DNA of 64,000 nucleotides from an uncultured Latescibacterota bacterium (GTDB taxonomy: Bacteria; Latescibacterota; UBA2968), in assembly GCA_951812755.1 (NCBI GenBank), contig OX638329.1:1163339-1227338 (forward strand), written 5' to 3'. This document shows, piece by piece, positions 1 to 64,000 of this stretch. A program made the position numbers and the translations under genes. Below the pieces are notes generated by a model. It did not search any database. It saw only the letters and a list, made by a program, of their open reading frames with translations, and had not been told where the DNA came from. How positions within the stretch are numbered: the first letter of the stretch is position 1; each line of letters starts with the position of its first letter.

Positions 1-491
1 CTTCCGCCAGATCCCAGACCCTGGTAAAATCCCTCCAGGACTCTGGGGGCGTTGATCGGGTACATCCACCAGGGTAGGTGGTCGAAAATCAGTTCCTCCC
101 AGCGGTTCTCGGGCGACGCCAAATACCTCGGTCCGGCCATTTGCCCCACCCATTGGCTCGCCCAATTGTACCCGACGAATAGTCCGCCGATCCAGAGCAC
201 GCAAAGCAATAATCGAAGTTCCGCAGAGGTCAGCGATAACCGCGGCATGAACCGCTTCAACAGTGTATTGCCCAGGAGCCAGAACACAAATGGCAGCAGC
301 GCGGTCATCGGCAGGTTGGACACGGCCATTCGCACAGACCGGGTTCTCATTTCCAGGTACATAGACGCTATGCAGCCCAGAGCCAGGGTGACTACCGCAA
401 TCAGCACCATCCACCACCGCACGCGCTCGGCCTCGGCTACTGCTTCTGCTGCTTGAACTTCGTGGCTCAACGCTCCCGATGGCTGTGCCAT
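1..491 (-). CDS. DUF6785-like polytopic membrane protein, partial
   Basis: The reading frame starts with ATG at 491 and stays open to the window edge, giving 163 residues of the N-terminal part. It begins MAQPSG, has a hydrophobic segment at about residues 27-43 and another at about 60-75, and contains an ENRWEELIFDHLPWW motif. This is closely matched in order and spacing by the protein at 6551-8536 (ENRWQELIFDNLPWW), so the two are paralogues. That family (annotated as DUF6785/DUF6784) has no established function; a multi-spanning inner-membrane protein, possibly a transporter, is my inference. It is the last visible gene of a seven-gene minus-strand operon, 49 nt after the isomerase gene. 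The C-terminal two-thirds lies outside the window. Confidence 0.8.
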   Translation of the reverse strand, partial: MAQPSGALSHEVQAAEAVAEAERVRWWMVLIAVVTLALGCIASMYLEMRTRSVRMAVSNLPMTALLPFVFWLLGNTLLKRFMPRLSLTSAELRLLLCVLWIGGLFVGYNWASQWVGQMAGPRYLASPENRWEELIFDHLPWWMYPINAPRVLEGFYQGLGSGG

Positions 492-540
492 GGCACAATC
501 TCCGGTGGTAATTCCCGACACGCTATGCCGTCGAACAATG

Positions 541-1389
541 CTAATCTCTGGGTACTCCTGCTTCTTTGAAAGCGTTGCTCAGGGCTGTGTAGGAACGGCG
601 CGCGGTATCCATGGTATCGAATTCCTCCTGTGACCAGATACGGGCGCTGACCTCCAGGGTGATATAATCGTCCCAGCCAGCCTGCGCCATGGCCCGCATA
701 TAGGCGGTAGAATCGAGTTCGCCGTCACCCAGAACGCGAAAATCAAACGAACCATCCGCATGGCGTTTCGCATCGGTGATGTGGGTGTGGCCGGTGATGG
801 GGACCAGATCCCTGACGCACGCTTCGATGGAATCTCCGGCAAGGTAAAAGTGAACAATATCAAAATGGAGGCGAAGGTGGGGGCTATCCACTTTCTGAAT
901 GACCTCCAGTGCCCGCACCGACCGATCAACGGCCGCGCCGCAGTGAGCCTCTCCCGCAATGACAATCCCTTCTTTCTCGCCCAACTCTGCGTAATCCTGG
1001 AGTCGGGCGACGATTCCATTTTTGTCCCTGTCCCAGGCTTCGGTCTTCCCGCCAATGCCAATGGAAATGGCGATGGGTTCGCGGTATCCGAAGTCCCGCG
1101 CCAGCTGCACGGTCTCCCGGGTTGTCTCCAGATTTCGAGCGTGGAGATCCGCATCGGGCTCCCAGGCTTTGGGTCCCACCAGCATCAATGCTGGCACGCC
1201 GAGTTGTTGTGTTTCGAGAATTTTCCGGATATTGCTTCGTCTGGTAGAATTGTAATCGGCGGGAAGTGCATTCTCGTGCTTATCTCCAATGTAGATCTCA
1301 ACACCGTCATACCCAATGGACCGAAGCAGTGGAATGGACTCTTCCAGGGGTATATCGGGCATAGCGTAGGTGCCGTAGGCAATTTTCAT
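541..1389 (-). CDS. sugar phosphate isomerase/epimerase family protein
   Basis: This is a 282-residue TIM-barrel protein of the xylose-isomerase-like (AP endonuclease 2) superfamily. The N-terminus MKIAYGTYAMPDIPLEES followed by GYDGVEIYIG is the usual first beta strand and loop. Putative metal ligands lie along the barrel: a Glu in IAGEAHCG (about 147), the Asp/His of LHFDIVHF (about 177-180), TGHTHITDAKR (about 201-205) and a late Glu in ITLEVS. The family converts ketoses, inositols or sugar acids; the substrate here cannot be read. Its start codon overlaps the stop of the Gfo/Idh/MocA gene by 4 nt. Isomerase and Gfo/Idh genes are commonly paired for inositol or rare-sugar catabolism, so joint action is likely. 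Confidence 0.85.
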   Translation of the reverse strand: MKIAYGTYAMPDIPLEESIPLLRSIGYDGVEIYIGDKHENALPADYNSTRRSNIRKILETQQLGVPALMLVGPKAWEPDADLHARNLETTRETVQLARDFGYREPIAISIGIGGKTEAWDRDKNGIVARLQDYAELGEKEGIVIAGEAHCGAAVDRSVRALEVIQKVDSPHLRLHFDIVHFYLAGDSIEACVRDLVPITGHTHITDAKRHADGSFDFRVLGDGELDSTAYMRAMAQAGWDDYITLEVSARIWSQEEFDTMDTARRSYTALSNAFKEAGVPRD

Positions 1390-2486
1390 GGCGTTCCTTC
1401 AATCGAAGACACTTTCTCCACATTTCCGCTCGCTATGGAAGCTTCGATGGCATGGAGCAGTGCTGTGGTGCGGGCCGCATCTGCAAAATCCGATCGGATT
1501 GCAGAGGACAACGAAGGGTTGCGGATGGCGTTCAAAAATACTTCTATTTCCTCAAAATGTGGGGGGTCGGGTGGATCTTGCGGTCGTCTGTTGGGATGGA
1601 TATCACCGCTTCGCCCCATGGCTGGTCCCTGCGGAAATTGTTCGGAAATACTTCTAACTTTTTCATCCGGTGCTCCGATTGAGCCTTCAATTCGGGGGGG
1701 GATGGAAGAAAGCGAAAGCCGAATATCCCTGCCGAAGAAGGTGAGGTCGTCCCGCCTTTGTGCGCAGGCCCAGGATAGGAGAACACAGCCGATTGCCCCG
1801 GAGGAGAATTGGAGATTGATCGACATGCTGTCTTCGATGGTGAAGCTGTCGCTGATGGGAATTGTCAGGTTGCTGCCAAAAGCGTGTACAGCGTCAATAT
1901 CACCTGCAATATAGCGGATTACATCGAGGGTGTGGATTGTATTGTCGAATAATGATCCGCCTTTTTCTTTGAGGTAAAACCAGTCGGCTCCAAGATTGCG
2001 GGTCAATCCCGGGCTGGTGATTACAGAGGCATCTACCAGATTGATCTGTCTGCTATCCAATAGCTCCAGACATCGATCTACAGAGGGCGCGTAGCGTTGG
2101 TTAAAGCCGACGCTGTGAATTAGATCAGTGTTTTGCAGGAGTGCGACGATTTCACGCGCTTCTCGCAGGGATTGAGCGGGGGGCTTTTCGCATAGGAAGG
2201 GCACGTTGTGCTGTATGGCGGCCTGTATGACTGGCTTGCGAAGAACGGGAGGCGTGCAGATGAGTATAGCGCCCAGGTCCTCGACTTCTTCGAAGATTTT
2301 TTCCCAATCTGTGTATGCCTGTGCTCCGTAAGTAGCGGCTTTGGCGCGCGCCAGGTTTTCGTCCAGGTCGCATATCGCGGCGATGCGATTGCCGCCGAGA
2401 AATGCGAGGTTTTCGAGGTGTCGCGTGGCGATGTTTCCCGCGCCTATTACGGCTATATTGATGGGTCTATTTGTCTCTCGTTCCAT
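1386..2486 (-). CDS. Gfo/Idh/MocA family NAD(P)-dependent oxidoreductase
   Basis: A 366-residue protein with an N-terminal Rossmann domain (GAGNIA, residues 15-20) and the family's Glu-Lys-Pro signature (FLCEKPPA, E100-P102), followed by the alpha/beta substrate domain. The family oxidises or reduces sugars, inositols and pseudosugars with a tightly held nicotinamide cofactor. Here Glu-Lys-Pro is intact, so the enzyme should be active, but the substrate is unknown. It sits between a PhyH dioxygenase gene (10 nt upstream) and the isomerase gene (4-nt overlap). The C-terminal segment at about 283-315 is rich in Asp/Pro and looks like an insertion relative to shorter family members. Confidence 0.88.
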   Translation of the reverse strand: MERETNRPINIAVIGAGNIATRHLENLAFLGGNRIAAICDLDENLARAKAATYGAQAYTDWEKIFEEVEDLGAILICTPPVLRKPVIQAAIQHNVPFLCEKPPAQSLREAREIVALLQNTDLIHSVGFNQRYAPSVDRCLELLDSRQINLVDASVITSPGLTRNLGADWFYLKEKGGSLFDNTIHTLDVIRYIAGDIDAVHAFGSNLTIPISDSFTIEDSMSINLQFSSGAIGCVLLSWACAQRRDDLTFFGRDIRLSLSSIPPRIEGSIGAPDEKVRSISEQFPQGPAMGRSGDIHPNRRPQDPPDPPHFEEIEVFLNAIRNPSLSSAIRSDFADAARTTALLHAIEASIASGNVEKVSSIEGTP

Positions 2487-2496
2487 AGTTCTACCT

Positions 2497-3276
2497 TTAT
2501 ATTAGCGCGGCCTCCCGCACGCCTTCAAATTCTCGCCAGATATCTGTCATCACTTCGGTCCCGTTTTGCTGGATATCTACGTGGTTTAGACGGAAGATCA
2601 CGGCATACCGGATATGCGGCGATAGATTGGGGCCGGCAGCGTGTATCATCTGGTGATGTACCAGTACCGCATCTCCCGCCTTTCCAGTGATCTGCACCGG
2701 TCCGTGGGGCAATTCTCCTCTCAGTCTGGGAAGGTCCTCGAATAACTGACCGTGCCCATTTGTTTGAAAATACGATTCCAGATAGCGGTGGGATCCCGGC
2801 CACACCGTAAAATTGCCCATATACGGCTCGGGCAAGTCCGACAGCATTATTACGCAAATAGCGGTAAAGTTTCGCCAGAATTCTCCTTCGGGCACTTTGG
2901 TCTTTTTTCCGCCCATCCCGTCGATGTGTCCCGATAGCGTCACAGATGCCCGGTCCTCCATCTTAGGGAACGGCAACGCGATCTGTCCGCTACTAACAGG
3001 TCGAAGCTTTCCTTTTCCCATCAGGGATTCGGCGATCTCGAAGATCGGCGTTTTATTCACCAGGCTGGCGTAGAATGGGTCCGGATGGTTTTTGTAACTA
3101 TAATATCCATTGTACAGCGTAAGCGGATAGTCTCCCCCTGGAATCATCCCTTCGCTGCCCAGTTGATGGTTGATTTTTTTTATTGCTTGCGCCACCCTGT
3201 GCTCTGGAATCACGCCTTCCAACTTGAGATAGCCCTGTTCTTTGAAAAGTGCCTTCTTCTCGGCGGTCATTTCCAT
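2497..3276 (-). CDS. phytanoyl-CoA dioxygenase (PhyH) family protein
   Basis: A 259-residue Fe(II)/2-oxoglutarate-dependent dioxygenase of the PhyH family. The HxD metal pair is H117 and D119 (GHIDGMGG), the distal His is H212 (MIHAAGPN), and the 2-oxoglutarate-anchoring Arg is probably R223 (HIRYAVIF). The jelly-roll core is preceded by the usual N-terminal helix (FKEQGYLKLEGVI). Such enzymes hydroxylate small organic molecules; in marine heterotrophs many copies occur with sugar-catabolism genes and have no assigned substrate. It lies 15 nt downstream of the sialidase-like gene in the same operon. This is one of three PhyH genes in the window; the others are at 60857 and 61669. Confidence 0.88.
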   Translation of the reverse strand: MEMTAEKKALFKEQGYLKLEGVIPEHRVAQAIKKINHQLGSEGMIPGGDYPLTLYNGYYSYKNHPDPFYASLVNKTPIFEIAESLMGKGKLRPVSSGQIALPFPKMEDRASVTLSGHIDGMGGKKTKVPEGEFWRNFTAICVIMLSDLPEPYMGNFTVWPGSHRYLESYFQTNGHGQLFEDLPRLRGELPHGPVQITGKAGDAVLVHHQMIHAAGPNLSPHIRYAVIFRLNHVDIQQNGTEVMTDIWREFEGVREAALI

Positions 3277-3291
3277 GTTATGGTCTCCTTG

Positions 3292-5142
3292 TTATGGACA
3301 TCCCGCTTGATAATTTCCAATGGCTTCCGATGTGTGCAAGTACCGGTTGTAAATCCGCAGGGCTTGAAGTCCGGAGCCGATTTGAAGCGTTTCAGCCCCG
3401 TTGGCGTGTCTCAGATTCGGGCTGAACCGCCCCCAGCCAAACTGGCGATTCGTACCTCCATCGCAGAGTTTGCCATCTACCACAAATGTGATGATCCTGG
3501 GACCGCCATCTACAATTGCCGAAATGTGGTGCTGTTCGCCTGTGCGCAGATAACCGGAATCGCAGTCCCACCGGTTCTCGGTTCGCCCGTCGTTTAATAC
3601 AATCTCGACTGTGCCTCGTTCCGTGGTTTGCACGCACATTCCCTGTCCGTTTTCCAGCCTGCTGTCCAGCAGTACCTGTCCTGCATCCAGCGATGGCAGT
3701 CTCAGCCATAGATCAATAGTAAATCCCTGTCTCAGATCTCGCGTTGGATAAGGACTGGCGCTGTCTCGCTCGTTGAATGCCGGCAGTTCCGGTATTTTCA
3801 CTTCGCCCAGATTTGGCTGAGACAATTCCAGTACGAGACCTTCGGTGGCTATTTCCCTATTTTCAGCCTGTTCCCACAAGCTCTCCAGCAGGGAGGTGTC
3901 CAACTCGTGTACGCGGGCGATATCCTTTTGAGTTTCTGTAAGATAATACTTCCCGCTGTCTTCCACCAGATCTGGATAGCTCATGCGGATGTACGGGTCG
4001 TCGTCATAAAGCGCGATTTCTGGTTGTGACCACTGGATTATACGGCCCTCTGGCGCGTCTGCTTCGATCCCGCCGCACAACCACACCGGGTTGCGGTCCT
4101 GATAAGATAATGAGCGCCGGTCCGGGTGCTCTCCGATAAACCGCCCCCCGTGGTTGTGAAACCAGTAGAGAAATTTTCCATTTTCGCATTGCCACGCGAA
4201 ATTAGCCGCTCTCGGATGTTTCATGCGTCGTCCGTCCGCAAAGCACTGATATATCGGCTCTGTCCAGGTATGCCCGTTGTCCCGGCTGTACGCGCATACC
4301 GGGTACCCATCAATCGAACGGTACACGCTGTAAAACGACCCATCGCTCAAGCGGCTGTAGCTGTGTTCTTCGGAGACTGGACCGCCTTCCGGTGGCGTCC
4401 GCAGTCCTGCATCGCCATCTGGCAGTGTCTCCCAGGCAATTTTCTGCGGGTCCTGTTCTGTCAGGATATTTTCGCTTTTTAGAAGTACGCCTTCCGAACG
4501 GGTGAAAAATCCCATCCCGAATCCTCCCACTTTGTGCAGCGATACGTACGCGGCCCGATCGTCGGCTATTGCCTTACCGACGTTCCAGAAATACCGCAGT
4601 TTGCCCCCGTCCGCGTTCTCCCGGTCAATCGCCATTTCTCGCACCGCAATCGGGTAGCGCTGTGCCGACCACGTCCGCCCGTGATCGTCGCTGTATTTAA
4701 ATACAAAATGTCCCAGTGAATCTACCCGGGTACAATATCCGTCTCTATAAGGTGGATTGTCTCCTTTTACTTTCCGGACATTGTCCGTGTTGTGATTGTA
4801 AAATACGTAAATCCGTCCGTATGGAACCTTCAGCACTACTGCATACGATGCCTCAGGTCCGTGTGCAGGCTCAATATCTACCAGATCTGCCCAGGTCTGT
4901 CCTCTATCAATACTGCGTGCCGACACTACGTGCTGCCCCTGCGCGCCTTCTCTGCCCGTTCCCGTTGTCATAATGCACAACCAGGCCCCGTCGTCCGTTT
5001 TTACGACATAGGGCTGATCGCAATATCCTTTGCTGGGAATTTTCCAGCCGTTTGCAATGTGACGCCAATCCGGAATCTCGGAGATGGTTTCCGCGGTCAG
5101 GCTCTGGTCTGCAAGTGCTGCTGCGTTCTGATTTTTAGGCAT
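3292..5142 (-). CDS. sialidase/neuraminidase-fold protein with C-terminal LamG-like domain
   Basis: A 616-residue protein whose first 400 residues form a BNR/sialidase-type beta-propeller. Three Asp-box motifs (SxDxGxTW) are visible: S77-W84 (SIDRGQTW), S151-W158 (SDDHGRTW) and one near residue 287 (SRDNGHTW). Residues about 440-610 resemble a concanavalin-like/LamG lectin fold (IDLWLRLPSLDAGQVLLDSR, ISAIVDGG, LQALRIYNRYL). There is no obvious signal peptide, so location is uncertain; the Asn-rich start gives no membrane segment. A glycan hydrolase or binding role fits the operon, which also encodes oxidoreductase and isomerase genes. The catalytic arginine triad was not confirmed, so true sialidase activity is unproven. 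Confidence 0.75.
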   Translation of the reverse strand: MPKNQNAAALADQSLTAETISEIPDWRHIANGWKIPSKGYCDQPYVVKTDDGAWLCIMTTGTGREGAQGQHVVSARSIDRGQTWADLVDIEPAHGPEASYAVVLKVPYGRIYVFYNHNTDNVRKVKGDNPPYRDGYCTRVDSLGHFVFKYSDDHGRTWSAQRYPIAVREMAIDRENADGGKLRYFWNVGKAIADDRAAYVSLHKVGGFGMGFFTRSEGVLLKSENILTEQDPQKIAWETLPDGDAGLRTPPEGGPVSEEHSYSRLSDGSFYSVYRSIDGYPVCAYSRDNGHTWTEPIYQCFADGRRMKHPRAANFAWQCENGKFLYWFHNHGGRFIGEHPDRRSLSYQDRNPVWLCGGIEADAPEGRIIQWSQPEIALYDDDPYIRMSYPDLVEDSGKYYLTETQKDIARVHELDTSLLESLWEQAENREIATEGLVLELSQPNLGEVKIPELPAFNERDSASPYPTRDLRQGFTIDLWLRLPSLDAGQVLLDSRLENGQGMCVQTTERGTVEIVLNDGRTENRWDCDSGYLRTGEQHHISAIVDGGPRIITFVVDGKLCDGGTNRQFGWGRFSPNLRHANGAETLQIGSGLQALRIYNRYLHTSEAIGNYQAGCP

Positions 5143-5147
5143 ATTCT

Positions 5148-6512
5148 CTATTGCCCCTCTTTCCAGTTCGGGTTGTACAGTTCTCCCGGCATTGTCGAGT
5201 GAATTAACTCATACACGCCGTAGCGCCGCCGGTCTTGAAATACGAAGAGATACCGCTTTGACCGATCGTAAGTCCATTTTTCTATTGCGCCTGCAAAATT
5301 CTCCGACGATTGTTCGAAGTCCCGGTCATCGGGTGGGCCGTATTTGATGTACACGCGGCCCTTGTCCGTGTCTGATCCCCGTTTATGGGCTTCTGACCCA
5401 AAGTGTTCATCGGCAAACTGTACCCGTGTCATGTGTTCTCGCAGTCGCTCGTTCAACGGCGTGCCGGGCGTTGGGTCCATCTTTCTCCAGAATGCTTTTA
5501 AGAAGTCCATGCGTTCCGCTTCGGTGGTCAGTGCTGCATAGCTGTTGAGATCCTTGTTTGATGCTATATACCGGATATCCTTAAAATATCGGAGTTGATC
5601 CTGCGCCTCTTCGCTCAACTCATCGGAAAACAGGAAGATCGCTCTGCGCTGTCGCACATGCTCCCGGGTGCCCCGGTCAAATGCCTCTATTTGAAAAAAA
5701 TAGACGCCCGCATTTAGTCCGTCTGTGTCGATTGTCTCTGTTTTGACAAAACTCTCTCCCGATACCCGAATCCGACGGGAAGGAAATTTTTTTATCTGCA
5801 TTCCGGACGAATCCGTAAAGCTGTATCCCAGAATTAGCGGCTCTGCAGGTTGGTCTTTTTGGCGTTTCAAATTGTAAATTTCAAAATAAACGGGCACTGG
5901 CTCGCCCGCCCGGTACCGATGGGTGACATTGGGTACTATATTCCACCCGTTTTTTACAAATTTTCCGGCTTCCTCTTGCGGCGTGATTTTTGTAGCAAAT
6001 AACAAATCGCTGATCGATAGGTCTTTTCGATCAAAATTTCGCACCTGGAGCCACGCCTCAAAAATCCCCGTCTTTCCGCTGTAAATATCCTCGGCTGATA
6101 GCTCGAGCCGATACGTTTTCGGGGGCAGGTCCAGTCCCACTATCTCCCGAACCACGGCGCCTGCTTGTCGGGGCGCGTTCATATCTGGAACTGAGATATT
6201 CTGTGTCCAGGTTTTGACCTTTGCCTTTTGTCCTGCTGAATCCGATAGGGTTACTGCATACTGCAACTGAGCCACAAAAGCGTCTTTCTGGGGTACAAAT
6301 TGGAGCGACTGGGCATCTACGACCGTACAGATATCTACTCGTGTGAATCCCTTTGGGCCTCGAAACCCGGTTGTTTCTACAACGATTTGCAACACCTCAA
6401 GGGTCTTCAACGACGGGTCTTGAATATTCTGTGCCCAAACGGGCGAGATACCCGACAGATGGATGAGTACGGCCGGAACGATTGTAAACCAGACCACATA
6501 ACAGAGTTTCAT
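5148..6512 (-). CDS. GWxTD domain-containing exported protein
   Basis: A 454-residue protein with a signal peptide at residues 1-27 (hydrophobic run, then VWAQ). The N-terminal two-thirds is beta-rich. The C-terminal part has the family block: an FWRKMDPTPGTPLNE stretch near 337, then TDKGRVYIKYGPPDDRD near 380-397. In this protein the position usually occupied by Trp in the GWxTD name motif is Ser (RGSDTDKG). The domain is of unknown function and is common in FCB-group and candidate-phylum genomes. A paralogue of almost equal length, with the same substitution, lies at 48765-50138. The gene is 5 nt upstream of the sialidase-like gene, so the two are probably co-translated. Confidence 0.82.
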   Translation of the reverse strand: MKLCYVVWFTIVPAVLIHLSGISPVWAQNIQDPSLKTLEVLQIVVETTGFRGPKGFTRVDICTVVDAQSLQFVPQKDAFVAQLQYAVTLSDSAGQKAKVKTWTQNISVPDMNAPRQAGAVVREIVGLDLPPKTYRLELSAEDIYSGKTGIFEAWLQVRNFDRKDLSISDLLFATKITPQEEAGKFVKNGWNIVPNVTHRYRAGEPVPVYFEIYNLKRQKDQPAEPLILGYSFTDSSGMQIKKFPSRRIRVSGESFVKTETIDTDGLNAGVYFFQIEAFDRGTREHVRQRRAIFLFSDELSEEAQDQLRYFKDIRYIASNKDLNSYAALTTEAERMDFLKAFWRKMDPTPGTPLNERLREHMTRVQFADEHFGSEAHKRGSDTDKGRVYIKYGPPDDRDFEQSSENFAGAIEKWTYDRSKRYLFVFQDRRRYGVYELIHSTMPGELYNPNWKEGQ

Positions 6513-6550
6513 GGCTTACCTCCAGCGCTGGATGCAGATACGGGTCGAAA

Positions 6551-8536
6551 TCACCAGCTGTGAATCAAATGCCCCTGGTCCGGGAACCAGATAAAATCGA
6601 TTAATGCTCCCACGGCCAGCGATAAAATAAATCCCACAATTAGACCATAGCAGGCCGGTTTGAGACGTCGATAAAGCTGAATCCCTCCGAATCGCAAAAC
6701 GATAAACTTGGCCAGCCACACGAGGAAGATATTCAGCATGTACACGCGGATCGGATATAGCGTGAATAGCATCAGTCCCAGGGGGTGCGCTGGCCACCAG
6801 GGTAGTCGCGCCTGTAAGAGACCAAATAGTACGGCTACCATGCCCCCTAAAATCCAGGTCGTGGCTTTGGGCAGGTCAAATACTGGGCGCTGCGTATTGG
6901 CCACTTCGCCGGCAATGCGGTTGAGGGTGCTTCGAGGTGCCCGCCGCATCAACCACTCGTCCATGTGAATTCCGCCGAACTGATAACACAGCCAGACTGC
7001 GTATATAATGGTGACCAGCATGCCCAGGATCACCCCGCCCCAGATCAATCCCGATGTGTTCCGGGCACCTTCTCGGAGCCTGGCCACGTGGGGGATGGCC
7101 TGTGGTACTCGCCAGCCAGCCAGCAGATGGTTGTTTACCAGGCCCTGCCCCACCAGTGAAGATTCCGAAAATCCCCGCGTGCCCAGCAGGCTCAGGCTGT
7201 TCGCGGGAAAGGGGGGATAAATATAGGGGAATCCACTGGCTGCCAGAAACTTCATCGCCGCAAATAGTCCCATCGCAAATAGCCCCACCCACAGAAGTGC
7301 CAGATGCGGTTCGTAGCCTGCGTGCATTACCCAGAAGAACAAATACAAAAGGCTCCCTATCAGGATAGCCAATGCCATCCGGGGCGATAGTATTGCTGTT
7401 TCGGCCTCTTCCCCCGATACCGATGCCCGCACCTGCTGGAATACCCGCTTCAAGTGTCCTCGTGCCACCCACACGGCCCATACCACCAGTCCTACCATCG
7501 CTCCGCTGGTAAAAATATTCAGAATTTCTGCGCCATCGGCTGTTTGCCCGGCCAGCCCGATGGAAAAGCCCGTGCGGTTCATCCCATATAGCGCCGTCAT
7601 TGCTATTGCATAGACCGACCATATCCCGAAGAGGATGTCTAAGTTGCACAAAAACGTAAATCCCATCAAGTTGGGTAGCAGGCGAACCTGAAGCGTATTG
7701 GGCGGCAAATGCCGCGATATGTCGATCAATCTCCGCTGGTGAATTGCCCATAGCTCATTGCGGGGAAAATCCGGCACAAACCACGATACCATATCCCACA
7801 GTTCCGGCAGGGCAGCAATAAAAAACCCCACCCAGAACGCCCAGGTGCGCATAAAAGGCGGCCACCCCCGGCGCCGGTCAAACCCGGCGGTTAGTTCCAG
7901 CGCCACTTCTGCGAGGGGAAAGGCCAATCGCTCGTGTTGCGCCCACTGTTTTTGAAAAATCGCCGTCAGTCCCAGTCCGATGCCCGCAATCGCCAGCGCG
8001 GCCGACATAGCCCAGAAAGATGGTGCCACCCACGCGGCCCACGGTACGGCTTCGCCGTATTCCAGGCCTTCGTAAAATCCCCGCAGGACTCCGGGCGAGT
8101 CCGCCAAAAACATCCACCAGGGCAGATTGTCAAAGATCAATTCCTGCCAGCGGTTCTCCGCGGATGCGAAATACCGTGCCGCCCCTACCCGCCCAGCCCA
8201 GGCCGTGGCCCAATTTGTGCCCGGAAATACGCCACCTACCCACAGGGTGCAAAATAACAGGCGAAGTTCGCCCGAAGACAGCGATACTCCGGGGCAAAAC
8301 CGTTTGAGCAGGCTGTTGCTCAGCAGCCAAAAGACAAATGGAAATAGTACGGCCATTGGCAATGTCGCCATTCCCATTCGCACGGTGCGGGGTTTCATCT
8401 CTACATACGTCGCCATCACACAGGCGAGAATGAGTGTGATACCCGCCACCAGCCAGACTTGCTTGCGCACGCCCAGAGATTCGGGAGGAGCAATCGCGGC
8501 GGCATTGCGTCTCAGCGTTTCAGAAGGTTGAGCCAT
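6551..8536 (-). CDS. DUF6785-like polytopic membrane protein
   Basis: A protein of about 661 residues with many hydrophobic segments (roughly 12-14 candidate membrane spans, from VWLVAGITLILACVMA near residue 28 to the C-terminal FIVLRFGG region). I chose the ATG at 8536 because the protein then begins MAQPSE, matching the MAQPSG start of its paralogue at 491; an upstream in-frame ATG at 8575 would add 13 poorly conserved residues. Family function is unknown. An integral inner-membrane role, such as transport of an oligosaccharide or sugar acid released by neighbouring enzymes, is inference from context. It is the first gene of the minus-strand operon, 38 nt before the GWxTD gene. Confidence 0.82.
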   Translation of the reverse strand: MAQPSETLRRNAAAIAPPESLGVRKQVWLVAGITLILACVMATYVEMKPRTVRMGMATLPMAVLFPFVFWLLSNSLLKRFCPGVSLSSGELRLLFCTLWVGGVFPGTNWATAWAGRVGAARYFASAENRWQELIFDNLPWWMFLADSPGVLRGFYEGLEYGEAVPWAAWVAPSFWAMSAALAIAGIGLGLTAIFQKQWAQHERLAFPLAEVALELTAGFDRRRGWPPFMRTWAFWVGFFIAALPELWDMVSWFVPDFPRNELWAIHQRRLIDISRHLPPNTLQVRLLPNLMGFTFLCNLDILFGIWSVYAIAMTALYGMNRTGFSIGLAGQTADGAEILNIFTSGAMVGLVVWAVWVARGHLKRVFQQVRASVSGEEAETAILSPRMALAILIGSLLYLFFWVMHAGYEPHLALLWVGLFAMGLFAAMKFLAASGFPYIYPPFPANSLSLLGTRGFSESSLVGQGLVNNHLLAGWRVPQAIPHVARLREGARNTSGLIWGGVILGMLVTIIYAVWLCYQFGGIHMDEWLMRRAPRSTLNRIAGEVANTQRPVFDLPKATTWILGGMVAVLFGLLQARLPWWPAHPLGLMLFTLYPIRVYMLNIFLVWLAKFIVLRFGGIQLYRRLKPACYGLIVGFILSLAVGALIDFIWFPDQGHLIHSW

Positions 8537-8848
8537 GTCGTAAAAAAAAGAAGCGTATCCCCTGCGATAGCGCATACCAGGTATGGCTCAGGATACGCTC
8601 TGGCTGTGATTTATGCAAAGGAAATCCAGAGAAATCAGCGCCATATCCATAAATTTTACTGCGATTATAACTGTTTGTTATCTTATCTAATCTATTAACA
8701 AAATTCTTGCATAGTGTAATAATGTGAAATATATTATTGGCATGCTATCATTATTTTATCAGTTCTATATGTTCTTTTTTAAGTATTGAAGAAATATGAT
8801 GTATCCGAGATATATTACTTATTTTTCATTTTTTCAGGAGGATATCTT
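8537..8848. other. AT-rich divergent intergenic region
   Basis: About 310 nt separate the minus-strand operon (start 8536) from the TonB-dependent receptor gene (start 8849). The stretch is strongly AT-rich from 8640 onward and holds one good plus-strand promoter candidate at 8707-8735, plus the AGGAGG ribosome-binding site at 8836-8841. No convincing reverse-strand promoter for the DUF6785 gene, and no riboswitch-like structure, was recognised. Confidence 0.6.
8707..8735 (+). promoter_or_regulatory. candidate sigma-70 promoter for the TonB-receptor operon
   Basis: TTGCAT (8707-8712), a 17-nt spacer and TATATT (8730-8735) lie about 115 nt before the receptor start. One mismatch to consensus in each box plus correct spacing makes this plausible. 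The region is AT-rich, so chance matches are possible. Confidence 0.45.
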
Positions 8849-11800
8849 ATGAAAAAGATCGCAATCGTGTTTCTCGTTATTCTGTGTTCGGCATCGATGG
8901 TATATGCCGGCACAACCGGTAAAATTACCGGGACCGTCAAAGATGCAGCCGGGCAAGTTTTGCCAGGAGCAAATGTCGTCGTACAGGTAGAGGGCATTCT
9001 GGTGGGTGCTACTACCGATGCGAATGGACAGTTCTTCATTCTGGCCGTTCCGCCAGGCCTGCATACTGTCAAGGCATCGATGGTCGGATACCACGATGTC
9101 ACGCAGACCGAGGTTCGCGTGAAAATTGACCAGACCTCGACGCTGGACTTTAGCCTCCGCGAAGAGGTTCTCGCTGCCGAAGAATTGGTTGTTGTGGCCG
9201 AACGGCCACCCGTCGAAGTCGATTTGACCGGTAGCAAAGCCGTTATGTCATCTGTCGAACTCGATCGGAGCTTTGTCGCCAATATCAAGCAAGCCGTAGA
9301 TACGCAGCAGGGCGTCAACTACAACGGCGGTATCCGCGGTGGGTTCGGCCTGGATGTTTCCTATTATGTAGATGGTATGGAGTTGCGCGATGGTGCGTCC
9401 AACTCCAACTGGACAGGTATCAACACTTCCACAGTGCAGGAACTGGAGGTTCTGTCGGGAGGGTACAATGCCGAATACGGCCGCGCCAATGGTGCTGTGA
9501 TCAATATGGTGACCAAATCGTCGAGGACCAGGGTCCACAGTACGCTTGATTACAAAATGCGCCCCGCTGGCATCTATCACTGGGGCGGGCATATTTACGG
9601 CCCTGAGCGCTACGAAAACCGCGTGATGAGCAACCCGGACTGGTGGAATAATCACCCACCACCCGGCTGGTTCGGGACGGGCCACGTCACTGCGGCAGAC
9701 GAGTATAAGAAGGGACTTCGCGATAATCGCGATGGCGTGAATACGGCTCTGGCGCAGCACTGGATTATGAACTATCTGACTGCGCCCTGGATACAGGATT
9801 TAAAAGAGTACGACAAACGCACGCAGCACGGATATGAAGGCACGCTTTACGGTCCCCTGACCAAAAGGGCGTCTTTTATGGCTTCGGGCAGGTACCACAA
9901 GGGCGTTCCCAAGTATCCTTCCGCATTGAATTACAACCCGGAATGGAACTTACAAGGGGCTCTGACTTTTGATGTCACTCAGAATTCGAGGGTCAAACTT
10001 CAGGGGATGCACGGCGGGTTTAACAATACGGATCAGTTCCGCACGCTGTACGGTTCTAGCGAGGACAACGGCTTATGGCAGAACCGCAGCGGTGCACATA
10101 TTGCGTATCCCTCCAATAGTTGGAAATTTTTCCCCTTTGTAGCTCAGGGCACCCCAAGCCCGACTCCCCGATCGCCCGAATACGTGCGGATGTGGAGCGG
10201 GCAGGCAAAGCTGACCCATATCTTTGACCCCAGAACATTTCTGGATGTCAATTTGAGCTACTTCTGGTATTTCCGCGAGGCCAATTACAGGCGGGACAAT
10301 TTGTGGAAGACCAGCCACGCCGCCTATTCGAAGGGCTTTGACTGGAACGAAGTGCTGGTGGAGGAGGAAAACAAACGCCTGACCAGGGGCCTGCCATTTC
10401 ACGGCGTTGGCAGGATCTCCGGGATTCCCGGTTGGGGCCTCAACTACCCGGGCGACCACGCCCAGGATTACGCCAAGGCCTATAACTATACCATCAAGGC
10501 CGACTTTACCAAGCAGGTCGATGAAGTGCATCAGCTGAAGGCCGGGCTATACGGATCTTACCAGTTTTTCGACCGGTACTTCCACTTCGGGTATATCAGC
10601 ACAGCCTGGGTCACAGATCCGATCGCCCGGGATACCAATCCCTACGAGGGTGCGATCTACATTCAGGATAAGATCGAGACCCGGGGCATGATCGTAAATG
10701 CCGGGCTGCGGGTGGATATGTACAATGTCAACGCTTATGTCAGTGATGATGTTTTCGATCCACTGAGAATTGATGAGGATACGCCGGGCAATGTCAAACA
10801 GAGCGAGATATCCATCGGCGATCCCTATGGGTATAAGAATATTTCCAGTACTGATGAGTTTGCAGTACACACGCCCACGCAGTGGGCGATTTCGCCCAGA
10901 ATCGGCATTTCCCATCCCATTACAGATAAGACCGTGCTGCACTTTATGTACGGACATTTCAATCAGCGGCCTTCGTGGCAGAAGATGACCAACACGCCCT
11001 TTATGCAATTGAGGCCCTATCCCGAGACGGACCCCATCCTCACACCGCTGCCGGCGGACTACGGGCAGAAGTACGGCTATTCTTATACGCACTGGGCCGG
11101 CGCCGGGAATCCCGGCCTGGAGTTCGAAAAAATGATCCAGTATGAGGTCGGCTTTGATCAGAATATTGCCGATTTGCTCAATCTGGACGTGACTTTGTAT
11201 TACAAGGATGGCAAGAACCTGACGGCCGCTGGATTCAGGAACGATGAGAGTTTTCTCGCCTATTACGGGACATATACTGGTACGGGCCACCGCTTGTTCC
11301 CCGACTTTAACGGCCTGGGGTCCAGGGGACCGGGAAAGAGCGGGAGTCTGGTGGTTAACGGCAATATGTTTTTCCAGGATGTGCGCGGGCTGGAAATAAC
11401 GATGGATAGCCGCTTCCGACAGTATGCCCACTTCAAGTTCCATTACAATCTGTCTTACTCGAATACCGGCATCTATGGACTGCGGAATGTCTATCGCGTC
11501 CAGCCGGATGGCCAGAAGGCGCGTCCGGACAGTCGTCACGGTGCGAACAACAGGGACAAGGGGGTATCTGGCAGAGACAACGCGTATTGGAACCCTCGGA
11601 ACAGTGCCAAATTGACGGCTACGGTGTTTACGCCTGCGAATTTCGGACCTGTGGTGGTGGGCGGTTGGAGACCTCTGGGCGACTGGAACGTGAATCTGCA
11701 TTCCACCTGGAATCAGGGCTTCAAATACACCTATCACTCGCCGGGCGATCCATCTACTGAGCCGTTGAACATGCGATGGAAACCCATGTGGAATACCAAC

Positions 11801-12061
11801 ATGATGGTCTCGAAGGGATTTGACAATATTATTCCGGGCACGCGAACGGAAATCAACGTCACGGTGATCAATCTCTTCAATCAGAAACAATTGCGCCTCC
11901 CCTCGGGCAACGACCTGCAGCAATACCACGAGCAGGGCAGGCTGCCATTTGTCGTGTATGGCATCGGCGAATTCCGGGAGGAAGAGGACGATGTCTGGCG
12001 TTGGTACAACCAGCGGCAGATGCCGCGCGAAGTAATATTTGGCGTTCAGGTGAGGTGGTAG
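8849..12061 (+). CDS. TonB-dependent receptor with N-terminal carboxypeptidase-regulatory-like domain
   Basis: A 1070-residue outer-membrane protein. The start at 8849 is chosen because AGGAGG lies 7 nt before it and a signal peptide follows directly (MKKIAIVFLVILCSASMVYAG). Residues about 22-105 are a carboxypeptidase-regulatory-like beta sandwich (GKITGTVKDAAGQVLPGANV). A plug domain follows at about 115-220 (SVELDRSF, YVDGMELRDG, VQELEVLSGGYNAEYGRANGAVINMVTK). The rest is the beta-barrel, ending in an aromatic residue (GVQVRW) as expected for BAM insertion. This is the SusC/CirA-like architecture used for uptake of large or scarce substrates with TonB energy. No SusD-like partner follows; instead two outer-membrane-related genes are downstream in the same orientation. 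Confidence 0.9.
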   Translation: MKKIAIVFLVILCSASMVYAGTTGKITGTVKDAAGQVLPGANVVVQVEGILVGATTDANGQFFILAVPPGLHTVKASMVGYHDVTQTEVRVKIDQTSTLDFSLREEVLAAEELVVVAERPPVEVDLTGSKAVMSSVELDRSFVANIKQAVDTQQGVNYNGGIRGGFGLDVSYYVDGMELRDGASNSNWTGINTSTVQELEVLSGGYNAEYGRANGAVINMVTKSSRTRVHSTLDYKMRPAGIYHWGGHIYGPERYENRVMSNPDWWNNHPPPGWFGTGHVTAADEYKKGLRDNRDGVNTALAQHWIMNYLTAPWIQDLKEYDKRTQHGYEGTLYGPLTKRASFMASGRYHKGVPKYPSALNYNPEWNLQGALTFDVTQNSRVKLQGMHGGFNNTDQFRTLYGSSEDNGLWQNRSGAHIAYPSNSWKFFPFVAQGTPSPTPRSPEYVRMWSGQAKLTHIFDPRTFLDVNLSYFWYFREANYRRDNLWKTSHAAYSKGFDWNEVLVEEENKRLTRGLPFHGVGRISGIPGWGLNYPGDHAQDYAKAYNYTIKADFTKQVDEVHQLKAGLYGSYQFFDRYFHFGYISTAWVTDPIARDTNPYEGAIYIQDKIETRGMIVNAGLRVDMYNVNAYVSDDVFDPLRIDEDTPGNVKQSEISIGDPYGYKNISSTDEFAVHTPTQWAISPRIGISHPITDKTVLHFMYGHFNQRPSWQKMTNTPFMQLRPYPETDPILTPLPADYGQKYGYSYTHWAGAGNPGLEFEKMIQYEVGFDQNIADLLNLDVTLYYKDGKNLTAAGFRNDESFLAYYGTYTGTGHRLFPDFNGLGSRGPGKSGSLVVNGNMFFQDVRGLEITMDSRFRQYAHFKFHYNLSYSNTGIYGLRNVYRVQPDGQKARPDSRHGANNRDKGVSGRDNAYWNPRNSAKLTATVFTPANFGPVVVGGWRPLGDWNVNLHSTWNQGFKYTYHSPGDPSTEPLNMRWKPMWNTNMMVSKGFDNIIPGTRTEINVTVINLFNQKQLRLPSGNDLQQYHEQGRLPFVVYGIGEFREEEDDVWRWYNQRQMPREVIFGVQVRW

Positions 12062-12093
12062 AGCCATTTATAGCTGAAAGGAGAGGATGATTT

Positions 12094-14211
12094 ATGCGCT
12101 CATATTTCAGGCGGTTTAGATGGGCACTGTTGACCTCGCTGCTCGGGTTGGCGGTTGCCGCGTCCGCGGTGCGGGCACAGAATGTGAATAACGAGGCCCT
12201 GACACGGGCGAAAATGTGGATGGAATCCTATGAAGCGGGTATCCCGGTTTCGGGCAGTATTGCAGGATGCGGACAGATCTCGTATCCCGGTTATCAGGGG
12301 AGTCTCAAAAATTCTTTGAATGGCGCGGGTTCCTGGACCACAGGCTCGGTGCGGGCGGTGCGAAACGACAGCTCTTTCGTGCATGGGTTTGATGGCAACC
12401 AGTACCAGCCTCCCTGGGTCAGTATCGGCGAACCCACGAGGATTATTAAGAATTACAATTTTGTCGAAAGGGGTATCCATTTCCCTGAAGAAGTTATGGA
12501 GGGGGGGCTGATTTCGAATCATACCGGATGGCCCCCTGGAACCGACGCAGACAACCTGAAGTATATCCTCAGGTCCCGAAGTATGGTCTGGAGCATTCCC
12601 AAATATGACGATTTCGTCATTACGGAATACACGATTATCAATGACGACGCAGCCCCTTTTCGCAACATGTTCTTCATCCACAGCTTTACGATACAGGTCA
12701 CGCGGCAGGGCCGCGTTGGAGAATTGAAAACCCAGTATGATACCGAGTATATCTGGGATGAAAAACGAGAGGTCTTCGTCTTTTACGATGATAACTCCGT
12801 TCCGATCAATACCGAGCAGCCGGTCGCTTACGATATTGCACCGGGTAATGTCACGGGAGATGTCGGAGATCCGGGCAATATCAAGAGCCAGGGATCAATC
12901 GACTATCAGCTCTATTCTCCCCAGGTCGTCGGACACGGATTTGTGAATGTGCCGCCAAATGCGTTCGGCGAGTCCAGGGTACACCACTCAATTACCAATT
13001 ACGATTGGAGCCTTTCCCCCACTGGCGTACATCCGACGGCTCCAGAGGCGGAAAACGCAAAATGGGTGTGGGGAACGGGCGCACCAAATGTGTTAAACCT
13101 CGATAGATTTTCGAATATGCCCAGTCCGTTCGCCTATTCCCAGTCGAAAATGAGCTATCGGGCTGCCGCACAGGATCCGACGACCTCAGATGGTGGCATC
13201 TACGAACGGTGGCCGGTCTATGCTATGGGTATCGGACCTTATAATTTGGCCCCCGGAGACTCGATCACATTTACCCGCATTATGTGTGCCGGGGAAATGG
13301 ACCGCAACCTCGCCATGCTGGGCGGCGAAGCGGCCACGCGACTGATCGACATGGACTTTGCAAGTGAGGTGGAAGGAGCGGGTAATGAACACGCTTCTAT
13401 CAAGGAATTTCGCAAGAACTGGGACGCGGCTCTGGAATTGATCGAAACTAAGAATACGACGGGTTTTTACACGCCGGCTGCTGTTCCTCCACCTACGGTG
13501 GGCAATCCACCCAAGATGCTTTTGGGTGATGAACTGGAAGCGGAGATTTTCAAATCCGAGGAAGGCGGGTCGTTCAAGTCCGGCGTCGAACTTCGGTGGA
13601 TACCCGTTCCGAGCAATTATGTGGATCCGCTCACGGGCGAAGCAGATTTTGCAGGCTACAAGGTGTATTCGTCCCCCGTCGGCATCGAAGGTCCCTGGGA
13701 GTTGCGGGCCACCATCAACAAAGGCCAGGAGAACATCCAGGACGGGCGGGTGGTTTTCCAGCTTGAAACCGATCCCGGCATTCCACTGCGGTATGGCGTG
13801 ACCAGTTTTGATACGCAAGGACTGGAAAGCGGCATGACGGCTTATACCTACGATTCGATCACGTCGAAGCGAGCACCCTCAAATGATTTCGCAGATGTGC
13901 GCGTGGTGCCCAATCCCTTCCGACAGGTCAGTGGACACCCCGATCCCGGGCAGGCAAAGCGGTTGACGTTTGTGAATGTGCCGTCGCAATGTACAATTCG
14001 CATCTACAATCTGGCGGGAGATTTGATTCGCACCATCCAGCACAATGACGGATTCGGCGAAGAAGCCTGGGGATCTACCACGGATAACGATTATATGCTC
14101 ACGCGGTTTTTCCACAATGTGATGCCAGGGCTTTATATTTATCAGATAACTTCGGAAGTGCCTGGACATGAAGGCGAATCTTCTACGGGCAAATTCGTCG
14201 TCATCAAATAA
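12094..14211 (+). CDS. large exported protein with C-terminal type-A-sorting/FlgD-like domain
   Basis: A 705-residue protein with a clear signal peptide (RRFRWALLTSLLGLAVAAS, cleavage near AVRAQ) and a strong AAGGAGAGG ribosome-binding site. The main body is unrecognised; it is rich in aromatic, Gly and Pro residues as in secreted beta-proteins. A fibronectin-like stretch (GVELRWIPVPSNYVDPLTG...FAGYKVY) lies near 495-520. The last 95 residues (VRVVPNPFRQ, IRIYNLAGDLIRTI, GLYIYQITSE, ending GKFVVIK) match the Por-secretion/FlgD-Ig-like sorting fold seen on type IX secretion cargo. It lies 32 nt after the TonB receptor gene and 30 nt before the PorV/PorQ-like gene, so it is probably a surface or secreted partner of the receptor. 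Enzymatic function cannot be assigned. Confidence 0.78.
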   Translation: MRSYFRRFRWALLTSLLGLAVAASAVRAQNVNNEALTRAKMWMESYEAGIPVSGSIAGCGQISYPGYQGSLKNSLNGAGSWTTGSVRAVRNDSSFVHGFDGNQYQPPWVSIGEPTRIIKNYNFVERGIHFPEEVMEGGLISNHTGWPPGTDADNLKYILRSRSMVWSIPKYDDFVITEYTIINDDAAPFRNMFFIHSFTIQVTRQGRVGELKTQYDTEYIWDEKREVFVFYDDNSVPINTEQPVAYDIAPGNVTGDVGDPGNIKSQGSIDYQLYSPQVVGHGFVNVPPNAFGESRVHHSITNYDWSLSPTGVHPTAPEAENAKWVWGTGAPNVLNLDRFSNMPSPFAYSQSKMSYRAAAQDPTTSDGGIYERWPVYAMGIGPYNLAPGDSITFTRIMCAGEMDRNLAMLGGEAATRLIDMDFASEVEGAGNEHASIKEFRKNWDAALELIETKNTTGFYTPAAVPPPTVGNPPKMLLGDELEAEIFKSEEGGSFKSGVELRWIPVPSNYVDPLTGEADFAGYKVYSSPVGIEGPWELRATINKGQENIQDGRVVFQLETDPGIPLRYGVTSFDTQGLESGMTAYTYDSITSKRAPSNDFADVRVVPNPFRQVSGHPDPGQAKRLTFVNVPSQCTIRIYNLAGDLIRTIQHNDGFGEEAWGSTTDNDYMLTRFFHNVMPGLYIYQITSEVPGHEGESSTGKFVVIK

Positions 14212-14241
14212 CCCTGTTTCGGATAATTGGAGGGCAGAATA

Positions 14242-15309
14242 ATGAATCGCCATTTCTACATCTTATGCGCAATATTGGTCGTATTCGTCCTGCCGCACAG
14301 GGCCAGCGGGCAGACTACCTACGGCGAACAGGCATTTGGTCTGGGCATTTCGCCAGCGCCTTTTGAACGCGTTGGCATGTCCGGCTGGCAGTTTCTGAAA
14401 ATTCCGACCAGTGCCCGCATCGCTGCAATGGGTGGTGTAGCTACCGCCATTAGCCACGGCGATGCCAGTTTTGCATTCAACAATCCGGCTTCTACAACAG
14501 ATGTTGAAGACTTAGATATTTTCGTGGGTAGAATCAACTGGATTGCCGATATCGGATACAATGTGGGCAGTGTTGTCAAAAATTTGGACCAGTGGGGCTA
14601 TGTGGGGATCAACGCGACCGCTCTGGATTACGGCACCATGTACCGCACAGAAAATATTGAAGTTCTGGATGCTGCGGGCAGGCGCACTGGCAATGTATCC
14701 ATCAATCTGGACGAAGGCACATTCAGCGGTGGCAATCTCTCCATTGGCCTGACTTATGGCAGGAAAGTGACAGACCGGCTGCAAATCGGTGGTAACCTGC
14801 GCTATATGGAAGAACAATTAGACGATGTGCAGGGGGCAAAAACAGCCAACTGGGCGCTGGATATCGGCACTGTGTATTATACCGGGATCAAAAGCTTGCG
14901 GATTGCAATGGTCGGTCGGAATTTCGGTCCGGATACGCAGTTCTCCCAATACGACGAGCGCATCCAGACGCCCCCGGTCAATGTCCGCATGCCCATGACA
15001 TTTTCACTGGGTGCAGCCATTGATTTGTTCGAGGATGAAGAAGATCCGCATTTCATGACTCTCGTGGGCGAGTTTGTACACCCGAACGATGGTCGGGAAA
15101 AATTGAATTTTGGTGCGGAGTACACTTATAATAATATGGGGATTTTACGGGCTGGATACAGGTACAACTACGATGAGGAGGGGTTGACGATTGGGGCAGG
15201 TGTTCGGCACAATACCGGACAACTGGGTCTGCGCGTAGATTACGCGCTCGTGGATTTTGGGCGGTTGGACTATGTGCATCTCGTAACTCTCGGTATTAGC
15301 TATAAGTAG
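14242..15309 (+). CDS. PorV/PorQ family (UPF0164-like) outer-membrane protein
   Basis: A 355-residue protein. The ATG at 14242 is preferred because GGAGG lies 8 nt upstream and the signal peptide begins there (MNRHFYILCAILVVFVLP, cleavage near ASGQ). The family's hallmark block follows: FLKIPTSARIAAMGGVATAI, then FAFNNPAS at about residues 54-85. The remainder is alternating beta strands ending in TLGISYK, as in small OmpF/FadL-like barrels. In Bacteroidota PorV is the shuttle that moves type IX cargo to the attachment complex; related proteins occur widely in FCB phyla without a full T9SS. Placement next to a protein with a sorting-type tail supports that kind of role, but it is inference. 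Confidence 0.82.
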   Translation: MNRHFYILCAILVVFVLPHRASGQTTYGEQAFGLGISPAPFERVGMSGWQFLKIPTSARIAAMGGVATAISHGDASFAFNNPASTTDVEDLDIFVGRINWIADIGYNVGSVVKNLDQWGYVGINATALDYGTMYRTENIEVLDAAGRRTGNVSINLDEGTFSGGNLSIGLTYGRKVTDRLQIGGNLRYMEEQLDDVQGAKTANWALDIGTVYYTGIKSLRIAMVGRNFGPDTQFSQYDERIQTPPVNVRMPMTFSLGAAIDLFEDEEDPHFMTLVGEFVHPNDGREKLNFGAEYTYNNMGILRAGYRYNYDEEGLTIGAGVRHNTGQLGLRVDYALVDFGRLDYVHLVTLGISYK

Positions 15310-15333
15310 AATCGTTCGAGATTTTCAAATATG

Positions 15334-15375
15334 CAAACGCCGGTGCAGGGTTTTATTGCACTGGCGTTTGTTTTT
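15334..15375 (+). terminator. rho-independent terminator after the receptor operon
   Basis: A 14-bp stem (CAAACGCCGGTGCA / TGCACTGGCGTTTG, one G-T pair) with a 9-nt loop at 15334-15370 is followed by TTTTT. It lies 25 nt after the PorV/PorQ-like stop codon and is the strongest terminator in the window. Confidence 0.85.
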
Positions 15376-15384
15376 GTCTAAAGA

Positions 15385-15682
15385 AAGCCCGTTGATCGGT
15401 TGTGATCGACGGGCTTGTTGTGTTGCACTTGAGGCGGCACGCGGTCTGCTCTTTCACAGTCTTAAAACCCAGGCCCCTAAACACTCTATCCCTATCAAAG
15501 CAGGGTTGTCATTTGTATGAAAGTTTGCCATATTTCTTTTTGTAAACTATCGTTTTTTATTGACAAGCATTCAGGGCAGGTTTACCGTAAAACGATGCCT
15601 CAAGTGATTATGTCTTGAAGAAAGAGACACGCATTGCAAAACAGTTCTGTTCGGGAGAAACTGGAAAGCGAGGATCATTGAT
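15385..15682. other. second hairpin and otherwise empty intergenic stretch
   Basis: A second, separate stem-loop (AAGCCCGTTGATC ... GATCGACGGGCTT, 15385-15416) follows the terminator by only 9 nt. It is not followed by a convincing T tract, so it may be a backup or reverse-strand structure. From 15417 to 15682 nothing further is recognised apart from a weak GAGG ribosome-binding site just before the next start codon. Confidence 0.6.
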
Positions 15683-16036
15683 ATGATTAAAATAGAGGAA
15701 GGCCAGACTGTGGATCAAGCCATCGAAATTCAACCTGAAGACGATGACCACACTCAAAAAATAAAGAGCGATTTGCAAAAGATAAGAGCGGAAAAAGCCG
15801 CATACGAAACTATGCGAGAGGAACTTGAGCGCGATCATCTTGGCAAGTATGCTGTCGTTCGAGACAAAAAACTCCTCGGAATTTTTAACGATTTCCGTGA
15901 AGCATGGATAGCTGCTGCAAAAAAATATGGCGTTGGAGGAGATACACACTATCTAATCCGACGCGTGGGACCAGATCAACCCCCATTCATCTTGCCGTCA
16001 TCAGTTCAATTTGGAGCTTTCGGTGAATCAAATTGA
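15683..16036 (+). CDS. small protein paired with a retropepsin-like protease
   Basis: A 117-residue soluble protein of unknown function. Residues 1-50 are charged and helical, probably coiled-coil (DDDHTQKIKSDLQKIRAEKAAYETM). Residues 52-115 form a compact domain: GKYAVVRDKKLLGIFNDF, EAWIAAAKKYG, and YLIRRVGPDQ. Proteins of this shape are, to my knowledge, recurrent neighbours of small aspartyl proteases in diverse bacteria. Its stop overlaps the protease start by 14 nt, so translation is coupled. It follows a strong terminator, so the pair is an independent unit. No catalytic motif is visible. Confidence 0.65.
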   Translation: MIKIEEGQTVDQAIEIQPEDDDHTQKIKSDLQKIRAEKAAYETMREELERDHLGKYAVVRDKKLLGIFNDFREAWIAAAKKYGVGGDTHYLIRRVGPDQPPFILPSSVQFGAFGESN

Positions 16037-16478
16037 ATGTGGTTTTCCTATTGACACGGCTTTGGTTGAATATGGGCCCTATCTCAATGTCTATATTGGC
16101 ACTGATACAACTTTTTATCCTGACAGTTCTAATCAGTTAAAAGGTCCATATCGAGCGTTGATTGATACAGGTGCATCACAAAATTGTATTGATAAAATTC
16201 TGGCCCAACAAATAGGCTTGACTCCCATTGAAGAACAAACAAGTTATGGGGCATCAGGAGCATTCACAGCCACTATATATTCAGGACAAATTTGCCTTCC
16301 TGACCTTCAGTGGGAAATTTATGGCGAAATTGTAGCTGTTGACCTGAAGGCATTTGGTAATTTTGATATTTTGATTGGTCGGACTACTCTTCAGCACTGC
16401 ATAATGACCTACAATGGACCAACAGGTAGTGTATTGCTTTCTCGCCCCTTGGACTTGACCCATCAGCAGGGCTTGTAA
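16023..16478 (+). CDS. retropepsin-like aspartyl protease
   Basis: A 151-residue protein with one copy of the retropepsin active-site motif (ALIDTGAS, catalytic D48) and the later hydrophobic-Gly flap partner (ILIGRTTL near residue 119). Single-motif retropepsins work as homodimers. I prefer the GTG at 16023, which has GGAG 6 nt upstream; a TTG at 16011 would add four residues. There is no signal peptide, so it is probably cytoplasmic. The N-terminus (FPIDTALVEYGPYLNVYIG) matches the pattern of bacterial retropepsin-like proteins found beside small partner proteins such as the one at 15683. Substrate and role are unknown. Confidence 0.75.
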   Translation: MNQIECGFPIDTALVEYGPYLNVYIGTDTTFYPDSSNQLKGPYRALIDTGASQNCIDKILAQQIGLTPIEEQTSYGASGAFTATIYSGQICLPDLQWEIYGEIVAVDLKAFGNFDILIGRTTLQHCIMTYNGPTGSVLLSRPLDLTHQQGL

Positions 16479-16622
16479 CAGTTATGGCGAGACGGCGGTC
16501 CGTGGCAGCCGCGCTCCCGGGTATCTCGAGAATGGTTTTGAGATACAGGATGAAAAGGTGCGGATTGTGACCCATCTCTCGCTTCAATCGCCTACTACGC
16601 ACCAATGGCTAACGTAAGATCT

Positions 16623-17036
16623 TTAGTCGCTCTTAGATGATTCAGCGTAGGACGCATAAGCTGACCGTATAATGTCTTCAGCCAATTTCCCTTTAATTGA
16701 AAGACTCCGATTATATACCCATGTATCATTCCACAATTCCTCGGTAGTGATCCAATTGTCAAAGAAGAACGCACCATTAACCAGTCCAGGATTGTCGTTC
16801 ATGGCATGGATCACCCCCTGATATATATTTGCCTGTGTTTCTTCTCCATCGTCGAGGCCGTTCCCGTCTGCGTCAGTAAATATGTATTGGGAAAAGTGTG
16901 AGTAGCCTAACAGTGATGGCGCAGCCACATCATCCTGTGCGGCAAATTCAAGAAAAAGAATTGGCTTCGTGGGCGGTTTTATCAAAGGCTTTTGCATCGT
17001 CTTTTTTGGCGGATTGATAGTGCTCGGCATAATCAT
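16623..17036 (-). pseudogene. C-terminal fragment resembling a TIM-barrel glycoside hydrolase
   Basis: The frame encodes up to 137 residues. Residues from about 25 on look like the last third of a GH113/GH5-type barrel: PILFLEFAAQ (beta-7 Glu-like position), then a Tyr/Phe-rich loop, NIYQGVIHAMNDNPGLVNGAFFFDNW and SIKGKLAEDIIRSAYASY. A calcium-type loop DADGNGLDDGEE lies between. No upstream barrel half exists, because the AsmA-like gene on the same strand ends at 17059, 22 nt away. An AGAAGG sequence precedes the two candidate ATGs, so a short product could still be made. A decayed hydrolase remnant is the simplest reading; a small novel protein is the alternative. Confidence 0.42.
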
Positions 17037-17058
17037 TATCCTTCTGCTGGCTTAAAAC

Positions 17059-18018
17059 CTATTTTATCTCCACCGTCACCTCTGGTGCGTTTGCCATGCC
17101 CCTAATTTTTATGCGTATGGGAATGGTCCCGCTTCCCAAACGAAATCCTGCAAATTGGATCGGCATTTCCACATCCAGCACATAATCCAACTGTCCCCCC
17201 CGAGTACTCTTACCATTCAACCCACAAACTATATCTGAAGCAGTGAACTTTGTCCCATCCAAAATCACCTCATCGTCCTGCACCTGAAAAACCACCGTCA
17301 CATCTTTGAGCGGAACCTCATCGGTGGCTATCAAACCCCATTGTGCCATCGGATGCAACAACCGCTGCAAAAAAGCCCACTTCACAATGCGCCCCTCGGT
17401 CATTTGTGCGGTACCGCTCACGCCTGCATCCGAAACCTCAGTCATAATATCAACCGCGCCGTAAAGCGGAATATCCCAACCAATCGAACGCACCACTTGT
17501 TCTGCCTGAGCATCCGCAAGCGACACAGAACCATCCCACGCGCCACTATCCCACACCAGAGACCCCTCGAGCGTACCCTCGCTCATCTGCCCTTTTATCT
17601 GTGAGAGATATAAACGCCCATTTTGGGGGTACAAATCCATCTCCAAACGGCGGAACACAAACGCCAGGCGCCGCTGTCCTCCAGGGGAAACAACCACACC
17701 TTCCATCACCAATTCGCCCCACCATCTATCTCCCAACAACCACGCGCTCGGCGACACGGGTACCTGCGCATGCTCCGCAACCAACAGGGGATCAGAACCA
17801 TCCCCATCTTCCACCCTTAAACCCGAAATCACCACCCCATCAAACAGCCCCCACTCTATACGGTCGAACATCACCTCTCGCCCCAAAGCCGACGACAAAT
17901 GCGGTTGCACAATCGCCTTTAACCGTTGCGGCGTCACATACCAGTATGCACTGGCGACCACAACGATCAGAACCGCCATACTAATTGGAAAAAACCACTT
18001 GAGAAAACGCATCTTCAC
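17059..18018 (-). CDS. AsmA-like inner-membrane-anchored protein
   Basis: A 319-residue protein with one N-terminal membrane anchor (WFFPISMAVLIVVVASAYWYV, residues 9-29) followed by a periplasmic beta-rich domain. The start of the mature part, LKAIVQPHLSSALGREVMFDRIEWGLFDGVVISGLRVED, is the usual AsmA/TamB/DUF748 opening. The C-terminus (LDYVLDVEMPIQFAGFRLGSGTIPIRIKIRGMANAPEVTVEI) matches the closing repeat of AsmA-type proteins. These proteins bridge the periplasm and influence lipid transport to the outer membrane; larger relatives exceed 600 residues, so this is a short form. It is the last gene of the Mur-ligase operon, 2 nt after the M48 peptidase gene. Confidence 0.72.
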   Translation of the reverse strand: MKMRFLKWFFPISMAVLIVVVASAYWYVTPQRLKAIVQPHLSSALGREVMFDRIEWGLFDGVVISGLRVEDGDGSDPLLVAEHAQVPVSPSAWLLGDRWWGELVMEGVVVSPGGQRRLAFVFRRLEMDLYPQNGRLYLSQIKGQMSEGTLEGSLVWDSGAWDGSVSLADAQAEQVVRSIGWDIPLYGAVDIMTEVSDAGVSGTAQMTEGRIVKWAFLQRLLHPMAQWGLIATDEVPLKDVTVVFQVQDDEVILDGTKFTASDIVCGLNGKSTRGGQLDYVLDVEMPIQFAGFRLGSGTIPIRIKIRGMANAPEVTVEIK

Positions 18019-18020
18019 CC

Positions 18021-18812
18021 CTACCTGCGCAACACGCGGGCGCGAATCTGCTCGAACCGCGCGGATGTTTTTTTCAGTCCCGAAGTATTCGGAAGTTTGG
18101 CAATTTCAGACCGCACAAAATCGATGCGCGACTGCGTTGGGGGATGCGTTGCAAACCACCCCTCGACCCCTTTGGGTTCGCGTTTGTGCAACTTCAACAA
18201 CGTCTCAAAAAAACGCGCTATGCCCTCGGGATCAACTCTCGCATTCACCATACACCGCACGGCAAACGCATCGGATTCGCGCTCTGCTTCTCGTCCGTAT
18301 CTCAACACGCCCAATCCTCCGCCAAATCCCACTAATTGGGCGATGACCTTTCGCTTCAACGATGGATCCCCGCTCCCGGATATCACATCGACCAGCACGG
18401 CAACACCATACTGCTGTGAAATTTTCTTCGCTCCGTGATGCATCTCCACATGCCCAATCTCGTGCCCGATCACCCCGGCCAGTTCCGATTCAGTTTCAGC
18501 GGCTTTAATCAGGCCGAGATTCACATATATAAATCCCCCCGGCAGAGCAAAAGCATTCACCTCGGGCGCATCGACCACCTTAAAATAATATCGAAACTGT
18601 GACCGTGCCGACACCCGCACCAGAGCCTGCCCCAGGCTATCTATATAAGCGCGCACCAGCGGATCCCTGTATAGGCGCACTGACCGCTCCACCTCTCGCG
18701 AGGCTTGCCTGCCGAGTTCCACCTCTTGCTCGGGCGTCAACAAATTCAGTTGATTTATCACCGCGCACGACAGCGTCATGGCGACAAAAAATATCAGAGG
18801 TATTTTTTTCAT
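18021..18812 (-). CDS. M48 family metalloprotease, lipoprotein
   Basis: A 263-residue peptidase. A lipoprotein signal ends at the lipobox TLSC (C16), predicting attachment to the periplasmic face of a membrane. The zinc motif HEIGH is at residues 117-121 and the third ligand is E179 in RESDAFAV. Length and order match BepA/YfgC-type and LoiP/YcaL-like periplasmic quality-control proteases that act on outer-membrane proteins. The C-terminal FATHPPTQSRID motif is typical of the family. The start overlaps the stop of the LD-carboxypeptidase gene by 4 nt, so translation is coupled within the envelope operon. Confidence 0.88.
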   Translation of the reverse strand: MKKIPLIFFVAMTLSCAVINQLNLLTPEQEVELGRQASREVERSVRLYRDPLVRAYIDSLGQALVRVSARSQFRYYFKVVDAPEVNAFALPGGFIYVNLGLIKAAETESELAGVIGHEIGHVEMHHGAKKISQQYGVAVLVDVISGSGDPSLKRKVIAQLVGFGGGLGVLRYGREAERESDAFAVRCMVNARVDPEGIARFFETLLKLHKREPKGVEGWFATHPPTQSRIDFVRSEIAKLPNTSGLKKTSARFEQIRARVLRR

Positions 18813-19699
18813 AGATCAAATTCCAACACATCCCGTGCAATCCTGACACCCAGCCCAATCGGCAACACCCGCCGCGCCTTGCCATGCCCATAAGGCAAAC
18901 CACAAAAAACAGGACAAGACACCCGCGCGGCAAAATCATCGATCACATCTTCGATTCGGCCTTCTAACTCGCGCTCGGGTTCGCAATCCACAAACTCGCC
19001 AAACACCACACCTGCGCCCCGATCAAACACCCCGGCCATCGCCAACTGATTCAGCATCCGATCCACGCGATACGGCGGCTCATTCACATCCTCCAGCACC
19101 AGCACCGCACCGTCCAGAACTGGCAAAAACCGTGTACCCACCAGCGACACCACCAGCGACAAACACCCCCCAATTAGTGGACCACTCACCTCGCCACCGC
19201 GCAAAGGCGTTAAACCAACGCCCTCAAATTCGTGCGAACATACCGCCGCCCACAATGCCTGCTCCGTCTCCTGATCAACGCCTTCTGCCGTCGCATCTGA
19301 ACACAGCAACCACCCGGAAAATGTCACCAGCCCCGTTCGCGCAAAAATCGCCAGCTGCAACGCCGTCGTATCGCTCAGCCCCACCAGCACCTTTGGATTT
19401 TGGGCAATACACGCCCAATCCAAAAACCCCAAAATGCGCGCAGCCCCATACCCGCCGCGCGCGACAAAAATACCCTTCACATCCCCATCTGCAAACATCG
19501 CATTCACATCATCCGCACGCGCCCGATCCGTCCCCGCCAAATACCGATCCTGAGCGTAAAGCGACACCCCCTCGCGCACTTCAAATCCCTTCGCGCGCAA
19601 AAACGCCAACCCGGGCGCCAACCGCTCGCGTTCAAAGGACCCGGACGGCGCAATCACCCCCACCGTATCGCCCGGCTGCAATTCAGGAGGCAAACTCAT
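18809..19699 (-). CDS. ldcA: LD-carboxypeptidase (S66 family)
   Basis: A 296-residue serine peptidase of the S66 family. The nucleophile is S109 in VGLSDTTALQLAI, with E207 (NEPPYRVDR) and H272 (LPYGHGKAR) completing the Ser-Glu-His triad. The RGGYGAARIL motif (81-90) precedes it. The family removes the terminal D-Ala from murein tetrapeptides during peptidoglycan recycling in the cytoplasm (LdcA), with microcin-C-resistance MccF as a relative. It has no signal peptide, fitting LdcA. It overlaps the upstream Mur-ligase gene by 4 nt; pairing with an Mpl/MurC-like ligase strongly suggests wall-peptide recycling. Confidence 0.9.
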   Translation of the reverse strand: MSLPPELQPGDTVGVIAPSGSFERERLAPGLAFLRAKGFEVREGVSLYAQDRYLAGTDRARADDVNAMFADGDVKGIFVARGGYGAARILGFLDWACIAQNPKVLVGLSDTTALQLAIFARTGLVTFSGWLLCSDATAEGVDQETEQALWAAVCSHEFEGVGLTPLRGGEVSGPLIGGCLSLVVSLVGTRFLPVLDGAVLVLEDVNEPPYRVDRMLNQLAMAGVFDRGAGVVFGEFVDCEPERELEGRIEDVIDDFAARVSCPVFCGLPYGHGKARRVLPIGLGVRIARDVLEFDL

Positions 19700-21078
19700 C
19701 GCGCCCTGCTCTCAATCTGAGATAATATATCTCTTGCAAACTCTGTCAGCGAATCATCCCGTGCGCCCATCACCACAACACGGTCGCCATCCCGCGCCTC
19801 CTCTGCCAAACGCACAACAATATCCTCACGCCTCTCAATGTACTCAGCCCATCGCCCTGCACGCGCAATCTGCGCGATCAAATCCCCCGACGAAATATCC
19901 TTTTGCGCTGTCCCGCCCGCATAAAAAATCTCCGACATAATCACCAGATCATCTGCATCCATCCCATTGACATAAGCCGAAATCAGCCCATCCCTCAAAA
20001 ACCGCGTTGGTCCAAACCCGTGCGGCTGAAACACCGAAAGCACGCGACCGGGCTGCGCCTTTAACGTAGCCAAACTCGCGGCAATTTTATCCGGATTATG
20101 TGCAAAATCATCAATCACCGTCACCCCCTGCGCCTTGCCCACCACCTCCAACCGCCTGCCAATCCCTCGAAAATCACCCAATGCTTCTGCCCCATCCCGC
20201 ACACTTATTCCAAGCACCCCACACGCGGCAATAGCCGCCACTGCATTGGCAACATTGTGTCGCCCAGGCACGCGCAACCGGCAAGACTGCCCATTGACAA
20301 CACACCGCACACCATCGGGCAACAACGCGACAGCGGCAGCATGCACATCTGCCCCTTCGCAATCCACCCCAAAAGTCACCCGCCGCTTCAACCCCTGCGT
20401 CAATACCATCGACCGCTCGCACAGACGATTTACCACCACCGCATCTCTTGCCCGCGCGCAAAACGTCCCAAAAAGCGACTCCAACTCCGCCATCGGCTTG
20501 TGATCCAGTGAAATATTCGTCAACACCGACACAGTCGGCTCGTACAGCGCAATCGTACCATCACTCTCATCTGCCTCAATCACCACCAACTCCGCATCAC
20601 CGCACAGGGCATTGCCCAACCGCGGTGGCTGCACCGCATCGCGCATCATCCCCCCATTGATCACCGTGGGATCGCGTCCGATCCTGCTCAAAATATGCCC
20701 AACCATCCCCGTCACCGTCGATTTTCCACTCGTACCCCCCACGGCTATCCCCGTTCCCCGATGAAATAATTTCGCCAGCACCTCAGCCCGCTTACAAATA
20801 GCAATACCGCGATCCAGCCCCGCCTGTACATCTAAAATCGTCGGCTCGACCGCACTCGACACCACCAGCACATCCACATCTGCATCCACGCCCGATCCAT
20901 CTTGCGGAAACAATACCACCCCAAGCGCCTGCAACCGCGCGTACAAATCCGCATTCTGCCCCTGGTCATAACTGCGATCCGACCCGCGCACCGCATGACC
21001 CTGGTGCAACAACACCTGTGCAATAGCACTCATGCCACTGCCACCAATACCGCAAAAGAAAAAAGTTTGTTTCTTCAT
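19696..21078 (-). CDS. MurC/Mpl-type Mur ligase
   Basis: A 460-residue Mur ligase. The N-terminal Rossmann domain has GIGGSGMSAIA (10-20), typical of MurC and Mpl. The ATP-binding loop is GTSGKST (115-121), in which Ser replaces the His found in the common GTHGKTT of MurC. Further motifs are EADESDG, NISLDHK and a C-terminal ligase domain (IDDFAHNPDKI, GARDDSLTEFA). MurC adds L-Ala to UDP-MurNAc; Mpl adds recycled tripeptide. The close coupling with LD-carboxypeptidase favours a recycling ligase, but the first substrate cannot be decided here. It heads a four-gene overlapping operon running to 17059. Confidence 0.8.
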   Translation of the reverse strand: MKKQTFFFCGIGGSGMSAIAQVLLHQGHAVRGSDRSYDQGQNADLYARLQALGVVLFPQDGSGVDADVDVLVVSSAVEPTILDVQAGLDRGIAICKRAEVLAKLFHRGTGIAVGGTSGKSTVTGMVGHILSRIGRDPTVINGGMMRDAVQPPRLGNALCGDAELVVIEADESDGTIALYEPTVSVLTNISLDHKPMAELESLFGTFCARARDAVVVNRLCERSMVLTQGLKRRVTFGVDCEGADVHAAAVALLPDGVRCVVNGQSCRLRVPGRHNVANAVAAIAACGVLGISVRDGAEALGDFRGIGRRLEVVGKAQGVTVIDDFAHNPDKIAASLATLKAQPGRVLSVFQPHGFGPTRFLRDGLISAYVNGMDADDLVIMSEIFYAGGTAQKDISSGDLIAQIARAGRWAEYIERREDIVVRLAEEARDGDRVVVMGARDDSLTEFARDILSQIESRAR

Positions 21079-21247
21079 TTCACAATCGCCAATGCCTTAA
21101 AGCTACATAACATCTGTTAGAAAATTATACGTTCTTCTATCCATTTTGGCAACCACCCCTGCAGCGTCAGGCCGCGTCGCCCCTACGTTGCACTTTTCAC
21201 CTCGCGCATTTTCCCGTATATTCTGATGATCATACACAAAAAAATAA

Positions 21248-21283
21248 ACATCCCCCTTTGTGTCTCCGTGTCTTTGTGTGAGG
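21248..21283. repeat. CTTTGTGTC-type intergenic repeat
   Basis: The stretch contains CTTTGTGTCTCCGTGTCTT and then TGTGTGAGG, a self-similar 9-12-nt pattern. A near copy is at 63370-63406 (TTTCTTCGTGTCCTTTGTG then TCTTTGTGTGAA), again shortly before a gene start. Similar sequence is widespread in environmental bacterial genomes; its role is unknown. Confidence 0.55.
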
Positions 21284-21304
21284 CACCTTCAGAAGGAAAC
21301 TCCC

Positions 21305-22447
21305 ATGGAAGGCATGTATCGCTTCGTTCTCACCAACGTCGAACGCGCACTCTGGACCGAATCGTGGGCCATAGATGAATCCACCTTGCCACTTGGCACA
21401 GAACACACATGGCGCGTGCAAAAAACCACCCTTAAAGGCGGCTTACAAGACGGGATCGACCTCATTGAAATCGACAACGGCGCACTCTCCGTATTCATCG
21501 TCCCCACGCGCGGCATGGGAATATGGAAAGGCACCTATCGCGGCATACCCCTCGGCTGGGAATCACCCGTGCGCGACCTCGTCAACCCGGCCTTCATCGA
21601 ACTCAACGACCGGGGCGGCCTGGGATGGCTCAAAGGCTTTAACGAATGGATCGTGCGCTGTGGCCTCGACAGCAATGGCGCCCCCGGCAACGACATCGTA
21701 ATCGACAACAACGGCAACGAAGCCGAAGTCTTTGTCCCCCTGCACGGCAAAATCGCCAACATACCCGCGCGCCATGTCGAAGTGCAAATCGACCTGACAC
21801 CGCCCCATCGCATCACCGTATTGGGCATCGTAGATGAAACCATGATGTTTGGTCCCGCGCTGCGTCTCACCATAGCCATATCGACCGAACTCGGCAGCAA
21901 CAGCCTCACCATAGCCGATCAAGTCACCAACCTCAACGACAAACCCGCTGAAATGCAACTGCTCTACCACTGCAACTACGGCGCACCCCTCCTCGAAGAA
22001 GGCGCGTCTATCGTTACGCCGCACAAAACCGTCTCCCCACGCGACCCACGTGCAGAGGAAGGCATCAACACATTCGACCAATGCCCTGGCCCCACTCCGG
22101 GTTATATCGAACAAGTTTATTTTTACGAACTCGCTGGCAACAGCGAAGGCAACACATCTGTCCTGCTCAAAAACGCCGAAGGCAACCTCGGCTCTTCGCT
22201 CCATTACTCACTCAAACAAATGCCGTACTTTACCCTCTGGAAAAACACCGCAGCAACCCGAGATGGATATGTCGTGGGCCTCGAACCCGCCACCAACTAT
22301 CCCAACGCCAAAAGCTTTGAACGCGACGCCGGGCGCGTCATCACACTCAACGGCGGCGAAACCCGGCACTGCGACCTCACCATCGCCGTTCACGACACCA
22401 AAAGCAGCGTACAGGCTGCAGAGCGTGAAATCGAACAAATGAAATAA
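21305..22447 (+). CDS. DUF4432 family protein (aldose-epimerase-like fold)
   Basis: A 380-residue protein. The ATG at 21305 is chosen because AGAAGGA lies 6-7 nt upstream. It carries the DUF4432 pattern: LIEIDNGALSVFIVPTRGMGIW (about 51-72), GWESPVRDLVNPAFIEL, GWLKGFNEWIVRCGLDSNGAP, then HGKIANIPA. The fold is a galactose-mutarotase-like beta-sandwich; conserved His and Glu residues (HCNYG near 222, LEPATNYPN near 338) sit where epimerases bind sugar. Family members are often found with sugar-catabolism genes. It is the first plus-strand gene after the divergent Mur-ligase operon and lies 16 nt upstream of the YkgJ-like gene. Confidence 0.8.
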   Translation: MEGMYRFVLTNVERALWTESWAIDESTLPLGTEHTWRVQKTTLKGGLQDGIDLIEIDNGALSVFIVPTRGMGIWKGTYRGIPLGWESPVRDLVNPAFIELNDRGGLGWLKGFNEWIVRCGLDSNGAPGNDIVIDNNGNEAEVFVPLHGKIANIPARHVEVQIDLTPPHRITVLGIVDETMMFGPALRLTIAISTELGSNSLTIADQVTNLNDKPAEMQLLYHCNYGAPLLEEGASIVTPHKTVSPRDPRAEEGINTFDQCPGPTPGYIEQVYFYELAGNSEGNTSVLLKNAEGNLGSSLHYSLKQMPYFTLWKNTAATRDGYVVGLEPATNYPNAKSFERDAGRVITLNGGETRHCDLTIAVHDTKSSVQAAEREIEQMK

Positions 22448-22463
22448 GGAACAGGACTTTCCC

Positions 22464-22802
22464 ATGCCCAGAACCTTTGGCAAAATGTGCGAACAAGCCG
22501 TCGGCAAAGTACGACGCTTTTTACTGCTGCAATTTCGCAAAGCCTATGTCGCGCAACAACAAAAAAACCGACAGGGCGAATGCAACCAGTGTGGTAATTG
22601 CTGCGAACTCCTGTTCAAATGCCCCTTTCTCATCAAAAATGACACCGGAGACACCCTGTGCAGCATTTACGAAAACCGCCCAAAACAATGCGCGGCATTT
22701 CCAATTGACACGCGGTGTTTATCAGAAGTTGACTTCGACTGCACCTATACCTTTAGCACAGAGCCTTCCATCCTGCAAATAGACAAAGTACGAGACCACT
22801 GA
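22464..22802 (+). CDS. YkgJ-like cysteine-cluster protein
   Basis: A 112-residue protein with the zinc/iron-chelating CxxCxxCC motif at C40, C43, C46 and C47, then C53, C66 and C76. This is the order seen in the YkgJ/putative zinc- or iron-chelating family. The LCSIYENRPKQCAAFP block (66-80) is the usual second half. Function in the family is unproven, with a metal-binding or Fe-S role suggested. It is cytoplasmic and lies in an apparent operon between the DUF4432 and DUF4159 genes. Confidence 0.8.
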   Translation: MPRTFGKMCEQAVGKVRRFLLLQFRKAYVAQQQKNRQGECNQCGNCCELLFKCPFLIKNDTGDTLCSIYENRPKQCAAFPIDTRCLSEVDFDCTYTFSTEPSILQIDKVRDH

Positions 22803-22838
22803 CGGAACCGAAAACCGCCTTTTCGCGTCATAAAAACC

Positions 22839-23501
22839 ATGCGCTATTTCTACCTCTTACTCCTGATAATCTCTGCGCCCAGCCTGGCGCAATTGCAAGA
22901 CCCGCCCGCGGCATTCACCATCGCGCGTCTCAAATACGACGGCGGCGGCGACTGGTACAATGGCCCAACGGAAATCCCCAACCTGCTCGCATTTATCAGA
23001 CAACACACGCCCATCCGCACCGCAGAACAAGAAGCCCAGGTCGCGCTCACCGACGAACACCTCTTTGCCTATCCCGTACTATTTCTCACAGGACACGGCA
23101 ATATCCGATTCTCAGAAGAAGAACTGCGGCGCTTGCGCCTCTATCTCGAACGCGGCGGATTTCTCTTCGCCAACGACGACTACGGCCTGGACGAATCCTT
23201 TCGCCGGGAACTCAAACGCGCATTCCCCGACAAAAAACTCGTCCAATTGCCCCCGTCTTTTGACCTTTTTAAGACGCCGTTTCACTTTCCAAACGGCTTG
23301 CCAAAAATCCATGAACACGACGGCGACCCACCCCAGGCGCTGGGACTATTTCACGAAGACCGCTTGATCGTCTTCTACAACACGAGCAGCGACATCGCCG
23401 ATGGATGGGATGATCCCGACGTACACAACGACCCGCCCGAAAAAAGACAAGAAGCCCTCAAAATGGGCACCAACGTCATTGTCTGGGCACTAACGCATTG
23501 A
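22839..23501 (+). CDS. DUF4159 domain-containing exported protein
   Basis: A 220-residue protein with a signal peptide (MRYFYLLLLIISAPSLAQ). The DUF4159 domain covers nearly the whole mature chain: ARLKYDGGGDWYNGPTEIPNLL, then FLTGHGNIRFSEEELRRLR, then the GGFLFANDDYG motif, and a late DIADGWDDPDVHND. The domain has a glutamine-amidotransferase-like fold and is characteristic of MoxR-type gene clusters in FCB and proteobacterial genomes. It is followed by the DUF4175-like and TPR genes and, further on, MoxR, consistent with such a cluster. The biochemical role is unknown. Confidence 0.85.
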   Translation: MRYFYLLLLIISAPSLAQLQDPPAAFTIARLKYDGGGDWYNGPTEIPNLLAFIRQHTPIRTAEQEAQVALTDEHLFAYPVLFLTGHGNIRFSEEELRRLRLYLERGGFLFANDDYGLDESFRRELKRAFPDKKLVQLPPSFDLFKTPFHFPNGLPKIHEHDGDPPQALGLFHEDRLIVFYNTSSDIADGWDDPDVHNDPPEKRQEALKMGTNVIVWALTH

Positions 23502-23502
23502 A

Positions 23503-23570
23503 AAGTAAAAATTGAGAATTGTAAGGATAAAAGATGCTTCTTAATTCTTAATTCCTAATTCCTAATTCCC
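23503..23570. repeat. AATT-rich palindromic spacer
   Basis: The 69-nt gap between the DUF4159 and DUF4175-like genes consists of AATTGAGAATT followed by TTCTTAATTCTTAATTCC and TAATTCCTAATTCCC. It can fold back imperfectly on itself. Similar AATT arrays lie at 37701-37739 and 59701-59735. The array runs to the base before the ATG at 23571, leaving no recognisable ribosome-binding site. Confidence 0.6.
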
Positions 23571-26500
23571 ATGACCTCACACTCCGCACATCAAAAACTC
23601 ACCCAACGCCTCACAAGACTGCGCACACTGATCGCGGCGAATCGGGCGCTAACAGGCGTGGGCCTCGCGCTGGTATTTATACTCAGCGCGGGGATTATCC
23701 TCGTCATCCTCGAATCGATATTCTACCTGCGCCCAATCCTCAAAATTGTTTTAGAGAGCCTGTGCGCCCTGTGCTTCTTATACTTGCTCACCCGCTTCTG
23801 CATCATGCCATTTATCAGACCGCCCAGTCTGGACCTGATTGCACTGCGCGTGGAACAACACTTTGGCGGCCTTCAGCAACACCTGATCAACGCACTCCAA
23901 TTGTGGCGACAAAGGGACCGCGAAGAACACGCCAGCGCACTCGTCGATGCTGCGATCATCCAGGCAGAACGCACCACGCAGCATCTCCCTTATGAAACGC
24001 TCATCAATCGCAAGCCACCCATTCGCGCTGCCACGGCGGTTGTTGTGCTCGCCCTTTTGGGCCTATTGCTCCACGCAGGATGGCCCACGGCCTTATCCGG
24101 CGCAGCCCAACGCCTCGCAAACCCGCAAACCCCATACACCCGCCCGCCAGACACGTACGTAATTTTACAACCTGGCAATGTCGAAATCGTCGGCGGGGAC
24201 TCCCTTGCCATCACCGCACAATTCTCGGGCATTATACCCCGCACTGCGCGGCTGTATATCCGCGAAAAAGAGACACAAACATGGGCCTCCTTTGTCTTGC
24301 CCATCAAACAAATGGGCGCATCCCATCACTTCCCCAATGTCACGCGAACCTTTGACTACCGTCTGTCTGCCCACGACGCGCAAACCCCCACCTACACCGC
24401 GACCGTACACCCGCGCCCCATTGTCACGCGCATCTCGCACCACGACCGATTTCCACCGCATACAGCAATGCCCGACCGCATCAATCAACAGGGCGGCGAT
24501 ATAATTGTACCAATCGGCACAGAAGTCTCATTGACTATTGAAGCCAACAAGCCCCTCGAATCAGCCGCACTCGTATTTGACGACACAACCGAATTGCCCG
24601 CCGCAGTATCTTCATCACTTGCACAAACGACCCTGACAGTAAAAAAAGATGTACGCTATAGCGTACACCTGCGCGATCCGCAAATGGTCATCAACAAAGA
24701 CCCCGTAACATATCGCATTGTCGCGCTACCCGATCAACCGCCCGACGTGCGCCTGTTGCACCCTGGACAAGACATCGACCTCACAGAATCGATGCGCGTC
24801 TCTCTCGTCGTCGAAGCCTTTGACGACTATGGCATCTCGCGCCTGCAACTCAGATACCAGAAAGATGGCGACACAGACCACATCCTTCCAATTATCACAA
24901 CGTCCGGGCGCGAAATTGAGACATCCTATCACTGGGACATGTCCAACCTCGACTTGCTACCGGGTGATCAAATCACCTGCAGAATCCGCGCTTATGACAA
25001 CAACCCCAGGCCTTCTTATGGGGAAACAGCCACCTTTACAATTCGCATGCCCAGCCTGTTTGAAATCCATCGGGAAGCAGATAAAACACAGCGCGAAAGC
25101 ATCGACGAGATCGAAGCCGTGCAACAACGCGGGCGCGAACTCGACGCACGCCTCAAAGAACTCGCCCGCGATATGCTCTCCAAAGACAAACTCGATTGGC
25201 AGGAAAAACGCGAACTCGAAAAAGCGCGCCAAACGCAAGAACAACTCGCCGAACAAATTGAATCCACAGCCGAACAACTCGACCGCGCACTCGACCGCCT
25301 GCAAGAAAGCGGATTGCTCGAAGACGACACCCTGCAAAAACTCGAAGAACTGCAATCATTGCTCTCGCAAATCCGCACGCCAGAACTCGAAGACGTCATG
25401 AAAAAATTGGATGAAGCCATCAAAAGTGCCGATCCGGACATGGTGCGTGACGCCCTCGAACAATTTCAGATGGAGCGCGAAAAATTCCGCGAAAGCATCG
25501 ATCGCGCCCTCGCCCTTCTCCGGCGCGTTCAACAACAACAAACCCTCGACGCGCTCAACCAAAAACTCGAAGAACTCGCCCAGGCCCAGGATCAGATCAC
25601 ACAAAATATCGAACGCGAACCCGCCGAAGAACTCACCCGCCGCCAGACGCGAATCGCCCGAGACACCGAACAGTTGCACACAGAACTTCAACAAACATCG
25701 CAAGAAATGGACAGCCCCACCGACAGCGAACTCGACCAAATTGCCAACGCAATGAAAAACAAACAACTCACTCCCCGCATGGATCAAGTGCGACAGGACC
25801 TCGACTTTGGGCAACGGCAAAACGCGCGCTCAGGTAGCGATTCTCTCGCCCGGGATTTGCAAAACATGAGCCAGAGACTCGCACAGGCCCGCCAGCGATT
25901 TATCCAGCGACAAAAAGATGAGATCGCCCGAGAACTCAACCGCGTATTGCACGATCTGCTCACCTTATCCCAGGCGCAGGAACGCACGGCACAACGCGCA
26001 AATGAGGCGGGAAGCCGCGACGACACCGCGCCCCTCGCGCTGGACCAGGCGCGTGCAATAACCGGGGCATCGCGCATGGCACAACGCCTGATGGACGCCT
26101 CGCAAAAAACCTTCTTCATGCCCCCCAGCGCACAGGCAGCCCTCGGTCAGGCCCTGAACAAAATGGATGGTGCTGCCGAACAACTCAACGCGGGCAATGC
26201 CAGTCAGGCGGCTCAACTCGCCCGCGAAGCCATGGGAGAAATCAATCGCGCAGCCATGATGGTGCAAAACGCGCTGGGACAACTCGCATCGTCAGAATCG
26301 GGCACGGGCTTTGAAGAAATGATGGCAAAAATGGCCCAACTCTCCCAACAACAGGGATCACTCAACGCCCAAACCGAAAATCTATTTGGGCAACCCGGGC
26401 AAAGCGGCCAACCCTCGTGGCAAAAACTCGCGGCTCAACAGCGTGCCATCCGGGACGCGCTCAATGCCCTGCGCGGCGAATTGGCGCAACAACAGCGCGA

Positions 26501-26876
26501 AATGCTCGGCGACCTGGGCAAAATTGCCAGCGACATGCGCGAAACCGCACGCGAACTTCTCCAGCGCCAGGTCGCCCCCCAGACCCTCATGCGACAGCGG
26601 CAGATACTCTCCCGCCTGCTCGATGCCCAACAGGCGATGAAATCGCGGGGAAAGAGCAAAAAGCGACAGGCGCGCACGGGCGAAAATCTGACCTATCGCG
26701 GACCGGGATCGCTCCCCGCAGATTTGGGCGAAGCCGACAACCCCCTGCGCCATTTGATGCGCGACGCCCTCAAAGAAGGGTATTCACCCGAATACCAGGC
26801 CCTCATCCGGCGGTATTTTGAAAACTTGATTGAAGATGCGAAAAAGACAAATGCAACCACAGATGAACACAGATAA
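23571..26876 (+). CDS. DUF4175-like membrane protein with long coiled coil
   Basis: A 1101-residue protein. Three hydrophobic segments lie near residues 27-48, 55-75 and 152-170, then a periplasmic beta-rich region (about 180-495), then a very long Glu/Gln/Arg-rich coiled coil (about 500-1000: QQRGRELDARLKELARDML, QEQLAEQIESTAEQLD and so on). The N-terminal LTRLRTLIAANRALTGVG fits the DUF4175 family. Members lie beside DUF4159 and MoxR genes and are presumed envelope assembly or surveillance factors. The start has no visible Shine-Dalgarno sequence because an AATT repeat fills the upstream gap. The last residues (AKKTNATTDEHR) are encoded by a separate dispersed repeat (ACAGATGAACACAG), so the natural C-terminus may have been altered. 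Confidence 0.78.
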   Translation: MTSHSAHQKLTQRLTRLRTLIAANRALTGVGLALVFILSAGIILVILESIFYLRPILKIVLESLCALCFLYLLTRFCIMPFIRPPSLDLIALRVEQHFGGLQQHLINALQLWRQRDREEHASALVDAAIIQAERTTQHLPYETLINRKPPIRAATAVVVLALLGLLLHAGWPTALSGAAQRLANPQTPYTRPPDTYVILQPGNVEIVGGDSLAITAQFSGIIPRTARLYIREKETQTWASFVLPIKQMGASHHFPNVTRTFDYRLSAHDAQTPTYTATVHPRPIVTRISHHDRFPPHTAMPDRINQQGGDIIVPIGTEVSLTIEANKPLESAALVFDDTTELPAAVSSSLAQTTLTVKKDVRYSVHLRDPQMVINKDPVTYRIVALPDQPPDVRLLHPGQDIDLTESMRVSLVVEAFDDYGISRLQLRYQKDGDTDHILPIITTSGREIETSYHWDMSNLDLLPGDQITCRIRAYDNNPRPSYGETATFTIRMPSLFEIHREADKTQRESIDEIEAVQQRGRELDARLKELARDMLSKDKLDWQEKRELEKARQTQEQLAEQIESTAEQLDRALDRLQESGLLEDDTLQKLEELQSLLSQIRTPELEDVMKKLDEAIKSADPDMVRDALEQFQMEREKFRESIDRALALLRRVQQQQTLDALNQKLEELAQAQDQITQNIEREPAEELTRRQTRIARDTEQLHTELQQTSQEMDSPTDSELDQIANAMKNKQLTPRMDQVRQDLDFGQRQNARSGSDSLARDLQNMSQRLAQARQRFIQRQKDEIARELNRVLHDLLTLSQAQERTAQRANEAGSRDDTAPLALDQARAITGASRMAQRLMDASQKTFFMPPSAQAALGQALNKMDGAAEQLNAGNASQAAQLAREAMGEINRAAMMVQNALGQLASSESGTGFEEMMAKMAQLSQQQGSLNAQTENLFGQPGQSGQPSWQKLAAQQRAIRDALNALRGELAQQQREMLGDLGKIASDMRETARELLQRQVAPQTLMRQRQILSRLLDAQQAMKSRGKSKKRQARTGENLTYRGPGSLPADLGEADNPLRHLMRDALKEGYSPEYQALIRRYFENLIEDAKKTNATTDEHR

Positions 26877-26990
26877 ACACGGATGCAGTTGTACACCATT
26901 GCGTCTATTCGTTGATGAATTGCTATCGCAATTGTACACTGTTGCGTCTATGAACTGCTGGCGCAGTTGTACACCGCTCCGTCTATTCGC
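26856..26990. repeat. ACAGATGAACACAG motif plus tandem REP-like palindromes
   Basis: ACCACAGATGAACACAG and ATAAACACGG (26856-26882) form a repeat common in environmental genomes. Three units follow at 26885-26990, each GCARTTGTACAC then a variable 7 nt then GTCTAT. Between units are perfect 6-bp stems: AATTGC-TATC-GCAATT (26918-26933) and AACTGC-TGGC-GCAGTT (26953-26968). The C:G to T:A change between stems is compensatory. The same stem is found at 59678-59693 and, with variations, in both MITE-like elements. Confidence 0.8.
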
Positions 26991-28761
26991 CATCCTCCTC
27001 TTATGCGCGGGAACTGCCATCGCATCTACCGAGCAGATCAACGCCGCACTTCAGCGCGCAATAGCCCTTGAAGCAAAAAAGGACTTCACAAGTGCGATCT
27101 ACATCTACCGCGGCCTTTACATCCAGCATCCCCATCGCGCCGATCTTCTCATGCGTCTCGAATCCGCACTATCGCGGGCGGGCAGGTATGACGAAGTCGC
27201 CGTGCTACTGCGCCAGCGTCTCTCGTCTGTTCCAAACGATAACAACGCGCGCCTTCGCCTGGGCATTGCTCTCTTTGAACTCGGCCAAATAGATTCCGCA
27301 ACTGCATTCTGGGAACCCCTGCTTCAGCAGGCGACCACAACACATCCCTTTGCCATTATTGCCGACCGCTATCGCAAACGCAACCTCGACAAACGCGCCG
27401 AACAAACCTATCGCCGCGCGAGAACCGCACTCAAAGACACAATGCTTTTTGCCCGCGAACTCGCCGAGCTCGCCGAACGCCGCGCCCATTATCCCGATGC
27501 TGTGCGCGAATACCTGATCTGGGTTCAGAAAAACCCACAGTATCGCGCACACGTCGAAGCGCGCCTGCGCGATTTTGCCCAAAACGGCGACCAGCACGCC
27601 GAGGTCTTTGACCTGCTCTCATCGCCCAGTGATCAAACCCATCTCAGCTTGCTCATCGAATACGCCCTGCCCGCTGGATTTATCGCGCAAACGCTCGATC
27701 TTTTGCTCTCGCCCAACGCGCTCATAAAAAATAATTGGAATGATCTGTTCCGCATTGCGAGCTATGCCCTCGACAATGACAATCCCCCAACCGCCATTGC
27801 CGCTTATCGGGCGATATGTGACCGCGCAGACCGTCCCGACCATCTGGCACGCGCGCAACTGGGCCTGGGCAAAGCATATCAGCTTGCAAACCGGCCCGCC
27901 GATGCACAAAACCACTATAGCGACCTCATCGCCCGTCATCCCAATCGCGCAGAGGCCGACGAAGCCCGTTTTCTTATAGGTCTCATCTTGCGCGACTACC
28001 ACAACGACGCCGAAGGAGCTCAACAGGCATTTCAAAACTTGATCCAGACCCATCGGCGCAGTACCTGGCGATACAAGGCGCTATTTGCACTCGCCGAAGG
28101 ACATCTACAGGCGAACAGCATAGATAGAACGCGGCTCATCTACCACCAGATCATCGCCGAAAGAGCGACCGCCCCCGAAGCAATCGAAGCCCGCTTTCGC
28201 CTCGCTGAATTGCATTTTCTATCAAACCAGATCGACCAGGCACAAACCCTGCTCGACGCCGTGCTCAAAACACAACTCAACCGCGACATCATCAACGACG
28301 CCATCGCCCTATCCGCGCTATTACAAGAAGGCCAGCGCGCAGATTCAACCCTGCTCAGCGCGTATGCCAGTGCCTGCCTCAAGCTGCGCCAAAAAGATCA
28401 AAACGAAGCATTGCGCGCATTTGAAACTCTTCATCGCGCCCATCCGCAATCCTTTCTCGCGGATCGCTTGCTCGACCATCAGGCCAAAATTTACACCGAT
28501 CAAAAGCGCTATCCACAAGCCCTTCAGACCTATCGCAAACTCATTGCCACACAGCCCGAAAGCCCACTTTCCCCCGCCGCATATATCGCACAGGGCGCGA
28601 TCTACGATAAATACCTCGGCCAATATTACGACGCGCAAAAAATCTATGAAACCCTGCTCGTCAACTATCCCACAAGCCTCGAAGCCGACATCGCCCGCGA
28701 GCGATTGCGAAACCTCCGACAAAAAATCCAGACCCTCGAAAAAACAAAGGAAGCGGGATGA
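26950..28761 (+). CDS. exported TPR-repeat protein
   Basis: About 603 residues of tandem tetratricopeptide-like helical pairs (for example [77 protein letters not shown]). The ATG at 26950 gives a good signal peptide, [20 protein letters not shown] with cleavage near AIAS; an upstream ATG at 26830 would overlap the DUF4175-like gene. The positively charged start of this signal peptide ([13 protein letters not shown]) is encoded by the REP-like repeat. In MoxR clusters a periplasmic TPR protein is a usual member and probably scaffolds complexes. Its stop overlaps the HigA start, which is a product of the insertion discussed at 28741-30462. Confidence 0.75.
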
Positions 28762-29012
28762 TATTACAACGGCAAATCACACCTGGTGAAATTTTCCTAA
28801 AAGAGTATCTCAAACCCATGAGAATTTCGCAAAATGCCATGGCCCGTGCCATCGGTGTTGCGCCGCAGACAATCAACGAAATCGTTCACGCCCGGCGTTC
28901 GATCACGCCAGCCATGTCAATTCGCTTTGGTGCCTTCTTCGGGCAGTCAGACGAATTTTGGCACGGACTTCAGGTCGAGTGCAACTTTCGCAAACTGGCC
29001 AGTGAAAAGTAG
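28758..29012 (+). CDS. higA: HigA-family antitoxin, orphan
   Basis: An 84-residue HTH protein matching HigA addiction-module antitoxins: [19 protein letters not shown], then the helix-turn-helix [21 protein letters not shown] (about 28-48), then [24 protein letters not shown]. HigA normally follows a higB RelE-like toxin gene; none is present within the upstream gene or nearby, so this is an orphan. Its ATG lies in the direct-repeat boundary and overlaps the TPR stop (ATGA), so it has borrowed the ribosome-binding site AAGGAAGCGGG of the ancestral junction. It may act as a transcriptional regulator. Confidence 0.85.
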
Positions 29013-29170
29013 CGGCTTACTGCTGGCATCCGCCCGGCCTCAACCTTGAGCCACCTATCTTGATTACGGTCCATGTGATTTCTGGTTACAAGGATTTTGA
29101 ATTGATACGCTAGCTCGTGGTGCTTGACCACACAGGCTGACAGCAGATCAACAGGAGGAGAATAAGTTCA

Positions 29171-29376
29171 ATGCCAGATTTTACAGAAGAAGAGTTGCTG
29201 CAAATCATCGCAACTGGCGAATCTGACCGCGTTGAGTTCAAAGAGTCCTTGTCCAGCGTTTTGGCGTGGGAATACCAATAGCCAAAAAACAGTTGGCGGA
29301 AGCGGGACATCGGGAACCTGAATTTGATATTTCCAATAATTTTGTGCGGGTAACAGTAAAAGCAAGAGGTGCGTAA
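29171..29376 (+). pseudogene. remnant of AlbA_2/Schlafen-type DNA-binding protein
   Basis: A strong ribosome-binding site (AGGAGGAG, 29153-29160) precedes an ATG. The first 31 codons encode EEELLQIIATGESDRVEFKE, the canonical start of AlbA_2 (divergent AAA_4/Schlafen) domains. At about 29265 the frame ends in TAG (29279-29281). A different frame then encodes GVGIPIAKKQLAEAGHREP and EFDISNNFVRVTVKA to a stop at 29374-29376, which resembles the C-terminal end of the same family's proteins. Roughly 300 internal residues are missing, so this is an internal deletion with frameshift. It lies 2 nt upstream of the ParA-like gene. Confidence 0.6.
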
Positions 29377-29378
29377 AG

Positions 29379-30389
29379 ATGAGCACACCTGTTTTGACTT
29401 TTTTTAACCACAAAGGCGGTGTCGGCAAAACTGCCCTTGTCTATCATTTGGCGTGGATGCTGACCGATATCGGCTATCGCGTATTGACCTGCGACCTCGA
29501 TCCACAGGCCAACCTCACCGCCGCATTTCTGGATGAAGATCGGTTGGAAAAACTGTGGGGAGAAAGCCGAGACGAACACGGGTGTACCATCCTGCAATGC
29601 GTCCAACCTCTGACACAAGTTGGGAATATTAAAGATCCAGTATTGACGAAAATCACACCTGAGTTGAGTCTGATACCAGGAGATCTGGCACTGGCCGGAT
29701 TTGAAGACACCCTATCAGCAGAATGGCCTAACGCATTGGGGTCTAGTGAACTATATCGTCCCTTTCGCATTTTGACTGCCTTTTCAACCATCATGCAGTC
29801 CGGGGCAGAGCAGATGAATGCCTCTGTCATCCTGGCCGACGCCGGCTCCAATCTCGGAGCGATTAATCGCTCCGCGCTGATAGCTACTGATTACATCATC
29901 GTTCCGCTAGGTGCCGACTTGTTTTCCCTCCAGAGCCTGTGCAATCTCGGCCCGACGCTGAACCGGTGGAGACAGGACTGGGCGCGGCGAAAGCACAACT
30001 GGGAGCAACCGGACTTTCCACTACCGGATGGTGCCATGCACCCCATTGGCTATGTCGTGCAACAACACGGCATCCGCCTGAGCCGCCCTATCAAGGCGTA
30101 TGACAAGTGGGTTAATCAAATGCCGGAAGAATACGCACGGAATCTGCTGAATGACAACAAAGGCCCTTACCCTGCAACACCAGCGGAAGATGAAAAACAC
30201 GCCCTTGCCACCGTCAAACACTACCGAAGCCTGGTGCCAATGGCCCAGGAAGCGCGCAAGCCCATTTTTCACCTCAAAAACGCCGACGGAGCCATCGGCA
30301 GTCATGCCGCCGCTGCGAATGACGCCCGCCGAGACTTCAAGGTGTTAGCAGAAAAGATCGCAAAAAGAATCGAGATCGGGAGAACTTGA
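29379..30389 (+). CDS. ParA-family ATPase
   Basis: A 336-residue P-loop ATPase of the ParA/MinD (AAA_31) group. The deviant Walker A motif KGGVGKTA is at residues 12-19, the switch region CDLDPQANLTAAF follows near 48, and ADAGSNLGAINRSAL is the Walker B/switch II region. There is no ParB partner and no centromere-like repeat nearby. ParA-like ATPases paired with AlbA_2-type genes occur on accessory elements and do not necessarily segregate DNA. The start lies 2 nt after the end of the AlbA_2 remnant, so the two were once an operon. The C-terminal half (VNQMPEEYARNLLND) is less conserved. Confidence 0.85.
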   Translation: MSTPVLTFFNHKGGVGKTALVYHLAWMLTDIGYRVLTCDLDPQANLTAAFLDEDRLEKLWGESRDEHGCTILQCVQPLTQVGNIKDPVLTKITPELSLIPGDLALAGFEDTLSAEWPNALGSSELYRPFRILTAFSTIMQSGAEQMNASVILADAGSNLGAINRSALIATDYIIVPLGADLFSLQSLCNLGPTLNRWRQDWARRKHNWEQPDFPLPDGAMHPIGYVVQQHGIRLSRPIKAYDKWVNQMPEEYARNLLNDNKGPYPATPAEDEKHALATVKHYRSLVPMAQEARKPIFHLKNADGAIGSHAAAANDARRDFKVLAEKIAKRIEIGRT

Positions 30390-30443
30390 AAGAGGGTAGG
30401 TAGCTAAGATCAGCTTGACCCACGTCAAAACAAAGGAAGCGGG

Positions 30444-31760
30444 ATGACATTAAAACAGCAAAATGCAAGCACTCACTTCACACTTCTCACCTTGCTCTTT
30501 ATTTTCATAACATCATCTCCCTGCACAGCGGCGATAGGTGGTGGAAGCGCGAACGTCGGCAAAATTCTCATCCCCATGGACATATCGCAAACCGATCACC
30601 TCAAAGCCTACGGCATTGCGTATTGGTCATTGCAACAGGGCCATCCCGTCGAATGGTTGCTCAACTACCGCGGCGGGTCCTTCCTCATCGACAACCACGA
30701 AACCATCGCGCGCGAAGCCCGAATACGCGCCGTCTCCTTCCAGGCCATCTCAGCCGCGCAGGCCACGCGCATCTACGCCGATATTGAATCCGGCAACATG
30801 AACCGCATGCGCCTTGAAAAAGCCCCCCGTATCGCAGTCTATACCCCCCCGCACAAACAGCCCTGGGACGACGCCGTCACATTGGCCCTCACGTATGCGG
30901 AAATCCCCTATACCACCTTGTGGGACGAAGAAGTTCTCACCGGCAAACTCGAAAACTTCGACTGGCTGCACTTACATCACGAAGACTTCACTGGGCAATA
31001 CGGCAAATTCTATCGCAGCCACGGCCATACCCTCTGGTACCGACAACAACAGGCCGCATTTAAAACCCTCGCCCGCAAACTGGGCTTTGCCAAAGTCTCT
31101 CACCTCAAAGGCGCGGTTGCACAGGCCATTTACAACTACGTCGCACAGGGCGGCTTTCTCTTTGCCATGTGCTCGGCTACCGATACCTTTGACATTGCCC
31201 TTGCCGCGCGTGGGATCGACATTGTCGATAGCGTTTACGACGGCGACCCCGCAGATCCAATGGCGCGTCAAAAACTCGATTTCTCGCACACCATAGCCTT
31301 TGAAAACTTCAACCTCGTTATGGACCCCCTCGAATACGAACACGCCGACATCGACCTGTCACCCATTGAAATGAGCCAGGTCAAAAATGCCGATATCGAT
31401 GCCTTTTCACTATTTGAATTCTCGGCAAAATACGATCCCGTGCCCACCATGCTCACGCAAAACCACACACCCATCGTCCCCGGCTTTTTGGGCCAAACAA
31501 CGGCCTTTCGCAAAAACCGCATCAAAAAATCCGTCACCATCATGGGCGACATACCCGGCACGGACCACGTCAAATACATCCACGGCAACATCGGCAAAGG
31601 CACATTCACATTTTATGCCGGACACGACCCGGAAGACTATCAACACTTTGTCAACGACCCGCCCACACAACTCGCACTGCACAAAAATTCGCCGGGCTAT
31701 CGCCTCATCCTCAACAATATTCTCTTCCCGGCGGCGAAAAAGGAAAAACGCAAAACATAA
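30444..31760 (+). CDS. exported protein of unknown function in MoxR cluster
   Basis: A 438-residue protein with a signal peptide (about FTLLTLLFIFITSSPCTA). The mature part begins KILIPMDISQTDHLKAYGIAYW and contains LNYRGGSFLIDNH, VYTPPHKQPWDDAV, WLHLHHEDFTGQYG, FLFAMCSATDTFDIAL and FTFYAGHDPEDYQH. Proteins of this kind in FCB genomes are sometimes labelled asparagine synthetase B, apparently by weak similarity; no amidotransferase catalytic Cys at the N-terminus or ATP-pyrophosphatase motif supports that name. The glutamine-amidotransferase-like features (AMCSAT with Cys, late HDPED) suggest a distant class I GATase/ThuA-like fold. Its start is in the right direct repeat of the insert. Confidence 0.6.
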   Translation: MTLKQQNASTHFTLLTLLFIFITSSPCTAAIGGGSANVGKILIPMDISQTDHLKAYGIAYWSLQQGHPVEWLLNYRGGSFLIDNHETIAREARIRAVSFQAISAAQATRIYADIESGNMNRMRLEKAPRIAVYTPPHKQPWDDAVTLALTYAEIPYTTLWDEEVLTGKLENFDWLHLHHEDFTGQYGKFYRSHGHTLWYRQQQAAFKTLARKLGFAKVSHLKGAVAQAIYNYVAQGGFLFAMCSATDTFDIALAARGIDIVDSVYDGDPADPMARQKLDFSHTIAFENFNLVMDPLEYEHADIDLSPIEMSQVKNADIDAFSLFEFSAKYDPVPTMLTQNHTPIVPGFLGQTTAFRKNRIKKSVTIMGDIPGTDHVKYIHGNIGKGTFTFYAGHDPEDYQHFVNDPPTQLALHKNSPGYRLILNNILFPAAKKEKRKT

Positions 31761-31773
31761 GAAAGGAAACAAA

Positions 31774-32760
31774 ATGCCCGAAGCATCACCTCACGAAGAC
31801 CTCCAGGCCGTTGAACAATTAAAAACCGCGTATGACCAGATCGTCGCCGAAATTGGCAAAGTCATTATTGGACAGCGGGAAATCGTCGATCAGCTACTCA
31901 TCGCCCTCCTCTGCGGGGGCCATTGTTTGCTCGTCGGTGTGCCCGGCCTGGCCAAAACGCTCCTCATCAGCACCCTCGCGCGCGCCCTCGACTTGTCTTT
32001 TAGCCGCATCCAATTTACCCCCGACCTCATGCCTTCAGACATCACGGGCACAGAACTCCTCGAAGAAGACCAGACCACCGGACACAAAGCATTCCGCTTT
32101 GTCAAAGGTCCCTTATTTGCCAACATCATCCTGGCCGATGAAATCAACCGCACCCCGCCCAAAACCCAGGCTGCCTTATTGCAGGCCATGCAAGAACACG
32201 AAGTCACCGCCGGAGGGGGGACCTTCCGCCTCGAAGAACCATTTTTTGTCTTAGCCACGCAAAATCCCATCGAACAAGAAGGCACCTATCCCCTGCCCGA
32301 AGCCCAACTCGACCGCTTCATCTTTAACCTGTGGATCGATTATCCCACCCGAGAAGAAGAACGCGCCATTGTCAAAGCCACCACAGGTGCCCAAACACAC
32401 GACGTACGGCCCGTACTGAACGCCGCACAAATCCGCAACCTCCAGCAACTCATCCGCAAAGTTCCAGTAGCCGATCACATCGTAGATCATGCGGTAGATC
32501 TCGTCCGCAAAACCCGCCCGCAAAATACGGACACATCCATTGGCCACATGCTCAGATGGGGTGCTGGCCCGCGCGCCTCGCAATGCCTCATCCTCGGCGC
32601 CAAAGCGCGCGCCGTACTCAGCGGACGCTATGCACCGTCCATCGACGACGTATCTTTTGTCGCCAGACCCGTCTTGCGCCATCGCCTCGTCACGAATTTC
32701 AACGCCGAAGCCGAAGGCATCACCCCGGTCGATCTCGTCGATCAATTGTTAAAAGAATAG
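31774..32760 (+). CDS. MoxR-family AAA+ ATPase
   Basis: A 328-residue ATPase. The ATG at 31774 follows AAGGAAAC and precedes the conserved IGKVIIGQREIVDQLLIALL. Walker A is GVPGLAKT (55-62), Walker B is ILADEINR (119-126), and sensor 1 is LATQNPIEQEGTYPLPEAQLD, all typical of MoxR. MoxR ATPases act as chaperones that activate VWA or DUF58 partners; here no DUF58 or VWA gene follows, since MurD starts 20 nt downstream. Within the cluster DUF4159, DUF4175-like, TPR and the exported protein precede it. The product is cytoplasmic. Confidence 0.93.
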   Translation: MPEASPHEDLQAVEQLKTAYDQIVAEIGKVIIGQREIVDQLLIALLCGGHCLLVGVPGLAKTLLISTLARALDLSFSRIQFTPDLMPSDITGTELLEEDQTTGHKAFRFVKGPLFANIILADEINRTPPKTQAALLQAMQEHEVTAGGGTFRLEEPFFVLATQNPIEQEGTYPLPEAQLDRFIFNLWIDYPTREEERAIVKATTGAQTHDVRPVLNAAQIRNLQQLIRKVPVADHIVDHAVDLVRKTRPQNTDTSIGHMLRWGAGPRASQCLILGAKARAVLSGRYAPSIDDVSFVARPVLRHRLVTNFNAEAEGITPVDLVDQLLKE

Positions 32761-32780
32761 CCCTCACCTGGAGATTTTCC

Positions 32781-34133
32781 GTGAACCTGAAAGGCCAGCG
32801 CGTCACAGTAATGGGATTGGGATTATTTGGCGGGGGCGTGGGAGCGGCGCGTTTTCTGGTGCGCGAAGGCGCGGTGGTGACAGTGACGGACTTGCGCCCG
32901 CAAAAAGACCTGCGCGCTTCGGTGCGCGCCCTGAATGGATTACCCATCGCCTTTAAGCTGGGGGGACACGAAGAAACGGATTTTCGGAACGCAGATTTAA
33001 TTGTCGCCAATCCCGCGGTACCTCGATCATCGCAATACTTGAAAATCGCAGAATCTGCGGGCGTGTCCATCACATCGGAAATATGTCTATTTGTCGAACG
33101 CTGCCCCGCACCTATAATCGGCGTAACGGGCAGCAGTGGAAAAACGACGACAACCTCGCTCATAGGAGAAATGCTCAAGCGAAAAGATAAACGCACGCGA
33201 ATTGGTGGCAATATTGGCGGATCTCTGCTCGATGAATTGGAAATGCTACACGCCGATGTACCCGTCGTACTGGAATTATCGAGCTTTCAACTCGACCGCT
33301 TAGGCGAGTTGCCGTGGAGTCCCCACATCGCTGTCATAACCAACTTCGCGCCAAATCACATCGACGTTCACGGATCTTTACAAGCGTACCGAAAAGCCAA
33401 GCAACAAATCGTCATACACCAGACAAAAAGCGATTGGACGATTGTCAACGGAGAAGATGCCGAAGTATCTCGTTGGGCAGGCACAGGGCAGCGGGTGGTA
33501 TTTGCCGTTGAAGGCGAGGGGGATGTATTTGTACGCGAGGGAAAAATTCAACACAGAATCGGTGGCGATGGGCAAACCATCTGCTCTGTAGATACCATAT
33601 TCTTGCGCGGGCGGCACAACCTCTCCAACGCACTATCAGCCACAGGTGCAGCAATTGTAAGCGGTGTATCTGAAGAAGATATCGCCGACGTATTGCGAAC
33701 ATTTCAGGGCGTGCCGCACAGATTGGAGCAGGTGGCAGAAGTGAACGGCGTTCTCTATGTAAACGACTCAATAGCCACGAGTCCCGATCGCACGCGGACA
33801 GCGCTCATGGCTTATGACAAGCCGATCGTACTGATCGCCGGCGGCTACGATAAGGGCATTGCATTCGACGATCTGGGGATGGCGATAGAGGAAAAGGTCG
33901 CACATCTAATTGCGATGGGCAAAACCGGGGACGCGATTGCGGCAACCGCAAAAGGCAAAACCAATATTCACCGCGTCGAAAATTTGGAAGAAGCAATGGG
34001 TTGCGCGACGGGTCTCGCACAAGCTGGCGATGTGGTATTGCTATCGCCAGCATCGGCGAGTTACGACCAATTTCGCAATTTTGAAGAGCGCGGTGATCAG
34101 TTTCGAGAATGGGTACAAAAATTGGGAGATTAG
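32781..34133 (+). CDS. murD: UDP-N-acetylmuramoyl-L-alanine--D-glutamate ligase
   Basis: A 450-residue cytoplasmic peptidoglycan ligase that adds D-Glu to UDP-MurNAc-L-Ala. The GTG at 32781 has GGAG 7 nt upstream and gives the N-terminus VNLKGQRVTVMGLGLFG, the usual MurD start. The ATP loop is GVTGSSGKTTTT (about 117-128), followed by IGGNIGGSL, VLELSSFQLD and FAPNHIDVHGS, all diagnostic of MurD. The C-terminal domain has NDSIATSPDRT and GGYDKG. It lies outside a normal division/cell-wall cluster, at the end of the MoxR operon, and converges with the sigma-factor gene leaving only 9 nt between stops. Confidence 0.93.
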   Translation: MNLKGQRVTVMGLGLFGGGVGAARFLVREGAVVTVTDLRPQKDLRASVRALNGLPIAFKLGGHEETDFRNADLIVANPAVPRSSQYLKIAESAGVSITSEICLFVERCPAPIIGVTGSSGKTTTTSLIGEMLKRKDKRTRIGGNIGGSLLDELEMLHADVPVVLELSSFQLDRLGELPWSPHIAVITNFAPNHIDVHGSLQAYRKAKQQIVIHQTKSDWTIVNGEDAEVSRWAGTGQRVVFAVEGEGDVFVREGKIQHRIGGDGQTICSVDTIFLRGRHNLSNALSATGAAIVSGVSEEDIADVLRTFQGVPHRLEQVAEVNGVLYVNDSIATSPDRTRTALMAYDKPIVLIAGGYDKGIAFDDLGMAIEEKVAHLIAMGKTGDAIAATAKGKTNIHRVENLEEAMGCATGLAQAGDVVLLSPASASYDQFRNFEERGDQFREWVQKLGD

Positions 34134-34142
34134 CGTTTCAGT

Positions 34143-34994
34143 TCAGGTATCTTCGGCATAGGACATCAGCTTTCGCCCGCGCGTGGGATGGCGCAATTTT
34201 CGGAGTGCTTTTTCTTTTATTTGACGAATCCTTTCGCGCGTCAGGCGAAATTGCTTACCAATTTCTTCAAGCGTCATCTCCGCACCACCACCCAATCCAA
34301 AATAGAGTCGAATGACTTTTTGCTCGCGTTCATCGAGGGTACTCAAAGCACTTGAGATTTCAGCTTTGAGGGTATTTCTCAATGCCATTGCGTCGGGCGA
34401 CTCTTGTGAGTTGTCGGGCATCATTTCAAGAAGGCTATTTTCCCCATCGCCAAGAGACGTATCGAGAGACAAAGTGCGCTGTCCACTCTTGAGAATATCC
34501 GTAACCTGCTCCACTGGAATATCCAATTCTTCGGCAATTTCTTCTTCGGCAGTACGCGTGGAAGTCTCGTGCTGTCGGCTACTTTTATAGCGAGATATGC
34601 GCCTGAGCAATTCCACGCGATTGAGAGGAAGGCGCACAACCCGGGCGTGTTCCGCCAGCGTTTGCAAAATAGATTGGCGAATCCACCAAACTGCATAAGA
34701 GATAAACTTAAACCCTCTCGTCTCGTCAAAACGCTCTGCCGCGGTGATCAAACCGACGTTGCCCGAACTGATGAGATCCACGAGCGGCACGCCCTGATTT
34801 TGGTATTCGTAAGCCACAGTGATTACAAAGCGCAGATTGGCTTCAATGAGTTTTGCCCGCGCTTTCTGATCGCCTTTGCGAATGCGAATAGCAAGTTCAA
34901 CTTCCTCTGCGGAAGACAGGGGTTGAGACGAAGCCACATCTTCGAGGTAGTGATGCAGTGCATCTTTGGTAACATTTCTGGCCGATGTAGTCAA
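34143..34994 (-). CDS. sigma-70 family RNA polymerase sigma factor (RpoD/RpoS-like)
   Basis: About 283 residues with regions 1.2 (LHHYLEDVASSQPLSSAEEVELA), 2 (NLRFVITVAYEYQNQGVPLVDLISSGNVGLITAAERFD and FKFISYAVWWIRQSI), 3 (AEHARVVRLP, EEIAEELDIPVEQV) and 4 (LDEREQKVIRLYFGLGG with HTH LTLEEIGKQFRLTRERIRQIKEKAL-like residues). No region 1.1 is present, as in short primary or group 2 factors. A TTG at 34994 is favoured because GAGGTGAT lies just upstream; a GTG at 35003 overlaps that site and would add three residues. A promoter lies at 35058-35085. Confidence 0.88.
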   Translation of the reverse strand: MTTSARNVTKDALHHYLEDVASSQPLSSAEEVELAIRIRKGDQKARAKLIEANLRFVITVAYEYQNQGVPLVDLISSGNVGLITAAERFDETRGFKFISYAVWWIRQSILQTLAEHARVVRLPLNRVELLRRISRYKSSRQHETSTRTAEEEIAEELDIPVEQVTDILKSGQRTLSLDTSLGDGENSLLEMMPDNSQESPDAMALRNTLKAEISSALSTLDEREQKVIRLYFGLGGGAEMTLEEIGKQFRLTRERIRQIKEKALRKLRHPTRGRKLMSYAEDT

Positions 34995-35057
34995 AACAAT
35001 CACCTCACTAAAGAGAAAGTAAAGGGTCTGTTAAGTTTTATTTATCAACCGCCCTGA

Positions 35058-35085
35058 TATATAGTGATTTTACCACAAGAGTCAA
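35058..35085 (-). promoter_or_regulatory. candidate sigma-70 promoter for the sigma-factor gene
   Basis: On the minus strand TTGACT (35085-35080), a 16-nt spacer and TATATA (35063-35058) lie about 60 nt before the sigma-factor start. An A/T run adjoins the -35 side and could act as an UP-like element or as a T tract for the Nudix gene's transcript. Confidence 0.6.
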
Positions 35086-35102
35086 GAAAAAAAACACACA
35101 GC

Positions 35103-35585
35103 TTACCACATCTCAATCTCGCTGGTCGCGACAGTTTTGCAGTCGGTAGAAAACGTAAATGTAGCTCTGACGCGCTTATTCTCCAGCACATAGGGATACC
35201 AATAGATAGCATCATCCCACATGGTATCAAAGGGCAAGTGATCGATTTCAAACCACACAGGGCGTATTTCCCCTGTTTCCATTGGCTCACCTTTCCACCT
35301 GCGTCCTATAAAAATACGGGTCGTGAGATTCCACTGGGGGCGTGCGGGAAAATAAAACGCCAAATGCCCGGCATCCACGAGGTCATGGGGCGACATCACA
35401 ACGCCTGTTTCTTCACGCATCTCGCGCACAGCGGCTGCACGCACTGTTTCGCCGGGTTCAATTTTCCCGCCAATACCCGTGTATTTCTCCACGCCAAACC
35501 CGCGTTTTTTATAGCCGAGCAAAACATGGGTTATGGGATCGCCTCTGACGAGCAGTATCAGCGTGGTGTGGTTTTCGATACACAT
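35103..35585 (-). CDS. Nudix hydrolase, MTH1-like (8-oxo-dGTP diphosphatase type)
   Basis: A 160-residue Nudix enzyme. The Nudix box is complete: GGKIEPGETVRAAAVREMREETGV, residues 39-62. Beyond the box the chain resembles human MTH1/NUDT1 in order: AGHLAFYF, then EIRPVWFEIDHLPFDTMWDDAIYWYP. The MTH1 Trp117 and Asp119 equivalents are present (MWDD), but the position of Asp120 appears to be Ala. MTH1-type enzymes hydrolyse oxidised purine nucleotides such as 8-oxo-dGTP. It ends 5 nt after its neighbour's stop region and is transcribed downstream of the quinone oxidoreductase, so both could be oxidative-stress genes. Confidence 0.85.
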   Translation of the reverse strand: MCIENHTTLILLVRGDPITHVLLGYKKRGFGVEKYTGIGGKIEPGETVRAAAVREMREETGVVMSPHDLVDAGHLAFYFPARPQWNLTTRIFIGRRWKGEPMETGEIRPVWFEIDHLPFDTMWDDAIYWYPYVLENKRVRATFTFSTDCKTVATSEIEMW

Positions 35586-35589
35586 GCGA

Positions 35590-36558
35590 TTATGGAATCA
35601 ACAGCACTTTTCCCGTAGTATGCCGACCTTCGAGGCGGTTATGTGCTTCGGCAGTATTTTCAAGAGGATGCTCTTCACCTATACGCACATCCAGATCGCC
35701 ATCTTGAATCCAGCCCATAACCTCGCGAGTGCGCTGGAGATATTCTTCGCGGGTCTGCGTGTAGCTATTGAGAGTTGGACGCGTGAGATAAATAGACCCT
35801 TGTTGCGACAGAAGCAGGGGATCAATTGGCGGAACCGGCCCGCTGGCATTGCCAAAAAAGACCATATAACCGCGCGGTTTGAGGCAATTGATGCTTTTCT
35901 CCCATGTGGCTTTGGCAACGGAATCGTAAACGACCTCGACGCCCTGACCAGCCGTGAGATGCAGAACATCGGCTTCAAAATCCCGTTCGGTATAAAGAAT
36001 AATATCATCGGCACCTGCACCCCGCGCCAGAGCCGCTTTTTCTTCGGTAGATGTGGTGCCAATAACCCGTGCCCCGCGCATTTTTGCCATCTGCACGAGC
36101 AAAAGGCCAACGCCTCCTGCGGCTGCATGGATGAGGCAGGTATCGCCTTCGCGAATCGGATAGGTGCTATTGACCAGATAATGCGCGGTCAGCCCTTGCA
36201 ACATCACAGCGGCTGCGGTCTTGGTGGCGACATCTGAGGGAATTTTCACCACCTCGGCTGCGTCTGCGACAACTTGCTCGGCATAAGAACCCGCCACGCT
36301 TTTCCAGGCCACGCGGTCGCCCTCAGCCAAATCCGAAACCCCTGCGCCTACCGCGTTTACGATGCCAGCGCCTTCCAGACCCAGCGTCAACGGCAAATTC
36401 AGAGGATAAAGGCCCGTGCGGTGATAGGTATCGATAAAATTGACACCCGCTGCTTCTATGGCAATCCGCACCTGTCCCTCGCCTGGCTCTGCTACATCAA
36501 TATCTTCAAAACTCAAAACTTCTGCACCACCGTATTGCGATATGCGAATGGCTTTCAC
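35590..36558 (-). CDS. qor: quinone oxidoreductase (zinc-independent MDR family)
   Basis: A 322-residue medium-chain dehydrogenase/reductase. The GTG at 36558 is chosen because AAGGAG lies 6 nt before it and the protein then begins VKAIRISQYGGAEVL, the normal family start. It has GVNFIDTYHRTGLYPLNLPLTLGLEGAGIV, no catalytic-zinc cysteines, and the NADPH loop IHAAAGGVGLLLVQMAK (about 145-161). It ends NRLEGRHTTGKVLLIP, as in QorA. The family reduces quinones with NADPH, one electron at a time. The gene lies 4 nt upstream of the Nudix gene and diverges from the ygfZ-like gene. Confidence 0.9.
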   Translation of the reverse strand: MKAIRISQYGGAEVLSFEDIDVAEPGEGQVRIAIEAAGVNFIDTYHRTGLYPLNLPLTLGLEGAGIVNAVGAGVSDLAEGDRVAWKSVAGSYAEQVVADAAEVVKIPSDVATKTAAAVMLQGLTAHYLVNSTYPIREGDTCLIHAAAGGVGLLLVQMAKMRGARVIGTTSTEEKAALARGAGADDIILYTERDFEADVLHLTAGQGVEVVYDSVAKATWEKSINCLKPRGYMVFFGNASGPVPPIDPLLLSQQGSIYLTRPTLNSYTQTREEYLQRTREVMGWIQDGDLDVRIGEEHPLENTAEAHNRLEGRHTTGKVLLIP

Positions 36559-36590
36559 CTGAATCTCCTTTTGATGAGAATAAGAATCCT

Positions 36591-36620
36591 TTGACAAAAA
36601 CGGCGTTTTCAAAGTATATA
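36591..36620 (+). promoter_or_regulatory. candidate sigma-70 promoter for the ygfZ-like gene
   Basis: A perfect -35 box TTGACA (36591-36596) and TATATA (36615-36620) with an 18-nt spacer lie 38 nt before the ATG at 36658. The AGGAGG ribosome-binding site follows at 36644-36649. Confidence 0.65.
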
Positions 36621-36657
36621 GATATTACCACGATTAGGCAATAGGAGGATAGAATAT

Positions 36658-37632
36658 ATGTCATCACATCGAAATGTGGAAACACAGTACCGTGCCGTTC
36701 GAGAAAACGCGGGGATATTCAACCGCAGCAAGCGAGGCAAAGTGCGTGCAGAAGGCGCGGATTGTCTGAGATTTTTGCACGGCATGGTGACCAATACCGT
36801 TGAATCCCTCGCCGAAAATGAGGGCAATTACGCCGCAGTCACATCGGCGCGGGGACAAACGCTATTAGATATTTGGGTCCATCGCCTACAAGATTGTATC
36901 TATATGGAAACAGAGCCGGGGCTTGCGACAAAGTTTATTGAAACCCTGGACCGCTATCTGATCGCCGATGATGTTGCGCTATCGGACGAATCCGACACCT
37001 GGGCCATTTTGGGGGTACAGGGTCCCACAGCCCTTGAACTGGCCGGTCGAGTTGTTGGGCGCATACCTGCTGATCTCCCCGAACATCATACGGTTATACG
37101 CGCTTTTAAAGGTACCCCAATTTGGGTCACAGCGCGGTCATACACAGGTGAACCGGGTTGTGATCTCCGCATTGCACAAGACCACGCCGATTCATTGCGG
37201 CGGGCACTCGTTACAGCGGGGGGAACGCCAATCGGATGGCAAGTGGGAGAAATATTGCGGGTCGAAGCCGGTATTCCCCGTTATGGCGCTGAAATCGACG
37301 AGTCGGTCGTTCCCCTCGAAGCCGGCTTGAATCGCACAGTCGATTTTGACAAGGGATGCTACATTGGGCAAGAAGTAATCGCCAAAATGCACTTTCGTGG
37401 ACGCCCCCGCCGCTATCTAACGGGCTTATTATTGAGCGGCAATACGCCTGTGAGTGGCAATATAATTGTCAACGATAAAACCGTCGGACGGATAACGACA
37501 TGTGTGAAATCGCTCCGCCTCAATCGCGTGATCGCCCTTTCTATCATCCGCCGAGGCTATCACGAAGCAGGACAGCGCGTACTACTGGACGACGGATCAG
37601 AGGCCGAAGTGGTCAACCTGCCATTTGTATGA
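36658..37632 (+). CDS. ygfZ: YgfZ/GcvT-like folate-binding protein
   Basis: A 324-residue aminomethyltransferase-fold protein. The YgfZ signature K-G-C-Y-x-G-Q-E is present (FDKGCYIGQEVIAKMHFRG, about 236-254), which distinguishes it from GcvT. The N-terminal GADCLRFLHGMVTNTV and GILGVQGPTALEL-like segments fit. YgfZ binds tetrahydrofolate and supports repair or maturation of certain Fe-S enzymes including MiaB; a miaB gene lies 9.7 kb away at 46413. It is monocistronic or the first gene of the folB operon, with 159 nt before folB. Confidence 0.85.
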   Translation: MSSHRNVETQYRAVRENAGIFNRSKRGKVRAEGADCLRFLHGMVTNTVESLAENEGNYAAVTSARGQTLLDIWVHRLQDCIYMETEPGLATKFIETLDRYLIADDVALSDESDTWAILGVQGPTALELAGRVVGRIPADLPEHHTVIRAFKGTPIWVTARSYTGEPGCDLRIAQDHADSLRRALVTAGGTPIGWQVGEILRVEAGIPRYGAEIDESVVPLEAGLNRTVDFDKGCYIGQEVIAKMHFRGRPRRYLTGLLLSGNTPVSGNIIVNDKTVGRITTCVKSLRLNRVIALSIIRRGYHEAGQRVLLDDGSEAEVVNLPFV

Positions 37633-37791
37633 AAGCATCCACTGCACAGGCGCAGCCTACAATGGAGCGCAGCGAGTATCCGTCTCCACCCTGCTTCCGA
37701 CTCTTAATTCTTAATTCTCAATTCTTAATTCTCAATTCGCTTTTACAGCAAACCGCTTGACTTAACAAATGGAATTGTAAATATTAGCACC
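37633..37791. repeat. intergenic spacer with AATT array
   Basis: The gap holds a 39-nt array of TTAATTC and TCAATTC units (37701-37739), matching arrays at 23545-23570 and 59701-59735. The first 65 nt show no gene or terminator. It lies directly upstream of folB. Confidence 0.6.
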
Positions 37792-38151
37792 ATGACAAAT
37801 GACGTACTGAGAATAAAAAATATGGCTTTTTACGGCTACCACGGACTATTTGAGGAAGAGGCTAAACTCGGTCAAAAATTTGAAGTTGACGTAGAAATCT
37901 ATGGCAATTTCAGGGGGTTTGCACACAACAATACACCTCAGGCCGTAGATTATCCGCGCGTCTGTGAGATAGTTGAGCAAGTGGTGACAGGCGAGCGTTT
38001 TGGTCTCGTCGAAGCCCTGGCAGACCGCATCGCTGACGTTTTGCAGTCGGAATTGGGATTGACAAAACTCCTCGTGCGCGTTCGCAAACCCAACCCACCG
38101 GTATCCGTCAATTTCGATGGCGTTGAAGTTGAAGTGAGACGTGAAACGTGA
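37792..38151 (+). CDS. folB: dihydroneopterin aldolase
   Basis: A 119-residue enzyme of folate synthesis that cleaves 7,8-dihydroneopterin to 6-hydroxymethyl-7,8-dihydropterin and glycolaldehyde. The N-terminal IKNMAFYGYHGLFEEEAKLGQKFEVDV block includes the substrate Glu near residue 22. The C-terminal VRKPNPPVSVNFDGVEVEV carries the catalytic Lys. Length is usual for FolB. The folK start overlaps its stop by 4 nt, so the two consecutive pathway steps are co-translated. Confidence 0.93.
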   Translation: MTNDVLRIKNMAFYGYHGLFEEEAKLGQKFEVDVEIYGNFRGFAHNNTPQAVDYPRVCEIVEQVVTGERFGLVEALADRIADVLQSELGLTKLLVRVRKPNPPVSVNFDGVEVEVRRET

Positions 38152-38651
38152 TCTACATTGGCATTGGCGCGAATTTGGGGGATCGGGAAAAAACGCTCCA
38201 GAAAGCGACGGGTATTCTAAATGCAAAACCCGAAATCGCCGTTGTCGCTGCCTCTGCAGTCTATGAGACCGCCCCGATCGGGGTGACCGACCAGCCGTAT
38301 TTTCTCAACGCCGTTCTGCAAGTCCATACCAGTCTCTCTGCGCGAAGTTTATTAAATTGTCTGTTGGCAATTGAGAGCAAATTTGGTCGCATACGCGAGA
38401 CGCGGTGGGGGCCGCGCACGCTGGATCTCGATATTTTACTCTACGGCGATGCCATCATCGACCAGCCGGGCTTGCAGGTGCCACACCCACACTTGCACGA
38501 GCGCGCATTCGTTCTGGCGCCGCTTTGCGACCTCAAACCCGATCTCAAACATCCCGTTTTGGGTCAATCGATTCAATTTTTAACCGAGTCTTTGGGCATG
38601 GATTTGTCCGTGCGAAAAATTGAAGGTCTCAATTTGATAATTGAAAAATAA
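38148..38651 (+). CDS. folK: 2-amino-4-hydroxy-6-hydroxymethyldihydropteridine diphosphokinase
   Basis: A 167-residue kinase that pyrophosphorylates 6-hydroxymethyldihydropterin for dihydropteroate synthesis. It begins with GTG at 38148, overlapping folB (GTGA). Motifs are IYIGIGANLGDREKTL, SAVYETAPIGVTDQPYFLNAV and RWGPRTLDLDILLYGD, whose two Asp residues bind magnesium. The usual PHPxLHERAFVLAPL motif follows (PHPHLHERAFVLAPL). It matches bacterial FolK in length. Confidence 0.95.
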   Translation: MIYIGIGANLGDREKTLQKATGILNAKPEIAVVAASAVYETAPIGVTDQPYFLNAVLQVHTSLSARSLLNCLLAIESKFGRIRETRWGPRTLDLDILLYGDAIIDQPGLQVPHPHLHERAFVLAPLCDLKPDLKHPVLGQSIQFLTESLGMDLSVRKIEGLNLIIEK

Positions 38652-38668
38652 GGCCAGGGGATTTAGCA

Positions 38669-39322
38669 TTGCGATATATAGCTATTGAAGGAGTAACAGG
38701 TGTGGGCAAAAAGCGTTTGGCTCGCCTGCTGGGGCGTCGTCTAAATGCCCGCCTGCTGCTCGAAGAACCCGAAGAAAATCCCTTTTTGCCTTTATTTTAC
38801 GAGGCGCCAGATCAATATGGCTTTCAAACCCAGGTCTTTTTTATGCTAAGCCGCTATCGACAACAACAAGAACTGCATCAGATGGATTTGTTTGAAGACG
38901 CCGTAGTCAGTAATTTTATTTTTGAAAAAGACCGCATCTACGCCAATGTGACGCTCAACGATACGGAATTTGCGCTATATGAGCGACTGGCCGAAACATT
39001 GAGCGAAAAACTTCCCCGTCCAGATCTGGTGATTTATTTGCAAACCACAGTCAATCATCTGATGCGGGGTATAAGGTGCCATGAACGCGGATATGAAAGA
39101 GAGATAACAAAAGAATACATCGCGCAGTTATTAGAAGCTTATAACCATTTTTTCTTTCATTATTCGATAACGCCACTACTCGCAGTTAATGTATCGGAAG
39201 TCGATTTTGAAAACCGCCCGGAACACCTGGAGGATTTACTGGCACAAATTAAATCGCCTCCTTCTGGAACCCGTTATTATCGGCCAGCGCACACGGAATC
39301 TGGCAAGACAAGGCGGACCTGA
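38669..39322 (+). CDS. deoxynucleoside kinase family protein with atypical Walker A
   Basis: A 217-residue protein of the deoxyadenosine/deoxyguanosine kinase family, which phosphorylates salvaged deoxynucleosides. A TTG start at 38669 follows AGGGG. Family features are RYIAIEGVTGVGKKRLARLL, FYEAPDQYGFQTQVFFMLSRYRQQQEL and VVSNFIFEKDRIYA, followed by LVIYLQTTVNHLMRGIRCHERGYER with its lid arginines. The P-loop reads GVTGVGKK: the Ser/Thr that normally coordinates magnesium after the Lys is Lys here. It lies between folK and panB in one operon. Confidence 0.82.
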   Translation: MRYIAIEGVTGVGKKRLARLLGRRLNARLLLEEPEENPFLPLFYEAPDQYGFQTQVFFMLSRYRQQQELHQMDLFEDAVVSNFIFEKDRIYANVTLNDTEFALYERLAETLSEKLPRPDLVIYLQTTVNHLMRGIRCHERGYEREITKEYIAQLLEAYNHFFFHYSITPLLAVNVSEVDFENRPEHLEDLLAQIKSPPSGTRYYRPAHTESGKTRRT

Positions 39323-39325
39323 CTT

Positions 39326-40159
39326 ATGGGAACGCGGGTAAAACCAGAAACCCTCGCGCTGATGAAACAACGAGGCGAATCCATTGCGATGTTGACCTGT
39401 TACGATCATCCCACGGCTGTTTTTCAGGATGCTGCGGGTGTCGATGTCATCTTTGTGGGGGACTCGGTTGGCGTCAATGTGTTGGGGTATAAAAGCCCAC
39501 AGCAGGTGACAATGAATGATATGCTCCACCATACGCGCGCGGTGCGGCGCGGAGTGGTGAGTGCCCTGTTGATGGCAGATTTGCCCTATCGATCTTACGA
39601 AACGCCAGAGCAAGCATTAGAAAATGCGCGGCAATTGGTTTCTGCTGGTACCGAAGTGGTTAAACTCGAGGGGGGGCGCAATATAATGCCCCAGGTCGAG
39701 GCACTCGTCGCCGAGGGCATTCCCGTAGTTGGACATGTGGGCTATACGCCTCAAACGCGCACGGGTAAGCGTCCCGTGTTTGGCGATCGCGCCGAAGAAG
39801 CACTCGACGTCCTGTATGATGCCGATGCACTGGCGTCTGCCGGCGCGCTGGCAGTGGTTTTAGAATGCGTGCCCGAGCGCGTCGCCGAAGTTGTGACCAG
39901 GCGGTTGTCCATGCCAACCATTGGAATTGGCGCCGGGCGCGTATGCGATGGGCAAGTGCTGGTTGCTCACGATATGCTGGGCGTTTACAAAAGCCATTAT
40001 CGGTTTGTCAAAACATACACCGATCTCAAAAGGGTGATGCATCAGGCATTTGCAGCCTATGTCGCAGATATCAAGGCGCACCGATTTCCAGAAGACAGAC
40101 ATCGTTTTAAGATAAAGAGCGCGGAACTGCGCCGATTTAGAGCGCAAATAGACGAATAA
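39326..40159 (+). CDS. panB: 3-methyl-2-oxobutanoate hydroxymethyltransferase
   Basis: A 277-residue TIM-barrel enzyme that transfers a hydroxymethyl group from methylenetetrahydrofolate to 2-oxoisovalerate, the first step of pantothenate synthesis. Motifs are MLTCYDHPTAVFQDAAGVDVIFVGDSVG, TMNDMLHHTRAVRRG, VVKLEGG, VGHVGYTPQ and GIGAGRVCDGQVLVAHDMLG, all characteristic of PanB. It needs folate, and its operon neighbours folB and folK make the precursor. It begins 3 nt after the kinase stop and overlaps panC by 1 nt (TAATG). Confidence 0.96.
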   Translation: MGTRVKPETLALMKQRGESIAMLTCYDHPTAVFQDAAGVDVIFVGDSVGVNVLGYKSPQQVTMNDMLHHTRAVRRGVVSALLMADLPYRSYETPEQALENARQLVSAGTEVVKLEGGRNIMPQVEALVAEGIPVVGHVGYTPQTRTGKRPVFGDRAEEALDVLYDADALASAGALAVVLECVPERVAEVVTRRLSMPTIGIGAGRVCDGQVLVAHDMLGVYKSHYRFVKTYTDLKRVMHQAFAAYVADIKAHRFPEDRHRFKIKSAELRRFRAQIDE

Positions 40160-41013
40160 TGACCATAAAAATTATAAAAACCGTCCACGAGATGCACCGC
40201 GCAGCAGACCGTATCCGACAGGCGGGCTTGCGCATCGGGCTTGTACCCACAATGGGATATTTGCACGAAGGACATCTCAGCCTCGTGCGCCAGGCGTTAA
40301 AAGTGACAGACCGGGTTGTGGTGAGCATTTTTGTCAATCCGCTGCAATTTGGTCCCGCCGAAGATCTCGCCGCCTATCCAAAAGACATAGATCGGGACAT
40401 AGAATTGCTCGACCAACACGGCGTACATCTCGCATACCTTCCCGAAAAAAAAGAAATATATCCCAAAGATTTTGCGACATCGGTGAGCGTGGCAAAGCTG
40501 ACCGAGGGGCTCTGTGGCGCAAGTCGTCCGGGACATTTTGAAGGTGTGACAACAATCGTCACCAAACTGTTTGCAGCGGTAAAACCCCATGTGGCTATCT
40601 TTGGACAAAAAGACGCGCAACAAACAATAGTCATTCAACGCATGGTGCGCGATCTCAATTTGGATGTGGAAATACTTATGGCACCCACAGTGCGCGAAGC
40701 GGACGGATTGGCGATGAGTTCGAGAAATGCTTATTTAAGCGCAGAAGAACGGCGAGAAGCCCCCGCGCTTTACCGCGCATTAATGGTGGGAAAAAAAATG
40801 ATCGCTCGGGGCGAAAGGCGTGCCCAAACGGTTATTGAAGCCATGCGCGATGTCATTGCACCTCAGCGCTGTGCAGAAATCGACTATATCGAAGCCGTCG
40901 ATGCGAAAGACCTCACACCTGTTGCCGAGCTAAAAGATACCATCTTGCTGGCCGTGGCTGTGCGGTTTGGCAATGCACGCCTGATAGACAACGCACTGGT
41001 TCACGTCAAATGA
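40159..41013 (+). CDS. panC: pantothenate synthetase
   Basis: A 284-residue ATP-dependent ligase that joins pantoate and beta-alanine. The ATP motif VPTMGYLHEGHLSLV (about 30-44) carries the HxGH-type sequence, followed by VVVSIFVNPLQFGPAEDL, FGQKDAQQ and READGLAMSSRNAYLSAEER with the KMSKS-like loop. It is the last gene of the folB-folK-dNK-panB-panC run, fully overlapping in register with panB. Length is standard. Confidence 0.96.
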   Translation: MTIKIIKTVHEMHRAADRIRQAGLRIGLVPTMGYLHEGHLSLVRQALKVTDRVVVSIFVNPLQFGPAEDLAAYPKDIDRDIELLDQHGVHLAYLPEKKEIYPKDFATSVSVAKLTEGLCGASRPGHFEGVTTIVTKLFAAVKPHVAIFGQKDAQQTIVIQRMVRDLNLDVEILMAPTVREADGLAMSSRNAYLSAEERREAPALYRALMVGKKMIARGERRAQTVIEAMRDVIAPQRCAEIDYIEAVDAKDLTPVAELKDTILLAVAVRFGNARLIDNALVHVK

Positions 41014-41082
41014 TTTTACCTCATGTATGTCAACTTATTGTAAGCATTTATGTTATATAAAATAAAAGACTTGTATAAGGAC

Positions 41083-41111
41083 TTGACGCCCTTATGGGAG
41101 TTCATTATATT
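41083..41111 (+). promoter_or_regulatory. sigma-70 promoter for the sod-prx-Fe-S carrier operon
   Basis: TTGACG (41083-41088), an exact 17-nt spacer and TATATT (41106-41111) lie about 70 nt before the superoxide dismutase start. The AGGAG ribosome-binding site is at 41170-41174. This is among the best promoter matches in the window. Confidence 0.75.
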
Positions 41112-41182
41112 TTGAGTTCAAACTCGGTAACGGTATCGGAATTCATTTCTAAATCATTCATCTCTACACAAGGAGTTTCAAA

Positions 41183-41791
41183 ATGGCATATCAATTGCCC
41201 GACTTGCCCTATGCTTATGATGCACTCGAACCACACATTGATGCGCGGACAATGGAAATTCACCATTCCAGACACCACAATGCCTACGTGACCAATCTCA
41301 ATGCCGCACTTGAGGGGCACGATGACCTGGCAAATCAGTCTATCGAAAGTTTAATCACCAATCTGGACAGCGTGCCAGAAGATATCCGCACGGCTGTTCA
41401 AAACAACGGCGGCGGCCATGCCAACCACAGTTTGTTCTGGACAATTATGAGTCCCAATGGCGGCGATCCGGGAGGTGCAGTCGCCGAAGCCATTGTGGCC
41501 GATTTGGGCAGCATGGAAGCTGCAAAGGAACAATTTGTCACCGCTGCAACAACGCGCTTTGGAAGTGGATGGGCCTGGCTTGTGGTCAAAGATGGCACAC
41601 TCGATATTTTGAGCACGGCCAATCAAGATAATCCGATCATGACAGGCGACGGAACGCCTATTCTCGGCCTCGATGTGTGGGAACACGCTTATTATCTCAA
41701 ATATCAGAATTTGCGTCCCGATTATATTGAAGCCTGGACCAATACAATTAACTGGGACGAAGTCAACCGCCGTTACGCGGCTGCGCTGTAA
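41183..41791 (+). CDS. sodA: superoxide dismutase (Mn-type or cambialistic)
   Basis: A 202-residue Fe/Mn superoxide dismutase that converts superoxide to oxygen and hydrogen peroxide. The four metal ligands are H27, H82 (ANHSLFW), D164 and H168 (DVWEHAYY). The Mn-type markers GGGHANH before H82 and TANQDNP (about 146-151) are present, so Mn or cambialistic use is more likely than strict Fe. It has no signal peptide. It heads a three-gene operon with a peroxiredoxin, which removes the peroxide product. Confidence 0.95.
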
Positions 41792-41812
41792 GTTTTTTAG
41801 AGGATATGCAAA

Positions 41813-42292
41813 ATGGGTATTACTGTAGGTAACCGTGCACCCGATTTTACGCTGAAATCAAAATCTGGTGACGATCTGAACGATATTTCTCTGAGCGATT
41901 ACAGAGATGAAAAAAACGTCGTGATTCTATTTTTCCCCCTCGCTTATACCGGCGTCTGTACCGATGAAATGTGTTCGGTCAGTAGTGGTTTGGCCGATTA
42001 CGACGCACTCGATGCACAGGTTTTAGGCATCAGTGTAGATAGTCCCTTTGCCCAGGAAGCATGGGCAGAGAAAGAAGGTATTACCATTCCCCTGCTCAGC
42101 GATTTCAACAAAGAAGTCAGCGCAGCTTATGGGTCGCAATTCGAAGACCTGATTGGATTTAAGGGCGTGGCAAAGCGTTCGGCTTTTGTCGTAGATAAAA
42201 GCGGTGTGGTGCGCTTTGCTTCTGTGTCCGACGATCCGACCGAGTTGCCCGATTTTGATGCGATCAAAGCGTGTTTGCAAGCGTTGAGTTAA
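41813..42292 (+). CDS. peroxiredoxin (AhpE/BCP-like)
   Basis: A 159-residue thioredoxin-fold peroxidase. The peroxidatic cysteine is C49 in FPLAYTGVCTDEMC, with C54 close by; PxxxT around it is conserved. The opening VGNRAPDFTLKS and late KRSAFVVDKSGVVRF are standard. The CxxxxC arrangement is of the AhpE-like 1-Cys or atypical class; a distant resolving Cys at 154 (IKACLQAL) is also present. It lies 21 nt after the superoxide dismutase gene and 11 nt before the Fe-S carrier gene. Confidence 0.92.
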   Translation: MGITVGNRAPDFTLKSKSGDDLNDISLSDYRDEKNVVILFFPLAYTGVCTDEMCSVSSGLADYDALDAQVLGISVDSPFAQEAWAEKEGITIPLLSDFNKEVSAAYGSQFEDLIGFKGVAKRSAFVVDKSGVVRFASVSDDPTELPDFDAIKACLQALS

Positions 42293-42303
42293 TGGAGGCA
42301 TTT

Positions 42304-42630
42304 ATGGTTTGCGTCACAGAAACAGCAGCGGGCAAAATCAGAGAACTCATGGACAGAGACGGACGCTCCGAAGATCATGGTTTGCGCCTGAAAGTGATCG
42401 GCGGCGGATGTTCTGGCTTTCAATATCAGCTCGATTTCGATGAGACAACCCGCACAGATGACAGCGTAATCGAAGCTTATGGCATTCGGGTTTTTATCGA
42501 TATGAAAAGCGCGCTCTTTTTGACAGGCACCGAACTGGACTACGACGATGGCCTGATGGGAACGGGATTTCGATTTAACAATCCCAATGCCAAAAATCAA
42601 TGTGGCTGTGGAGAATCGTTCAGCGTTTGA
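42304..42630 (+). CDS. erpA: A-type iron-sulfur cluster carrier (IscA/ErpA)
   Basis: A 108-residue HesB/IscA-family protein that carries and inserts Fe-S clusters. The three conserved cysteines are C36 (GGGCSGFQYQ), C100 and C102 (NQCGCGESF). The ATG at 42304 has GGAGG 5 nt upstream and is preferred over an upstream ATG at 42271 inside the peroxiredoxin gene. Co-expression with oxidative-stress genes fits repair of clusters damaged by superoxide. ErpA versus IscA cannot be separated by sequence alone here. Confidence 0.88.
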   Translation: MVCVTETAAGKIRELMDRDGRSEDHGLRLKVIGGGCSGFQYQLDFDETTRTDDSVIEAYGIRVFIDMKSALFLTGTELDYDDGLMGTGFRFNNPNAKNQCGCGESFSV

Positions 42631-42660
42631 GCATCGCTTTGTAGAAATGCCAATGTGCAG

Positions 42661-42693
42661 AAGGGAGGGGTCGTCTCGCGATTCCTCCCTTTT
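42661..42693 (+). terminator. terminator after the sod operon
   Basis: AAGGGAGG (42661-42668) pairs with CCTCCCTT (42684-42691), followed only by TTT. The stem is stable but the T tract is short, so termination may be partial. Confidence 0.5.
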
Positions 42694-42754
42694 GGGTCCT
42701 TTAAAATATTTGGGTTAACTACATAACCCCTCTATCGCTTTGTGACAGCTTCTG

Positions 42755-43011
42755 AGAGACTGTTTTAAAACTCATTTTGCCCCTTCTTGGCTATGCGCTA
42801 TTGCCCTGTCATTCTGAGCCTTTCGGCTTCGCTCAAGATAAACTCCGCGCAGCGGAGTCGAAGGAGCGGGGTATGAAGGCGAGTAAATCGAGCATGACTG
42901 CGTAGCAGTTCATCTCTTACCAACTCAGGTGGAAAAGATGCTTCGGCTACGCTCAGCATGACAAAACGCCGGACATCCGTAGCATCACGTATTAATTTTA
43001 AAACAGCTTCT
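42755..43011. mobile_element. MITE-like element, copy A
   Basis: 257 bp with terminal inverted repeats AGAGACTGTTTTAAAA (42755-42770) and TTTTAAAACAGCTTCT (42996-43011), matching at 14 of 16. Internal inverted segments TGTCATTCTGAGC (42807-42819) and GCTCAGCATGACA (42951-42963) match at 12 of 13. No coding capacity is evident. An ACTGC-GTA-GCAGT palindrome lies at 42897-42909. Copy B is at 56062-56316. The 11-mer CAGCTTCTGAG occurs at both borders of this copy. It sits between erpA and rny. Confidence 0.8.
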
Positions 43012-43172
43012 GAGGAACAAAAACGCATGACGTCTATTTTTGACATACTTTTTTTTCTTTGCGGTGCATTATACGCATCGACGCAGTTTGTGCAGAAGTT
43101 TTTTGGAGACATCTTCAAACGCACCTGCGTTATGGATATAAAACCGGATTTGAATTTTGACAGGAGGCTCCA

Positions 43173-44861
43173 ATGGACATGCTATTTCAGGGAGCTTCAA
43201 TGGCAACGAACATTATCATCTATCTGGCAGTTGCCATTGCCCTTATTACGTTTGGAATCGGGTGGTTTTTTGGCACCCGCATTCGAGATCGAAAAATGCG
43301 AGATATTGAGCAACAGGCAGAGAAACGCGCAATCAAACTCGCGGAAAAGGAAGACCGAAATCGCAAGGCTACTTTTTTAGAACTTAAAAATCGCTGGTAT
43401 GAAGAGAAGGCCGAAATTGAAAAGTCTTTTGATCAAAAACAGCGTGTCTTCGATCGCCGAAACGACGAACTACACGAACAAGAGAACCGCCTCACAAAAC
43501 AGGCCGAAGTCGCAAGCCAACGCGAAAAAACCTTAACCCGGCGGGAACAAGAAGGAAGTCAAAAAGCCGTCCGTTTGGAGAAACGAGAACTGGAACTGAC
43601 CGATATTCTCGATCAGCAACGGGCGCAATTGGAGCGCATTTCGGGCATGAATGCCGATCGCGCCCGCGAGATGCTGCTCGAAAATATCCGAAATTCACTG
43701 CGGCAGACAGCCACAAATATCGGCCGAGAAATTATCGATCACGCCAGAGAACGAGCCCATCGCGAGGCTAAGAAAATTCTGGCACAGGCAATAGAACGCT
43801 GTTCCACCGATCAAACCGTTCAGTCATCCATATCGGTTGTCACATTGCCCGATGATCATATTAAAGGGCGGATTGTCGGCAAAGAGGGGCGCAATATCAT
43901 TGCTTTTGAAGCTGCCACAGGAGTGAAAGTCATTGTAAATGATACACCCGAGGCGGTTGTCTTGTCCAGCTTTGATCCGGTCAAGCGCGATGTGGCGCGT
44001 CTGTCTATGGAGCAATTGGTGCGCGATGGTCGCATCAATCCAAGCCGCGTTGAAGCAGTTGTTGCCAACTGCGAAAAAAAGATCTATTCGCTCATTGCAG
44101 ATGAAGGCCGTCGGGCAGTGCGCGAATTGGGCATTGATTCATTGCATCCAGAACTGGTCAAACTGGTCGGTAAGCTCAAGTATCGCACAAGTTATGGGCA
44201 AAGCGTTTTGGGGCATTCCAAAGAAGTGGCTTTTCTGGCCGGTGCAATGGCAGCAGAATTGAGCATGGATGAAAAACTCGCGCGGCGATGTGGGCTGTTG
44301 CACGATATTGGCAAAGCCGTGGACCAGGAACTCGAAGGAAAACACACCGATATTGGCGCGCATCTGGCTGGCAAATACGGCGAGGGCCCAGAGGTCATCA
44401 ACGGCATTTTTTATCACCATGGCGAGGCAGAAGCTTCCACCCCGCTTTCGTTTTTGGTCAAAGCCGCCGATGCGATTTCTTCATCGCGGCCCGGTGCTCG
44501 GCGCGATGATGCCGAGGGATATATCAAACGGGTGCGCGATTTAGAGGAGGTAGCGCAATCTTTCGATGGCGTGCGCGATGCTTATGCCATCAATGCAGGA
44601 CGCGAAGTGCGCGTGCTGGTCAATGCCGGGCACGTGAACGACGAACAGGCCAAAGATCTGTCCTTTGCGATTGCCGAACGCATTCGCGAAGAAATGACCT
44701 ATCCAGGCGAGGTTCAAATCACGGTAATTAGACAAACAATTGCCACAAATTGGGCTGGCCGCTCTGGCAAACGCATCTCGCGCAGCCGAGGACGACGCTA
44801 CGGGCGACGCGGGCGCAATAGCAATTACCGCTCGGGAACTTCTACACAGGCCAGCGCGTAA
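43173..44861 (+). CDS. rny: ribonuclease Y with basic C-terminal tail
   Basis: A 562-residue endoribonuclease involved in mRNA turnover. Order: N-terminal membrane anchor (IIIYLAVAIALITFGIGWFFG, about 14-34), a long charged coiled coil (about 35-225), the KH domain (DDHIKGRIVGKEGRNIIAFEAATG, about 228-251) and the HD domain with LLHDIGKAVD (H376, D377). AGGAGG lies 5 nt before the chosen ATG. The typical protein ends near YPGEVQITVIRQT; here about 38 extra residues follow, rich in Arg/Ser/Gly (GRSGKRISRSRGRRYGRRGR). The NifU-like gene starts 4 nt after its stop. Confidence 0.93.
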   Translation: MDMLFQGASMATNIIIYLAVAIALITFGIGWFFGTRIRDRKMRDIEQQAEKRAIKLAEKEDRNRKATFLELKNRWYEEKAEIEKSFDQKQRVFDRRNDELHEQENRLTKQAEVASQREKTLTRREQEGSQKAVRLEKRELELTDILDQQRAQLERISGMNADRAREMLLENIRNSLRQTATNIGREIIDHARERAHREAKKILAQAIERCSTDQTVQSSISVVTLPDDHIKGRIVGKEGRNIIAFEAATGVKVIVNDTPEAVVLSSFDPVKRDVARLSMEQLVRDGRINPSRVEAVVANCEKKIYSLIADEGRRAVRELGIDSLHPELVKLVGKLKYRTSYGQSVLGHSKEVAFLAGAMAAELSMDEKLARRCGLLHDIGKAVDQELEGKHTDIGAHLAGKYGEGPEVINGIFYHHGEAEASTPLSFLVKAADAISSSRPGARRDDAEGYIKRVRDLEEVAQSFDGVRDAYAINAGREVRVLVNAGHVNDEQAKDLSFAIAERIREEMTYPGEVQITVIRQTIATNWAGRSGKRISRSRGRRYGRRGRNSNYRSGTSTQASA

Positions 44862-44865
44862 TCCC

Positions 44866-45240
44866 ATGTCTGACGGTTATTCCACAATTGTGCGGGATCA
44901 CTTTGAACATCCCAGAAATGTCGGCGTATTGGACACCCCCGATGCAATTGGATTTGCCGAAAATCCAGCTTCGGGTGCGACCCTATCCCTGCATCTTGCC
45001 ATCAAAGATGGCATTATTGACCGCGCTCTTTTCCGCGCGCAGGGATGTGCTGCAACCATTGCTTCGGGATCTGTGCTCACGGAATGGGTGAATGGCAAGA
45101 CGCCCCATCAAGCTTGTAAAATCGCTCGTGCCGATATCGAGACCGCGCTTGGCGGCTTGCCCCCCACGCGAAAACACGCCGCTGATCTGGCGGTAGATGT
45201 GATTCACAATGCACTTGGCAAACTGGCTCGTCAGACCTGA
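44866..45240 (+). CDS. NifU/IscU-like protein lacking two scaffold cysteines
   Basis: A 124-residue protein of the NifU N-terminal/IscU scaffold family. The ATG at 44866 follows the rny stop by 4 nt. Alignment landmarks are HFEHPRNVGVL, FRAQGCAATIASGSVLTEWVNGKT and KHAADLAVDVIHNALG. The canonical NPxCGD block reads NPASGA and the third cysteine block (HCSxLA) reads HAADLA, so only one of the three cluster-binding cysteines (in GCAA) remains. It is therefore unlikely to assemble clusters like IscU. The AAxDLAxxxI region is otherwise normal. Its role could be regulatory or vestigial. Confidence 0.82.
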   Translation: MSDGYSTIVRDHFEHPRNVGVLDTPDAIGFAENPASGATLSLHLAIKDGIIDRALFRAQGCAATIASGSVLTEWVNGKTPHQACKIARADIETALGGLPPTRKHAADLAVDVIHNALGKLARQT

Positions 45241-45248
45241 GAATCACG

Positions 45249-45282
45249 GGGCAGGGCATTGTTGTGTCCTGCCCTCTATTTT
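45249..45282 (+). terminator. terminator between NifU-like gene and queG
   Basis: GGGCAGG (45249-45255) pairs with CCTGCCC (45268-45274), followed by TCTATTTT. It lies 8 nt after the NifU-like stop and ends before the GGGAG ribosome-binding site of queG. Confidence 0.6.
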
Positions 45283-45294
45283 GGGAGTGCCTGC

Positions 45295-46416
45295 ATGACC
45301 CATCGGATTAAGAACGCGGCGCGGCGTTTGGGATTTAATCCCGTGGGAATTGCATCCGTAGATCCTCCGCAACACTGGGCGTTTTATCAAAAGTGGTTGG
45401 GGATGGGCTACGCGGGCGAAATGGGGTATTTGGCGCGCAATCTGGATCGGCGGTCAGATATACGCCAAATCCTTCCAGATGCAAAATCAGTACTGTGCGT
45501 GGGTCTCAATTACCAACCCCATTCCGATGGGTCTGAAAATGGCGGTGCGCCTGAGGGGCAAATTGCACGTTATGCGCGTGGCGATGATTATCACATCGTC
45601 ATGAAGGACCGCTTATTTGAATTGCTGGCCGAAATTCAAAAAATAGAGCCCTCTGCTGAGGGACGGGTCTATGTAGATACCGGACCTGTTCTGGAGCGCG
45701 ATTTCGCCGCCCGGGCCGGGCTGGGCTGGTTTGGAAAACACACTTGCTTGATTGACAAAGGCCGCGGGTCCTGGTTTTTTTTAGGCGAGATTATTCTGAA
45801 TCTCGATCTAAAAGTCGATCGCCCGCAACCCGATCACTGCGGCACCTGTACGCAGTGCCTGGATGCGTGTCCAACAGATGCTATTCCAGAACCTTATGTC
45901 GTGGATTCGCGGCGGTGTATTTCCTATTTGACCATTGAATTGAAAGGCGCTATTCCGCGGGATTTGAGATCGGATATGGGCAACTGGGTTTTTGGATGTG
46001 ATATCTGCCAGGAAGTATGCCCCTGGAATCGCAAACACGCAAAGCCAACCTCTGAAAATGCTTTTCAAGCACGCGAGGGTTTGAATGCGCCCGCGCTGAC
46101 CGACTTGCTGTACATGGATCAAGAGGCTTTCTCAAAGCGATTCAAAAACAGCCCGATAAAACGCGCCAAACGGCGTGGATTATTGCGCAATGTTGCCGTG
46201 GCACTGGGCAATGTGGGAAGCAAATCCGAAGTTCCCGCCCTATCAGATGCCCTGAAAGATAACGAGCCGCTCGTGCGACAACACGCGGCCTGGGCACTGG
46301 GCAAAATTGGGGGCGGACGGGCGAGACGGGAACTTGACAAAGCACTGTTGTGTGAACGCGATGCAGAAGTAATAGCAGAGATTCGTTTGGCAATGAAAAA
46401 AATAAAAAGGAAATGA
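45295..46416 (+). CDS. queG: epoxyqueuosine reductase
   Basis: A 373-residue cobalamin-dependent enzyme that reduces epoxyqueuosine to queuosine in tRNA. The ATG at 45295 has GGGAG 6-8 nt upstream. The two 4Fe-4S motifs are CGTCTQCLDACP (from C182) and CDICQEVCPWN. Family blocks AARAGLGWFGKHTCLI and VDSRRCISYLTIELKGAIP are present, and the C-terminus has a HEAT-like repeat (LSDALKDNEPLVRQHAAWALGKIGG). It overlaps miaB by 4 nt, so two tRNA-modification enzymes are co-expressed. Confidence 0.94.
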   Translation: MTHRIKNAARRLGFNPVGIASVDPPQHWAFYQKWLGMGYAGEMGYLARNLDRRSDIRQILPDAKSVLCVGLNYQPHSDGSENGGAPEGQIARYARGDDYHIVMKDRLFELLAEIQKIEPSAEGRVYVDTGPVLERDFAARAGLGWFGKHTCLIDKGRGSWFFLGEIILNLDLKVDRPQPDHCGTCTQCLDACPTDAIPEPYVVDSRRCISYLTIELKGAIPRDLRSDMGNWVFGCDICQEVCPWNRKHAKPTSENAFQAREGLNAPALTDLLYMDQEAFSKRFKNSPIKRAKRRGLLRNVAVALGNVGSKSEVPALSDALKDNEPLVRQHAAWALGKIGGGRARRELDKALLCERDAEVIAEIRLAMKKIKRK

Positions 46417-47798
46417 ACGTGAGCGCATTGCTCGATATTGAATTAGACAGCCGCGCTGTACAAACCGAACCCGAGATACCTGTCGCGTCCGTGTCTGGAC
46501 AAAAGATTTTTATTGAGACGTACGGTTGCCAGATGAATGTATCGGATACGGAACTGATGCTGGGCATTTTAAAGCAATCGGGTTATACCTTTGCTCCTCG
46601 TCCAGAAGATGCCGATGTTATCGTGCTGAATACCTGCGCGATACGCGAACACGCCGAAGAGCGAATAAGGGGCAGATTGGGGCAATTGCGCAGGCTGAAA
46701 TATCAGCGTCCAGACCTGATTATGGGGGTATCGGGATGCATGGCCAAACACGTTTCAGAGTCCCTGATGAACGACGCGCCATACGTCGATCTCGTCGTGG
46801 GACCAGATTCGTATCGGCGACTCCCCGAACTCATTGCCGAAGCGCGTGGTGATTCGGCTCTGGATGTGCGTTTGGATCGCGGCGAATATTATATGGATAT
46901 CGATCCTTTGCGCGAAGAGGGCAGCAATGCCTGGATCACCATTATGCGCGGATGCGATAAGTTTTGCACATTCTGCATTGTGCCCTACGTACGCGGCAGA
47001 GAGCGCAGCGTACCGGCGCGCGAAATTGTCAGACAGGCTCGTGCCGCCGCCAATGCGGGTTTTCGAGAAGTCACCTTATTGGGCCAAACCGTCAATTCTT
47101 ATCGCGATAGCACCTGCGATTTTGCCGATCTGCTTTCGATGATTGCGCGCATAGACGGCATTTCCCGCATTCGCTTTACCTCACCCCATCCGAGTGATTT
47201 CTCTGAAAAATTCATTGAAACGATGGCGCGCGAAAAGAAAATTTGTCGCTTTATTCATTTACCCGTGCAGTCGGGATCAGACCGCGTTCTAAAAGCGATG
47301 AAGCGCAGCTATACCGTCGAAGAATATCTCGCACTGGTCGATGATTTGCGCAACGCAATACCGGATCTGTGTTTGAGTACGGATATCATCGCTGGCTTTT
47401 CCGGCGAAACGCAAACTGACTTCGAGGCCACGCTGGCATTGATGGCGCAAGTGCGTTATGATTCCGCATTTATGTTTAAGTATTCTGCACGTAAAGGCAC
47501 GGTCGCTTTCCGCGAGATGCCCGATACGGTACCAGAAGAGGAAAAGGCACAAAGGCTCGAAACTATTATTGCACAACAAAACCGCATTTCTGGAGAAATC
47601 AATGCGACTTATATCGGTCGTACTCTTGAGGTCCTGGTGCAAGGAGATGCCCGCAAAGGCGAGGGATTGGCCGTGGGAAAATCCGATGGTTTCAAGACGG
47701 TCGTATTTCCCCGCGAGGGCGTCGCAAACAACGCGCTCACCGATGTCGAGATTACCCAAACGACTTTGCGCACACTGACTGGGCGAAAAGTGCAATGA
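46413..47798 (+). CDS. miaB: tRNA-2-methylthio-N6-dimethylallyladenosine synthase
   Basis: A 461-residue radical-SAM methylthiotransferase acting on i6A37 of tRNA. The N-terminal cluster uses cysteines in ETYGCQMN, LNTCAIR and VSGCMA. The radical-SAM motif is CDKFCTFC (C181, C185, C188) followed by IVPYVRGRERS, and a C-terminal TRAM domain ends the protein (GRTLEVLVQG...GRKVQ). It overlaps queG and lipA by 4 nt each. YgfZ, encoded at 36658, is known to support MiaB in other bacteria. Confidence 0.96.
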   Translation: MNVSALLDIELDSRAVQTEPEIPVASVSGQKIFIETYGCQMNVSDTELMLGILKQSGYTFAPRPEDADVIVLNTCAIREHAEERIRGRLGQLRRLKYQRPDLIMGVSGCMAKHVSESLMNDAPYVDLVVGPDSYRRLPELIAEARGDSALDVRLDRGEYYMDIDPLREEGSNAWITIMRGCDKFCTFCIVPYVRGRERSVPAREIVRQARAAANAGFREVTLLGQTVNSYRDSTCDFADLLSMIARIDGISRIRFTSPHPSDFSEKFIETMAREKKICRFIHLPVQSGSDRVLKAMKRSYTVEEYLALVDDLRNAIPDLCLSTDIIAGFSGETQTDFEATLALMAQVRYDSAFMFKYSARKGTVAFREMPDTVPEEEKAQRLETIIAQQNRISGEINATYIGRTLEVLVQGDARKGEGLAVGKSDGFKTVVFPREGVANNALTDVEITQTTLRTLTGRKVQ

Positions 47799-48679
47799 AT
47801 GACCTGATGGATATAAAAACACCTTCTGTGCGCCGAAGGCGATTGCCCAAATGGTTTCGCGTGCCAGCCCCAGGCAGTGAGGGATACCGCACGTTGAAAA
47901 ATTTGATGCGCGGGTTAAATCTCCATACAGTCTGCGAAAGTGCGCGTTGTCCCAATATCGGCGAATGCTGGAATTCGGGCACCGCAACATTTATGATTTT
48001 GGGAGATGTGTGTACGCGGAGTTGTGGCTTTTGCGCGGTGAAAACCGGACGTCCAGAGGGCCTTGATACAGAAGAACCCGAACGGGTCGCCAAAGCTGTG
48101 CAGACAATGGGACTGCGGCATGCAGTGGTCACGTCGGTCAATCGCGATGAACTCCCAGACGGGGGGGCGCGCATTTTTGCCGAGACGATATATGCGATTC
48201 GGCGGTTGTGCAGACACACAAAGGTCGAAGTCTTAATCCCGGATTTTCAGGGCAATTGGCAGGCATTGCGCGCGGTTATAGAAGCAGCACCCGATATCTT
48301 AAACCACAATGTCGAAACCGTACCGCGCCTGTATAAAACCATGCGCCCCCAGGCAAAATACGACAGGTCGTTGGTACTTTTGAAACGGGCCAAAGCGATG
48401 GGGCGCGGTATGCCCACAAAGTCGGGTATTATGGTCGGCGCTGGCGAAACCTCAGACGAGGTCCGCCAGACGATTCGAGATATCGCAGATTGCAAAACCG
48501 ATATTCTCACGATAGGCCAATATCTGCAACCGTCTGCCCGACACGTCCCTGTGGGGCGCTTTTACCATCCCGATGAATTTTTGGATCTCAAACAATTCGC
48601 GCTCACGCTGGGTTTTCAGCATGTCGAATCCGGCCCACTGGTGCGCAGTTCCTACCACGCTGCAGATCAAGTGGCTTGA
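47795..48679 (+). CDS. lipA: lipoyl synthase
   Basis: A 294-residue radical-SAM enzyme inserting two sulfurs into octanoyl groups on lipoyl domains. The auxiliary cluster cysteines are C47, C52 and C58 (CESARCPNIGEC), the radical-SAM cysteines C73, C77 and C80 (CTRSCGFC), and the C-terminal RSSYHA motif supplies the Ser ligand. It overlaps miaB by 4 nt and closes the queG-miaB-lipA operon. No lipB follows. Confidence 0.97.
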   Translation: MNDLMDIKTPSVRRRRLPKWFRVPAPGSEGYRTLKNLMRGLNLHTVCESARCPNIGECWNSGTATFMILGDVCTRSCGFCAVKTGRPEGLDTEEPERVAKAVQTMGLRHAVVTSVNRDELPDGGARIFAETIYAIRRLCRHTKVEVLIPDFQGNWQALRAVIEAAPDILNHNVETVPRLYKTMRPQAKYDRSLVLLKRAKAMGRGMPTKSGIMVGAGETSDEVRQTIRDIADCKTDILTIGQYLQPSARHVPVGRFYHPDEFLDLKQFALTLGFQHVESGPLVRSSYHAADQVA

Positions 48680-48685
48680 TAACGC

Positions 48686-48714
48686 TTGATTCCATTCTCT
48701 CAACTCTTTATACT
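48686..48714 (+). promoter_or_regulatory. candidate promoter for the GWxTD-oxidoreductase pair
   Basis: TTGATT (48686-48691), a 17-nt spacer and TATACT (48709-48714) lie 50 nt before the GWxTD start at 48765, which has GGAGG just upstream. Confidence 0.55.
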
Positions 48715-48764
48715 GTCTTAAATTCCAGCCGGGGAATTGTCGTATATACACCTGGAGGATCGTC

Positions 48765-50138
48765 ATGCGTTCCATAAAATGGTATGTTGCAATAGCTGCC
48801 ACCTGTTTCTGGGCAACGGCATACGGGCAAGAGGATGCGCCAATATATCGGGATATGCCTTTGCACTCAAAGGGTGAGTTGCGCGTTTTTGCCGAAACTG
48901 CCTCATTTCGGGGGCCTCAAAATCTCACGCGTCTGGAAGTCTATACATTAATCGATGCGCGACAATTGCAGTTTGTACCCGAAGACGGCAAATACATTTC
49001 ACAAATTGACTTTGAGCTTTCTCTGCAAGATTCCGCGGGAAATCCCATGGTGCAAGAGTTGTGGACGCGAAATGTTTCAGTGGCAAATATCCGAGAATTG
49101 AAACAGGATGGCGCGCTGGTGCGCGATATCATCGCACTTGATATCGCGCCGGCTCCCTACAAAATGACGCTGAAAGCCGAAGATATTTACGGAGATATTT
49201 CAGGCACTTGTGAAGGGAATATGCGCGTGCGTCATTTTGAGGGCACAGAGTTGGTCGTGAGCGATTTGGTTTTCGCTTCGGAATTAAAAAAAGCCGAATC
49301 TGCCGGGCGTTTTGTCAAAAATGGATGGCGCGTCGTGCCCAATACCACGCGGTTTTTCCGCGCGGGCAAGCCGATTCAGATCTACTTTGAGGTTTACAAT
49401 TTTAAACTCATGCCCAACAATCCCAATGATTCATTTGTCCTGGGATACAGTCTGATCGACACCGCCGATGTCGTTGTCAAATCGTATCCGGCAAAGCGAC
49501 TGATCAAGCCCGGCGAAAGCGTAGTAAAAACAGAAACTTTGGAAACAGAAGGATTATCGGGTGGCGCATACGATTTGCAGGTCGAATTATTTGACCGCGG
49601 CACGCGCGAACACCTTCGCCACAAACGCACAGTCTTTCTCCTTTCGGATGAAAACGAAAATCCACAATTGACAGAAGCACAACAGGAGCAATTGCGATAT
49701 TTTCAAACCATTCATCACGTTGCATCTGAAAAAGATCTCTCTATTTACGAGTCTTTGCCAACACAGGCGTCAAAAATGAAATTCCTCCGGACATTTTGGA
49801 AAAAACTGGATCCGACCCCAAATACGCCCTTAAATGAACGGCTTCGAGATCATATAAATCGCATGAAATACTCCGACGATACGTTTACGTCACAACCTGG
49901 TAAACGGGGGTCAAATACAGACAAAGGACGTGTTTATGTCAAATACGGGCCGCCCAGCGAGCGCGACTATACCACATCAGCTGCTATAGGAAAAGCCATA
50001 GATACCTGGACTTACGAAAAGTCGGGGCGATATATTTTTGTATTTTTTGATCGCCGAGGAACCGGCGTTTACGAATTGGTACATTCGACCATGTCGGGTG
50101 AAATCTACAACCCCGATTGGCAAAGCACAGCATTTTAA
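48765..50138 (+). CDS. GWxTD domain-containing exported protein
   Basis: A 457-residue paralogue of the protein at 5148-6512. It has a signal peptide (WYVAIAATCFWATAYGQ) and the same order: a beta-rich N-terminal region, the block FVKNGWRVVPNTTRFFRAGKPI near 183, then FWKKLDPTPNTPLNE near 344, and TDKGRVYVKYGPPSERDY near 384-401. The GWxTD Trp is replaced by Ser (RGSNTDKG). It ends YELVHSTMSGEIYNPDW, almost the same as the paralogue's HSTMPGELYNPNW. Function is unknown. It is 9 nt upstream of the large oxidoreductase gene, so the two are co-transcribed. Confidence 0.82.
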   Translation: MRSIKWYVAIAATCFWATAYGQEDAPIYRDMPLHSKGELRVFAETASFRGPQNLTRLEVYTLIDARQLQFVPEDGKYISQIDFELSLQDSAGNPMVQELWTRNVSVANIRELKQDGALVRDIIALDIAPAPYKMTLKAEDIYGDISGTCEGNMRVRHFEGTELVVSDLVFASELKKAESAGRFVKNGWRVVPNTTRFFRAGKPIQIYFEVYNFKLMPNNPNDSFVLGYSLIDTADVVVKSYPAKRLIKPGESVVKTETLETEGLSGGAYDLQVELFDRGTREHLRHKRTVFLLSDENENPQLTEAQQEQLRYFQTIHHVASEKDLSIYESLPTQASKMKFLRTFWKKLDPTPNTPLNERLRDHINRMKYSDDTFTSQPGKRGSNTDKGRVYVKYGPPSERDYTTSAAIGKAIDTWTYEKSGRYIFVFFDRRGTGVYELVHSTMSGEIYNPDWQSTAF

Positions 50139-50147
50139 AGGATATCG

Positions 50148-53100
50148 ATGGATCCTCGATTTACTATAGAAAAAGGCTCGGGCATTTTTACGGGCAATGA
50201 ATTGATCGTCAAGGGTTGCCTCGAAGGCGGCATGGGATTAATGACGGGATACCCCGGCTCACCCGTGGCAGAAGTATTTGATGCAGCGGAACGCATCCGC
50301 GAGTTGTTGGTGGAAAAGGGCGTGGTGGTGCAAATTGCCAACAACGAAGCCCTGGGAGCTGCGCGTCTCAATGGGGCGCAGATGGAATCTATTCGCGCCA
50401 TCGCGGTAATGAAAAGCGTGGGCGTGCATGTCGCTTCAGACGCGCTGGCACTGGGCAATATGGCCGGAACGGGTGAGGGCGCTGCTGCTGTTGCTGTATT
50501 TGGCGATGATACGTGGTCTGAGGGTACACAAGTGCCCGCTGATTCTCGCTTTATCGCCAAACATCTGTACATGCCCATATTCGAACCCAGCACCTTTCAG
50601 GAAATGAAAGACTGGATCAAAGTCGCCTTTGAGTTGTCGGAAAAAACCCGGCTTTATATCGCCTATCTCGTGACGTCCAATCAGGCAGATGGCGGGGGCA
50701 CAGTCGAGTTACACGCAAACCAATTTCCCGAAAAAACATTTAACCACCCCATCCGCCTGGATCCACAGACGATTTCTCCAGATGATCGAGTGATCATTCC
50801 ACCACATACAGTGATAAAGGAAAAGGAGGTCCTCGAGCAGCGTTTTCCAAAGCTGCTCACCCTCGCAAAAGAATACGGGCTGAATCGGATCTTATATCGG
50901 CCAGACTCTGGCAAAAAGCGGATCGGCTTTGTCACCAGCAGTTTGGCCTATTGTTATTTGGAACACGCGCTCAATATGGTTGGATTGGGGGGCAGCATTC
51001 CCATTTTGAAATACGGGATTACCTATCCGATTGATTCGGAAATTTTGCGCGAATTTACAAATATTGTCGATGAAATTTACGTGGTAGAAGAAAAACGCGG
51101 TTTTCTGGAAGAACAAATTGCCGCTGCTTTGCAAAACATGTATCAGGCTGGCAAAACAAATGCGTTTCGGATATGGGGCAAACGCTTTCCCGATGGATGT
51201 GGTTTTCCCGACAGTTGTGGCCTGAATCCGAGCATCACACTCAATGTGCTGGCCCCAGTTTTGAAATCGCTCGACGATCCCACAATACCCGTAAATGCCG
51301 AGCGCATTGATGCCGTTGTCGCCTTGATGGCTCAGACAGAAACTTATGACCTGAACGCATCGGTCCGCACACCCTCGTTTTGCCCGGGCTGTCCGCACCG
51401 CGATTCTGCCAGCGTGCTGGACAAGATGATCGATGATTTTCAAGATGACAATTATATGCAGCGCAAGCACGGCACAGACCCGATGGATCTGATTTTTCAC
51501 GGGGATATCGGATGTTATTCCCTCTTGAAATACGAGCCATTTAACCGGCTGATGCACAATTTGTCGGGAATGGGACTCGGTGGTGGCACGGGTGCGGGTA
51601 TCGATCCTTTTATCGACAACAAACAACTCGTGTTCATGGGCGATTCGACATTTTTCCACAGTGGGATGGCGGCGATTTCCGATTCGATTAAACACGGGCA
51701 AGATATTACCTATGTCATTTTAGACAATAAAACCACGGCGATGACGGGGCACCAGCCCACACCAGGAGTAGATATTGACCTGATGGGACGCCCGACCTTT
51801 GCCCAGGATATCGAACAGGTCGTGAGCGGTTTGGGAGGCGGCACAAACGGCCCGGTGATGGTCGCCCGCATGAACCCGGCAAATCGGGAGGCGTATCGCG
51901 ATGTCCTGGAACAAGCACTGCTAAAAGACGGCGTCAAAATTGTCATTGCCGACAAAGAGTGTGGTATCACATATCACCGTCGCGTGCGCGCAGAGCAGAT
52001 TCAGACCGTTCGAGAAAAGGGATTTCTCCAGGAAGAAACCCACATCAACATCACCCCAGAAGTCTGCGAATATTGTCTGGAATGCACACAGGCAACCGGA
52101 TGCAGCGGCTTGACCGTAGAAGAAACCCTTCACGGTCCAAAGGTCGCGACCGATCTGTCTTTGTGCGTTGCAGATGAGGCGTGTACAAAGGTCGAAGTTG
52201 CCAATGGCGATAAAACATGTCCCTCTTTTGAACGCCTGACGATTCACCGATCGCGCGCGCCCGAGGTGCAAACCGAATCAATTGATCTATCTAATATTCC
52301 CGAACCCAAATCCCGCGACTTTGACACGGCGTGGTACGCTTATGTGGCCGGCGTAGGTGGCATGGGCATCAATACCATTTCTGCGATTATTGCCGTTGCA
52401 GGCGCGAAACAGGGATATACCGTGCGATTTACAAATAAAAAAGGACTGGCTATTCGCAACGGCGGCGTGTATTCGCACGTCAGTTTTACCAAAGACGAGC
52501 GGGTGATTTCGCAATTGACGCCCTATGGACATGCCGACTTGCTGTTGGGGTTGGATATTCTGGAGGCTGTGCGCGGGTTAGACCCAAATGGAACCGGCCG
52601 CGTGGGCAGCCCACAGCGCACCACAGCCGTTGTGGAGACCGGCAAGCGCGAAACCATTTTGTCGATGATTGGACGAGACGATTTTGATACAGATCATCTG
52701 GAGGATATGTTGCGGCGTTATACCAATGCCGACACGTATTTTGGGATGGACCTCGGTGAAATATCCGAACGGTATCTGGGCAATAAAATCTATGCCAATA
52801 GCATCTTGCTGGGCGCGGCATTTCAACGGGGGGCATTGCCCTTAACACTGGAAAATATCCGGTGGGCGATGAAGCAAAATATCAAATCGAATGAACTGGA
52901 AGCCAATCTCAAAGCATTTGAGATGGGGCGCAAAGCCGCATTGGATCCCGATGCATTTCTCAAACCCAAATCCGTAACCACATACAGTGGACTTATTGAC
53001 GATAAAGCGAAAATTTTGGCGAATACGCGGGGCAAAAAATTGGCCGAGACCTATCGCATCCTCTCTGATACAGTCGCCAACTGGTCACTTTCTGACGCGA

Positions 53101-53753
53101 CAAAATTGCAATTCGCCCTCGGCGTTTACGACCTCATCCAGTGGGGCGGCGTCGAATACGCACAGTCTTATGTCGTCCGCGTAAAAAGGATTTATGACCG
53201 CGATGATGCCCAATATCAGTATCGCGCAACCGATACTGTGGTGCGCTTTCTCGCCCGCGTAATGGCTTATAAAGACGAAATCTATGTTGCCCATCTATTG
53301 ACGAGCGAAGAAAAATATCGCCGCGATCGTGCGCGTTATGATGTCGATCCAGATCGCGGCGATCGGATTTCTTACAGGCACCTAACACGCCCGCATTTCA
53401 CCGTCCTGGGACTGGATATCAGATTCGATATTCAAACCCGCGACTGGATGCTCAATATCATGAAACGCGCGCGCTTTTTACGCAGGCTTCCGGCCTGGCA
53501 TCGCGAAGAAAAAAACTATCGAGACTGGTATATCGATCTGGTAGATGATTTTGATTTTGACAATATAGAGCGATACGATACTTATGTAAAAGCGCTACGC
53601 CTACCCGACGATGTGCGAGGCTACCGCGAAGTGATCTGGCCCAAAATGGCCGCCGCAAAAAAAATGGCGAACTACTGGCTCAATGGCAAAGGAACACCCC
53701 CCAAACTCGACCGCGAGGTCCTCGACATCGAGCCTGTGGTCGAAAACGCTTAA
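50148..53753 (+). CDS. fused indolepyruvate:ferredoxin oxidoreductase
   Basis: A 1201-residue fusion of IorA-like and IorB-like parts, which oxidatively decarboxylates aryl pyruvates to acyl-CoA with ferredoxin. Residues 1-400 hold the pyrimidine-binding part (GYPGSPVAEVF, NNEALGAARLNGAQ). The thiamine-diphosphate domain begins at FCPGCPHRDSAS (C412) and includes GDIGCYSL and MGDSTFFHSGMAA. A cysteine cluster (CEYCLECTQATGCSGL near 642) binds Fe-S. The gamma domain starts VAGVGGMGINTISAIIAVAG near 740, and a C-terminal DUF6537-like region ends the chain. The fused form is found in many aerobes. It follows the GWxTD gene; acid catabolism is the likely role. Confidence 0.9.
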   Translation: MDPRFTIEKGSGIFTGNELIVKGCLEGGMGLMTGYPGSPVAEVFDAAERIRELLVEKGVVVQIANNEALGAARLNGAQMESIRAIAVMKSVGVHVASDALALGNMAGTGEGAAAVAVFGDDTWSEGTQVPADSRFIAKHLYMPIFEPSTFQEMKDWIKVAFELSEKTRLYIAYLVTSNQADGGGTVELHANQFPEKTFNHPIRLDPQTISPDDRVIIPPHTVIKEKEVLEQRFPKLLTLAKEYGLNRILYRPDSGKKRIGFVTSSLAYCYLEHALNMVGLGGSIPILKYGITYPIDSEILREFTNIVDEIYVVEEKRGFLEEQIAAALQNMYQAGKTNAFRIWGKRFPDGCGFPDSCGLNPSITLNVLAPVLKSLDDPTIPVNAERIDAVVALMAQTETYDLNASVRTPSFCPGCPHRDSASVLDKMIDDFQDDNYMQRKHGTDPMDLIFHGDIGCYSLLKYEPFNRLMHNLSGMGLGGGTGAGIDPFIDNKQLVFMGDSTFFHSGMAAISDSIKHGQDITYVILDNKTTAMTGHQPTPGVDIDLMGRPTFAQDIEQVVSGLGGGTNGPVMVARMNPANREAYRDVLEQALLKDGVKIVIADKECGITYHRRVRAEQIQTVREKGFLQEETHINITPEVCEYCLECTQATGCSGLTVEETLHGPKVATDLSLCVADEACTKVEVANGDKTCPSFERLTIHRSRAPEVQTESIDLSNIPEPKSRDFDTAWYAYVAGVGGMGINTISAIIAVAGAKQGYTVRFTNKKGLAIRNGGVYSHVSFTKDERVISQLTPYGHADLLLGLDILEAVRGLDPNGTGRVGSPQRTTAVVETGKRETILSMIGRDDFDTDHLEDMLRRYTNADTYFGMDLGEISERYLGNKIYANSILLGAAFQRGALPLTLENIRWAMKQNIKSNELEANLKAFEMGRKAALDPDAFLKPKSVTTYSGLIDDKAKILANTRGKKLAETYRILSDTVANWSLSDATKLQFALGVYDLIQWGGVEYAQSYVVRVKRIYDRDDAQYQYRATDTVVRFLARVMAYKDEIYVAHLLTSEEKYRRDRARYDVDPDRGDRISYRHLTRPHFTVLGLDIRFDIQTRDWMLNIMKRARFLRRLPAWHREEKNYRDWYIDLVDDFDFDNIERYDTYVKALRLPDDVRGYREVIWPKMAAAKKMANYWLNGKGTPPKLDREVLDIEPVVENA

Positions 53754-53875
53754 ACTATCTGCCAACCGCCAGCCTCTAACACAAAACGAGATTTTCTTGA
53801 AACAAACACTCTGGTTGGTTATATTCCACATTCGCAATTTTCTGAACAGAACGCATACTTAAAGGAGGACGTATT

Positions 53876-55021
53876 TTGAGCACCAATGACTGGAGAACAC
53901 ACAACGAATCGGGCAGCAAGCGCGTAGTCGTAACCAAAGAATTGCCCGGCGACCGCTGGCTTGAGATTCTCACGGCTGCTGATTGCCGCGTGGAGATTGG
54001 CACATCAACGGAAATTTTGAGTGTCGAAGAAATCAGTGACAAAATCGGCGACCAATGCGATGGAGTAATCGGACAGTTGACGGAAAAATGGGGTGAAGAA
54101 CTGTTCACCGCCCTCAAGAATGCAGGTGGCAAAGCGTATTCCAACTATGCCGTGGGATACAATAATGTAGATGTTGGCGTAGCGACAAAATACGGCATTC
54201 CAGTGGGCAATACGCCGGGCGTATTGACCGATACCACGGCAGAAATGGCCGTCTCGCTGACCTTTTCGTCGGCGCGTCGGGTGGTCGAAGCCGATGCTTT
54301 TATGCGCGCTGAAAAATATCACGGCTGGTTGCCCACACTTTATCTGGGTGAGCTGATGAAAGGGAAAACCGTGGGGGTGATTGGTGCTGGTCGCATCGGC
54401 TGTGCTTATGCCAAGATGATGGTTGAAGGGTTCAAGATGAACGTGGTTTATTTTGACCCATATCCCAATGAATATATGGAAAATTATATCGCGGCTTATG
54501 GCGAGTTCTTAAAATCTCAAGGCGATGAACCCATAACATGTCGGCGGTTGGACTCGGTCGAAGACGTGTTGAGGGTTGCAGACGTGGTGAGCTTGCATCC
54601 GCTATTGGACGACACCACCTTCCACTTGATGAATACCGAGCGTCTTTCACTGATGAAGGACAATGCCATCTTGATCAACGCCAGCCGCGGCCCGGTCATT
54701 GACGAAGTCGCCCTGGTCGAACACTGCAAAACCCATCCCGATTTCAAGGTCGGCCTCGATGTGTTTGAAGACGAACCCCTGATGAAACCCGGACTAAAAG
54801 AGTTGCCCAATGTGGTCATTGTGCCGCATATTGCATCGGCAACCATCTGGACCCGTTCGGGAATGGCCACTTTGGCGGCCTCAAATGTGGCTGGTGTTCT
54901 GAATGGATATAGCGCGTGGCAAGATCCGGATGACGTCTTGCCCTTCCTCGGCGACAACCCGCCACAGGCAGCCCCCAGTATTGTCAATGCAAGTGAAGTC
55001 GGGCTTTCCGCCTATGCGTGA
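53876..55021 (+). CDS. hydroxypyruvate reductase/glycerate dehydrogenase, plant HPR1-like
   Basis: A 381-residue D-2-hydroxyacid dehydrogenase. A TTG start at 53876 is set by AAAGGAGG 7 nt upstream. The NAD loop is GVIGAGRIGCAYAK (167-180). Catalytic residues are Arg in NASRGPVIDE, Glu in LDVFEDEP and His in VPHIASAT. Long blocks (GDQCDGVIGQLTEKWGEELF, AVGYNNVDV, KMMVEGFKMN, HIASATIWTRSGMATLA) closely match plant peroxisomal HPR1 as I recall it, rather than the usual bacterial GhrA/SerA types. The reaction reduces hydroxypyruvate to D-glycerate with NADH. A terminator follows at 55043. Confidence 0.9.
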   Translation: MSTNDWRTHNESGSKRVVVTKELPGDRWLEILTAADCRVEIGTSTEILSVEEISDKIGDQCDGVIGQLTEKWGEELFTALKNAGGKAYSNYAVGYNNVDVGVATKYGIPVGNTPGVLTDTTAEMAVSLTFSSARRVVEADAFMRAEKYHGWLPTLYLGELMKGKTVGVIGAGRIGCAYAKMMVEGFKMNVVYFDPYPNEYMENYIAAYGEFLKSQGDEPITCRRLDSVEDVLRVADVVSLHPLLDDTTFHLMNTERLSLMKDNAILINASRGPVIDEVALVEHCKTHPDFKVGLDVFEDEPLMKPGLKELPNVVIVPHIASATIWTRSGMATLAASNVAGVLNGYSAWQDPDDVLPFLGDNPPQAAPSIVNASEVGLSAYA

Positions 55022-55042
55022 TAAACACTGGTATTAATCCAA

Positions 55043-55081
55043 AACGAGTCGGTTGCCCATGTGATCGACTCGTTTTTTTTT
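55043..55081 (+). terminator. rho-independent terminator after the HPR-like gene
   Basis: AACGAGTCG (55043-55051) pairs with CGACTCGTT (55066-55074), followed by a run of nine Ts (55073-55081). Its T tract reaches almost to the start of dusA. Confidence 0.85.
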
Positions 55082-55091
55082 GAGTTCTTAC

Positions 55092-56063
55092 ATGGATATC
55101 GAACGCAGCAGACAATTTTCAATCGCGCCCATGATGGATTGTACAGATCGGCACGAGCGGTATTTTTTGCGCCTGATCTCTCGACGGGTTTTGTTATACA
55201 CCGAAATGATTGCCACCGGCGCTATCATACACGGCGACCGCGCGCGTTTATTGGAATTTCATCCGATTGAACATCCCATAGCACTACAAGTGGGCGGAAG
55301 CGATCCCGCCGACCTCGCACTGTGCGCCAAAGTGGGAGAAGACTGGGGATATGATGAGATCAATCTGAATGTGGGATGTCCGAGCGACCGCGTGCAATCA
55401 GGGCTTTTTGGAGCGTGTTTGATGAAAGAACCCGAACGGGTGCGCGATTGTGCAGGCGCAATGCGCGACGCGGTGAATATTCCCGTGACTGTAAAAACGC
55501 GAATTGGCGTTGACAATCGCGATTCTTATGCGGAACTGGTACATTTTGTCCAGACCGTTGCCGAATCGGGATGTCGCATCTTTGCGTTTCACGCGCGCAA
55601 AGCATGGCTTCAGGGTCTGAGTCCAAAAGAAAACAGGGAAGTCCCGCCATTGTCTTACGACGTAGTCTATCGCATCAAACGCGATTTTCCAGATCTGGAC
55701 ATCGTGATCAATGGGGGGATTACATCGCTCGACGAAGCCGCCGGGCATTTGGCGCATGTCGATGGTGTGATGGTCGGGAGGGAAGCCTACTCAAACCCCT
55801 ATTTTCTATCCGATGCCGACCATCGATTTTTCGGTGAGACGCGTCCAATACCTTCTCGGCATGAAATTTTGCAGGCATATCTGCCATACATATCCGATCA
55901 ACTCGAACGCGGTACGCGATTGCACCATATTGCGCGACATCTCATAGGACTATTTGCCGGCCTACCGGGTGCAAAAACCTGGCGGCGATATATCAGCGAA
56001 AATGCGTACAAAAAAGATGCGGGGATCGATATATTAAAGACTGCGGCAAACTTTATTCATTAG
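55092..56063 (+). CDS. dusA: tRNA-dihydrouridine synthase A
   Basis: A 323-residue FMN enzyme reducing uridines 20/20a in the tRNA D-loop. DusA landmarks are FSIAPMMDCTDRHERYFLRLISRR, YTEMIATGAIIHGDR, LQVGGSDPADLA, INLNVGCPSDRVQSGLFGACLM with the catalytic Cys, and FAFHARKAWLQGLSPKENREVPPL. The ATG at 55092 is preferred over a TTG at 55080 that lies in the terminator's T run; neither has a strong ribosome-binding site. The last residue is followed by TAG, whose A and G are the first bases of MITE copy B. Confidence 0.93.
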   Translation: MDIERSRQFSIAPMMDCTDRHERYFLRLISRRVLLYTEMIATGAIIHGDRARLLEFHPIEHPIALQVGGSDPADLALCAKVGEDWGYDEINLNVGCPSDRVQSGLFGACLMKEPERVRDCAGAMRDAVNIPVTVKTRIGVDNRDSYAELVHFVQTVAESGCRIFAFHARKAWLQGLSPKENREVPPLSYDVVYRIKRDFPDLDIVINGGITSLDEAAGHLAHVDGVMVGREAYSNPYFLSDADHRFFGETRPIPSRHEILQAYLPYISDQLERGTRLHHIARHLIGLFAGLPGAKTWRRYISENAYKKDAGIDILKTAANFIH

Positions 56064-56316
56064 AGACTGTTTTAAAACTCATTTTGCCCCTTCTCGGCGA
56101 TGCGCTATTGCCCTGTCATTCTGAGCGGAGCGCAGCGGAGTCGAAGGAGCGGGGTACAACTGGCCGGTGAACGAGCCTGAAAAGCGGCTCGTTGTACACC
56201 ATCCTCAGGCCAGTTCATCTCTTACCAACTCAGGTGGAAAAGATGCTTCGGCTACGCTCAGCATGACAAAACGCCTGACATGCGTAACATCAGGTATTAA
56301 TTTTAAAACAGCTTCT
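56062..56316. mobile_element. MITE-like element, copy B
   Basis: 255 bp with the same terminal repeats as copy A: AGAGACTGTTTTAAAA (56062-56077) and TTTTAAAACAGCTTCT (56301-56316). Outer segments match copy A almost base for base (for example CTCATTTTGCCCCTTCT and AACTCAGGTGGAAAAGATGC), while the centre is different because it holds a nested palindrome. Internal inverted segments lie at 56114-56126 and 56256-56268. The left end supplies the last two bases of the dusA stop codon. Confidence 0.8.
56158..56215. repeat. nested REP-like palindromes inside MITE copy B
   Basis: Outer arms AACTGGCC (56158-56165) and GGCCAGTT (56208-56215) enclose inner arms AACGAGCC (56170-56177) and GGCTCGTT (56186-56193), loop TGAAAAGC. 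Both palindromes carry the family flanks GTAC on one side and TGAAC/ATGAAC on the other. Copy A has a simpler palindrome at the equivalent place. Confidence 0.75.
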
Positions 56317-56409
56317 TAGAACCCTTGACTTTTCGCGCTCTATCTTTGATGTTTGGGTACCAATACTTTGGTCAATACTATTGGGTACATTAAAATGGAG
56401 GAATAGCCG
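56317..56409. other. spacer before the second retropepsin-like gene
   Basis: With the MITE this completes a 346-nt gene-free stretch. TTGACT is at 56324-56329 without a good -10 box at the right spacing. TGGAGG lies before the ATG at 56410. Nothing else is recognised. Confidence 0.5.
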
Positions 56410-56763
56410 ATGGGAATGACCTGTATCGAAGGGGTGGCCTCGGGGACAGATGACCAGCGAGTAACGGTGCGCTTTCTGGTAGATAGCGGTGCTACCTACT
56501 CGCTACTGCCGTATGACGACTGGCAGGCGATTGGGCTGGCACCGAAGCGGTCAATGACTTTTTCTTTAGCCGATGGAACAGCAATCGAACGCCAGATATC
56601 GGAATGCCATATCGAAATTGCCCAGGGCGAGGGGCACACACCCGTCATCCTGGGAGAACCAGGTGATCAGGCTCTGTTGGGAGTCGTCACGCTGGAAATT
56701 CTCGGTCTGGTGCTGAACCCGTTTAAGCGCACTCTGGAGCCGATGCACATGTTGCTCGTCTGA
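56410..56763 (+). CDS. retropepsin-like aspartyl protease, clan AA
   Basis: A 117-residue protein with the active-site motif FLVDSGATYSLLP (catalytic D25) and the partner segment ALLGVVTLEILGLVLNP near residue 88. The compact single-domain form must dimerise to be active. It begins MGMTCIEGVA and has no signal peptide. The family is widespread as short bacterial clan AA proteases of unknown role. Unlike the protease at 16023 it has no small partner gene. It stands alone between MITE copy B and a convergent oxidoreductase gene. Confidence 0.78.
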   Translation: MGMTCIEGVASGTDDQRVTVRFLVDSGATYSLLPYDDWQAIGLAPKRSMTFSLADGTAIERQISECHIEIAQGEGHTPVILGEPGDQALLGVVTLEILGLVLNPFKRTLEPMHMLLV

Positions 56764-56820
56764 ACCTTTTAATTTTATTCATCAGGAGCGTGTCCCCATG
56801 CGTTTTCACTCCTCTTGACC

Positions 56821-57765
56821 TCAGGCTTCAAGTTGATCCACCAGGCGGATAGAGTGGATAACATCTCGCAGGTCGTTGTGAGGCACCTCGTTTTTATTGA
56901 TACAATCGACAAAATGCTGGTGCATGGTCAAGACACCCTCATAACTGGCGACATCTTCCTCTTCCCCCCCATCGATTTCCCATCCCCCCAGGGTACGCAC
57001 CTGATTGTCTTCGTGAATCTCGATCTCCTGGGGAATTTTCATATAACATCCAATTCCTACGCCGTGAAGCTCAGAGCGCAGCACGCGCCCACCAGAAGCG
57101 CGGTTGCCCAAAATGACACCGGTTGCGTTATTCTCAAAGCGTATGAGAGCCGTGTAATTATTGTAGCTTTCCCCACCAAATTTGTCTTGATAGGCAGTCA
57201 CTTCCACGGGTTCACTCCCCGCCATATAGCGCGTGAGATCTACAATATGGCAGACATCATTCCACAGTGTAGAGGTGAATTCTTTGCCATCGCCACCGAG
57301 CATTTGCTTATTGAATGTCGTCACAATAGATGAGACGGGACCTTTTTCTGCCACGAGGCGCATGGCTTCGCGCGTGACCGCTGTATAGCGCCGCTGGAAC
57401 CCAACCATAGCGAACACATTGTTGGACACAGCCGCCTCGAGCAATTGCTCGGTTTCTTCGAGATTGGCACCGGGAGGCTTTTCAATAAAAATGTGTTTCC
57501 CCGCATTCATACAATCAATAGCCGTTTGCAAAATCCATTTTTCATTCATAACGCAATAGATGATATCGAGATCGGCTTCGTCGAGCATCTTTTTGTGATC
57601 TGTATATACTTGCGGAAACTCGTATTTTTTTGCCACCTGATTCAGGCGTTCTTCATCGAGTTCGCAAACCGCGCACATCTCGACATCTTGCTCCAGGCGA
57701 TGAACATTTGGATAATGCGCGCCCTGACTGCGCCCCCCTGCTCCGATAAATCCGGCTTTTAACAT
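56821..57765 (-). CDS. Gfo/Idh/MocA family oxidoreductase
   Basis: A 314-residue NAD(P)-dependent dehydrogenase. The Rossmann start is MLKAGFIGAGGRSQGAHYP (glycine motif 8-12). The family Glu-Lys-Pro motif is IFIEKPPGANLEET (E94-P96). Further elements are VGFQRRYTAVT and the conserved DVCHIVDLTRYM with catalytic-type His and Asp residues. A GGAGG ribosome-binding site precedes the ATG at 57765. It is monocistronic on the minus strand, diverging from the lyase-like gene. The substrate is unknown, presumably a sugar or inositol acid. Confidence 0.87.
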   Translation of the reverse strand: MLKAGFIGAGGRSQGAHYPNVHRLEQDVEMCAVCELDEERLNQVAKKYEFPQVYTDHKKMLDEADLDIIYCVMNEKWILQTAIDCMNAGKHIFIEKPPGANLEETEQLLEAAVSNNVFAMVGFQRRYTAVTREAMRLVAEKGPVSSIVTTFNKQMLGGDGKEFTSTLWNDVCHIVDLTRYMAGSEPVEVTAYQDKFGGESYNNYTALIRFENNATGVILGNRASGGRVLRSELHGVGIGCYMKIPQEIEIHEDNQVRTLGGWEIDGGEEEDVASYEGVLTMHQHFVDCINKNEVPHNDLRDVIHSIRLVDQLEA

Positions 57766-58097
57766 GTGAATCCTCCAGAAGAAGTAAGAAGTAAGAAGTG
57801 AGAAGGCCCTACCCCACTACCCCGCGTTTCACACTTCACACTTCACCCTTCTCATTTATGCTTGCTGTGTCAAACAATGTCAAGTCGATTGTTAAGCGGA
57901 TGTAAGAGCACTTTGATATTTGGTCTGTTGGAGCTATAATTGTTTTCTAGTTCATCGCGGCAAAAGAGACTACCCATATCAATCTTACTTGCGATTGTCA
58001 TTGCGGCATGGTTTTAGCCGCAATCCAGAAGGTTTTGCTGTTCATGTCTATATGGGGCATGATTTACGCCACGATGCACTAGATAGGGAGGTCACTC
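57766..58097. other. divergent intergenic region with AAGT repeat hairpin and promoter
   Basis: 332 nt. A purine-rich array of GAAGTAA and GAAGTGA units (57781-57806) can pair imperfectly with CACTTCACACTTCACCCTTC (57832-57851). A similar GAAGTGA array is at 63328-63353. Nearer the plus-strand gene is a good promoter at 57913-57940, followed by about 150 nt of leader with no recognised structure, and GGGAGG before 58098. Confidence 0.6.
57913..57940 (+). promoter_or_regulatory. candidate sigma-70 promoter for the 58098-64000 cluster
   Basis: TTGATA (57913-57918), a 16-nt spacer and a perfect TATAAT (57935-57940). The leader to the first start codon is about 150 nt. Confidence 0.6.
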
Positions 58098-59618
58098 ATG
58101 GAATTTATCGATGCAGTAGATAAACACGTACAGGAGATATTTGCGCGCTGTACACACAAAAACGGTGCAATGCTCGCAGATGGACTCGATCTATTGACCG
58201 CACAGCCGCTGATTTGGGAAGAGAATATGCTTTCCAATCTCGCGTGTCAGCAAAATTTTTTGCGGGCACTGGATGCATTGGGAACATTGACCGCGCAGAA
58301 CAAATACCACAAACGGGCAGATGAATGGATTGGCTATGCGCTGGACAAAATTCACGATCCAGAATCCGACCTGTTCTACTGGGGAGGTCATACCAGCTAT
58401 GATCTATTGACAGATGCGCCGGTGCTGGGCAATCACGAAATGAAGTGCGTCTATCCGCATTATGCGTACCTCTATAAAGTTCATCCCGAACGCATGCACC
58501 GCTTTGTCAAAGCGGTCTGGCACGCGCATATCTGGGATTGGCCCACCTTGCTCTTTAATAGACATGGAATTTACGAGCCGTGGGAAGAGAAATGGGATGC
58601 AGAATTTGAAGGAGGTCCATTGCCAATTGTGGAGAACACCGCGCTCTCCTTTGTCAACACGGGAAGCGATTTAATCCTGAGCGGGGCAATGCTACACGCG
58701 CTTTCGGGGGATGAAACGCCTTTGAGATGGGCGAAGCATCTGCTTTCCCGATACGATCAAATCCGACATCCCGAAACGGGATTAGCCGGGTATCAGTTTA
58801 ATCACCGCGATCCCTGTCGGGTGCGAGAGTCGTTCAAACCACCATTTAGCGAACGGGCAGATGTCAACGAAGTAACAATTATCACCAATGGCGTGATCCA
58901 AGTTCGATACGGGCGAGCCGCCGTCACCTTTCTCAATGCGGCGAGGATCCTGGGGGAAAAAAAAGGCAAAGCATTTCTCGATGTGGTAACCGCGGATTTA
59001 GAAGCACTGGCAGCCCACTGTTATAATATCGATGACCACTGCTTTTATCCCGCAATCAATGACGGCACCCGCCTCTATCCAGAAAACAGCAATGAGGGAA
59101 TCGGCTATTGTCCACCCACAAAGCTGAGAAAAGTACCTGCGAATGGACTGATGTTCTTGTCTTACGCGCGGGCATACCACCTGACCGGCATTGCGCGTTT
59201 TCGAGAAATGGCGTTTTCTTTGGCACGGGGAATGGGCTGGGGCGACTTAAACGCACCTGTGGATTTTGGAACTGGCGGTTCGCCTGCCAGTGATGAAGCG
59301 TGGGTAAACAAAGGACAGAACGACGCATGCGCGTTATTCGGTTTATTAGAACTCCACTCGGCAACAGGTGATGCTGCGATATTGCAGTCTGCCACCTCTC
59401 TTGGAGAGCGATTGCTGCGTCAATATCAGGTAAATGGCCTGATTGTCTCAGATAGTCGGGAAGGCGAATCGAACATCGATACCGCGCTCCCCCTCGCACT
59501 ATTGCATCTGGAAGGTGCGAGACAGGGGGATCGCACCTCACTACCCGATTTTTATCCAAACAATACCTATTTTGATCCCAAAATTGTGATTCGCCGCTGG
59601 GAAGAAGAAAGACGATAA
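58098..59618 (+). CDS. (alpha/alpha)-barrel glycosidase or pectate-lyase-like protein
   Basis: A 506-residue soluble protein without a signal peptide. The sequence is helical with Trp/His-rich loops: FYWGGHTSYDLLTDAPVLGNHEMKC (about 93-117), WHAHIWDWPTLLFNRHGIYE (about 141-160), NHRDPCRVRESFKPPF, and GMGWGDLNAPVDFGTGG. The spacing and the HWDW/RHG blocks recall PL2 exopolygalacturonate lyases and other six- or seven-hairpin enzymes, but this is from memory and weak. It is the first gene of the plus-strand catabolic cluster with alcohol dehydrogenase and dioxygenases. A cytoplasmic oligosaccharide-processing role is likely; the exact reaction is unknown. Confidence 0.55.
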   Translation: MEFIDAVDKHVQEIFARCTHKNGAMLADGLDLLTAQPLIWEENMLSNLACQQNFLRALDALGTLTAQNKYHKRADEWIGYALDKIHDPESDLFYWGGHTSYDLLTDAPVLGNHEMKCVYPHYAYLYKVHPERMHRFVKAVWHAHIWDWPTLLFNRHGIYEPWEEKWDAEFEGGPLPIVENTALSFVNTGSDLILSGAMLHALSGDETPLRWAKHLLSRYDQIRHPETGLAGYQFNHRDPCRVRESFKPPFSERADVNEVTIITNGVIQVRYGRAAVTFLNAARILGEKKGKAFLDVVTADLEALAAHCYNIDDHCFYPAINDGTRLYPENSNEGIGYCPPTKLRKVPANGLMFLSYARAYHLTGIARFREMAFSLARGMGWGDLNAPVDFGTGGSPASDEAWVNKGQNDACALFGLLELHSATGDAAILQSATSLGERLLRQYQVNGLIVSDSREGESNIDTALPLALLHLEGARQGDRTSLPDFYPNNTYFDPKIVIRRWEEERR

Positions 59619-59749
59619 GCGAATAGACGAATAGAAATACATACTGGTTTTGGGAGGATGGGTGGGATTCGTTGATGAACTGCTGACGCAGTTGTACCCC
59701 GTTCCTCAATTCTTAATTTTTAATTTTTAATTCTATAAGGAGGTTTACC
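59619..59749. repeat. REP-like palindrome and AATT array before the zinc dehydrogenase gene
   Basis: GCGAATAGACGAATAG (59619-59634) is the reverse complement of the GTCTATTCG core at 26900-26988. AACTGC-TGAC-GCAGTT (59678-59693), flanked by ATG and GTACC, is the same palindrome as in the TPR gene region. An AATT array follows at 59701-59735, then the AAGGAGG ribosome-binding site of the next gene. Confidence 0.7.
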
Positions 59750-60841
59750 ATGAAAGCCGCTGTTTTGCGCGAAGCGCATCAGCCAATAAGTGTAGAAGAT
59801 GTCGAAATTGCCGATCCAATCGGGCGCGAGGTCTTAATTCGCACCGCCGCCGCGGGAGTCTGTCACAGCGATGTCCATTATCAGCAAGGGCATTATACCT
59901 GCGAACTACCTGCCGTGCTCGGCCACGAGTCAGCGGGTATTGTAGAGGCGGTCGGGCCAGACGTGACTTATGTAAAACCCGGCGACCATGTAATCACCTG
60001 TCTATCGGTTTTTTGCGGGCATTGTCGCTACTGCACCACCGGGCGTCCAAATCTATGTGAAGACAGAGAATCGACCCAGCGCAAAGAGACAGATAAACCG
60101 CGCCTGTCCCAGGATGGTCAAGCGTTCTTTCAGTTTGCTAACCTCGCCTCTTATGCAGAACAGTTGCTGGTACACGAAAATGCTGTGTGCAAAGTGCGCG
60201 AAGACATGCCACTGGACAAAGCAGCCCTGATCGGATGTGGCGTAACAACCGGCGTTGGTGCCGCGCTCAATACCGCCAAAATGGAACCGGGTAGTGCAGT
60301 AGCCGTTGTCGGATGTGGTGGCATTGGACTGAGTGCTGTACAGGGCGCGCGAATAGGTGGCGCAGGGCGTATTATTGCAGTAGATACCGTCTCTTCCAAA
60401 CTGCAACTGGCCCGAGAATTGGGCGCGACAGACCTGGTCAATGCCAACGATGGCGACCCCGTTGAACAAATTATGGATCTGACCGGCGGAAAAGGCGTGG
60501 CCTACTCTTTTGAAGCCGTGGGACTGAAACAGACTGCGGAACAGTGTTTTTATATGCTCGAAGAAGGCGGCACCGCCACGATTATTGGCATGATTCCCGA
60601 AGGCGTTAAAATTGAGCTTACGGGGAAAAACTTTTTGCGCGAGCGCAAAATTCAGGGATCGAGCATGGGATCTAATCGTTTTCGCGTGGATATGCCGCGG
60701 TATGTGGATATGTATCTCATGGGCAATCTCAAGCTCGACGAAATGATCTCACACAATATTACCTTAAATGATATAGACAATGCGTTCAACGCCCTGCTCT
60801 CGGGTGAAGTCGCGCGGCAGATCATCATATTTGACGTATAA
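59750..60841 (+). CDS. zinc-dependent alcohol dehydrogenase (MDR family)
   Basis: A 363-residue NAD(P)-dependent alcohol dehydrogenase. Catalytic-zinc ligands are C38 (GVCHSDVH), H59 with E60 (GHES) and C163 (IGCGVTTGVG). Structural-zinc cysteines are C89, C92, C95 and C103 (CGHCRYCTTGRPNLC). The nucleotide loop is GCGGIGLSAVQGA (188-200) with D212 selecting NAD. The build is that of class III/Zn-type long dehydrogenases. It lies 131 nt after the barrel gene and 15 nt before the first PhyH gene, suggesting oxidation of an alcohol formed in the same pathway. Confidence 0.92.
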   Translation: MKAAVLREAHQPISVEDVEIADPIGREVLIRTAAAGVCHSDVHYQQGHYTCELPAVLGHESAGIVEAVGPDVTYVKPGDHVITCLSVFCGHCRYCTTGRPNLCEDRESTQRKETDKPRLSQDGQAFFQFANLASYAEQLLVHENAVCKVREDMPLDKAALIGCGVTTGVGAALNTAKMEPGSAVAVVGCGGIGLSAVQGARIGGAGRIIAVDTVSSKLQLARELGATDLVNANDGDPVEQIMDLTGGKGVAYSFEAVGLKQTAEQCFYMLEEGGTATIIGMIPEGVKIELTGKNFLRERKIQGSSMGSNRFRVDMPRYVDMYLMGNLKLDEMISHNITLNDIDNAFNALLSGEVARQIIIFDV

Positions 60842-60856
60842 CCAAATGGATGCGCT

Positions 60857-61657
60857 ATGACCCTAAACACCGATCTAAACCGAATCCGCAGAGACGGCTG
60901 GACCGTAATAGAAGGCGTGATCCCGGAAGATGAGGTAGATGCAATACGCGATTGCGTATTGCATTCGACCGGGACACACGGCAGAGCGAAGGCCGCAGAA
61001 CAGGGAATCGGACACGTGCCGGGATTTATACGCTATGACCAGTCCCTCGCGCCCTATCTCGCCGACACAAGGTTGATGGCTCTTCTCGAAGCACTTTTGG
61101 GCTCCTTTGTCAAAGTGTCTTATGTCTCAGCGACCATCAACCGCCCGGACAACCCGCGGGGCAGATGGCATGCAGACTGGCCGTTTAATCAGATAAACGC
61201 CGCGCATGTGCTTGCACCCTATCCAGATGCGGTAATGCATATCACAACCCTGTGGATGTTATCTCCTTTTACCCATGAGAATGGCGGCACATTAATTGTG
61301 CCGGGCAGCCACCGATGGTCGAATAATCCAACCGGAAATATAGATGTGGATCCGCTCGCGCCTTATTCAACCGAGATGCATGCAACGGGTCCAGCGGGAA
61401 GCGTCCTCGTGCTGGACAGTCGGATATGGCACGCAACCGCACCCAATCAATCCCAAAAGGATCGGGTATCCGTTGTCGTTCGCTACGCCCCCTGGTGGTT
61501 GAACACGCGCGTGTTAATGCCGGGGTCTGAAGAGCGGAAAATGATGGTGGATGAAACCGGCTTGACCGAAAACGATCAAGAACTGGTACCGCGCCGGGTT
61601 TACGAGGAATTGCCAGAAAACGCGAAACCCCTGTTCCGGCACTGGATAAGCGAGTGA
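60857..61657 (+). CDS. phytanoyl-CoA dioxygenase (PhyH) family protein
   Basis: A 266-residue Fe(II)/2-oxoglutarate dioxygenase. The HxD pair is H105 and D107 (GRWHADWPF), the distal His is H192 (RIWHATAPN), and R209 (VVVRYAPWW) probably holds 2-oxoglutarate. The jelly-roll pattern THENGGTLIVPGSHRW lies between. It is the first of two adjacent PhyH genes; the second starts 11 nt after its stop. The pairing suggests sequential hydroxylations or a heteromeric enzyme. The substrate is unknown. Confidence 0.9.
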   Translation: MTLNTDLNRIRRDGWTVIEGVIPEDEVDAIRDCVLHSTGTHGRAKAAEQGIGHVPGFIRYDQSLAPYLADTRLMALLEALLGSFVKVSYVSATINRPDNPRGRWHADWPFNQINAAHVLAPYPDAVMHITTLWMLSPFTHENGGTLIVPGSHRWSNNPTGNIDVDPLAPYSTEMHATGPAGSVLVLDSRIWHATAPNQSQKDRVSVVVRYAPWWLNTRVLMPGSEERKMMVDETGLTENDQELVPRRVYEELPENAKPLFRHWISE

Positions 61658-61668
61658 AAGGAAAAAGG

Positions 61669-62430
61669 ATGAGCACTGTCACCGAACGACATATCCGACA
61701 GTATCGAGAAGAGGGATACTGCCATGTGGAGGGATTGATCCCCGCTGAACTCATGGCGGACACCTGGGCGCGAGTGCGAGAAATAATAGATCATCCGCCA
61801 GATTGGAAAAAGGGCAGATTTCAAGTTCTCAATCCCGAAATATATCGCGCCACATCAGGCGAACCATTGCCCAAGGGCATTCAACGTCCGGGCCTGGAAG
61901 AAAAGGTATTTGCCACGGTCGCAGAACACAACAATATGGCAAATGCAATGGCAGCGGTTCTGGGCGGCGATGTGGAACTCTTTACAGATCAGATTGGGGT
62001 TAAACACGGGTGGATTGACACAGAACAGGGTGGGTGCAGTTATTTTCACCAGGATTCGTGGTACTGGAAAATCGATCCGGAATTGGGCTGCAATTGCTGG
62101 ATCCCCATGCAAGAAGTCGGAAAAGACGCCATCGCATTATCGGTCATGCCGCGCAGCCATATTGGTTGGGGACTCGTGCCACACGAATCTTATTACGACG
62201 ATCCGCCAATGTTCAGAAAATCCCGTGTGACTTATGAACCCTTTAAGCGACATCGCATCCCCCTGGACCAGACCGATTACACCAATGAAATCCTCGTCGC
62301 AATGAAACCGGGTGATGGCCTCTTCTTCTCAAATTATACCTGGCATCGGAGCGAGCCAAATCGCACGGGTAAAACAATGGCATTTTACGCGATTGCATAT
62401 CAATTGAAAGATCGGGTTTCAAAACCTTGA
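61669..62430 (+). CDS. phytanoyl-CoA dioxygenase (PhyH) family protein
   Basis: A 253-residue dioxygenase. The ATG at 61669 follows AAAGGAAAAAGG and is preferred over a GTG at 61654 that overlaps the previous stop. The HxD pair is H127 and D129 (YFHQDSWYW), the distal His is H226 (YTWHRSEPN). GCNCWIPMQEVGKDAIALSVMPRSH is the usual central beta segment. It differs clearly from its neighbour at 60857 in the N-terminal half, so the pair is not a recent tandem copy. It lies 25 nt upstream of the dehydrogenase gene. Confidence 0.9.
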   Translation: MSTVTERHIRQYREEGYCHVEGLIPAELMADTWARVREIIDHPPDWKKGRFQVLNPEIYRATSGEPLPKGIQRPGLEEKVFATVAEHNNMANAMAAVLGGDVELFTDQIGVKHGWIDTEQGGCSYFHQDSWYWKIDPELGCNCWIPMQEVGKDAIALSVMPRSHIGWGLVPHESYYDDPPMFRKSRVTYEPFKRHRIPLDQTDYTNEILVAMKPGDGLFFSNYTWHRSEPNRTGKTMAFYAIAYQLKDRVSKP

Positions 62431-62455
62431 ATAGCTTGGAAAGGAAAGGAAAATC

Positions 62456-63343
62456 ATGGCGCGTGTTGGGCTGATCGGTGTCGGAGATATGGGCAGTGGG
62501 ATGGCTGTAAATATCTTGAAGAACGGACATGAACTTGTCGTGTATGATTTGCGCCCCGAACAAGTGGAACCTTATGTCGAGCGGGGAGCTTATGCGGCCA
62601 AAAATGTAGGCGAAGTGGGCGAGCGCGCGGACTTTGTGTTCGTCATGGTCATGAACGGCGACCAAATTAAAGCGATCTTAAACAATGGCTTGTTGGACGG
62701 CATGAAACCGGGATCGACATTTATCTGCACAGCAACCATCTTGCGTTCAGAGTTAATCGAAATCGCGCAATGCCTAAAAGAGAGAGAGATTCGCGTCATA
62801 GATGCCCCGGTAAGCGGTGGCGCACCTGGCGCAGCGGCTGGCACACTGACAATGATGGTAGCGGCACAACAGGATGTTTTTGAGGACGCGACAGAAGTTC
62901 TCAACGCAGTCGGAGAAAATATCTACCATGTCGGCGAAGAGATCGGCGCGGGACAAACCGTGAAAGCGTGTCTGGCGGTTCTGACGGGCGTAACCTATGC
63001 GGGCATCTTCGAGACCCTTTCACTGGGCGTAAAAGCCGGTGTAAAACCCGAGACCCTCTACGAAGTGATCAACACGAGTGTAGTCGGCAGTTTTTTGTTT
63101 CGGGACACAACGCAAAATATTATGGAACGAAATTTTGCGGGCCAAAGCCGCATTGGCACAATGTACAAAGATCTCGGAATAGCAAAAACACTGGGACGCG
63201 AATGTGGCGTGCCTTTGTTCACACTCTCAGCGGCGGCAGAGTGGTTTCAGGCGGGTATCAGCGTGAACCCCGAAGAAGCAAACTGGGCGATTATCAAAAT
63301 TTTTGAAGATATGCTGGATATTGAAGTGAAAAGTGAGAAGTAA
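62456..63343 (+). CDS. 3-hydroxyisobutyrate-dehydrogenase-type oxidoreductase
   Basis: A 295-residue beta-hydroxyacid dehydrogenase. It begins MARVGLIGVGDMGSGMAVNIL (NAD loop 7-13), has the substrate motif DAPVSGGAPGAAAGTLTMMV (about 119-138) and the catalytic-Lys region GAGQTVKACLAV (K about 170). In that region the family's usual Asn after the Lys is not obvious, so substrate preference may differ. Relatives include tartronate semialdehyde, gamma-hydroxybutyrate and 6-phosphogluconate-like reductases. It is co-directional with the PhyH and isomerase genes. Confidence 0.9.
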   Translation: MARVGLIGVGDMGSGMAVNILKNGHELVVYDLRPEQVEPYVERGAYAAKNVGEVGERADFVFVMVMNGDQIKAILNNGLLDGMKPGSTFICTATILRSELIEIAQCLKEREIRVIDAPVSGGAPGAAAGTLTMMVAAQQDVFEDATEVLNAVGENIYHVGEEIGAGQTVKACLAVLTGVTYAGIFETLSLGVKAGVKPETLYEVINTSVVGSFLFRDTTQNIMERNFAGQSRIGTMYKDLGIAKTLGRECGVPLFTLSAAAEWFQAGISVNPEEANWAIIKIFEDMLDIEVKSEK

Positions 63344-63412
63344 AAAGTGAGAAGTCAGTCCCCTTCGCTCCTCGTCTTTCTTCGTGTCCTTTGTGTCTTT
63401 GTGTGAATACCT
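63328..63412. repeat. GAAGTGA array and CTTTGTGTC-type repeat
   Basis: The end of the dehydrogenase gene runs into GAAGTGAAAAGTGAGAAG and similar units (63328-63353), like those at 57781-57806. The second part (63370-63406) is a near copy of the repeat at 21248-21283. Both families lie just before a gene start here. Confidence 0.6.
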
Positions 63413-63428
63413 CAATTGGAGCTTACTT

Positions 63429-64000
63429 GTGAAACTCGGTGTAATTACAGATGGAATCAGCAGGAATTTTGAACACGCGTTGAATGTCATGGCGGAATAC
63501 GATCTGAAATATCCAGAACTCCAGTTTGTATGGGACCGGGAAGTAGGAGACCACGACGCCGAGCAAGTGGCGCGCATGAAAGCACTACTCAATCAGCACG
63601 ACATGGAAGTCTCATGCATCTCGCGACACGCTTTTGGCGGCTTGCCCGTATTGCAGACCGAGATAGGAGATGCCGTATTTGAAGATCACGTATCGGGCTT
63701 GCGGCGGTGCATCGCCCTTGCAAAAACCCTCGGCACGAATATTGTCAGAATTATGGGTTGTAAAAAAGAAATGATCCTTTTTGGGTACAACGGCGCAGAG
63801 GATTGGATTGTGACGGCTGGTGCCTGGGATAAACTGGTGAAGCTGATGGCCGTACCCGTTCAAATTGCCGAAGAAGAAGGCATAACACTCGTCGTTGAAA
63901 CGGGCAATAATGCCATGATAACATCGGGATTTCTGGCGCGAAAGTTGATCGACGAACTGGGCAGTTCCCACCTCAAACTTCTGTGGGATATTCCCAATAC
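63429..64000 (+). CDS. sugar phosphate isomerase/epimerase, partial
   Basis: A GTG start at 63429 (GGAG 7 nt upstream) opens a frame of 190 codons that runs off the right edge. It begins VKLGVITDGISRNFEHALNV and has YPELQFVWDREVG, SCISRHAFGG, LRRCIALAKTLGTNIVRIMG and EEGITLVVETGNNAM, then HLKLLWDIPN with a likely metal Asp. This is a xylose-isomerase-like TIM barrel. The pattern resembles the protein at 541-1389 in fold but not in close sequence. It probably continues the catabolic cluster begun at 58098; the C-terminus is missing. Confidence 0.85.
   Translation, partial: MKLGVITDGISRNFEHALNVMAEYDLKYPELQFVWDREVGDHDAEQVARMKALLNQHDMEVSCISRHAFGGLPVLQTEIGDAVFEDHVSGLRRCIALAKTLGTNIVRIMGCKKEMILFGYNGAEDWIVTAGAWDKLVKLMAVPVQIAEEEGITLVVETGNNAMITSGFLARKLIDELGSSHLKLLWDIPN

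What the first reader, a model, noticed from the sequence alone, without database searches (positions are those of the whole stretch)
15683..16478. Two-gene module: small unknown protein overlapping a retropepsin-like protease
The coupled pair stands alone after a strong terminator. The first gene has a charged helical half plus a compact VVRDKKLLGIF/YLIRRVG domain. The second is a single-motif retropepsin (DTGAS). I recall similar pairs in distant bacteria; function is unknown. A protease and its regulator or substrate adaptor are possible, including a toxin-antitoxin-like or defence arrangement.
Basis: partly seen in the sequence, partly recalled or inferred. Interest (0 to 1): 0.55.

Follow-up and report, generated by a model that had tools for sequence, protein, structure and literature searches.

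The report
Mobile retropepsin with paired small protein
Two overlapping bacterial genes, a small protein of unknown function and a relative of the HIV protease, form one compact unit that recurs across distant bacteria and phages and probably works as a protease held and steered by its partner.

Summary
In a Candidatus Latescibacterota genome a 117-aa DUF5678-like gene (15683-16036) overlaps a single-motif retropepsin (GTG 16023-16478). Pairing is near-obligate: 38 of 39 strong protease hits in 386 genomes have the small gene directly upstream, as do 78 of 80 named bacterial loci, the other two at contig ends, and 109 of 119 viral-contig loci. Genes overlap in 85 of 106 distinct pairs. Relatives carry both domains in one chain or a FitA-like ribbon-helix-helix on the small protein. 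In the host genus the unit is about 1 kb, patchy and relocated, and its protease is repeatedly deleted while the small gene stays open. Best reading: a mobile protease controlled by its partner, toxin-antitoxin-like in layout. Binding, inhibition, toxicity and anti-phage effect are not shown; AlphaFold2 of the joined chain did not dock the small protein's tail; some phage proteases lack the partner. Nine literature searches found no description of the pair.

The parts
15333..15371 (+). intrinsic-terminator-like hairpin closing the upstream gene
   Evidence: DNA identity with sister genome G007 ends at 15379, just after it
15385..15416 (+). second terminator-like hairpin
15455..15682 (+). leader carried with the pair (promoter region, inferred); left end of the block shared with G010
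   Evidence: local alignment to G010 starts at window 15455
15683..16036 (+). gene 1: 117-aa DUF5678-like small partner (stop codon included)
15746..15835 (+). long charged helix, residues 22-51
   Evidence: AlphaFold2
15845..15967 (+). strand-strand-helix-strand domain, residues 55-95
   Evidence: AlphaFold2
15977..16033 (+). C-terminal tail with ILPSSVQF; predicted disordered; family motif hydrophobic-P/R/S/H-A/S/T
16013..16016 (+). GGAG, likely ribosome-binding site for gene 2, inside gene 1
   Evidence: read
16023..16478 (+). gene 2: retropepsin-like clan AA protease, 151 aa (alternative start TTG 16011)
16164..16178 (+). catalytic DTGAS motif
   Evidence: D-T-G-A invariant in alignment A2
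16368..16382 (+). ILIGR, the hydrophobic-hydrophobic-Gly motif of retropepsins
   Evidence: G-R invariant in alignment A2
16449..16461 (.). right end of the DNA shared with G010 (to 16449) and G009 (to 16460), at the protease C-terminus

Best explanation
The two genes make one functional unit: a cytosolic, presumably homodimeric retropepsin and a dedicated small protein translated just before it. The small protein's ordered domain binds the protease and keeps it in check until a cue releases or redirects it. Its conserved hydrophobic C-terminal tail (ILPSSVQF here) is a candidate pseudo-substrate or dimer-interface strand. The unit travels as a roughly 1-kb cassette, is dispensable, and is carried by chromosomes and prophages as a toxin-antitoxin-like or defence-like cargo. 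Shown: near-obligate pairing, gene overlap, intact catalytic motif, single-chain fusions and RHH fusions in relatives, mobility and repeated protease loss. Inferred: binding, inhibition, the role of the tail, the cargo function. Confidence is about 0.9 that the proteins act together and about 0.5 for the inhibitor or antitoxin direction; the figure below is for the latter.
For: Pairing: 38 of 39 protease hits (E<=1e-8) in 386 genomes have the small gene upstream: 36 by join, plus G207 and G021; the 39th, G200, is a 620-aa frame not examined. Also 78 of 80 named loci and 109 of 119 viral loci. Overlap in 85 of 106 distinct pairs. Fusion: DUF5678 (7.8e-15) and Asp_protease_2 (4.5e-8) in one 209-aa protein; 25 of 51 matches, in 23 of 119 genomes, cover at least 180 of its 209 residues in one open frame. 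FitA-like RHH (7.7e-4, below cut-off) on a DUF5678 partner; 15 of 23 matches in 147 genomes span both domains. Asymmetry: 12 of 49 small-gene hits lack a downstream protease hit, one of these 12 (G019) itself a fragment, and none of the 38 examined proteases lacks the small gene (Fisher p 0.0009, lineages not independent). Independent core deletions: L017/L023 and L018/L019 have different junctions, and G010 lacks 16016-16380. In G000 a type-B small gene is open beside a protease remnant. Tail motif in 55 of 91 tails against 12.8 in shuffles. No recurrent third gene: 110 Pfam families over 146 nearest bacterial neighbours, none in more than 3.
Against: AlphaFold2 of the joined window chain leaves the tail disordered (residues 99-125 below 50) with pTM 0.55, so no docking is seen, though only one protease copy was modelled. 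Eight of 119 viral loci (L195, L250, L269, L279-L283) hold a protease and no recognised small gene; L197 and L275 are at contig ends. Stable single-chain fusions argue against a simple labile antitoxin. Small-anchored searches cannot see loss of the small gene. Frameshifts in draft assemblies may inflate protease loss (6 of 80 named loci), and L133 has a shortened small gene. Neither the window protease nor the fusion is found among 72,556 plasmid records. No expression, binding or toxicity data exist.
Confidence: 0.5

Rival explanations
1. The small protein is an activator or targeting adaptor: it brings one substrate to the retropepsin, which does regulatory proteolysis, as RimB does on ribosomal protein RpsF. 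Type-B proteases have SEC-C or lysine-rich tails, so a ribosome or nucleic-acid target is possible.
For: Single-chain fusions fit a permanent adaptor better than an antitoxin. SEC-C tail in L231 (8.9e-8) and basic tails in L048, L079, L082. RimB is a retropepsin that acts on polyglutamylated RpsF, and that paper states that the few known bacterial A2 peptidases involve other protein factors (passages of PMC11957791).
Against: Patchy distribution, relocation and repeated protease loss in the genus are unusual for a regulator of a core process. The small gene outlives the protease, which an adaptor should not. The window protease has no such tail.
Confidence: 0.27
2. The small protein is the substrate: its tail or its fused DNA-binding domain is cut by the protease under stress, changing transcription, in the manner of the repressor-protease pair ImmR-ImmA (recalled).
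For: RHH-DUF5678 forms exist. A repressor-like HTH gene lies directly upstream, same strand, in 10 of the 11 viral loci of one neighbour cluster, several of these loci being re-fetched copies of one contig. Six of 133 nearest viral neighbours match Peptidase_S24. [quoted passage not shown]
Against: Most small proteins, the window's included, have no recognised DNA-binding domain. Most bacterial pairs have no regulator next door. Resemblance of a tail to a peptide is only a lead.
Confidence: 0.17
3. In phages it is a structural or prohead maturation protease, and chromosomal copies are remnants.
For: In L191/L254 the pair sits between what reads by eye as portal/head-morphogenesis and scaffold/capsid genes (Phage_Mu_F in 2 of 133 neighbours).
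Against: Other viral copies sit by integrase or repressor genes. Chromosomal copies are mostly intact and stand alone (62 of 80 named loci have both genes at set coverage).
Confidence: 0.03
4. Chance neighbours or an annotation artefact.
For: None found.
Confidence: 0.01

Closest known systems
Bacterial retropepsin-like proteases (RimB, RloA, APRc; clan AA, family A2)
   Same: single D-T-G motif, retropepsin fold (top Foldseek hit APRc 5c9b, E 8.1e-5)
   Different: RimB sits with ATP-grasp RimK and RloA with RloB/RloC (passages of PMC11957791 and PMC12239564); here the only constant partner is a DUF5678-like small protein and no ATP-grasp gene is adjacent
Pfam DUF5678 (PF18929)
   Same: 10 of 68 relatives hit it at E<=0.001, and 18 of 30 fetched DUF5678 loci also hold a clan AA protease profile hit
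   Different: the window protein scores 13.4 bits, cut-off 23.2
Type II toxin-antitoxin modules (FitA/VapB-type RHH antitoxins)
   Same: upstream small overlapping partner, mobile cassette, RHH in some relatives
   Different: effector would be an aspartic protease; fusions exist; neutralisation untested; no RHH in the window copy
PADLOC candidates PDC-M52 and PDC-M08
   Same: their B proteins match related proteases (L301 to PDC-M52B, E 2.4e-9); the window protease weakly to PDC-M08B (0.0063)
   Different: none of the small proteins tested matched a partner model

Membership tests
Retropepsin-like clan AA protease | single D-[ST]-G-[AS] motif in a one-lobe chain | tested here: met
   DTGAS at 16164-16178 in a 151-aa chain; invariant in A2; Pfam PF13650 5e-7 over cut-off
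Retropepsin-like clan AA protease | retropepsin fold | tested here: met
   AlphaFold2 core blocks of 88-97; Foldseek: 20 chains at E<=0.001, all aspartic proteases
Retropepsin-like clan AA protease | active homodimer | not testable with these tools
   only single chains could be modelled
Pfam DUF5678 | score over the gathering cut-off | tested here: not met
   13.4 bits against 23.2; relatives do better
Type II toxin-antitoxin module | two small co-directional overlapping genes, partner upstream | tested here: met
Type II toxin-antitoxin module | DNA-binding domain on the antitoxin | tested here: not met
   window copy: none; a relative has FitA-like RHH below cut-off
Type II toxin-antitoxin module | effector never without partner | tested here: inconclusive
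   38 of 38 examined strong hits have it but 8 of 119 viral loci lack it
Type II toxin-antitoxin module | effector toxic alone and neutralised by partner | not testable with these tools
   bench test needed
RimABK / RloABC systems | ATP-grasp ligase encoded with the protease | tested here: not met
   flanking window genes match UPF0164/PorP-type or nothing
PADLOC PDC-M08 / PDC-M52 | both component models matched | tested here: not met
   B models only; small proteins give no partner hit

The most novel reading that the evidence does not exclude
A new class of conflict module whose effector is an HIV-type aspartic protease: a DUF5678 partner, sometimes fused to a FitA-like DNA-binding domain or to the protease itself, holds a retropepsin inactive through its Pro-Ser tail and frees it on phage infection or stress. 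SEC-C or basic tails in the phage branch aim it at ribosomes or nucleic acid.
Probability: 0.33. Interest if true: 0.85.

Novelty: new variant of a known kind. Interest (0 to 1): 0.6.

Why it matters
Few bacterial retropepsins have a known role, and those that do work with other proteins (passages of PMC11957791). Here is a two-gene unit found in many phyla and in phages, unnamed in the literature searched, with ready-made single-chain and RHH-fused forms that make the partnership testable at once. If the small protein inhibits the protease, it would be a natural genetically encoded inhibitor of an HIV-protease-fold enzyme and possibly the first aspartic-protease effector of a toxin-antitoxin or defence module.

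Tried and rejected
Profile search of genome contigs with the small-protein alignment A1 failed for lack of a conserved stretch; the protease alignment A3 was used instead. Foldseek with the small protein alone gave nothing at E<=0.001. PDB sequence search with the small-protein profile gave only a chance-level hit, and with the presumed RHH of L296 nothing; that RHH is by eye only (one search gives no RHH hit). Joining all fragments to one fused row gave a wrong alignment (A5 not used further); adding natural read-through rows mended it. Docking of the tail was looked for and not seen; the rise in small-domain confidence to one search is not evidence of binding since the alignments differ. Plasmid carriage: no record for the window protease or the fusion, one for an L020-type small gene, followed by an 'aspartyl protease family protein'. 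dN/dS of small genes beside dead proteases is low but does not date the loss, so it is not used. Defence-island context: among 146 nearest neighbours the PADLOC matches shown are mostly methyltransferases in 1-3 members, not convincing.

Full report
What is there. Gene 1 (15683-16036, 117 aa) and gene 2 (GTG 16023 or TTG 16011 to 16478) overlap and follow two terminator-like hairpins. Gene 2 is a retropepsin-like protease: PF13650 at 5e-7, DTGAS and ILIGR motifs, high AlphaFold2 confidence in the core, and best structural match APRc of Rickettsia conorii. Gene 1 is a helix followed by a strand-strand-helix-strand domain and a disordered tail. It is a distant member of the DUF5678 superfamily: below cut-off itself, while 10 of 68 relatives hit at E<=0.001. 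The sister locus L085, almost identical in sequence, is titled Candidatus Latescibacterota.

Census. In 386 genomes the small-protein profile hit 38 and the protease profile 64. Joining the 49 small hits with 51 of the protease hits (those down to E 5.5e-6; weaker rows were left out of the script) gave 37 small hits with a protease hit directly downstream, one of these a truncated protease (G006:C2), and 36 of 39 proteases at E<=1e-8 with the small gene directly upstream. Two of the three exceptions do have it (G207; G021); the third, G200, is a 620-aa frame that was not examined. An independent protease-anchored set of 80 named loci (the best 80 of 134) has the small gene in 77, plus L097 on inspection; L095 and L159 are at contig ends. 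Their titles span Proteobacteria, Acidobacteria, Chloroflexi, Nitrospinota, Bacteroidota, Planctomycetota, Binatia, Poribacteria and others. Viral contigs: 32 of 34 and 77 of 85 loci; several contigs were fetched twice by different queries, so loci are not all distinct. Eight viral loci have a protease with no recognised partner. Of 106 distinct pairs 85 overlap, 18 have 0-30 nt between them and 3 more (start codons chosen by script).

Architecture of the wider family. Type A (window) proteases are about 150 aa. Type B, common in viral contigs, end in SEC-C or lysine-rich tails (SEC-C 8.9e-8 in L231). Classical DUF5678 genes (36 of 386 genomes, 0 of 14 controls) also go with clan AA proteases: in 18 of the 30 loci L299-L328 the protease profile also hits, in the same frame as the small domain or close by, and L317 has a protease by motif; two of the 30 (L326, L328) look like false hits. 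Relatives of G385 carry both domains in one frame: 25 of 51 matches, 23 of 119 genomes; 13 of 15 fetched loci show the ORF of 204-217 aa. Relatives of G139 carry a FitA-like RHH in front of DUF5678, spanning both in 15 of 23 matches, and 14 of 20 loci show the protease directly downstream by a simple motif search (six not resolved by it). Their tails end LPSPMV, VPSPRL and the like, matching LPSSVQF here.

Mobility and decay. DNA 96% identical between G007 and the window stops at 15379, just after the terminator, and the pair is absent there. G009 is 98% identical to 16460. G010 shares only 15455-16015 and 16381-16449, in other surroundings, so it has the leader and small gene but lacks 16016-16380, most of the protease; its small gene ends with a changed last few residues. 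Elsewhere in the window's own genome two more small genes are open without a working protease: one with the protease gone, one with repeats inserted and a protease remnant. In the same genus L017/L023 and L018/L019 carry different internal deletions that remove the catalytic core. L041 has the protease start joined to a HigA-like reading frame (name by eye). Among the 80 named loci six proteases look disrupted (L117, L126, L131, L136, L138, L148) with the small gene covering 0.89 or more of its model, and one small gene (L133) is shortened beside a degenerate protease. Solo small 12 of 49 against solo protease 0 of 38: Fisher p 0.0009, or 0.003 with 9 collapsed events. The collapse is my judgement, one of the 12 is a fragment, and lineages are not independent.

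Context. The nearest bacterial neighbours (146, deduplicated) fall into 110 Pfam families, none with more than 3 members, so the pair is not part of a larger operon. Nearest viral neighbours (133 of 164 listed) include Peptidase_S24 (6), phage integrase (5) and HTH_3 (5). A repressor-like gene lies directly upstream on the same strand in 10 of 11 loci of one cluster. Of 146 bacterial neighbours few match defence models, those shown mostly methyltransferases.

Mechanism. That the two proteins act together follows from pairing, overlap and fusion. That the small protein restrains the protease is inferred from gene order, the RHH forms and one-sided decay. It competes with an adaptor role, favoured by the fusions and by the RimB precedent (passages of PMC11957791), and with a substrate role, favoured by the repressor context and the Pro-Ser tail. 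The tail motif is over-represented (55 of 91 tails against 12.8 in shuffles; the pattern was chosen after looking). The model of the joined chain did not place the tail on the protease.

Comparison with what is known. Fold and motif membership in clan AA is met. Membership in DUF5678 by cut-off is not met for the window copy. Type II toxin-antitoxin membership is not claimed, because the DNA-binding domain is missing here and neutralisation is untested; 'works like one' stays open. PADLOC's candidates PDC-M52B and PDC-M08B are related proteases, but no small protein tested matched a partner model. Another paper calls such candidates unvalidated and traces them to a guilt-by-embedding approach (passages of PMC12988326). 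No paper on this pair was found.

Noticed in passing
L007:4295-4700 (own genome G000:C1:6439294-6439699): three near-identical repeats of about 120 bp, each with 'gtgcatcgtggcgtaagtcatg', inserted inside a decayed type-B copy of the pair
   Followed up: partly
L269, L280, L281, L283 around 4900-5500 (L282 similar): solo type-B protease begins where a tail-protein-like ORF (host-specificity J-like, by eye) is cut off, at the same point in related viral contigs
   Followed up: partly
L041:1730-2113: first residues of the protease (MPCFSG) joined to what reads as a HigA-like antitoxin frame
   Followed up: no
L017, L018, L022, L023: core-deleted or truncated pairs in the host genus lie beside a recurrent gene that reads as an Rpn-type nuclease/transposase (by eye)
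   Followed up: no
L080, L081, L084, L175, L212, L231: SEC-C zinc motif at the C-terminus of many phage-branch proteases, replaced by lysine-rich tails in others
   Followed up: partly
ranks 1 and 50: structure search with the joined chain hit two separate proteins of one phage, Siphoviridae sp. ct3o911: an aspartic protease and an 86-aa protein
   Followed up: no
L364 (Leptospira phage vB_LbrZ_5399-LE1): a type-B protease match in a stretch with no annotated gene at 4001-4330, just after an annotated short hypothetical gene
   Followed up: no
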